Virus record (IMG/VR): IMGVR_UViG_3300037226_000003
Location: 1 to 27,558 of that record
Origin: a virus
Reading direction: 5' to 3' (one strand)
DNA: 27,558 nucleotides
The notes under the pieces were generated by a model, which made no database searches, was not told the origin of the DNA, and was given only the letters and a program-made list of their open reading frames with translations. Shown here piece after piece: positions 1-27,558 of this stretch. How positions within the stretch are numbered: the stretch's first letter is position 1; the number at the start of each line of letters is the position of its first letter. A program made the translations under genes and the position numbers.

Positions 1-816
<816 letters not shown>

Positions 817-927
817 CTATGCAATAACACCAAGAATATTAAGAATCCCTATTGTAAGCGTAATTATCACAATAGTTATAGCAATATAACACCAGACATT
901 GTATAGTAGTAATGTGCTTCTTCTCAT
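817..927 (-). CDS. Small single-span membrane protein (36 aa)
   Basis: A 36-residue protein of unknown function: a short basic N-terminus (MRRSTLLL) followed by one hydrophobic span (YIAITIVIITLTIGILNILGVIA) that should cross the membrane. The ATG overlaps the stop of the HD-domain gene in an ATGA arrangement, and GGAGGTAAC lies just upstream, so initiation is well supported. It ends at an amber codon after which the frame stays open for 40 codons (see 694-816), so the native protein may be 77 aa with a cytoplasmic tail. Confidence 0.6.
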   Translation of the reverse strand: MRRSTLLLYNVWCYIAITIVIITLTIGILNILGVIA

Positions 928-1502
928 AATGTTACCTCCAAGAATTTTCTACTAGCTAAGTAATCACATAGATGTACAAATTTCTGTAATCTGGTCTTTG
1001 GTTTTGGCATAACTATATTAGAATATTTACTAGTATTCCACTGTCCCATATGAGAAGAAACACAATAACTTATCACAACAAAATCCCACCAGTGGATAAA
1101 GTAATGTAAACCATCTGAGTACATTCTATATAAGTTCTTTACACATATTAATGGGTGCTCAAATACTGTGTGATCTTGTTGAGGATATCCACTTTTATAT
1201 GTATCGTGTAACAATAGGGTAACTACTATTAGGTCTTTGTCATGCTCTGAGAATTTATACTGTTCCAGATTAAATAACTCATTAGCAATCTTTATAGCAG
1301 CCTTAGTATGTCTAACAAGTCCTCCTTCACCTAAAGCATAAGAGGGATGATATTTGCCACTACTAGAGGCAGGTATATGAAAGAAATAGTTTGGTACTGC
1401 CTGTAAAGCAGTTCCTACAAATAATCTTAAATCTTTATCTGTTATTAAAGATATTTCTTCCTGAAATACTGTAATATCATTCATATCAGTTAATTCACTC
1501 AT
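924..1502 (-). CDS. HD-domain phosphohydrolase (YhaM-like), 192 aa
   Basis: Metal-dependent phosphohydrolase of the HD superfamily, probably acting on nucleotides. The metal-ligand pattern is complete: H65 in GGLVRHTKAA, H99-D100 in LLLHDTYKSG, H116 in FEHPL, H151 in SSHMGQW and D180 in HLCDYLASR. The PASSSGKYHP...GEGGLVRHT stretch resembles the HD domain of the YhaM 3'-5' exonuclease family, here without an OB domain. Start ATG at 1502 follows AAAGGAGAAATGA. It sits among nucleotide-pool genes (HAD nucleotidase, IMPDH/GMPR, RNR), so dNTP or nucleotide turnover is the likely job. The substrate cannot be told from the sequence. Confidence 0.8.
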   Translation of the reverse strand: MSELTDMNDITVFQEEISLITDKDLRLFVGTALQAVPNYFFHIPASSSGKYHPSYALGEGGLVRHTKAAIKIANELFNLEQYKFSEHDKDLIVVTLLLHDTYKSGYPQQDHTVFEHPLICVKNLYRMYSDGLHYFIHWWDFVVISYCVSSHMGQWNTSKYSNIVMPKPKTRLQKFVHLCDYLASRKFLEVTL

Positions 1503-1514
1503 TCATTTCTCCTT

Positions 1515-2039
1515 TCATAATATATTCAATAAATCTGTCACAGAATTAATTACTTCAAATTGGTCTCTAACATCTACATTCCAGGGTTTAGCTACTAAAT
1601 ATACTTTACATACATCTTTCATCTTTAGTGCATATTTACTTCTATCTTCCACAAATATATCTAACTTTAACTCTTTAGCTAATCTATATTTCTCATCTGT
1701 AAAGTAAATATTATCTATATTAGGGAATCCCCACTTCCTGAATGAATTAATAGTGGCAAATCTAACTGATTCTGGTCTGGCTGTAATATACCATACTTCT
1801 CCAAATCTCTTGGCAAACGTATTTACTGTCTCTATTATTGCCTTATCTGGTACTGCATTACAATAAAATGGGGCCATCTCCATAAGATTATCAGATTCTA
1901 ATTTAGAAATCTCATTTATTGTCTTAGTCCAGAATGTATCATAGTCTACATCTAGTCCCCATAAAGCTACTAATTCATCATACAGTGACCTATGGAAATC
2001 ATACAGTACACCATCTATATCGAAGGCAAGTCGTATCAT
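1515..2039 (-). CDS. HAD-family 5'(3')-deoxyribonucleotidase-like protein
   Basis: Small HAD phosphatase, 174 aa. Motif I is FDIDGVLYDF with nucleophile D7 and acid/base D9. Motif II is YITARPES, and a late acidic motif is DIFVEDRSKYAL. The compact layout with an alpha-helical cap after motif I matches the NT5C/5'(3')-deoxyribonucleotidase group common in phages, which dephosphorylate nucleoside monophosphates. Its ATG overlaps the stop of the preceding gene (ATGA), with AAGGAGTTAGG upstream. It is co-transcribed with the HD hydrolase and RNR. The family is clear; the exact substrate is inferred. Confidence 0.8.
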   Translation of the reverse strand: MIRLAFDIDGVLYDFHRSLYDELVALWGLDVDYDTFWTKTINEISKLESDNLMEMAPFYCNAVPDKAIIETVNTFAKRFGEVWYITARPESVRFATINSFRKWGFPNIDNIYFTDEKYRLAKELKLDIFVEDRSKYALKMKDVCKVYLVAKPWNVDVRDQFEVINSVTDLLNIL

Positions 2040-2440
2040 AGTATTCCTAACTCCTTTAACTGTTTAGTATCTTCCTTATCCAGATAGTCCATGCACTCAT
2101 TTAACATATATATTAATTCCATACTGGATATTTCTCTATTCATACTCATACCACGACCGAAATACTTATACCAAGAAACTTGAAATCCTCTCCATTTGAA
2201 ATTAAATGGTTGTGCATAGTCCTCATTCCAAGAGTATGCCTCAACTGTAAAGATAGGACATTCATATTTATTTCCAGTATTGTCAAATGGATTATTCCAA
2301 TCACTATACTTATTGGACTGTACCCTATTAAGTTCTTCACTAATCATTAATAATGCTGCTTCTACTATTCTTGGTACTTCCAATTCTTTATGTGGTTGTC
2401 CAAATACTGCTTGTCCCAATTCGGGAATATAGTCTGTCAT
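2036..2440 (-). CDS. Conserved-looking phage protein of unknown function (134 aa)
   Basis: I do not recognise a named domain. I chose the ATG at 2440 (protein begins MTDYIPELGQAVFG) because GGAGAGGAG lies just upstream and the stop of the previous gene is one base away (TAATATG). The longer frame from 2455 would begin with the SD itself. The protein is soluble and rich in aromatics, with blocks NPFDNTGNKYECP, VEAYSWNED and FKWRGFQVSWYKYFGRGMSMNR, and an acidic C-terminal helix. The clustered Trp/Tyr residues suggest a compact conserved fold. Its place between IMPDH/GMPR and the nucleotidase suggests early expression only. Confidence 0.7.
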   Translation of the reverse strand: MTDYIPELGQAVFGQPHKELEVPRIVEAALLMISEELNRVQSNKYSDWNNPFDNTGNKYECPIFTVEAYSWNEDYAQPFNFKWRGFQVSWYKYFGRGMSMNREISSMELIYMLNECMDYLDKEDTKQLKELGIL

Positions 2441-2441
2441 A

Positions 2442-3425
2442 TTACTCCTCTCCATGAAATAGTTCTTTTATAGAATTTGATCCAGCTAATACAAATTCCC
2501 CATTATTATACATATCTAACAAATTATTGGAATTGAGATAAGTACCTGCACTCTTTATACCATAAGAGAATTCTCTTACAAATGTTTCTAGGGAATGTAC
2601 CTTAGTTAGATAGGTATCAAATCCTTCTACAGACTTAATTTGATATCCCATATTAGTTTGATGAGTTCTAGATGCCATACCATACAATTTACCATTATTA
2701 GGTGCTTCGTAAGTCTCAGCAAATAGTCTGCCAGACATACCAAATGCTGCACCGGCTACAATAGATTTAACTAAATCACCACTAGACCTTATTCCACCAT
2801 CTACTACAAGTCTACCAAGGAAAACATCGGGCATATTAAGTAATGCAGAAATAGTAGGAACAGACACACCAGTTACATTTCTGGTTGAACAATTAGAGCC
2901 TGAACCAATTCCAAATCTGACTAAATCACACCCACTTCTAAGTAGATTCATAGCTCCCTCACCAGTAACAACATTACCTGCCATAACTAGAGTATTAGAT
3001 GAATGAGTAATTGCATATTTCTTGATAGTAAGGCAGTAATCTAATACTGATTTAGTATACCCATTTGCTACATCTATCAGAATGATTTTGGGATTATACT
3101 GTAATAACCACTCAAAGTCTTGATTTAGTCTTACGGCTATACCAAAGTTCTTATCTATTAGCAAGTTTAATTCTGACTCTAATTCTTCATCAGAATCATA
3201 GAATCTATGTACAAACCCCAAACCACCTAAATCAGATAATTTAGATAAGAATTCCCCATTAGTAACTCCTACCATTGGGGAAGCAACTAGGGGAAAGTTT
3301 AATGTAAATGTATCAGTTAATTTAACTGAAATATCTACATTATCCCTTGATACTACTTTACTAGGTACTGGCCTAATTAATACATCCTGAAATTCTAATC
3401 CAGTATCACCAACAATTCTCTTCAT
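2442..3425 (-). CDS. IMP dehydrogenase / GMP reductase family enzyme
   Basis: A 327-aa TIM-barrel oxidoreductase of purine nucleotide interconversion. Visible are GLEFQDVLIRPVPSKV at the N-terminus, SPMVGVTN, GGLGFVHRF, IDVANGY, MAGNVVTGEGA, the catalytic loop GIGSGSNCSTR with the thioimidate cysteine, VDGGIRSSGD for phosphate binding, and the C-terminal GKLYGMAS. There is no CBS pair, and the length is close to bacterial GMP reductase (about 326-347 aa). GNVVTGE favours GMP reductase, while VTGVSVPT and GGIRSSGD are nearer IMPDH, so direction of use (GMP to IMP, or IMP to XMP) is open. SD AAGGAGAATAATA precedes the ATG. Its neighbours handle nucleotides. Confidence 0.85.
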   Translation of the reverse strand: MKRIVGDTGLEFQDVLIRPVPSKVVSRDNVDISVKLTDTFTLNFPLVASPMVGVTNGEFLSKLSDLGGLGFVHRFYDSDEELESELNLLIDKNFGIAVRLNQDFEWLLQYNPKIILIDVANGYTKSVLDYCLTIKKYAITHSSNTLVMAGNVVTGEGAMNLLRSGCDLVRFGIGSGSNCSTRNVTGVSVPTISALLNMPDVFLGRLVVDGGIRSSGDLVKSIVAGAAFGMSGRLFAETYEAPNNGKLYGMASRTHQTNMGYQIKSVEGFDTYLTKVHSLETFVREFSYGIKSAGTYLNSNNLLDMYNNGEFVLAGSNSIKELFHGEE

Positions 3426-3462
3426 TATTATTCTCCTTAATCTACATGAAACTCCAATTTCA

Positions 3463-3654
3463 CTATGTAATTGCCCACAATAATGATGAAATTTTTCCCT
3501 TTAAGAATTCAAGTTCAAATAATTCTTGTTGTGTATAAATTTCATTTACTGTGGTATTGCTTATACTTGCCCTACCTCTAGAAGAATCATGTAATTGTTC
3601 TACTAAACTATGGGTATATTCTAATTGTTTTTCTATTTCTTCTTTCGATCTCAT
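3463..3654 (-). CDS. Small helical protein, unknown function (63 aa)
   Basis: A 63-aa charged, mostly helical protein (MRSKEEIEKQLEYTHSLVEQL...), with two likely coiled helices separated by a Ser/Arg/Gly-containing turn. Its ATG overlaps the stop of the DUF551-like gene (ATGA), and AAGGAGACAAT is the SD. No family recognised. Confidence 0.6.
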   Translation of the reverse strand: MRSKEEIEKQLEYTHSLVEQLHDSSRGRASISNTTVNEIYTQQELFELEFLKGKISSLLWAIT

Positions 3655-3824
3655 ATTGTCTCCTTAGCCCAGTATTCTATATTCCACGAATCAATACATC
3701 CATACCAATTGTTGTACCACCATGCTGCTTTAGTTACAATTCCTGATTTATACTTGATATTATACCACACTATACTCCTAGAAAACTCTGGTAAATGGTC
3801 AGTTACTTTAATCCATTCTGGCAT
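3651..3824 (-). CDS. DUF551-like small protein (57 aa)
   Basis: Translation gives MPEWIKVTDHLPEFSRSIVWYN..., ending at TGA 3651-3653. WIKVTDHLPE closely follows the WISVKDRLPE start typical of DUF551 proteins, short proteins of unknown function common in phages and prophages. The rest is aromatic-rich (AAWWYNNWYGCIDSWNIEYW), as in that family. SD AAAGGAAG lies 6-7 bases before the ATG at 3824, and the stop overlaps the next start. Start, stop, SD and overlap all agree with a real gene. Confidence 0.7.
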   Translation of the reverse strand: MPEWIKVTDHLPEFSRSIVWYNIKYKSGIVTKAAWWYNNWYGCIDSWNIEYWAKETI

Positions 3825-3827
3825 ATA

Positions 3828-4037
3828 CTACTTCCTTTCATTGAACTCTGAACAACAGAAATTCCTACTAACCATAATCTCTTCAATATTAGGTATACCA
3901 CACACCATTCTTCCATCTTCATCTTCTATAGTTGCATTAGGTATATCTATGTAATCCAATAATATCCTGCATATACCCCAATTAGAACTAATATACTTAT
4001 GATAGAATTCCATACAGTCCTCACAACTCGTAGGCAT
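3828..4037 (-). CDS. Small cysteine-rich protein (69 aa)
   Basis: 69 aa with cysteines at positions 5, 8, 23, 46, 61 and 62 (CEDC near the start, FCC near the end), suggestive of a small metal-binding fold but not a recognisable zinc ribbon. Its ATG at 4037 lies inside the last codons of the primase gene, with GGAGAAAAG upstream, so the two are translationally coupled. Function unknown. Confidence 0.6.
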   Translation of the reverse strand: MPTSCEDCMEFYHKYISSNWGICRILLDYIDIPNATIEDEDGRMVCGIPNIEEIMVSRNFCCSEFNERK

Positions 4038-4917
4038 ATTTGCTTTTCTCCTTTAATAGATTAACAAATTCTGAACCTGTTCCACCATCTTTGAAGAAAT
4101 CATTTGCGTCATAGTGAGGCTCTTCTCCCTCAAATGTGTATATCTTGCATTTACCTTCTCCTAATATCTTGGCTGTTCTCTTAGCTCCCATATTTCCTGC
4201 CGAGTCATTGTCGTAACAAAGGTAGATTAGTTTCTGATTTATGAAGTATGGAAACCAATCCAACATAAATCCTCCTGCTCCAGTATTACAACTTACACAT
4301 GGAATACCATTCTGATTAACAACTATACAGGATGTAACTCCTTCTACAAATACTATCTCATTAGTTGACTGTAATACTACAGAATTATATAATAGTCCAC
4401 CAACTCCTTTATAATAATTTCTAATCATCTTCTCAGGAATATCTCGTCTCATTTGAAACTGTCTGAATAGTCCATCTTGATAGAAAGGAATCATATAGAA
4501 ACCATTATGATATCCTAGTTCAAATCTAGATATAGACTCATCTGTGATAGTTCGTTTGTAGAAATAAGTTTTATCTTGATAAGCTAGGTCAGCATTAAAT
4601 ATCCCAACTAACTTAGGATAGACAATTACCTCTTCCTTATTACGAATATCAGAGATAAATTGAGTTTTGTAATCATCTTGTCTAAGATAATCCTTGGCAT
4701 CATTATGAGACCAATGTCTTACCTCAGTAAGATAAATATAGGCATCCCCAACTAATCTATTACCATTAGAATTCTGTCTACTATTCCAATAGAATAATTG
4801 TCTAGACCTATCTATAACAAGAGAATCATGTGCTTCTGATTTGAGATAATTACTTCCCGTATCAACTAGACCAAAATCTTGTTCTACTAAAGACTCTAAT
4901 ATAGTTAAACCTTTCAT
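4021..4917 (-). CDS. Toprim-domain DNA primase (DnaG-like), no zinc finger
   Basis: 298 aa. The Toprim domain is in the C-terminal half: the acidic glutamate in IVFVEGVTSCIVV, followed by CNTGAGG and the DxD motif in YLCYDNDSAGNMGAKRTAKIL. The N-terminal region (DSLVIDRSRQLFYWNSR...GDAYIYLTEVRHWSHNDAKDYL) matches what normally follows the CHC2 zinc ribbon in phage primases, but no CxxH/CxxC finger is present. Zinc-dependent template recognition is therefore missing or supplied by another protein. It should make RNA primers with the DnaB helicase encoded at 12759. The ATG directly abuts the preceding TAA. Confidence 0.82.
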   Translation of the reverse strand: MKGLTILESLVEQDFGLVDTGSNYLKSEAHDSLVIDRSRQLFYWNSRQNSNGNRLVGDAYIYLTEVRHWSHNDAKDYLRQDDYKTQFISDIRNKEEVIVYPKLVGIFNADLAYQDKTYFYKRTITDESISRFELGYHNGFYMIPFYQDGLFRQFQMRRDIPEKMIRNYYKGVGGLLYNSVVLQSTNEIVFVEGVTSCIVVNQNGIPCVSCNTGAGGFMLDWFPYFINQKLIYLCYDNDSAGNMGAKRTAKILGEGKCKIYTFEGEEPHYDANDFFKDGGTGSEFVNLLKEKSKYAYEL

Positions 4918-5085
4918 TTATTCTCCTTCTTGTGATTCTTCCTTTATCTTTCGTTCTTCTCTAATCTTCTCTGCACGTTCCTTCTGTAGGCGTTGAATAG
5001 TAAATACAGACCTAGAGTCTACTACCATTCCGTTCTTACGTTTATTAATCTTTCGTTCTCTTTGTGTTGCTTTACGAAGGTTCAT
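4918..5085 (-). CDS. Small basic helical protein (55 aa)
   Basis: Translates as MNLRKATQRERKINKRKNGMV... ending KIKEESQEGE. It is very rich in Lys/Arg/Glu and probably one long helix, so nucleic-acid binding is possible but not shown. SD GGAG lies 5 bases before the ATG at 5085. Its TAA touches the ATG of the primase gene. It overlaps the upstream zinc-ribbon gene by 14 bases. Confidence 0.65.
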   Translation of the reverse strand: MNLRKATQRERKINKRKNGMVVDSRSVFTIQRLQKERAEKIREERKIKEESQEGE

Positions 5086-5242
5086 TCCACTCCTTCTTCA
5101 ATTCTTCATCTGGGTCAACTTCTATTAATATCTTATTACTATTATACTTAAAGTATTTCTGACATAAATCACAATACCAGAAATGTAAATTCTCCTTCCA
5201 TGTATGTCTCATACATCCATTGCATATTGGGCATTTATTCAT
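5072..5242 (-). CDS. Small zinc-ribbon protein (56 aa)
   Basis: Translation shows MNKCPICNGCMRHTWKEN... followed by FWYCDLCQKYF: two CxxC knuckles 17 residues apart, a minimal zinc ribbon, then an acidic tail (VDPDEELKKEWNEPS). SD AGAGGAATAT precedes the ATG at 5242. Partner and role are unknown. It lies directly upstream of the finger-less primase and the basic protein, so it could supply a zinc module in trans, which is only a guess. Confidence 0.65.
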   Translation of the reverse strand: MNKCPICNGCMRHTWKENLHFWYCDLCQKYFKYNSNKILIEVDPDEELKKEWNEPS

Positions 5243-5256
5243 ATATTCCTCTTAAT

Positions 5257-5937
5257 CTAAAATGGTAAATCTCCCCAATCAACTGAATACTTATTAATCT
5301 TAATTCTACTATATCTTATTGGTTTCATATCTGGTGTTAGGACTATAAAGTTATATTTCATATTGTCCTTAGAAGATAATACTATGGTATAATAAGTACC
5401 ATCAAATGCTGGAGTAACAGTTTCAGTGAAACTGGATGAATAATTGGGATACCATATATATTCTATTACAAACGGAACCTTACTTACTACCCCAACCAGT
5501 TGATAAGTTTCATCATATATACCATTTACACATTTACTTGTCATAGTAAATATGACAGAAATACTTTTATTATCAGTAGGTAACATATTATTAATAGTAA
5601 GATTACCTAAATTATCCAGACACTTAGGACAGGGAGTAGGAGTTACTGTAGGATTAAATGGTGGTTGTGTAGTAACAACTATAGTTCCAGTGGGTACTGC
5701 AGTATAAGTAATAACCACTACTGTACCTGTGGGTACAGGTGTTCCTGTAGGGGGCGGTGTATTAGTTGAAGCAGGTGTACTGGTCGGTAATTGAGTACTA
5801 GTAGGTAATTGTGTATTTGTTGGCATATGTGTACTGGTAGGTACAGTTGTGGCTGTAGGCCTAGGAGTAGCAGTAGGTGAAACACATGCCATCAAGAACA
5901 AGGCTACTATAATTAGTATTACTAGAAATTTCTTCAT
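5257..5937 (-). CDS. Phage-encoded lipoprotein with Thr/Pro-repeat linker
   Basis: 226 aa from the ATG at 5937. The start is chosen because it begins a signal peptide, MKKFLVILIIVALFLMAC, with lipobox LMAC (C18), and because a longer frame would run into the neighbouring gene. After the cysteine come about 80 residues of Pro/Thr/Ser repeats with a period near six (PTSTQL, PTSTPA, PTGTPV), then a CPKC pair and a roughly 110-residue beta-rich globular domain with many aromatics. The mature protein should be anchored in the membrane, with the domain held outside on a stalk. Such linkers after a lipobox are a hallmark of Chloroflexota lipoproteins. Surface lipoproteins of phages often block superinfection, which is the most likely role here, but unproven. 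Confidence 0.75.
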   Translation of the reverse strand: MKKFLVILIIVALFLMACVSPTATPRPTATTVPTSTHMPTNTQLPTSTQLPTSTPASTNTPPPTGTPVPTGTVVVITYTAVPTGTIVVTTQPPFNPTVTPTPCPKCLDNLGNLTINNMLPTDNKSISVIFTMTSKCVNGIYDETYQLVGVVSKVPFVIEYIWYPNYSSSFTETVTPAFDGTYYTIVLSSKDNMKYNFIVLTPDMKPIRYSRIKINKYSVDWGDLPF

Positions 5938-5968
5938 TTGACTATATTCCCTTCTATAAGATAAATTT

Positions 5969-6154
5969 CTATTCTGTAAAGGCATCTGATACTAATACAG
6001 TCTTATCACAATTAAGACATATTCTATATTCTTTAGTGGCTACCTCAGTATGTGGTAACATCTCATAGTAATAGTACCAAAGATGTTTACCAAACTTACA
6101 TCTGATATCCATTATTATATCCATTACCTTCATATAGAATTCTACTGATTTCAT
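5969..6154 (-). CDS. Small zinc-knuckle-like protein (61 aa)
   Basis: Begins MKSVEFYMKV at the ATG 6154, chosen because AGAGAGGAT lies just upstream and the longer frame would run into the tRNA-like gene. It contains CKFGKHLWYYYYE followed by EYRICLNCDKTV, a pattern seen in several short phage proteins with a CxxC knuckle and a conserved GKH-W segment. Function unknown. Confidence 0.6.
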   Translation of the reverse strand: MKSVEFYMKVMDIIMDIRCKFGKHLWYYYYEMLPHTEVATKEYRICLNCDKTVLVSDAFTE

Positions 6155-6181
6155 ATCAATCCTCTCTATAATATTTACTAA

Positions 6182-6255
6182 TAGCGGAATCTGCACTCGC
6201 AACAGACGATGATAGCCTTATGGGGGCCACGAGACACTATTTCTCCATTTCCGCT
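6182..6255 (-). tRNA. tRNA-like gene with CAU anticodon and UGC-type T-loop (possibly degenerate)
   Basis: On the minus strand a 74-nt cloverleaf can be drawn. The acceptor is AGCGGAA / TTCCGCT, seven perfect pairs, with discriminator A and no encoded CCA. The anticodon stem is TGGCC/GGCTA (one G-U) with loop CCCATAA, placing CAT at 6222-6220. The T-stem is TCTGT/GCAGA (one G-U) with the 7-nt loop TGCGAGT abutting the acceptor. The D-stem is only three pairs (GAG/CTC). Odd points are A8-T9, C at position 33 in place of the near-universal U, no GG in the D-loop, and G at position 55. It could be a Met/Ile-type tRNA, a decayed gene, or a tRNA mimic. It sits between genes downstream of the 6386-6413 promoter. 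Confidence 0.5.
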
Positions 6256-6263
6256 TATTCTAA

Positions 6264-6347
6264 TTATTTCTTAGAAAGTTTTTCCCTTTCTTCACACTCT
6301 ACCTGTTCCAAAATTTCATTGATGTTCTGTAAAGGTTCGTCCGACAT
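6264..6347 (-). CDS. Putative 27-aa acidic micro-protein
   Basis: ATG TCG GAC ... TAA gives a 27-residue, Glu-rich helical peptide (MSDEPLQNINEILEQVECEE...). It is the first open frame after the promoter at 6386-6413, and AAAGGAT lies 6-7 bases before the ATG. The case rests on SD, promoter placement and fit between promoter and tRNA-like gene. No family is recognised. Confidence 0.45.
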   Translation of the reverse strand: MSDEPLQNINEILEQVECEEREKLSKK

Positions 6348-6385
6348 ATTCAATCCTTTCGACTTAGAATTTTGACTACACATAT

Positions 6386-6413
6386 ATTATACACCTTTCT
6401 GTGAAAATGTCAA
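6386..6413 (-). promoter_or_regulatory. Leftward sigma70-type promoter
   Basis: Minus strand: TTGACA (6413-6408), 16-bp spacer, TATAAT (6391-6386), preceded by GTG so that a partial extended -10 is present. It should start transcripts near 6379, covering the 27-aa ORF, the tRNA-like gene and the lipoprotein/primase segment. Confidence 0.8.
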
Positions 6414-6417
6414 TACC

Positions 6418-6672
6418 CTATTCAGACCAAATTTCAGGATGATTTTCACGAACCCATGCAATTAGGGCATCTCCGGCGATTGCAAGCCAGTCAATAGGCT
6501 GTCCACCGTTTAAATATTTGTCAAATTTATCATTAAAATTAGCAATGGTACGTTCCTCTTGACCTTTGCGGGTTCGGTGTAACCAAGTGTCGCCCCAGCG
6601 TTTCTCATCAGACTCTAGTTGACCCTTTAATGCTTTGGTAAACTCTTCCATAAAATCCCATACGTGTTTCAT
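6418..6672 (-). CDS. Hypothetical 84-aa protein, compositionally foreign
   Basis: 84 aa, soluble, with blocks MEEFTKALKGQLESDEKRWGDTWLHR, EERTIANFNDKFDKYL and GGQPIDWLAIAGDALIAWVRENHPEIW. I know similar short proteins in bacteria and phages (the GxPIxWLKxAGxAxIA pattern) but no assigned function. The start ATG at 6672 follows GAGAGGAG. By hand count about 42% of bases are G or C, and the 6541-6600 stretch exceeds 55%, clearly above its neighbours, suggesting recent acquisition from a higher-GC source. The promoter at 6386-6413 lies right behind its stop. Confidence 0.7.
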   Translation of the reverse strand: MKHVWDFMEEFTKALKGQLESDEKRWGDTWLHRTRKGQEERTIANFNDKFDKYLNGGQPIDWLAIAGDALIAWVRENHPEIWSE

Positions 6673-6688
6673 TTATATTCTCCTCTCA

Positions 6689-6865
6689 TTAATCTTTAGT
6701 CAATGCCCAAATAAGTGCTACTATCCAACCAATTAAAGTCCATCCCAACAGAAGATTTAGAGCAAATATCGCTCCAATATTCTTCTTACTACCACCAATA
6801 ATTGATGGAAGGAAATATACAAACAAACAAATTGCAAACGTAAATATACCAGAAATTACACTCAT
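6689..6865 (-). CDS. Superinfection-immunity family membrane protein (T4 Imm-like)
   Basis: 58 aa from the ATG at 6865, chosen for the SD AAGGAG six bases upstream; the longer frame has no such support. Two membrane spans: FAICLFVYFLPSII and a second one including AIFALNLLLGWTLIGWIVALIWAL. The second block is the signature of the superinfection immunity family (Pfam Imm_superinfect), small inner-membrane proteins that in T4 stop DNA entry by related phages. Function here is inferred from that family. It sits about 0.75 kb from the lipoprotein gene in the same operon, so the two may work together in exclusion. Confidence 0.8.
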   Translation of the reverse strand: MSVISGIFTFAICLFVYFLPSIIGGSKKNIGAIFALNLLLGWTLIGWIVALIWALTKD

Positions 6866-6956
6866 AGTATCTCCTTTCTCAAGAATTAGTAGAACAATAT
6901 AGGGCCAATTTACATAATAACATGGATATGGTAGTATAGTGGCATTGGTACTATTA

Positions 6957-7124
6957 TTATATGTTATAGTTCCAGCCCAATACAGAAACTCCATCATCTG
7001 AATATGTATTACCAAACATTTCGTGGAGTATTTTCTCCAAATCTTTAGCCTGTTCTGGTGTAAGTTCAACTATCTTTCCACCAATATTTAATGTTATTTT
7101 AGTTACAGTTGCTGATTTATTCAT
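6957..7124 (-). CDS. Small hypothetical protein (55 aa)
   Basis: Translates as MNKSATVTKITLNIGGKIVELTPEQAKDLEKIL... to TAA at 6959. It looks like a beta hairpin followed by a helix, a form common among short phage proteins of unknown role. The ATG at 7124 overlaps the stop of the ThyX-like gene (ATGA), and AAAGGAGATTTT is an excellent SD. The 91 bases between it and the immunity gene (6866-6956) show no supported gene. Confidence 0.65.
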   Translation of the reverse strand: MNKSATVTKITLNIGGKIVELTPEQAKDLEKILHEMFGNTYSDDGVSVLGWNYNI

Positions 7125-7687
7125 AAAATCTCCTTTCGTAAGAATTCAGGATGCTGACAACCCTTTAGCATTGTATTACAGAAATATTTCCACTGTGGTA
7201 ATTTATGATAACATCTTTGATTATAAATATTCTGTAATACTCTATAATTCATTACCCAAATTCTACGTTGTAGAAATCCCTCTGGTAATTGATTTTTTAC
7301 TGATACCAAATAGTTATTAGGATCATCTTTATTCAAGTTTTTAATATCTTTATATAAATCAATCAAATCATTTAAATAACTTAAATAACTATCTTCTATA
7401 GGATATTCAAAATCTGTATGCTTCAATTTATTCCTAAGTAATGTATGCATAGTACTCTCGGACTCCTTAGTAGTTAAACGATAAGTATCCGCCTCTTGCC
7501 ACCAAAATCTTGGTGCAGTTACATCTAACCACAAATATATAGATTCTAAGAATTTAGTCTCACCGGAATTACCAAATGCATACCTTGGTAATAATTCTTT
7601 AGCTCTATCTGTAGTAGAATTATAAGATAGACTAAATCCTAAAGCAGCCTCATCATATCCCGATTCCTTTAATATAGTTACCTTCAT
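7121..7687 (-). CDS. Divergent ThyX-like protein (188 aa)
   Basis: Start is the ATG at 7687 overlapping the preceding TGA. The C-terminal stretch LPEGFLQRRIWVMNYRVLQNIYNQRCYHKLPQW lines up with the flavin-dependent thymidylate synthase (ThyX) pattern of LP followed by a T-rich strand, NxRxLxxxxxxR and AQxE. The middle FWWQEADTYRLTTKESEST sits where ThyX has its RHRxxSxxxxSxRY nucleotide/flavin motif, but the RHR triad is absent. This is either a very divergent ThyX or a non-catalytic relative. The similarity is my own reading and modest. Surrounding nucleotide genes (dNMP kinase, RNR) make a thymidylate role plausible. Confidence 0.5.
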   Translation of the reverse strand: MKVTILKESGYDEAALGFSLSYNSTTDRAKELLPRYAFGNSGETKFLESIYLWLDVTAPRFWWQEADTYRLTTKESESTMHTLLRNKLKHTDFEYPIEDSYLSYLNDLIDLYKDIKNLNKDDPNNYLVSVKNQLPEGFLQRRIWVMNYRVLQNIYNQRCYHKLPQWKYFCNTMLKGCQHPEFLRKEIL

Positions 7688-7923
7688 TCCCAAGTCTCTT
7701 CTGATAAAGTATCAGGATTATCTATAACTAATGTGTAATCTGGGTCATCTTTATCTATAGTTACTTCTGAGAAGTTATCATCACTTTCTACTAACCATGA
7801 GTCTCCTAAATCATCAAGAATCATGTATGAACTTCCCTTACTATGAACCTCATTATCTATATTACTCCTCAAATACAAATCTCCATTATCAAGTGATTCA
7901 TTTATTTGTTCATCTGTATACAT
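7684..7923 (-). CDS. Acidic hypothetical protein (79 aa)
   Basis: 79 aa, very acidic (many Asp/Glu, few basic residues), with segments EQINESLDNGDLYL, ILDDLGDSWLVESDDN and a C-terminal TLSEETWE. SD AAAGGAGACTAAT precedes the ATG. The high negative charge would suit a DNA mimic or protein decoy, but nothing proves it. Stop and next start overlap (ATGA). Confidence 0.6.
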   Translation of the reverse strand: MYTDEQINESLDNGDLYLRSNIDNEVHSKGSSYMILDDLGDSWLVESDDNFSEVTIDKDDPDYTLVIDNPDTLSEETWE

Positions 7924-7942
7924 ATTAGTCTCCTTTTATATT

Positions 7943-8089
7943 TTATTCTTCATACTTTCCTATAAGCATAGTACCGCCAACTGCTACCATAATAAATCCA
8001 ATTATCACATTATACACACTTAATTCAGTAAATAACAGAATACACCCAATTACTCCTAATACTAGTCCAATCCACTTTGATGTTTTCAT
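7943..8089 (-). CDS. Small two-span membrane protein (48 aa)
   Basis: Begins MKTSKWIGLVLGVIG at the ATG 8089 with SD AAAGGAG. The upstream extension of this frame is the 3' end of the tRNA-like gene and is not coding. It has two hydrophobic segments (WIGLVLGVIGCILLF and VIIGFIMVAVGGTMLI) and a charged KYEE end. Function unknown. Confidence 0.6.
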   Translation of the reverse strand: MKTSKWIGLVLGVIGCILLFTELSVYNVIIGFIMVAVGGTMLIGKYEE

Positions 8090-8119
8090 GTTACTCCTTT
8101 CATAATATAGTATTACTAA

Positions 8120-8232
8120 ATTGGGAGTAGGGGCTTGCACCCTATTGCTCGCCACTAATCATCTCGTTGCCAGCTTCTTAGTTCTGGTCGCTATGGTTGC
8201 GCCGCTGTGATTACGACTATTACGCTTCCCAA
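8120..8232 (-). ncRNA. 113-nt tRNA-like structured RNA
   Basis: Between two genes, the minus strand reads TTGGGAA ... CTCCCAA (six pairs plus an A-C) closing a 113-nt element. Directly inside the 3' half is a perfect T-arm, TAGGG-TGCAAGC-CCCTA, as in a tRNA 3' end. The interior is too long for a normal tRNA. It contains CCAG...CTGG, GTCGT/GCGGC and GGCGC/GCG-A-CC hairpins that I cannot resolve into one cloverleaf. It may be a long-variable-arm tRNA, an interrupted tRNA or a tRNA mimic. The T-loop again has UGC in place of UUC, as in the 6182-6255 RNA. The region is visibly more GC-rich than its surroundings. Confidence 0.45.
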
Positions 8233-8240
8233 TTAATTAC

Positions 8241-8606
8241 CTATGCTACTGGAGTAGTAGGAGGAGTACTAGCTTTCAAGGAATCACTATAGTCAGTCAA
8301 AGGTTTAACACCCTGATTGTATCCTAAGAATGATACCAATGAGCCAAGTGCTACAACTACTGCATATTTAACCAAATCCACTACTGATAAGGCCAAAACC
8401 GGTGATTGAATTGAAACCCCTAACCAGAACAGTAGAAATGGTGTAAATACATTTAGTACTGGAATACCAATTGCATATACAACAGGCTGAAATGCATAGG
8501 TAGGATTCTTCATAATCTTACGAACTACCCATTTCACTAATTGCATGAACAACATTGATATAGTACCAGCACCACCTATCAATAAAGCATAATCTCCAAA
8601 ACTCAT
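8241..8606 (-). CDS. Three-span membrane protein, possible holin
   Basis: 121 aa with three hydrophobic segments: about residues 6-25, 40-63 and 70-95. Between them is a basic loop (WVVRKIMKNPTYAFQ), and the tail is polar and Pro/Thr-rich (STPPTTPVA). Small size, three spans and a hydrophilic tail fit a class I holin, but many small phage membrane proteins look similar, and its early-operon position beside nucleotide genes is unusual for lysis. ATG at 8606 has SD AAAGGAGAATAAT within the end of the previous gene region. Confidence 0.5.
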   Translation of the reverse strand: MSFGDYALLIGGAGTISMLFMQLVKWVVRKIMKNPTYAFQPVVYAIGIPVLNVFTPFLLFWLGVSIQSPVLALSVVDLVKYAVVVALGSLVSFLGYNQGVKPLTDYSDSLKASTPPTTPVA

Positions 8607-8607
8607 A

Positions 8608-9261
8608 TTATTCTCCTTTCATACGAGATTTTAAATCTAGATTAGAAATCTCTCCGTCCATTATACCATCTAGAACAGAACGAAGGGACTTTAAACTACT
8701 ATTATTATTTACTACAATTTTGTAGAATGAGGGTTGTTTCATCAACCAGAACTTATATGATAGTCTCTTGTCACTAAATTCAACAGAAGGTAATGAGGTC
8801 TCAGATACATCATCATATGCAGGTAGACCCCGTAGTATTTCCCTCTCTGGTGATTCTATTCTAATAGCCAATACACTCAACCCCGCATCTCTTGATAAGT
8901 AATCTAATTCATTAGGAAATCTCCAATCATCAAATATAACAAAATCCCTAATGATTGGGCTACTGGAATAGAAGTAACTTAATGAAGATTTTATCCATAA
9001 ATCTTGATTATAGTTTCTTCCTGCCTTTCCAACTTCTTGTAGTAATAATCTACCTTTAATGTCCTTATTACCATCCCATCCAAATCCTCTCCTAGCTACT
9101 AATTTCACTCCTGCAGCTATAGGGGAAATGATACCAGATAGTCCGTACCTATCAACCAAATACTCTTTAATACAGTCTGCACTGGTGGTCTTCCCAACTC
9201 CTGCCTTTCCTGCTACTAATATAGCAAGTGTCTTAGACAACATCCGTTTGGTTTCTGACAT
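8608..9261 (-). CDS. Deoxynucleoside monophosphate kinase
   Basis: 217 aa P-loop kinase that phosphorylates dNMPs to dNDPs. Walker A is GKAGVGKTT at residues 18-26. IFDDWRFPNELDYL is the DxRFPNE motif of phage dNMP kinases of the T4 gene 1/T5 dnk type. QEVGKAGRNYNQDLWIK matches the conserved substrate-site helix before it. Start ATG at 9261 follows AAGGGATTGTAGAGG and lies within the previous gene (29-base overlap). An alternative start at residue 7 would still keep the P-loop. It works in one pathway with the nucleotidase, RNR and ThyX-like genes downstream. Confidence 0.87.
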   Translation of the reverse strand: MSETKRMLSKTLAILVAGKAGVGKTTSADCIKEYLVDRYGLSGIISPIAAGVKLVARRGFGWDGNKDIKGRLLLQEVGKAGRNYNQDLWIKSSLSYFYSSSPIIRDFVIFDDWRFPNELDYLSRDAGLSVLAIRIESPEREILRGLPAYDDVSETSLPSVEFSDKRLSYKFWLMKQPSFYKIVVNNNSSLKSLRSVLDGIMDGEISNLDLKSRMKGE

Positions 9262-9454
9262 CCTCTACAATCCCTTCCAATACTTTTATATTAATATAGT
9301 CGTTCTCAGCCAAAAACTTCAATAGATATGCTAAAGATGAAACGGATATAATCATAGCATTATTAGAGGAAATAAAGAAATCACTTCCACCATCTTGCTT
9401 GATTATAATCAGGTTCATACTTGGTATCTTAGATACTTGTATTCGAGATGGCAT
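9233..9454 (-). CDS. Small hypothetical protein (73 aa)
   Basis: 73 aa. The central part, NLIIIKQDGGSDFFISSNNAMIISVSSLAYLLKFLAEND, is alternately hydrophobic and likely folds as strands plus a helix. I know similar stand-alone phage proteins but no function. GAAGGG lies about nine bases before the ATG at 9454. Both ends overlap neighbours, a sign of tight coupling with the kinase gene. Confidence 0.6.
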   Translation of the reverse strand: MPSRIQVSKIPSMNLIIIKQDGGSDFFISSNNAMIISVSSLAYLLKFLAENDYINIKVLEGIVEDVRNQTDVV

Positions 9455-9704
9455 TACGTTTACCCTTCTCTAATTCAAGAGATACACGGTTAGTTGCTAC
9501 TTGTTTATAGTGTCTGTTCTTAGCTCTAACTAATACATCCATAGCTCTCTCTAAATTAGTGTCTAAAGTTTTCACGGAATATGGAAATTCTTCCATAGTA
9601 GATTCTTCATTCTCTTTCATACACATATTTGCTTCCAATAATGCTTCCCAAACTCCGTCCTTAAATGTTGCCGTCTGCGTTACAGTATTAATAATTTTAA
9701 TCAT
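9429..9704 (-). CDS. Hypothetical protein (91 aa)
   Basis: Start is the ATG at 9704 (MIKIINTVTQTATF...), with SD AAAGGAG and the promoter 9753-9781 just upstream. The longer TTG frame would start inside the promoter and is rejected. The protein is mixed alpha/beta with a basic C-terminal half (RAKNRHYKQVATNRVSLELEKGKR) that could bind nucleic acid. No family recognised. Confidence 0.6.
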   Translation of the reverse strand: MIKIINTVTQTATFKDGVWEALLEANMCMKENEESTMEEFPYSVKTLDTNLERAMDVLVRAKNRHYKQVATNRVSLELEKGKRNAISNTSI

Positions 9705-9752
9705 ATCTATCTCCTTTAGAATTTCAGAGTGGTATTTCTTGATTACAGATAT

Positions 9753-9781
9753 ATTATACCACTCTAATTTTCTGTTGTCAA
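9753..9781 (-). promoter_or_regulatory. Leftward sigma70-type promoter with extended -10
   Basis: Minus strand: TTGACA (9781-9776), 17-bp spacer, TATAAT (9758-9753) preceded by TGG (TGGTATAAT). It lies between the exonuclease gene and the 91-aa gene, so it re-initiates transcription of the dNMP kinase/membrane/ThyX-like segment. Confidence 0.85.
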
Positions 9782-9789
9782 TACCCAAT

Positions 9790-10746
9790 TTAAGAATTCG
9801 TCAAAATTACTTTCTTCTTATCTTTACTCAATAAGTTTTCACCTTTGCGAGACAGACAACCACAATGTTCACATCTTACAGATTCCCATTTGCCCTTAGG
9901 TGAATAGTACAACCCTTCGGTATGGACTTTCTCACTACCACAGACAGGACATTGATAAGTATTTATTTCATTATACAATGCTACATTAAAGTTTCTAACA
10001 TATGGTCTAATTCTATAGTATAAATCTTCACTACTTAAGACATCACCACAATTATAGTTACTCATTTCAGCCAATGCCTGTACATCGCCCTCATTACACT
10101 TTCTCCATAATGGAAAACCTTCATGTTCAATTTTGTTCCTTATACCTAACAAATTATTTATATACTCCATCTTATTACTATCAAATCTGAAACTCTGTTT
10201 AGCAATCAAATAGGTATCTATTAATATGAATTTCAATGGAGGTAGTCCATATTGTAAGAAAGCCAGGTTCAACAACTTCATATCAAATGATTGTATATTA
10301 TGACCTATGATTGCATCTTTATCTGATAGAAATTCCCAACAACTTCGTGCAATTCTCGCAGGATTCCTGAGTATAGCCTCAGAAGGAGTCAATACATCAG
10401 AATGAATCTCAGAACTATTCAGTACCTTTCCTGCCCAAGCTAATAGACAAGTACCTGCAATTATCTGGTTTATTCCTATATTTTGATCCCATATACCCCA
10501 CCCAAAGTATATCATGGGTAAAGTTTCTATATCAAGAACTGCTACATTTAATTTAGCATGAGGAATTACTACTGGTGTCTGACCCTTGGGAGGAATTCCT
10601 CTCCTAATTCGTTCTGCTTTCATTTCCCAACGTAAGTGTTCACCACTCTTATATTTCCACTTAACAGCCAATGACTTTAGGGTTTCTCCTAAACTATAGT
10701 CTGCCAAGTAGTGTTTATAACAATCATCAAATGTTTCTCTATTCAA
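9790..10746 (-). CDS. DnaQ-like 3'-5' exonuclease with N-terminal helix-turn-helix and C-terminal zinc ribbon
   Basis: 318 aa, three parts. Residues 1-50 look like a helix-turn-helix segment (YSLGETLKSLAVKWKYKSGEHLRW). The middle is an RNase H-fold exonuclease: Exo I VLDIETLP with D72/E74, Exo II IGHNIQSFDMKLLN, and a YNCGDVLSSEDLY aspartate for Exo III. The C-terminus carries CPVCGS...CEHCG, a zinc ribbon. The nuclease core resembles the YprB-type ribonuclease H-like group. The start is a TTG at 10744-10746, with AGGAGATAAAC upstream. It probably processes DNA ends or recombination intermediates with the Cas4-like nuclease and resolvase encoded nearby. Confidence 0.75.
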   Translation of the reverse strand: MNRETFDDCYKHYLADYSLGETLKSLAVKWKYKSGEHLRWEMKAERIRRGIPPKGQTPVVIPHAKLNVAVLDIETLPMIYFGWGIWDQNIGINQIIAGTCLLAWAGKVLNSSEIHSDVLTPSEAILRNPARIARSCWEFLSDKDAIIGHNIQSFDMKLLNLAFLQYGLPPLKFILIDTYLIAKQSFRFDSNKMEYINNLLGIRNKIEHEGFPLWRKCNEGDVQALAEMSNYNCGDVLSSEDLYYRIRPYVRNFNVALYNEINTYQCPVCGSEKVHTEGLYYSPKGKWESVRCEHCGCLSRKGENLLSKDKKKVILTNS

Positions 10747-10764
10747 AGTTTATCTCCTAAATTT

Positions 10765-11211
10765 CTATTGATAACTTAATGGATTAACTTCTAACTGTGT
10801 ATCTTCAAATATTCTTCTACCAAGTCTATATCTATATTTGGAATTCATATACTCACTGAGTTTATTTGCCTGATTACAAGATAGATTATATTTATCTGCC
10901 ATATAGTCTATATATCCTTCATCAGTGAAATAGTCTCCCAATTTATAAGACACCCTATCACATACTACTCTAAATATCTTAGATACAGTATCTCTATCCA
11001 TACCTAGTTCTTTCTCTGCATAAAAGAAATTTGGTGTATTCAATACGGTATTAAGTACTCGTAATTCATTAGGTGTTATTGTCTTATTATTACTAAATGA
11101 ATCCAAAGTTCTTTCTACCTGTATCAAGTCTATATATGCATCAGAGTCAATGTCTTCTTTAGCTCGTATTAACTCCCTGTTTAATAACAAAATTTCCACA
11201 TACCATCCCAT
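10765..11211 (-). CDS. Helix-turn-helix protein, sigma-region-4-like (148 aa)
   Basis: 148 aa, all-helical. Residues around 45-80 (ITPNELRVLNTVLNTPNFFYAEKELGMDRDTVSKIFRVV) have the shape of a sigma-4/LuxR-like HTH: a helix, a short turn and a recognition helix with DRDTVSKI. A second HTH-like stretch is YMADKYNLSCNQANKLSEYM. It may regulate phage transcription, for example a switch to late genes, or bind DNA as part of the nuclease set. No precise family. The ATG is only weakly served by an SD (GGAGG is 16 bases away), so translation is probably coupled to the upstream gene ending at 11214. Confidence 0.55.
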   Translation of the reverse strand: MGWYVEILLLNRELIRAKEDIDSDAYIDLIQVERTLDSFSNNKTITPNELRVLNTVLNTPNFFYAEKELGMDRDTVSKIFRVVCDRVSYKLGDYFTDEGYIDYMADKYNLSCNQANKLSEYMNSKYRYRLGRRIFEDTQLEVNPLSYQ

Positions 11212-11213
11212 AA

Positions 11214-11912
11214 TTATTTATTGATTCCTCCATCCTCGAAACATATCTCTCTGAATTGACAAGATTTACATACATTTTTCTTCTCCAATCCCTCTCTAGA
11301 AAACTTATTCTTACTTATCTTGTTTACCATAGTTGGTATATCTACATTCAGTAATTTATCGTAATTAGTACCATCATCATCCAGACCCATCATCTTATTA
11401 GAGAACAAGTTAATGTATAAAACTCTATTAGGATATTTATTATATAACCTATAGTAAGCATATTTATACAATAAAAATTGTGGGTCATCGTCTATAGTCC
11501 AAGGGTCACGGAAAGATGTCTTCCAATCTATCAATATCCCAGAACTAGGAATTATTCTATCAATTCTACCTACAATGTATATATCATTAAACTTAAATTT
11601 AAAGTCCTTCTCTAATTCATCTTTGGTAGTAAGTAATGGTTTATAATAGTTAGAGTAATTATCTATACATGTTTTAATCTTATCATTGAGTTTAATGTCA
11701 TTAGTGCCTTCTTCTTCAAGATAAAATTTAACTGCTTGATTAAATAACTTAGTCTTATCCTTATTCCATGATAACTCTAAAGCCTTATGTACTGCACTAC
11801 CTAATTTCATACCATCAGTCTTAATTGAAATTCCATGACTATTTATTCTATAATAATATCTTTGGCTACAAATATTAAAATCTTTTATTGAACTAGCTGA
11901 CAAATATATCAT
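11214..11912 (-). CDS. Cas4/RecB-like PD-(D/E)XK nuclease with Fe-S cysteines
   Basis: 232 aa. Four cysteines are placed as in Cas4/AddB-type enzymes: C15 (DFNICSQRYYYRI) and C215, C218, C224 (VCKSCQFREIC), which would hold a 4Fe-4S cluster. The nuclease motifs are GSAVHKALE (His), GRIDRI (Asp), LIDWKTS (DxK) and PQFLLYKYAY (the QxxxY helix). The enzyme should be a 5'-3' or end-processing exonuclease in replication and recombination. No CRISPR array or other cas gene is nearby, so this is phage recombination machinery, not an adaptation module. Start ATG overlaps the previous stop (TAATG). Confidence 0.8.
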   Translation of the reverse strand: MIYLSASSIKDFNICSQRYYYRINSHGISIKTDGMKLGSAVHKALELSWNKDKTKLFNQAVKFYLEEEGTNDIKLNDKIKTCIDNYSNYYKPLLTTKDELEKDFKFKFNDIYIVGRIDRIIPSSGILIDWKTSFRDPWTIDDDPQFLLYKYAYYRLYNKYPNRVLYINLFSNKMMGLDDDGTNYDKLLNVDIPTMVNKISKNKFSREGLEKKNVCKSCQFREICFEDGGINK

Positions 11913-12262
11913 TATGAAGTTAGTCTCTGATTAGCTGACTCAGTTCGATATAAATCCAACTGCATCTTGTATATTTCAAATTTAGTTCTGGCTTCCTCTA
12001 GTGAGGAAATTACTTCTGCTAGTTCTTGTCTCTTAGCCAAGAGTTCACCAGTGAATCCTGTATACTGGAAAGTATTCTCAATATAATTCATTGATGGTAC
12101 TTTACCATTAGAATAATATTTCTCTTCCGTAGTCATTGTTCTGGTTACATTAGATTCTTCTGCCTTGATTTCAATATCTAACATCATTTTCTTATACAAA
12201 AGATTTCTAATCTCCGTAGCCAACTTTAATTGGTCGTCATAATCTGGTATATTTATTGCCAT
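11912..12262 (-). CDS. Coiled-coil hypothetical protein (116 aa)
   Basis: 116 aa with two long charged helices (LATEIRNLLYKKMMLDIEIKAEES and ELLAKRQELAEVISSLEEARTKFEIYKMQLDLY) flanking a Thr/Tyr-rich middle. It is likely an oligomeric helper protein. The ATG at 12262 has SD AAAGGAAG and its own promoter at 12285-12312. Position next to the Cas4-like nuclease and resolvase suggests recombination, without direct proof. Confidence 0.6.
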   Translation of the reverse strand: MAINIPDYDDQLKLATEIRNLLYKKMMLDIEIKAEESNVTRTMTTEEKYYSNGKVPSMNYIENTFQYTGFTGELLAKRQELAEVISSLEEARTKFEIYKMQLDLYRTESANQRLTS

Positions 12263-12284
12263 TTTATCTTCCTTTCTTGTATAT

Positions 12285-12312
12285 ATTATACCACTATTTT
12301 AGGATTTGTCAA
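12285..12312 (-). promoter_or_regulatory. Leftward sigma70-type promoter with extended -10
   Basis: Minus strand: TTGACA (12312-12307), 16-bp spacer ending TGG, TATAAT (12290-12285). The -35 lies inside the 3' end of the resolvase gene. The transcript should start about 16 bases before the ATG of the 116-aa gene. Confidence 0.85.
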
Positions 12313-12757
12313 TAGTCAATTTCTCACTATCTATTAATCCTTTCTGTAGGTCTGTGTATTTGTTTATTAACTCTGCAAATACTTCAACATCTAATACTAC
12401 AAATACTTTGGTTCCAGCACGAGCATTGTCAAATTTACCTATTAGGAAAGGTAATGAATACGTTCCCTGTGCCTCATTGAATATTTTATCTAACCATTCC
12501 TTCTTCAGAGTAAACTGTTTAACTTCTTTATTAGTAGAGGAATTATACCCTACCTTACATTCTCCCTTGAATCTCTGTGGATAGTTATCAATTATTCCTA
12601 CAATATCACCAGTCAACAGAGATTCACCTAATGTAGTTCCAATTGCTCCTGAACCTGGTATCCTCTTAAACTTAGAACCACTTACTAGTTGTGTTAATAT
12701 CTCTACAGCATCATGTTCAAATCTTGATCCCTTAACCTTACTCTTATTGGTTCCCAT
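12299..12757 (-). CDS. Hjc-like Holliday junction resolvase / PD-(D/E)XK nuclease
   Basis: 152 aa from the ATG at 12757, one base after the helicase stop (TAATATG). An in-frame GTG at 12769 is possible but has no SD. It shows GSRFEHDAVEIL, RIPGSGAIG, LTGDIVGI (Asp), FKGECKVGY (ExK) and a Lys-rich helix KEVKQFTLKKEWLDKI, then LPFLIGKF. This is the archaeal-Hjc-type layout also found in phages, where the enzyme resolves branched replication intermediates before packaging. Assignment rests on the E...D...ExK order and the R-x-PGSG loop. A general restriction-like nuclease is the alternative. Confidence 0.72.
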   Translation of the reverse strand: MGTNKSKVKGSRFEHDAVEILTQLVSGSKFKRIPGSGAIGTTLGESLLTGDIVGIIDNYPQRFKGECKVGYNSSTNKEVKQFTLKKEWLDKIFNEAQGTYSLPFLIGKFDNARAGTKVFVVLDVEVFAELINKYTDLQKGLIDSEKLTIDKS

Positions 12758-12758
12758 A

Positions 12759-14054
12759 TTATTGTCCACTTATCTTATTAGTATCTGGTACAAATTTCAG
12801 ATTCAAAGTACCTATTGGGCCATTTCTATTCTTTCTTATAATAAACTCCATAGTATTCTTCTCTTTAGAGTCTTTATGATAAAGGTCATCCCTATATAAG
12901 AATACTGCTAAATCTGCATCTTCCTCCAGATTACCCGATTGTCTTAAATCAGACAGAATTGGTCTCTTATCGTCTCTCATTTCTACTAATCGGTTTAGTT
13001 GAGATAACATTATTATGCCAATCCCTAATTCTCCAGCTAGTAACTTTAGATTACGAGATATTCTACCTAGTTCTGCTGTCTGGTCTTCATCCCTTTCAGA
13101 TAGTAACTGAATATAATCAATGTATACTACCTTGACATCATGATGTTTCTTATACTTCCTAATAGTTGATAAAATGTAATTAAGATTCATATTGAAATTA
13201 CAATCAATATAGATTGGTAAATCTCTTAACTCCTTAGTCTTATCTCCCAATTTATTTACCTGTAACTGACTCATAGTACCTAATCTAATATCTGTTATTG
13301 GTACTCCAGTTTCTATTGATAATAACCTTTCTACTATAGCCTGCTTACGCATTTCCAATGAAAACAATAATACTGGATTACCCTGCTTAGCTGTACCTAG
13401 AGCAGAATTACATACCATTGCTGACTTTCCCATACTGGGTCTAGCAGCTATGACCCATAACTCCCCAGCAGCTATACCACCAAATGTTTTATCTACGTCT
13501 CTTATACCAAATGATGTACCTACTTCCCCAGGATGGTCTATCCTGTCAACAATTACCTTATAAGAACTCTCTAGTATAGAAGTTAGACTTTCAGTGATAT
13601 CACCACCGGATACATCACTTAACTTATCTATACTATTCTTAAGTGAGATCATGATATCATCTACATTATCTACATCTACTACACCCTTTGTACTAGAAGA
13701 TAATAGTTGTACTAATTCTCTAGACTTATATGCCTTCTCAATTTGTCTCTCAAATTCCTTAATGTTATTAGAATTAAAGTTCTGGGAGTTTAGATATTGT
13801 AATGTCTGTTCACCGCCTACAGTATCTAACTTATTCTTAGACCGTAGATAATTTAGAACCAAATGATATTCTGGAACTAGTTTCTGTTCTACCAAATCAT
13901 TCATGGTTGAGAATAAAGCTATATATGGTGTGGAACTGAACATATAAGAACGAAGATTAGTAACATTGTAAATCAAGTCAGGAGACTTTATCAATATACT
14001 TAATAAGGCTGTCTCTGAGTCTTGCGGAAATATCTTAACTTCTCTATCTGCCAC
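12759..14054 (-). CDS. dnaB: DnaB-like replicative helicase
   Basis: 431 aa. The N-terminal helical domain (SETALLSILIKSPDL..., LVLNYLRSKNKLDTVGGEQTLQYL) is followed by a RecA-type ATPase: GELWVIAARPSMGKSAM (Walker A, about residues 200-215), VYIDYIQLL (Walker B), MLSQLNR, and SDLRQSGNLEEDADLAVFLYRDD (arginine-finger region). Unwinds DNA at the fork with the Toprim primase and family A polymerase. The start is taken as the GTG at 14054 because GAGGAGA lies six bases upstream. It overlaps the end of the 14044-14424 gene by 11 bases. Confidence 0.92.
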   Translation of the reverse strand: MADREVKIFPQDSETALLSILIKSPDLIYNVTNLRSYMFSSTPYIALFSTMNDLVEQKLVPEYHLVLNYLRSKNKLDTVGGEQTLQYLNSQNFNSNNIKEFERQIEKAYKSRELVQLLSSSTKGVVDVDNVDDIMISLKNSIDKLSDVSGGDITESLTSILESSYKVIVDRIDHPGEVGTSFGIRDVDKTFGGIAAGELWVIAARPSMGKSAMVCNSALGTAKQGNPVLLFSLEMRKQAIVERLLSIETGVPITDIRLGTMSQLQVNKLGDKTKELRDLPIYIDCNFNMNLNYILSTIRKYKKHHDVKVVYIDYIQLLSERDEDQTAELGRISRNLKLLAGELGIGIIMLSQLNRLVEMRDDKRPILSDLRQSGNLEEDADLAVFLYRDDLYHKDSKEKNTMEFIIRKNRNGPIGTLNLKFVPDTNKISGQ

Positions 14055-14424
14055 TATCAGTCTCCTCAAATGGATTTGGTATAACCAACTTTACTTCCTT
14101 TAATTCTTCTATCTTAGTTAAATTGTCATTTAATACTGAATCTAAACTAGGCGAACTGGTATCATTAACTGATGTTCCTTTATTACAGAAATAAGTAAGT
14201 AGTGGATAAATATTATTTAGGTCTACCTCTTTCATATCATAGACATCAACTATGGCCTTGAATACAACCTTACCACCATACATCCTAGTTAATTTAGAGA
14301 ACATTATCAATATATCTCGATTACTCTGTAACTTCAATGCAGTACAGTAGAATTGAGTTAATGAACTTGGTATGTCTTCTGATTTGTCTAATTTATTAGC
14401 ATAATAACTTAATAGGTCTTCCAT
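14044..14424 (-). CDS. Hypothetical protein, candidate helicase loader (126 aa)
   Basis: 126 aa starting at the ATG 14424 (AGGTG upstream; a GTG at 14430 is the alternative). It is mostly helical: MEDLLSYYANKLDK, LTQFYCTALKL, ILIMFSKLTRMYGGKVVFKAIVDVYD, then a flexible Ser/Asn segment and a short tail ending PNPFEETDSGR. Size, helicity and the gene order ssb - this gene - dnaB suggest a helicase loader or SSB-helicase linker. This is inference from position only; no motif confirms it. Confidence 0.55.
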   Translation of the reverse strand: MEDLLSYYANKLDKSEDIPSSLTQFYCTALKLQSNRDILIMFSKLTRMYGGKVVFKAIVDVYDMKEVDLNNIYPLLTYFCNKGTSVNDTSSPSLDSVLNDNLTKIEELKEVKLVIPNPFEETDSGR

Positions 14425-14437
14425 ATTCACCTGAGTA

Positions 14438-14469
14438 ATATGAGAGGGCTTATTGGTTCCCTCTCATAT
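14438..14469 (-). terminator. Strong hairpin between ssb and the next gene (terminator-like, no U-tract)
   Basis: Minus-strand RNA folds as ATATGAGAGGG - 10-nt loop - CCCTCTCATAT, eleven perfect pairs. No run of T follows (TACTCAGG instead), so it is not a standard rho-independent terminator. It may stabilise or mark the 3' end of the ssb message, act as a partial attenuator, or be a processing site. Confidence 0.6.
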
Positions 14470-14479
14470 AAGATTTGGT

Positions 14480-14504
14480 AAGCAACTACATAAATGAGTT
14501 ACTT
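14480..14504 (-). other. Second hairpin starting at the ssb stop codon
   Basis: Minus strand AAGTAACT - CATTTATGT - AGTTGCTT: eight pairs with one G-T, with the ssb stop codon TAA in its 5' arm. It precedes the stronger 14438-14469 hairpin by ten bases, so the two form a tandem structure in the 3' region of ssb. Confidence 0.5.
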
Positions 14505-15293
14505 ATTGAATAAACTATTGACTTGTGCTTTAACTTCGTCAGATGTCACAATAGTTTCTGACTCTAGTTTATCATCTTTACTGGACTTACGAGCCACTAA
14601 GATATCTTTGATTGCTACACCCCGTAGCAAATCATTGATTTCATCTTCCTTGAGTTTTAACGTAGCCCTAGTGGTATCAAACAACATGTCTGGAGTTACT
14701 TCAACTTTATCAACACTAGTTGGTTGAGGTACAGCCATAATTTTAGTTTCTCTACCACTACCAGTAACAAATAAGGTAATATCAAAGTTCTGCAATCCCA
14801 TAGGGTCTTTATTAGCATCAAGTGTAGACATTTCCAATACATTGAACTGATTGAATAGGTCTTTACCTTTAGCTAGAATCTTAACCTTATTCAAGGGACT
14901 TTCTGCAATTGTGGTTATCATTTGTCCACATTTGGGGCAAGCAGAAGGATATTGTTCTCCTGCTTTCTTAACCTCATGTCCACATTTGGAGCAAAGTTTG
15001 ACATTAGTCTTATCAAATACATTAACAACAAACCGTTCTGACTTTGCACTATATCCACCAATAGTTCTGAAATTGTCAGGATTCTCTGCAATTAATTTCT
15101 TATTGTTTGAGCATACTGGACAATCTTCACCTATACACTCTATGTAAGAACCTCTAACATAATGAGTATAAGTCTTATTGGGTTTATCATCCAAGATACG
15201 AACTGTATTCATCGAGGCTGATAAGTCAATGAATTCCATCTTCTTAAATTTACTTTCATAACTGGTTCTATCATCTAAATCTGCGAATGGCAT
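14499..15293 (-). CDS. ssb: Single-stranded DNA-binding protein, gp32-like with zinc site
   Basis: 264 aa. The N-terminal third has the basic/aromatic OB-fold strands (FKKMEFIDLSASMNTVRIL, KTYTHYVRGSYIECIGEDCPVC). The middle has cysteine pairs CPVC, CSKCG and CPKCG with intervening hydrophobic strands. The C-terminal part includes LFNQFNVLEMSTLD and ends in an acidic, flexible tail with LFNK. This matches T4 gp32-type SSBs found in many phages. The extra zinc pairs are more than T4's single site. It coats unwound DNA and should contact the helicase, polymerase and recombinase. A promoter inside recA (15659-15687) would raise its expression, and two hairpins follow its stop. Confidence 0.83.
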   Translation of the reverse strand: MPFADLDDRTSYESKFKKMEFIDLSASMNTVRILDDKPNKTYTHYVRGSYIECIGEDCPVCSNNKKLIAENPDNFRTIGGYSAKSERFVVNVFDKTNVKLCSKCGHEVKKAGEQYPSACPKCGQMITTIAESPLNKVKILAKGKDLFNQFNVLEMSTLDANKDPMGLQNFDITLFVTGSGRETKIMAVPQPTSVDKVEVTPDMLFDTTRATLKLKEDEINDLLRGVAIKDILVARKSSKDDKLESETIVTSDEVKAQVNSLFNK

Positions 15294-15294
15294 A

Positions 15295-15591
15295 TTATTT
15301 GTCCTCTTCTTTCTTGAATATAATGGATTTTATTTCGTCTAATGTAGTTGCTTTCTCTTCCTCTAAGAATGCCATAGCATCTGCAATAGGCATCTGGTTG
15401 GCACTCTTAGCCAATAACAAATAATTTCTATAACTCATTTCAATATTTAGAAACTGCAAATATCTGATTCTATTTACTAGTTCATTATTGAATGCTAGTT
15501 CATCGGGCAACTCATTAATATAGTCACTAAATTTAATTGGCTCAAAATTAGCTACCTGATACGTTCTCTCTACTCCTAATCCTCTATTCAT
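15295..15591 (-). CDS. Hypothetical protein between recA and ssb (98 aa)
   Basis: 98 aa, helical, with QVANFEPIKFSDYINELPDELAFNNELVNRIRYLQFLNIEMSYRNYLLLA and an acidic/basic tail (IIFKKEEDK). The ATG overlaps the recA end, and GGAGTAGAGG is upstream. Similar-looking small proteins sit beside recA and ssb in other phages, as I recall, but no function is established. Possibly a recombination or replication mediator. Confidence 0.65.
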   Translation of the reverse strand: MNRGLGVERTYQVANFEPIKFSDYINELPDELAFNNELVNRIRYLQFLNIEMSYRNYLLLAKSANQMPIADAMAFLEEEKATTLDEIKSIIFKKEEDK

Positions 15592-16621
15592 CCTCTACTC
15601 CTTTCTCAAGATTTTCTGCATCTTCGTCAATCAATTCGTGTTTATCTGTTACTGTTACATTATAGCACGACTTTTTAATGTTGTCAATAGTCTCTTTGTT
15701 TGCATTTAGGAATTCTATGGAATTTACCATTCCTCTTCCCAAAACCACATCTCCATATTTGTAATATGAACCTGCTTTCTGTAAAACACCTATCATATCT
15801 GCAAATGAGACCAAATCTCTTAATTCATCTACACCCTTACCAAACATCAATGGAATTACTGCACTTCTAAATGGGGCAGCTAGTTTATTCTTTACTACAG
15901 TAAAGGATACATTAATTCCAACTATAGCTACATCATCTCCACTTCCTACTTTAATCTGTTCACCCTTCTTTAGTTGTACAATGACAGAACAGAAATGTTT
16001 GAGTGCATGTCCACCAGGAACAGAATAAGACTTAACATAAGAACCAATTGTATCTCGTACTTGATTAATAAATACTAATGCTACATTATTTACCCTTACA
16101 TCATATGCTACCATTCTAAGGAACTTAGTAATAAGCTTAGGAACTAACGCATACTGTTGATCTTCAATATCTTTCTTCTTCTCCTCATCTGGTGCAATAG
16201 CTCCAACAGAATCTAAGATAACTACACCAAATTCACCCGATTGAATTCCCTTTCTAGCTAACTTTAGAGCATCTTCACCTGTATCTGGTTGGAGAATAAT
16301 AAACCTATCTGTATCTAATTCTCCTACTAAAGTGTGTGCATACTCATAGTCTAACATATTCTCAATATCAATATATAGTACTTTGAGTCCCTGTTCATTA
16401 GCATGTTTACATATACCTAATGCCAATGTGGTCTTTCCTGCCCCCTCTGGGCCATATATCTCTGTCATTCTAGCACGAGGAATACCACCAACTCCTATAC
16501 TAGCATCCAATGAAGTAATTCCAGTGGGTATTACATCTAACTCTGATTTAGCTGTTACTATTACTTCTGAATCATAACTCTTCCTTACTTCATCCAAGAA
16601 ACTATCAAATTCTTTTCTCAT
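15584..16621 (-). CDS. recA: RecA/UvsX-like recombinase
   Basis: 345 aa. Forms filaments on ssDNA and pairs homologous DNA. Walker A is GPEGAGKTT at residues 57-65, the RecA signature IDIENMLDYEYA follows, Walker B is VVILDSVGAIAPDEE, and VFINQVRDTIG...PGGHALKHFCSV matches RecA loop 2 and the following strand. The N-terminal IPTGITSLDASIGVGGIPRARMTEI is also canonical. The C-terminal region is shorter than cellular RecA and ends with an acidic stretch (LIDEDAENLEKGVEDE). The ATG lies five bases after the polymerase stop. A promoter for downstream genes lies within its 3' coding part. Confidence 0.93.
   Translation of the reverse strand: MRKEFDSFLDEVRKSYDSEVIVTAKSELDVIPTGITSLDASIGVGGIPRARMTEIYGPEGAGKTTLALGICKHANEQGLKVLYIDIENMLDYEYAHTLVGELDTDRFIILQPDTGEDALKLARKGIQSGEFGVVILDSVGAIAPDEEKKKDIEDQQYALVPKLITKFLRMVAYDVRVNNVALVFINQVRDTIGSYVKSYSVPGGHALKHFCSVIVQLKKGEQIKVGSGDDVAIVGINVSFTVVKNKLAAPFRSAVIPLMFGKGVDELRDLVSFADMIGVLQKAGSYYKYGDVVLGRGMVNSIEFLNANKETIDNIKKSCYNVTVTDKHELIDEDAENLEKGVEDE
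15659..15687 (-). promoter_or_regulatory. Intragenic leftward promoter inside recA
   Basis: Minus strand: TTGACA (15687-15682), 17-bp spacer ending TGC, TATAAT (15664-15659), giving an extended TGCTATAAT. It lies wholly in recA coding sequence (codons for TIDNIKKSCYN). It would independently transcribe the 98-aa gene and ssb. Confidence 0.75.
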
Positions 16622-16624
16622 TAA

Positions 16625-18526
16625 TTAATGCTCCCAATGGTCTGAAATATGTGCATCAACAGCACTTTCTACTACTTTCAAGAAATACCTTTCTGCAGAT
16701 AACATTTGTTCTTCAACAAATATCTTAGCTTTCTCTGCTATCTCTTCCTCACATTCTACAACAATCTCATCATGTACTTGTAATACTATTCTAAACTTAT
16801 CTCCAAATGGGTTGTTGTAATATAAGTTACATAAAGCCATTTTAGTTATATCTGCTCCAGTTCCCTGAATTATGTGATTTCTTAATGACCTTAATAGCCT
16901 ATCCTTATATCCTGTAGCCTTCCATCCATCTTCGAACAATATCTGTTTAGTGAAGAATCTCTTCCTACCAAACATTGTAATGGAATAACCATGTTCCCAA
17001 ATACTCTCGTTAACTTCTTTAATAAACTGGTTATATACTGAGTAAAACTTAAAGTACTTCTCAATATATTCTTTACCCTTGACCATAGGAATATCAAAGT
17101 TACGGGCCAATCCCCATTCTGTAGTTCCATAATTAATAGCAAAGTTTAAATGCTTACCTTCTGCTCTTTGTTTATTTGTAACTGTATCATAGGTTGTACC
17201 TTCAAATAGTCCAACAGCAGTAACTTTATGCGGGTCTTGTTTCTTCTCAAAAGTCTCCAACATCCTTGGGTCTCTGGTTACTTCTGCTAGTATTCTTAAT
17301 TCCTGTTGAGAGTAATCAGAAGATATTAGTTTCCATCCTTCTCTTGCTTCAATACAGGGTCTATATTTAGACATGTCCTCTTCATCTTTACCCTTGATGT
17401 TTTGTAGATTGGGATCAGATGAACTAAACCTTCCAGTTATAGCCCCTAGTTGATGATATGTAGTATGTAATCTACCAGTAAATGGATGAATCTTGTCCAG
17501 ATAACCAGTATCAAATGTACTAACTTCTTTCTCTGCCTCTCTATAACTAAGTAGAGTATTTATAATTGGATTAGAGTCAGATACCTTGTTAATTGTCTTC
17601 TCATTAGTATCTTTCAATTTCTTAATCTTATATACCTTGGTTAGAATTGCTAACATCTGCTTATGAGAATCAATATTCAATATAGACTTCAGATATGACT
17701 TAACAAACTCCTCATTGGTCACTGTAGATAAATTATTCCTAATTGCCTTACCCTTAACTGGAAGTTCTAACAAATCAACCAGGTCTAGGGTATTATTCCA
17801 CTCTAGATTAGTCATAGCATCTGTTATAAATCTATCTATAAGGTCGGCCTTAAGTTTCTTAGCTTTCTCCTTAGACTGAACTGTTACTGATTCCCATTTC
17901 TTTCTATTTATACTAATTCCTTCTAGTTCCATAGACACAACTATAGGTTCAACTTTACATTCCAAATTAAGAACATCTAGTTGTTTCTGTTCAGTTAGTG
18001 TAGCCATTTGCTTTAGATATACAGCATTTAAATATCTAACATCATTAGCAGCATAAACTAATTTCTCTTCTGTTATTTCCTTATTATCAATAAAAGAAGT
18101 TCTCACATCCTTATCCAAATCTACATCACAATATCTGGATACAACCAACTTTAAAGCATAGTATTGTGTCTTATCTAAACCGTTATTAATCATTCTTTCA
18201 GCTAACATGGTATCATATACATTCTCAAATAGTATACCATATTTTCTCTTAATGAATCTTAGGTCGAAATCTATTGCATGGCCTATAATCATCTTATGAG
18301 TGGCATCTACTAATCGTAGAAAATATTTAGTGTAACCATCACCTAGAACTAGGGTATTAAGGATATAAATATTCTTATTCATACTAAACTGAATAAGAGT
18401 AACCTCATCCAGAAATGGGTCTAGTCCTGTAGTTTCTATATCAAATCCTATTTTATCTGCTAACATCAAATCATCTTGGAACCGTCCCATTTCAGTTATA
18501 CTGGTAATATAAGTAAATCCCTCCAT
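16625..18526 (-). CDS. polA: Family A DNA polymerase with 3'-5' exonuclease
   Basis: 633 aa, no 5'-3' exonuclease domain. The 3'-5' exonuclease has IGFDIETTGLDP (D29, E31), IGHAIDFDLRF and YAANDVRYL (Y158, D162). The polymerase has TGRFSSSDPNLQNI, motif A SSDYSQQELRILAE (D404), the O-helix QRAEGKHLNFAINYG (R454, K458, F462) and motif C LQVHDEIVVE (H585, D586). This is the replicative polymerase. The residue equivalent to E. coli Pol I Phe762 is Phe, which in viral PolA surveys goes with virulent phages. SD AAAGGAC precedes the ATG at 18526, and a promoter stands at 18555-18583. Confidence 0.95.
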   Translation of the reverse strand: MEGFTYITSITEMGRFQDDLMLADKIGFDIETTGLDPFLDEVTLIQFSMNKNIYILNTLVLGDGYTKYFLRLVDATHKMIIGHAIDFDLRFIKRKYGILFENVYDTMLAERMINNGLDKTQYYALKLVVSRYCDVDLDKDVRTSFIDNKEITEEKLVYAANDVRYLNAVYLKQMATLTEQKQLDVLNLECKVEPIVVSMELEGISINRKKWESVTVQSKEKAKKLKADLIDRFITDAMTNLEWNNTLDLVDLLELPVKGKAIRNNLSTVTNEEFVKSYLKSILNIDSHKQMLAILTKVYKIKKLKDTNEKTINKVSDSNPIINTLLSYREAEKEVSTFDTGYLDKIHPFTGRLHTTYHQLGAITGRFSSSDPNLQNIKGKDEEDMSKYRPCIEAREGWKLISSDYSQQELRILAEVTRDPRMLETFEKKQDPHKVTAVGLFEGTTYDTVTNKQRAEGKHLNFAINYGTTEWGLARNFDIPMVKGKEYIEKYFKFYSVYNQFIKEVNESIWEHGYSITMFGRKRFFTKQILFEDGWKATGYKDRLLRSLRNHIIQGTGADITKMALCNLYYNNPFGDKFRIVLQVHDEIVVECEEEIAEKAKIFVEEQMLSAERYFLKVVESAVDAHISDHWEH

Positions 18527-18554
18527 ATTTGTCCTTTCATTTTGATATACCCCA

Positions 18555-18583
18555 ATTATACCACAAATTCCTTATAATGTCAA
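18555..18583 (-). promoter_or_regulatory. Leftward promoter for the DNA polymerase gene
   Basis: Minus strand: TTGACA (18583-18578), 17-bp spacer ending TGG, TATAAT (18560-18555). It overlaps the last codon and stop of the 44-aa gene and lies about 30 bases ahead of the polymerase ATG. Confidence 0.87.
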
Positions 18584-18714
18584 TAGGCAATATTATTATA
18601 TTTATGATATCTATCAAATATGCAGTCCCAATAACACCATTGATTATATATATATAAATCACATGTCAGACACCTAGAACGATTAAGGTCACTTAGCATA
18701 TCCCCTATATTCAT
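18580..18714 (-). CDS. First leftward gene: small four-cysteine protein (44 aa)
   Basis: Translates as MNIGDMLSDLNRSRCLTCDLYIYNQWCYWDCIFDR... to TGA at 18580-18582. Four cysteines are arranged CxxC-x8-CxxxC, a possible mini zinc site, embedded in aromatics. GAGAGGG lies about ten bases before the ATG. It is the promoter-proximal reading frame of the whole leftward operon, a usual place for a phage regulator or host-takeover peptide. No family recognised; existence rests on SD, position and cysteine pattern. Confidence 0.5.
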   Translation of the reverse strand: MNIGDMLSDLNRSRCLTCDLYIYNQWCYWDCIFDRYHKYNNIAY

Positions 18715-18857
18715 ATGTCACTACCCTCTCTAAGATTAATTTGAATTGATTGCTGTATATGTATTAGCTAAATGATTTATTTTTATTATATTTAGGACAT
18801 TTAATGAATTGTGAGAACTAATACTGAATTCTTTTTATTCATGTATTTGGCAGCACA
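18715..18857 (-). other. Long AT-rich leader of the leftward operon
   Basis: About 140 bases lie between the leftward -10 boxes and the 44-aa gene. I see no supported gene: a 13-codon frame starting near 18840 has no SD. No clear hairpin is evident. It would be the 5' untranslated leader of the early transcript. Confidence 0.4.
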
Positions 18858-18885
18858 ATTATACCATAATTTATTGTATTGTCAA
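18858..18885 (-). promoter_or_regulatory. Early leftward promoter, proximal copy
   Basis: Minus strand: TTGACA (18885-18880), 16-bp spacer ending TGG, TATAAT (18863-18858). It lies 36 bases downstream of an equally good second promoter, giving a tandem start for the whole replication operon. Confidence 0.88.
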
Positions 18886-18893
18886 TAATCACA

Positions 18894-18922
18894 ATTATAT
18901 CATAGATTTAATAGATTGTCAA
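18894..18922 (-). promoter_or_regulatory. Early leftward promoter, distal copy
   Basis: Minus strand: TTGACA (18922-18917), 17-bp spacer ending TGA, TATAAT (18899-18894). Its -35 is 11 bases from the three 11-bp repeats at 18934-18966, so a protein bound there would directly contact or block polymerase. Confidence 0.87.
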
Positions 18923-18933
18923 GGGTAAATATT

Positions 18934-18966
18934 AAACTCTAATAAAACTCTAATAAAATTCTAATA
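18934..18966. repeat. Three 11-bp direct repeats between divergent promoters
   Basis: AAACTCTAATA at 18934-18944 and 18945-18955, and AAATTCTAATA at 18956-18966: exact head-to-tail copies with one change in the third. An 11-bp period puts each copy on nearly the same helix face. They sit exactly between the leftward -35 (18922) and the rightward -35 (18977), so an operator array for the early/late switch is most likely. An origin iteron array is the alternative. Confidence 0.75.
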
Positions 18967-18976
18967 ATATTGGGTA

Positions 18977-18992
18977 TTGACTTTTAAGTCAA
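18977..18992. promoter_or_regulatory. Dyad overlapping the rightward -35 box
   Basis: TTGACTT-TT-AAGTCAA: two 7-bp inverted arms around two bases, the left arm containing the rightward -35 (TTGACT). The right arm gives a TTGACT on the other strand with a weak TATTAT (18969-18964) 17 bp away, so the dyad could also support a weak leftward start. It is a likely binding site for a dimeric repressor or activator. Confidence 0.55.
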
Positions 18993-19005
18993 TTTGTGAT
19001 ATAAT
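18977..19005 (+). promoter_or_regulatory. Rightward promoter for the late-side operon
   Basis: TTGACT (18977-18982), 17-bp spacer ending TGA, TATAAT (19000-19005). It is the only strong plus-strand promoter seen in the divergent region and leads to the zinc-finger gene at 19088 after an about 75-base leader. Confidence 0.82.
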
Positions 19006-19024
19006 ATAGATAATTAAAAATAGT

Positions 19025-19043
19025 CATTACCTTTATGGTAATG
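19025..19043 (+). promoter_or_regulatory. Leader hairpin in the rightward transcript
   Basis: CATTACC-TTTAT-GGTAATG, seven perfect pairs with a 5-nt loop, about 13 bases after the expected start. It is followed by TTTAG, not by a U-run. It may be an operator (inverted repeat) or a 5' stability hairpin. Confidence 0.5.
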
Positions 19044-19050
19044 TTTAGTA

Positions 19051-19078
19051 ATTATACCACAGAATAACAGAATGTCAA
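19051..19078 (-). promoter_or_regulatory. Leftward promoter opposing the rightward promoter
   Basis: Minus strand: TTGACA (19078-19073), 16-bp spacer ending TGG, TATAAT (19056-19051). It lies between the rightward start and the first rightward gene, so its transcripts run head-on across the rightward promoter before joining the leftward operon. Its -35 touches the SD of the 19088 gene. Confidence 0.8.
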
Positions 19079-19087
19079 GGAGGAATA

Positions 19088-19342
19088 GTGGCAATAAAAT
19101 TAGGAAATAAAAGATATGTATGCCTTATCTGTAATAAGGAATTCACAGAAGAAATTGCATGTGATATGCATAAGATTAAAGATCATGATTTAGTCTATGT
19201 ACCATTACTGGCCTCTGATTTGGATAGACTAAGACAATTTCTATTTATGAGGAATGAAGAATTGCTGACTCCTTCTTTAGTTAGAACCATAACTCATTAT
19301 GCTGAACAGGCAGCAAGGAGACAATTTGAAGACTCAGATTAA
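19088..19342 (+). CDS. C2H2-type zinc-finger protein (84 aa)
   Basis: 84 aa, GTG start at 19088 behind a perfect AGGAGG. The N-terminus holds a classic finger, KRYVCLICNKEFTEEIACDMHKIKDHD, with C-x2-C-x12-H-x4-H spacing, as in bacterial and phage C2H2 (Ros-like/JAZ-type) fingers. The rest is helical (LLASDLDRLRQFLFMRNEELL..., VRTITHYAEQAARRQF). As the first gene behind the rightward promoter it is a good candidate for a DNA-binding regulator of the divergent region. A role beyond DNA or RNA binding cannot be inferred. Confidence 0.7.
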   Translation: MAIKLGNKRYVCLICNKEFTEEIACDMHKIKDHDLVYVPLLASDLDRLRQFLFMRNEELLTPSLVRTITHYAEQAARRQFEDSD

Positions 19343-19514
19343 ATGTCCAATGTGTGGAAATGGTGTAGGAATAGAGTATAGAGTATTCAGATTTGATAGA
19401 CAAAATACAGATTTCTATGTATGTCTAAATTGTTATAGTACTCATAGTATCGAAGAAATAGAGAAATTTTTGATAGATTATCTGATAAATCATCTTAAAT
19501 TCCGCTATAAATGA
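19326..19514 (+). CDS. Small zinc-ribbon protein (62 aa)
   Basis: 62 aa from a TTG at 19326, chosen because AAGGAGACAAT lies immediately before it. An ATG at 19299 in the same frame has no SD and lies deeper in the previous gene. It carries CPMCGNGVGIEYRVFRFDRQNTDFYVCLNC, a two-knuckle zinc ribbon, then an amphipathic helix (SIEEIEKFLIDYLINHL). Start overlaps the C2H2 gene by 17 bases. Function unknown. Confidence 0.6.
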   Translation: MKTQIKCPMCGNGVGIEYRVFRFDRQNTDFYVCLNCYSTHSIEEIEKFLIDYLINHLKFRYK

Positions 19515-19562
19515 GATAATATGGTATAATTATATATATAAATAAATACAGGAGAATAGACT

Positions 19563-19703
19563 ATGATAGTAATTACAGAACCAGGTAGTGAACAAGAGCA
19601 AGTGGACACTAAATTAATCTGTAATGATTGTGGAAGTGAAATGATAGTAAGTGGACATTGTGCAACATGTCCTAATTGTGGTTATAGTTTATGTTCAATG
19701 TAA
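19563..19703 (+). CDS. 46-aa zinc ribbon resembling the class II RNR C-terminal tail
   Basis: Reads MIVITEPGSEQEQVDTKLI then CNDCG, a short spacer ending SGHCATC, and PNCGYSLCSM. The order CxxCG...GxCxxCxxCGYSxC is that of the C-terminal zinc region of B12-dependent ribonucleotide reductases (NrdJ), here as a separate micro-gene. ACAGGAGAATAGACT precedes the ATG. A TGGTATAAT sits at 19522-19530 but with no clear -35. The nrdJ gene at the left edge is far away on the other strand, so any partnership is speculative; short stand-alone ribbons of this kind also occur in other phages. Confidence 0.62.
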   Translation: MIVITEPGSEQEQVDTKLICNDCGSEMIVSGHCATCPNCGYSLCSM

Positions 19704-19717
19704 AAGGAGAATTAATT

Positions 19718-19933
19718 ATGGAAAAGTCAGATAGAATTATATGCCCATTCTGTGGAGAAGATGTAACAGATTTCTTTATGGATGATGATATAATTGACCC
19801 AAAGGGAGATTTCTTTTGTCCCTTCTGTGGTGGAGTAATGGAAATAGAAATGGATGTAGCCATTACATATGTGGTTACTCCTGTATTTGATAAAACTACA
19901 AATACGGAAGTAGTCGATGAAGAAGCCGACTAG
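19718..19933 (+). CDS. Zinc-ribbon protein with acidic insert (71 aa)
   Basis: 71 aa starting at the ATG 19718 (MEKSDRIICPFCGE...) with SD AAAAGGAGAATTAATT; the longer frame from 19691 has no SD. It has two CPFCG knuckles separated by an acidic loop (DVTDFFMDDDIIDPKGDFF), followed by a strand-rich C-terminus ending VVDEEAD. Function unknown. It overlaps the start of the 19917 gene by 17 bases. Confidence 0.62.
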   Translation: MEKSDRIICPFCGEDVTDFFMDDDIIDPKGDFFCPFCGGVMEIEMDVAITYVVTPVFDKTTNTEVVDEEAD

Positions 19934-20717
19934 TAGACCTTTAATGGATATCGGTACAATACCTAATCTGGAGAATGAAGATGAAACTACTCCAGAATTC
20001 AATAAGAGACTAAGGACTGCTTATAAGTACAAGAGATTAACTGTACCTGATAAGAATAAACTTCGTAATCTTAAGCAGTATAAAAATTTAACTGATGATG
20101 AGTTTGACGAAAAGTTTATTAAGAAGGCTATGAATGTAGAGACAAATAGAGATTGGGAGAAACGAATTCAAATAAAGTTAGAAGAGTTTCGTAAAGACTA
20201 TGACCTAGATGATTTGAAGATAAATGATATTCAGGGACTAAGGGCGTTGGCCTCTTCCGTTATACGACTAGAAGACTATGACACAATTATAGGTAAACTT
20301 CTAGAAGAAGGTGGTGGAGTTAGTGAGAACAATATTCTAGTAGTTGAAAGACTTTCGAGTATTCAACAGCATCTTCGTGAGGGTATAAGTAAGATTCAAG
20401 ATGACCTAAAGATTTCACGTAAGACTAGACACTCAGAGAAGGAAGAAGATGCTGTAACTTTCATAGAAGAGTTAAAGAAGAAAGCTAAGAAATTCTATGA
20501 ACAAAGAATGATGTATATCTTCTGTCCTGAGTGTCATGAATTACTTGCTACGATATGGTTTCAGTATCCACAATTCAAGACTAATGTAATAAAATTAAAA
20601 TGTCATAGAGAATTTCCTGACCAAAGAATTTGTAATGGTGAAGTTACTATAACATCGGAGTGGTTGTTAGCACACGGTATGAGAAACTTAGATAATATTC
20701 CAGACTCTATGAAGTAG
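19917..20717 (+). CDS. Zinc-ribbon protein, candidate small terminase subunit
   Basis: 266 aa. The N-terminal 100 residues are highly charged and helical (DETTPEFNKRLRTAYKYKRL..., KNLTDDEFDEKFIKKAM). The middle has a coiled region (VERLSSIQQHLREGISKIQDDLKISRKTRHSEKEED). The C-terminus has CPECHELLATIWFQYPQFKTNVIKLKC followed by a further CNGE cysteine, a zinc-ribbon-like site. It precedes the packaging genes but is separated from terL by the sugar genes, so a small-terminase role is only positional. No HTH is evident. ATG at 19917 has GGAAG eight bases upstream. Confidence 0.5.
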   Translation: MKKPTSRPLMDIGTIPNLENEDETTPEFNKRLRTAYKYKRLTVPDKNKLRNLKQYKNLTDDEFDEKFIKKAMNVETNRDWEKRIQIKLEEFRKDYDLDDLKINDIQGLRALASSVIRLEDYDTIIGKLLEEGGGVSENNILVVERLSSIQQHLREGISKIQDDLKISRKTRHSEKEEDAVTFIEELKKKAKKFYEQRMMYIFCPECHELLATIWFQYPQFKTNVIKLKCHREFPDQRICNGEVTITSEWLLAHGMRNLDNIPDSMK

Positions 20718-20724
20718 GAACTAT

Positions 20725-22086
20725 ATGACAATTGGGTGTGTATTAGTAAGTAGGAATGATAACTATGGTGGTAATCTTAAAGAGAGAGCAACTTATTGTA
20801 TTAATTCTTTAATAAATACAGTTGATGAGATAGTATATGTTGATTGGTCTTCTGATAAGAACTCATTAGTGGATGAAATACAGGGTGATTTAATATATAG
20901 TAATAAATTAAAGTGGATAGTAATTTCTCCAGAAGAAGCTAACATATTACTAGATGGAAAACCTTCACAGAAATGTGTAGAAGTTTTAGGAAGAAATATT
21001 GGCATAAGAAGACTCAATACAGACTTTATACTTTCAACTAATATAGACGTTATCTGTCCCACTAGAAATTACTTTGATTTATTACAGGATAAAGATACTT
21101 TCTATGTTGGAGCTAGACGTAATATTCCACTTAGTGAAGTAACTTCTCAAGAAGAATTAATGAAATTAAATTATCCACAAGTTGGAGATAGCGGTGCCTT
21201 CATTGGGGATGTTTGGTCATTAGTAAATTGTTGTGGTGATTTTCAGTATGCTCATAAAGATGTCTGGTATTCCATAAGAGGATTTGAGGAAAGTCTAATA
21301 GGTAGAGGATTTACAGACTCTAATGTACAGAAGAAAGCACAGTTAAATGGTTTCAAATTAAAGGTAGTAAGGGATATTCCATTCTATCATATTAATCATG
21401 AAGGTGGATTTGGTGGTAGTGGGATAATAAATGATATGGATTTCTCCTTACGAGACTTTGAGAATACTACAAATAAAGAGGATTGGGGATTTAATAATAT
21501 GAAATTAGATGTACATACTTTAGTGAATGATTTCTTTGAATTAAAGATAGGCACACCCTCAGATATATCTGAACATTTACAGTTCTTACATGATGTAACT
21601 GTGGTTATGAATGCAAAACAAGTAGTAGAGTTAGGAGTAAGAGAGGGTTGTAGTACAAGTGCATTTCTGTCTGCTTTAACTGAAACCTCTGGTAATCTTT
21701 GGTCGTGTGATATTCAAAGACCTATAGGAGAAGTAGCTAAATTCTTAGATAACTTTAATTGGAGTTTTAACTTAGGTAACAGTATATCTTTGACTACTAT
21801 TAAGGTAATTCCTAATTCATATGATATTGTATTTATAGATACTAGTCATTTCTTTAACGAGACTTATCAGGAAATGACATTATATTTCCAGAATTTAAGA
21901 CTGGGTGGACTAATGATTTTACATGACTCCAATGAGCCGGTATATGCTACCGAGAAGGATGCAATAAATAGATTTATGGATTTACACACCACTTCTGAGT
22001 GGTTTGAATTCAAGAATAATCATGGGTTGTTTGTTATATGTAAAGGTTCAGAATTCAGCACAAAAGTTAGAGACCTACTAAAATGA
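20725..22086 (+). CDS. Glycosyltransferase - SAM methyltransferase fusion (453 aa)
   Basis: N-terminal half (about 1-250) is a GT-A fold, GT2-like transferase: GCVLVSRNDNYGG, DEIVYVDWSSD, GRNIGIRRLNTDFILSTNIDV with a DxD-like acidic site, and W..IRGFEESLIGRGFTDSNVQKKAQLNG (the GxDE-type loop). The C-terminal half (about 275-453) is a class I methyltransferase: VVELGVREGCSTSAFLSAL (SAM loop), LWSCDIQRP, YDIVFIDTSHFFNETYQ and LRLGGLMILHDSNEP, of the Methyltransf_24 type used on sugars. The product would transfer and O-methylate a sugar. It begins seven bases after the previous stop, in one operon with an epimerase and a second glycosyltransferase. Confidence 0.78.
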   Translation: MTIGCVLVSRNDNYGGNLKERATYCINSLINTVDEIVYVDWSSDKNSLVDEIQGDLIYSNKLKWIVISPEEANILLDGKPSQKCVEVLGRNIGIRRLNTDFILSTNIDVICPTRNYFDLLQDKDTFYVGARRNIPLSEVTSQEELMKLNYPQVGDSGAFIGDVWSLVNCCGDFQYAHKDVWYSIRGFEESLIGRGFTDSNVQKKAQLNGFKLKVVRDIPFYHINHEGGFGGSGIINDMDFSLRDFENTTNKEDWGFNNMKLDVHTLVNDFFELKIGTPSDISEHLQFLHDVTVVMNAKQVVELGVREGCSTSAFLSALTETSGNLWSCDIQRPIGEVAKFLDNFNWSFNLGNSISLTTIKVIPNSYDIVFIDTSHFFNETYQEMTLYFQNLRLGGLMILHDSNEPVYATEKDAINRFMDLHTTSEWFEFKNNHGLFVICKGSEFSTKVRDLLK

Positions 22087-22910
22087 ACAGTCTAGTATTA
22101 GGAAGTAAGGGACTAATTGGATCATATTTGGTAAGTTATTTACAATGTGCTGGTCAAGAAGTATCAGAGATAGATATTAAGAGTGGTAAAGACCAAGACC
22201 TAAGATTTTGGGATTCTCCATCTCTTATTGAGGATAAGTTTAGGAAAGCAGACTTTGTTTACTTCCTAGCTTTTGATGTTGGTGGCTCAAAGTATTTATC
22301 TAGTATTAAGAATAACTTTCAGTATATACGCGATAATGATAGTATTATGTATAATACCTTTTGTGCTTTATCTAACTTACATAAGCCCTTCATATTTGTG
22401 TCTAGTCAGTTAAGTAATTTACTTAGTTCCACATATGGTAATCTAAAATTACTAGGTGAGAAATATACTAACTCCTTAGGTGGAATGACAGCAAAGTTGT
22501 GGAATGTCTATGGTAAACAATCCGGTTCAGAAGATAGATTTTATGTTATCACTGATTTTATAAACAGTGCAATAAAGACTAATGTTATTTCCATGAAAAC
22601 AGACGGAGAAGAGAAGAGACAGTTTCTCTATGCAGGGGATTGTGCTAAAGCCCTTTATACTATGGCAAATAATTATCAAAATAGAGAATATGATATCTCT
22701 TCCTTTGAGTGGACAAGTGTAATTGATTTAGCTAGAATTATTGCAAGTAAGACACAGTCTGCCATTGTTATCTCACCAAATAAGGACGTAATAGGTAGAG
22801 CAAAACTAGAAGAACCCAATAAGGATATTCTGTCTCTGTGGAAACCAGAGACCACTCTTGAGAGAGGAATAGATGAATTAATATCTTATTATAAATATGA
22901 GAGTATTTGA
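22083..22910 (+). CDS. NAD-dependent sugar epimerase/dehydratase (SDR)
   Basis: 275 aa extended-SDR protein. The nucleotide loop is SLVLGSKGLIGSYL (GxxGxxG), and the catalytic pair is in SSTYGNLKLLGEKY (YxxxK). LWNVYGKQSG and RQFLYAGDCAKALYTM are the usual substrate-side motifs of nucleotide-sugar epimerases and dehydratases. It should make or alter an NDP-sugar for the neighbouring glycosyltransferases. The exact substrate is not readable. The ATG overlaps the stop of the previous gene. Confidence 0.8.
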   Translation: MNSLVLGSKGLIGSYLVSYLQCAGQEVSEIDIKSGKDQDLRFWDSPSLIEDKFRKADFVYFLAFDVGGSKYLSSIKNNFQYIRDNDSIMYNTFCALSNLHKPFIFVSSQLSNLLSSTYGNLKLLGEKYTNSLGGMTAKLWNVYGKQSGSEDRFYVITDFINSAIKTNVISMKTDGEEKRQFLYAGDCAKALYTMANNYQNREYDISSFEWTSVIDLARIIASKTQSAIVISPNKDVIGRAKLEEPNKDILSLWKPETTLERGIDELISYYKYESI

Positions 22911-23739
22911 GCATAAGGATCATAATTTAGGTAAAGCTTTCGATAGGATATCTAAAGCATTTCACCAGTATTCTCCAGAATGGATAGAGTGGGTAAGTGA
23001 TCCAACTATCTCTGAAATGGAAATACTACATGCTGTTGGTGGTGGTGAAGTTATACCAATAGAGAATTGTATATCTGCAGGATTAAAGACTATAATTATT
23101 CAGCATACTTATTTCACTAGTGGATACTATAATTGGCCCAAGTTATGGGAAGAAGCCAATTTAACTGTTTCCTTTCATGATTTAACTAAGTATACAGATA
23201 AGAAATTTAACTTTCTACACTGTCCTTGGGGAGCAGACAAGAACACATTCTATACTACAACTTCTATTAGAAACAGAAAGGTATTTACTACAGGTCATGT
23301 GGCTTCTACAGAATGTATAGATAAGTTATATGCTGCTTGTGTGTTGTCAAACAAGGATATGTATCATACTGGTGAGGATTTCAAATTTGGAAGTAGGTAC
23401 CATTTCCTTCCTTACATGGAGGATAATGAGTTAAGACAAGTATTAAATGAATCTCAATATGTCTCCTGTTTAAGAGATGTAGAGGGATTTGAGATGATGG
23501 GAATAGAAGGATTATTTTGTGGTGCTACACCTATAATTCCTAATATTGATACCTATGATTGGTATAGTAAGTATAGTAAGGTAATTGATATGAAAGGTAA
23601 TATAGTAGACCAGTTAGTCTCTATATTGAATGAAGACCCAAAGGAAATCACTTTACCTGAACTTGAAGAGATAAGAAACACCTTTGATTGGAAGACAATA
23701 GTAACTAATATCTTTACCAAGATAAGAGAAAATATATGA
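22897..23739 (+). CDS. GT-B glycosyltransferase (GT4-like)
   Basis: 280 aa. The C-terminal donor domain carries VSCLRDVEGFEMMGIEGLFCGATPIIPN, the E-x7-E region of GT4-type enzymes. LHAVGGGEVIPI, IIIQHTYFTSG and the FHDLTKYTDKKFNFLHCPWGAD hinge belong to the acceptor domain. It is shorter than typical GT4 (about 350-400 aa), so part of the acceptor domain is reduced. Starts inside the epimerase gene (14-base overlap) and ends with an ATGA overlap to the next, so this island is one translational unit. Confidence 0.72.
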   Translation: MRVFEHKDHNLGKAFDRISKAFHQYSPEWIEWVSDPTISEMEILHAVGGGEVIPIENCISAGLKTIIIQHTYFTSGYYNWPKLWEEANLTVSFHDLTKYTDKKFNFLHCPWGADKNTFYTTTSIRNRKVFTTGHVASTECIDKLYAACVLSNKDMYHTGEDFKFGSRYHFLPYMEDNELRQVLNESQYVSCLRDVEGFEMMGIEGLFCGATPIIPNIDTYDWYSKYSKVIDMKGNIVDQLVSILNEDPKEITLPELEEIRNTFDWKTIVTNIFTKIRENI

Positions 23740-23939
23740 TAACAGAAAAACAGTATCATAATCGTGCAAAATGTTTAAAGTGTGGAGATATTATAGAATC
23801 AAAGTCTGTACATGATTTTGTATCTTGTAAATGTGGAGAGATATTTGTAGATGGTGGTCAAGAGTATTTCCGTGCAGGTGCTAAGGATACAAAGAATTTT
23901 CAACCAATGTATGATGAGATTACTATAAATAATAAATAA
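23736..23939 (+). CDS. DUF7695-like zinc-ribbon protein (67 aa)
   Basis: 67 aa: RAKCLKCGDIIESKSVHDFVSCKCGEIFVDGG followed by QEYFRAG. This CLKCGDxIESK-x-HDF-x-CxCG-x-IxVDGG pattern is that of the small DUF7695 proteins found in phages and bacteria, of unknown function, with a CxxC/CxC zinc site. The ATG overlaps the preceding TGA. It may be a general regulator and not part of sugar metabolism. Confidence 0.7.
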   Translation: MITEKQYHNRAKCLKCGDIIESKSVHDFVSCKCGEIFVDGGQEYFRAGAKDTKNFQPMYDEITINNK

Positions 23940-23963
23940 CATCAGGAAAATCAAGAGGTAAAT

Positions 23964-26735
23964 TTGCCAATAGAAGAAAAGTGTCACCAAACAGATGTGG
24001 ATATGATGATATTCGAGTTGATTCGGAATCCTGTTATGCTGTGTGAGTTTATGTATAACTACGATAAACTTGAAACAGAGGAACCATTTGAATTAACTTG
24101 GTATCAGAAGGAAATATTACTAGACTTTAGTAATTATGTAAGTATAGTAGAAGCCCGTGCCACTGGTAAGACTATGGCCTTAACTGCATTAATATTGTGG
24201 TTATTAATATTCAAAACATTTCCAGAAGACTATATTGTATACACTGTACCATCTAAAGTTCATCTTGAGCCCGTATTCTCCAATCTAATTAGGATGTTAC
24301 GCTCCAATACATTCCTGAGACACTTTATAGAACGAGCAGGAGGAATTAATTCTTCTGATTTTACTATCAAGCTAACTAATCAATCCCTATTGATGTGCCG
24401 TATAGCTGGACAGACTGGAACTGGAGCTACAGTAATTGGATTACATAGTCCATTTGTTATAGTAGACGAATCAGGTTACTACCCTTGGGGAACTTGGGTT
24501 GAATTACAACCAACACTTAATACTTTTACTGATGGATATAAATTAATGGTAGCTGGTGTTCCTACAGGAATAAGAGAGAAAAGTGTAAATTATCACTGTG
24601 ACCAAGAAGACTCCAATTATTCTAAGCACCATATTACTGCTTATCAGAATCCCAGATTCACTGATGAAGATAAACGTAAGGCCATAGATCAATATGGTGG
24701 TGAAGACTCAGATGATTATATTCATCTAGTGTGTTTTGCTCCTAATACTCCTATAATTACAGATAATGACATTAAAGACATAGTAGACATACAAGTAGGA
24801 GATACTGTTTTAACTCACAAAGGGGGTTGGGGAAAAGTAGTAAAAACTTTTGAAAGAGATTATAATGGGGATGCAATAGAGATTAAAACAGAGCATTTGT
24901 ATAAACCAATTATATGTACACCAGATCATCCTATTTATGGAATGAAACTCAAAAAGGTTACATGGAGTGGAAATAAACCGTATGCTATATGGAAGGGAAA
25001 TCTTAATAAAAATATAAGACCAAATAATATTAAATCACTTTTCCCTAGTTTTATTGCTGCAAAAGAGTATACTGCTTTAGACAGAGTTAGCTTTCCTAAT
25101 GTTAAATATACTAGACATCTTCCAAAGTATATTGATTTTTCAGAATTTGGTGTAGTTAAAGAAGGTAGTGTATATGCTAGTTGTAGAACAAGAAATGAAA
25201 GTATACGTTCATTACGTGGAAAATTTATTAAAAGAACGGAGCTAGATTCAGACTTACTATTCTTACTTGGACTATTTACTGCGGAAGGGTCTAATCATGA
25301 AGAAAGAGGCCAGTGTTCTATTGCTTTGAACATTTTGGAACAGGGTATTGTAGATAAGTCTAAAAGAGTTCTTGATACTTTGGGATTGCATTATTGGGAA
25401 ACTTTTGCAGGAAATGGTAGATACTTAGTATTCAGTTCAGTTATATTCTCAAAGTTTATTTCTAAGTACATAGGACATGGGGCACACAATAAACACGTTC
25501 CATCTTTTCTTGTCGGTGTAACTTCACAAGAATTATTACCATATCTTGAGGGTTTATTCGCTGGGGATGGAAGTTTAAGTCTACACAATAAAGATATGAA
25601 ACAAACCTATACTACTGTATCAAAAGATTTGGCATACGGAATTTTACACATACTATATGGTTTTTCTATTCACCCATCACTTATATATTCTGCTGGTGGT
25701 AAAGAAATACAAATATATCATAATGCCAAAAAAACAACCACAACTGGTTGTTATACAATAGCATTAAATGTAAAAGAAATAAAGACCATATACTGTAACC
25801 TAAAAGATACTTTTGATACATTTGACAATGGAGACCTCTCTATTAGAATTAGAAACATAAAAACAATACCCTATTCTGGAAAGGTTTACAATTTAGAAGT
25901 AGAAGGTGATAACTCGTATGTAACCTGTGGGTTCTCTGCTCATAACTGTGCAGAACATGGAAAACCAATTTTCTCATTATTTGATCGTTCTTCATTTCTA
26001 CTGAAGTCAGAACCTGTGTATAAATTGGAATTAAGTGGACTACAATTACAAGAGAACTTGTCTGAATATTTGACTAAGATATCATCATTACCCTCAATAT
26101 CTGATAAAAGACTTAGAACAATAATGGGAATAGATTTAGGTTATACTGAACCTACTGCCATTCAAATCTTATATCTAGATAGTGAAGACAGAATTCATTT
26201 TCATGCACGTATAAGAATGGACAAAGTTTCTTATACAATTCAAGAGAAACTAATAGATATCCTAGATACTAAATATAATCCAATTATTATAGGAATGGAT
26301 AAGGGTAACTCTGGTATGTCTACACTACATCATTTACAAAATGATAATGACTATATACATAAGAATTATACTAAGAGACTAATACCAATAGATTTTTCAT
26401 CCTCAATATCATTAGGATTTGATAGTGAAGGTAAAGAAATAAAGAATAAGACTAAACCATTCTCAGTTTCTGCTCTACAGGATTATTCCAATAATCAAAA
26501 GATAATTTATTCTACTATGGATTTGGAAATGGTAACAGAACTGGAACGTATGACCTACTCTAAGAGTGTTAGTGGGGATATAACATATAAGACATTAACA
26601 GTCAGGGGAGGTAAGCGTGGAGAAGACCATTTCACTTCTGCATTATTATGTGGGGTATTGGCCTATTACTTAGAGAATGAATCTTTCAGAGTTAATACTA
26701 AACAGAAAAGTTTATTGAAGCCCATTTGGGTTTAA
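23964..26735 (+). CDS. terL: Terminase large subunit interrupted by an intein
   Basis: 923 aa precursor; 518 aa after splicing. The ATPase domain has the adenine-side Q in LTWYQKEILL, Walker A EARATGKT (63-70), Walker B FVIVDES (164-170) and the coupling MVAGVPTG motif. The intein occupies residues 257-661. The nuclease follows: IMGIDLGYTEPTA (first Asp), IIGMDKGNSGMS (second Asp) and RGEDHFTSALLCG (late Asp). It cuts and packages phage DNA into the head through the portal encoded next. Start is a TTG at 23964, after AAGAGGTAAAT. The exteins join as IHLV-CAEHGKPIF at a conserved stretch between ATPase and nuclease. Confidence 0.92.
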   Translation: MPIEEKCHQTDVDMMIFELIRNPVMLCEFMYNYDKLETEEPFELTWYQKEILLDFSNYVSIVEARATGKTMALTALILWLLIFKTFPEDYIVYTVPSKVHLEPVFSNLIRMLRSNTFLRHFIERAGGINSSDFTIKLTNQSLLMCRIAGQTGTGATVIGLHSPFVIVDESGYYPWGTWVELQPTLNTFTDGYKLMVAGVPTGIREKSVNYHCDQEDSNYSKHHITAYQNPRFTDEDKRKAIDQYGGEDSDDYIHLVCFAPNTPIITDNDIKDIVDIQVGDTVLTHKGGWGKVVKTFERDYNGDAIEIKTEHLYKPIICTPDHPIYGMKLKKVTWSGNKPYAIWKGNLNKNIRPNNIKSLFPSFIAAKEYTALDRVSFPNVKYTRHLPKYIDFSEFGVVKEGSVYASCRTRNESIRSLRGKFIKRTELDSDLLFLLGLFTAEGSNHEERGQCSIALNILEQGIVDKSKRVLDTLGLHYWETFAGNGRYLVFSSVIFSKFISKYIGHGAHNKHVPSFLVGVTSQELLPYLEGLFAGDGSLSLHNKDMKQTYTTVSKDLAYGILHILYGFSIHPSLIYSAGGKEIQIYHNAKKTTTTGCYTIALNVKEIKTIYCNLKDTFDTFDNGDLSIRIRNIKTIPYSGKVYNLEVEGDNSYVTCGFSAHNCAEHGKPIFSLFDRSSFLLKSEPVYKLELSGLQLQENLSEYLTKISSLPSISDKRLRTIMGIDLGYTEPTAIQILYLDSEDRIHFHARIRMDKVSYTIQEKLIDILDTKYNPIIIGMDKGNSGMSTLHHLQNDNDYIHKNYTKRLIPIDFSSSISLGFDSEGKEIKNKTKPFSVSALQDYSNNQKIIYSTMDLEMVTELERMTYSKSVSGDITYKTLTVRGGKRGEDHFTSALLCGVLAYYLENESFRVNTKQKSLLKPIWV
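24732..25946 (+). mobile_element. LAGLIDADG homing intein in terL (405 aa)
   Basis: Begins with Cys1 (CFAPNTPIITDNDIKDI...VGDTVLTHKG, block A). Block B is IICTPDHPIYG (intein residues 60-70). It ends VYNLEVEGDNSYV (block F) and CGFSAHN (block G, His404-Asn405), followed by extein Cys+1. Between them are two LAGLIDADG motifs, FLLGLFTAEGS (about 177-187) and YLEGLFAGDGS (about 271-281), each with an acidic residue near its end, so the endonuclease looks intact. All splicing residues are present: Cys1, the block B His, penultimate His, Asn and Cys+1. Lysine codons here favour AAA, whereas the phage genes around it use AAG more often, which fits an independent origin. Confidence 0.93.
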
Positions 26736-26744
26736 GGATGATAT

Positions 26745-27558
26745 ATGGAAAGCAAATCAACTAGTAAAACTACAAAGAAAGCTGCAGCATCTATTACTAT
26801 ACCAAAGGGTAAATTAAATAATGATGCTATAGCTGCTATAATGACACCATTAGGCACTAATTCTTATAATCCCTGGTCTACGGTGGAAGTAGACACTTTA
26901 GACAGAAATACTACAGATAACTATCTAAAGATAGTAAATCAATGTAGATTCTTCTACAAGAGAGACCCACTTAGTTCCACTACAATAAATAAATTAGTAG
27001 ACCTTGGAGTAACGGACATAGTTATGAGTAGGGAAAATCTATCTGATAACGTATACAGAGTATTTGATGCTCTCAAACCAAAGTTGAAAGAGTTTGCTCA
27101 ATTAATGGCACATGAGTATCTATTATCTGGATTAGTTGTACCAGAGATTGAGTTTACCCCAGTAACTAAAGAACAACTAAATGCATATAATATTAAGAAA
27201 TATACTACACTTACCCTACCAACAACTATGTGGATAAGAGACCCTGCAACAATAACCATAAATTCTTCACTATTAGGGCCAAAGGTTTCTTATTATGTAA
27301 GTGTACCAGATAAATTAGTTTCATTTATAACCAGTGGTGGTACTTATCCTGATGGTACTAAAGATGTAGATTTATACAATAATTTATTGGTATCCTATCC
27401 ACAATTTGTAACTCAGGTAAATGATGGAGCTAAGAAGGTATTATTAAATAATGATAATATCTTTAGACGTAAACCACAATCATATGAACCCTATCCTATT
27501 CCTTATTTGGAATCTGCACTGGAAGCATTACAACATAAACGTAATTTACGAAGAATGG
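26745..27558 (+). CDS. Portal protein, N-terminal part, cut by window edge
   Basis: Frame open to the right edge from the ATG at 26745 (AAGGATGATAT upstream), 271 codons visible. Translation includes VFDALKPKLKEFAQLMAHEYLLSGLVVPEIEF, then MWIRDPATITINSSLLGPKVSYYVSVPDKL, and PYPIPYLESALEALQHKRNLRRM. The crown-less opening, a strand-rich wing region and the final PYLESALEALxHKRNLRRMD pattern are as in phage portal proteins, and its place right after terL agrees. It forms the dodecameric DNA gate of the head. The C-terminal half is outside the window. Confidence 0.75.
   Translation, partial: MESKSTSKTTKKAAASITIPKGKLNNDAIAAIMTPLGTNSYNPWSTVEVDTLDRNTTDNYLKIVNQCRFFYKRDPLSSTTINKLVDLGVTDIVMSRENLSDNVYRVFDALKPKLKEFAQLMAHEYLLSGLVVPEIEFTPVTKEQLNAYNIKKYTTLTLPTTMWIRDPATITINSSLLGPKVSYYVSVPDKLVSFITSGGTYPDGTKDVDLYNNLLVSYPQFVTQVNDGAKKVLLNNDNIFRRKPQSYEPYPIPYLESALEALQHKRNLRRM

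Follow-up and report, generated by a model that had tools for sequence, protein, structure and literature searches.

What kind of RNA is encoded between the holin-like gene and the gene for a small membrane protein in this phage operon: a tRNA that is interrupted or carries a long arm, or something new with the ends of a tRNA? The window, the whole stretch of DNA analysed here, spans a virus record of 27,558 bases, whose minus strand carries a replication operon that includes genes for a family A DNA polymerase, a RecA/UvsX-like protein, DnaB, an exonuclease, a kinase and others; the names SSB-like, resolvase and holin-like were assigned from context. Sigma-70-like promoters (TTGACA, TATAAT) are directly readable in several of the records, and the hosts are therefore taken to be bacteria. 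Elsewhere the window encodes a protein of the IMP dehydrogenase / GMP reductase family (2442-3425, minus strand) and a large protein, judged by its context to be probably the terminase large subunit, with an intein that bears a LAGLIDADG domain (23964-26735, plus strand).

An earlier note on this DNA had described a 113-nt RNA with tRNA-like ends at 8120-8232. The observation of such an RNA is confirmed, but the element lies on the minus strand and is one nucleotide longer. The closing stem that had been claimed is present and consists of seven Watson-Crick pairs (P1, 8233-8227 with 8126-8120), and a single unpaired C separates the T-arm-like hairpin from the 3' strand of this helix; helix and unpaired C together define an element of 114 nt, 8233-8120, reading ATTGGGA...TAGGG-TGCAAGC-CCCTA-C-TCCCAAT, and referred to here as RNA113. 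Its parts and neighbours are listed in Table 1. The least certain part is P3, in which a constrained fold pairs AAUCA with UGAUU and then CAGC with GCUG, and places a hairpin with the loop AACCAUA after them.

Table 1. Coordinates of RNA113, its parts and neighbouring features in the window
Feature	Positions	Strand	Basis or remark
RNA113, whole tRNA-like noncoding RNA	8120..8233	-	exact ends given by covariance models R1 and R2 and by leave-one-out R3
P1, 5' strand, acceptor-like	8227..8233	-	both-side changes at 7/7 pairs, 6 copies
P2, D-arm-like hairpin GCG-UAAUAGU-CGU	8213..8225	-	GCGTAAYAGKCGT common to G003, G017, L248; variants in G014, G036
P3, variable third arm, fold tentative	8157..8212	-	constrained fold; size differs among copies
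Linker, P3 to 3' hairpin	8145..8156	-	A-rich in most copies
P5, T-arm-like hairpin UAGGG-UGCAAGC-CCCUA	8128..8144	-	conserved part GGG/CCC and loop YGYAANY
UAC spacer	8127..8129	-	URC in 6/6 copies; UA also paired in RNA113
P1, 3' strand	8120..8126	-	both-side changes, 6 copies
Upstream holin-like gene, 121 aa	8241..8606	-	ORF list; relatives have homologs
Downstream gene, 48-aa small membrane protein	7943..8089	-	start 31 nt after RNA113
Second tRNA-like RNA, cloverleaf, CAT, G55	6183..6255	-	outside the RNA113 family

Helices may come together in this way by chance, and the window itself speaks on both sides of that explanation. A closing helix of seven Watson-Crick pairs adjoining a five-pair hairpin with the loop T[TG]CRANN occurs twice, in RNA113 and at 6255-6183, against a mean of 0.015 in 400 dinucleotide shuffles, none of which reached two and six of which reached one; when the T-stem is required to be fully Watson-Crick, RNA113 is the one case observed, against none in the 400 shuffles. 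Once the loop sequence is left out of account, chance supplies such helix pairs just as readily (1 in the window, a mean of 1.98 in the shuffles). The MFE of RNA113 is likewise unremarkable (z -0.94, with 33 of 200 shuffles equally good) and the T-arm is absent from the unconstrained MFE structure, so that the interior hairpins are unreadable from energy alone. Because the folding energy is usual and loop-blind helix pairs are common, comparison with relatives was needed. In composition RNA113 stands out, with a GC content of 50.9% in a window of 33%, and only 0.03% of 114-nt stretches are equally GC-rich. ARAGORN in tRNA mode reported no tRNA gene at RNA113, Rfam gave no match above the gathering threshold to group I introns or any other family in the window, and RF00005 did not match RNA113 even at E<=10.

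Related phages from IMG/VR, reached via DnaB, resolvase, primase and kinase and standing at roughly 35-55% protein identity, add five copies of 69-121 nt, the six being those of the window, G003, L248/G058, G014, G017 and G036. In the gap downstream of the SSB gene, G003 and G017 have RNAs that carry the 13-mer GCGTAAYAGKCGT in common with RNA113. Searching the viral collection for GAGAGCGTAAYAGGCGT returned three stretches, one in G017 and two with the G003 sequence, from G003 itself and from another record, and a scan of 2.9 million contigs for the pattern AGCGTAATAGKCGTWHT returned 21, 19 of them within open frames of 137 codons or more; the remaining two, in G017 and L248, have P1 and P5. 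When the records were scanned under strict structural criteria, four matches appeared, against none in reversed sequence, and G014 was added, whereas a loose scan did no better than its control (14 against 15; 11 against 7 in an earlier version), and only the strict scan is used as evidence. With covariance models, whose E-values are rough, the model built from five sequences (R1) found G036 at E 7e-10, the model of six (R2) found all six copies among 52 records with the next best at E 0.028, and the model from which the window was left out (R3) found RNA113 at identical ends, with 36.2 bits and E 2.6e-7, as its sole match in the window. Pairing of P1 and P5 was a criterion in the searches that gave G014 and G017, and it belonged to the model that gave G036; as an independent case L248 is the cleanest, since it was found by the DNA pattern of P2 alone. 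It belongs to the same phage clade as the window, and its RNA follows a kinase gene and a holin-like gene, as in the window (the latter of 68 aa in L248, matched by position).

Other candidates were set aside. A stretch in G012 (56243-56317) scored E 0.003 with R1 and 4.2e-4 with R3, gave nothing at 0.5 with R2, and is left uncounted as a mere candidate. RNAs of 51-63 nt with the loop GTGNNAGT, in the same slot of G005/L002, G008 and G014, were not significant with R1-R3, and the first motif scan behind that idea listed 8 rows against 12 and 9 in two controls. The record with nearly identical proteins, G001/L004, ends at about window position 9429, so that the RNA113 region lies outside it. 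BLAST of RNA113 or its relatives against phages gave short chance matches only, and blastn against 23 records nothing worth keeping; Rfam searches of the copies and their surroundings found nothing near the gathering score except the tRNAs (RF00005) that adjoin the G014 copy. The P3 core CGGAAAAGGCWAACGAACCG, common to G003 and L248, had one match in bacterial genomes, which lay in GC-rich sequence and had none of the other parts.

From 5' to 3', the six copies share P1, one A, P2, a variable P3, a linker, P5, URC and P1'. P1 has seven pairs in four copies and five in G017 and G036; P2 follows the consensus GCG-UAANAGK-CGU (UCG in G014) and leads into a conserved stretch; P3 ranges from a 5-bp mini-hairpin (G017) through a hairpin of 7-8 bp (G014) to arms of about 50 nt (window, G003, L248); and P5 comprises three pairs, the loop YGYAANY and then URC in every copy. 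The perfect 5-bp T-arm of the earlier note is to be amended: three of its pairs are conserved, but the remainder is the conserved URC spacer, and the outer UA/UA pairs are particular to RNA113. Changes on both sides were found at 9 of the 13 pairs (7/7 in P1, 2/3 in P5), with a covariation score of 0.687 compared with 0.213 when shuffled (0/500 reached the observed score) and at most 0.217 when slid; with the window left out, 7 of 13 pairs changed on both sides and the score was 0.615. The P2 pairs do not covary, two of the three being invariant, and P2 is for this reason supported by its conserved sequence. Between G003 and L248 the helix around CGGAAAAGGCWAACGAACCG appears compensatory in the folds, by eye (GUAUG/CAUAC against GCACU/AGUGC).

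The compensatory changes for which the earlier note proposed to look in related phages are therefore present. Chance, in spite of the ordinary MFE and the abundance of helix pairs without the loop motif, is refuted at the sequence level by the leave-one-out match and by the covariation that no shuffle equalled, and we give it next to no credence. Among the identities that the note had put forward, it was the novel non-coding RNA that fitted, with six copies, compensatory changes and no match in Rfam or ARAGORN. RNA113 seems to represent a type of phage RNA that had not been listed before, and no description of the family was recognised in the literature by title and the start of abstracts.

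How does it stand to tRNA? The parts follow the order of the cloverleaf (acceptor, D-arm, third arm, T-arm), but a conserved 5-bp stem with a 7-nt loop and U33 is absent from the six copies, and the copies shown have no encoded CCA and no constant discriminator. A long-arm tRNA, one of the note's suggestions, is contradicted by third arms of differing length and by the lack of a common 7-nt anticodon loop in the six copies. Nor is RNA113 an interrupted tRNA, as single excision performed no better than on shuffled interiors (46/200 and 30/40 equally good). Three further oversized RNAs, from related phages, do yield tRNAs in this test. More generally, RNA113 might be a decayed, long-arm or interrupted tRNA without a function of its own, a suggestion to which the slots shared with tRNAs and the occurrence of interrupted tRNAs in three relatives lend something; it is nevertheless quite improbable, for no anticodon arm can be restored, and P1, P2, P5 and URC have been kept across phages about 50% diverged, with compensatory changes that decay does not produce.

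The interrupted tRNA genes are at L190:6542-6660 (+), G012:49372-49483 = L066:252-363 (+) and G004:5897-6020 = L003:6129-6252 (+). Removal of 47, 41 and 54 nt, respectively, leaves a canonical tRNA-Asn(GTT) (1/200 and 0/40 shuffles equally good), tRNA-Ala(TGC) (6/200 and 0/40) and tRNA-Ile(GAT) (2/200 and 1/40); the inserts lie in the 5' strand of the anticodon stem, and their removal gives 5/5 anticodon stems. Inserts of 41-54 nt are far below the size of group I introns. One review places all phage introns known by 2014 in protein-coding genes (PMC3984707). RtcB was not found in L190, G012 or G004, records that may be fragments. A second unusual type comprises tRNA-Arg-like genes with the anticodon TCT or CCT and a perfect or near-perfect acceptor and T-arm (G017:21275-21349, G008:28265-28337, G009:66442-66516 and G011:454-527, all on the minus strand, and perhaps L173:6582-6656 on the plus strand), in which the anticodon arm precedes a D-loop-like AATTGG/AACGG stretch, as if the two had been swapped. 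The tRNA arrays also contain a repeat, GCAACNCATA, mostly within ACAGCAACNCATA, at G010:10429, 10505, 10971 and 11108 (+) and at L190:6357, 6602 and 6832 (+); several of these repeats are closed by helices of 7-8 bp that differ in sequence, and one is inside the L190 tRNA insert.

The contact between positions 18 and 55 in the tRNA elbow is usually treated as near-invariant. The earlier note had taken the G55 shared by RNA113 and the second tRNA-like RNA as a sign of a common design. The second RNA (6255-6183), with the loop TGCGAGT, the D-loop AATAGTG and a complete cloverleaf as its MFE structure, falls outside the family by covariance model, but G55 does go together with A18 G19 in place of GG, in real tRNAs as well as in all six family members. 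Structural tRNAs were counted in 168 loci or records, where 236 rows passed the threshold, compared with 5 in the reversed control. The D-loop had GG in 228 of the 232 rows in which position 55 is T or C, and in none of the four with G55 (Fisher 5.6e-7), one of these four (L218) being probably false. The credible G55 tRNAs, namely tRNA-Phe of G012 (ATGTAGTA), tRNA-Ile of G007 (AACAGATA) and the second RNA of the window, have D-loops with A18 G19, and the family members (6/6) combine AANAG with G55, that is, the same A18/G55. G19 goes with C56 in four copies; G003 and L248 have U56 and no matching change at position 19. These observations support a reading of P2 and P5 as the D and T sides of an elbow in which A18 would contact G55, and the note's interpretation as a whole is partly supported. 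The second RNA has a CAT anticodon with C33 in place of U33, and its cloverleaf was missed by Rfam and by ARAGORN in tRNA mode, being found only in the mitochondrial mode of the latter. Two further tRNAs, G013:17063-17134 (-) and L158:546-632 (+), have U56 and a D-loop GA for GG, suggesting that A19-U56 may replace G19-C56 in them.

In G003, G017 and G036 the RNA follows SSB, and the next gene is the one before dnaB; in G014 it is the first RNA behind a sigma-70-like promoter, where it heads a tRNA array, 3 nt before a tRNA. The slot downstream of SSB holds other RNAs with tRNA-like ends in G007, G008, G014 and G016. In the corresponding gap of G003 (18399-17579, minus strand), further helix-closed RNAs apparently stand head to tail before the family member, and one of them has GGGTTCAAATCCC just before its closing strand (both by eye). 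Directly at RNA113 neither a promoter nor a terminator can be made out, and it is thus regarded as part of the operon transcript. This would suit a cis-regulatory leader, riboswitch-like or protein-binding, that altered the expression of the next gene from between a stop codon and the following ribosome-binding site. A start codon does lie some 20-30 nt after P1' in four of the six copies (in L248 the RNA is followed by 20 nt before the contig stops), and such closeness would agree with a role in cis; yet the next gene is variously that of the small membrane protein, the pre-dnaB gene or a tRNA, the two slots are unrelated, and neither a terminator nor conserved pairing with the ribosome-binding site was seen. 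A leader of this type we hold to be improbable, although the likeliest of the alternatives. Slots in common with tRNAs and changing neighbours favour a role in trans.

A role in trans could also consist in binding tRNA, if P2 and P5 were two interdigitating T-loops that stacked on the tRNA elbow. Short hairpins with T-loop-like loops of 7 nt flank P1 in all six copies, and the GTPase centre of 23S rRNA contains GCGUAAUAG. Two interdigitated T-loops bind the tRNA elbow in T-box Stem I, RNase P and the 23S L1 stalk, three RNA classes to which more are expected to be added (PMC4810234). RNA113 resembles these in its two adjacent short hairpins of T-loop type, but is unlike any of them in size and surroundings, and of the two loops P5 matches the pentaloop U-N-N-R-A, whereas P2 has a pyrimidine at position 4 in five of six copies. 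The AAYAG of P2, on the other hand, matches AAYGG, a pattern found in the D-loops of these phages' own tRNAs. We rate tRNA binding slightly below the leader.

Among known RNAs, tRNA (RF00005) shares with RNA113 the 7-bp closing helix, the D-arm-like and T-arm-like hairpins, the cloverleaf order and the intergenic slots; RNA113 differs in having no decoding arm, a three-pair T-arm with URC, A18/G55 and no CCA. In Staphylococcus, the non-proteinogenic tRNA-Gly species of the cell wall have UGC for T-Psi-C and an altered D-loop, in which they are like RNA113, but they keep the anticodon arm and are charged. Such tRNAs have lost elements and thereby escape EF-Tu, according to PMC9976931. The RAGATH-21 consensus (RF03097) has a hairpin with a UGCAAUU-type loop just before its closing helix, as in the family; the match scored 14.9 bits, where the cut-off is 70.3 (E 3.5), and did not extend to P2. 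Mimicry of tRNA is well known from plant RNA viruses. By imitating the elbow, viral RNAs gain access to host factors that bind tRNA; tRNA-like structures of the TYMV type (RF00233) would share such imitation with RNA113, with an otherwise divergent topology (PMC4810234). L248 gave a weak, below-threshold match to RF00233 (14.5 bits, gathering 40); TYMV-type structures are the 3' ends of plant RNA virus genomes, whereas RNA113 is an internal gene of a DNA phage and showed no sequence relation to them. A conserved non-decoding tRNA-mimic RNA gene of DNA phages was not found in the literature searched.

The explanation we favour, with about even confidence, is that RNA113 belongs to a small family of noncoding RNAs, conserved in phages, that reproduce a tRNA's outer frame and putatively act in trans as tRNA mimics. 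The family, its sequence motifs, its compensatory pairs and its intergenic slots, occupied in sister phages by tRNAs or RNAs with tRNA-like ends, are directly established. Beside the 7-bp acceptor-like closing helix, the D-arm-like and T-arm-like hairpins would meet as a tRNA-type elbow, with A18-G55 presumably in place of G18-U55 between the two loops and a variable, non-decoding arm in place of the anticodon arm. Enzymes that process tRNA may cut the RNA from the operon transcript, and the product would then act as a mimic, most likely by occupying a host factor that handles tRNA; candidates are a defence system's tRNA nuclease, an enzyme of tRNA modification or the machinery of processing. 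This decoy step is the least certain part, and counted against mimicry is the T-arm of three conserved pairs and a spacer, rather than five pairs joined to the acceptor. A more specific version is decidedly more tentative: a dedicated non-decoding tRNA mimic or elbow-binding RNA with an A18-G55 elbow, directed in trans against host tRNA-targeting defences or tRNA-handling enzymes and traded between tRNA-gene slots.

Phage tRNAs are now regarded as counters to defences that cut tRNA. Their use as a way round tRNA-targeting defences is the subject of PMC10264068, in which the terms D-loop, T-loop and intron have zero occurrences. If the explanation is true, an RNA with nothing of a tRNA but its frame would lend itself naturally to use as a decoy, and the idea that phage tRNAs are set against host defences would become directly testable. 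The A18-G55 exchange, occurring in genuine tRNAs as well as in the RNA113 family, would likewise offer a clean double-mutant test of the elbow contact.
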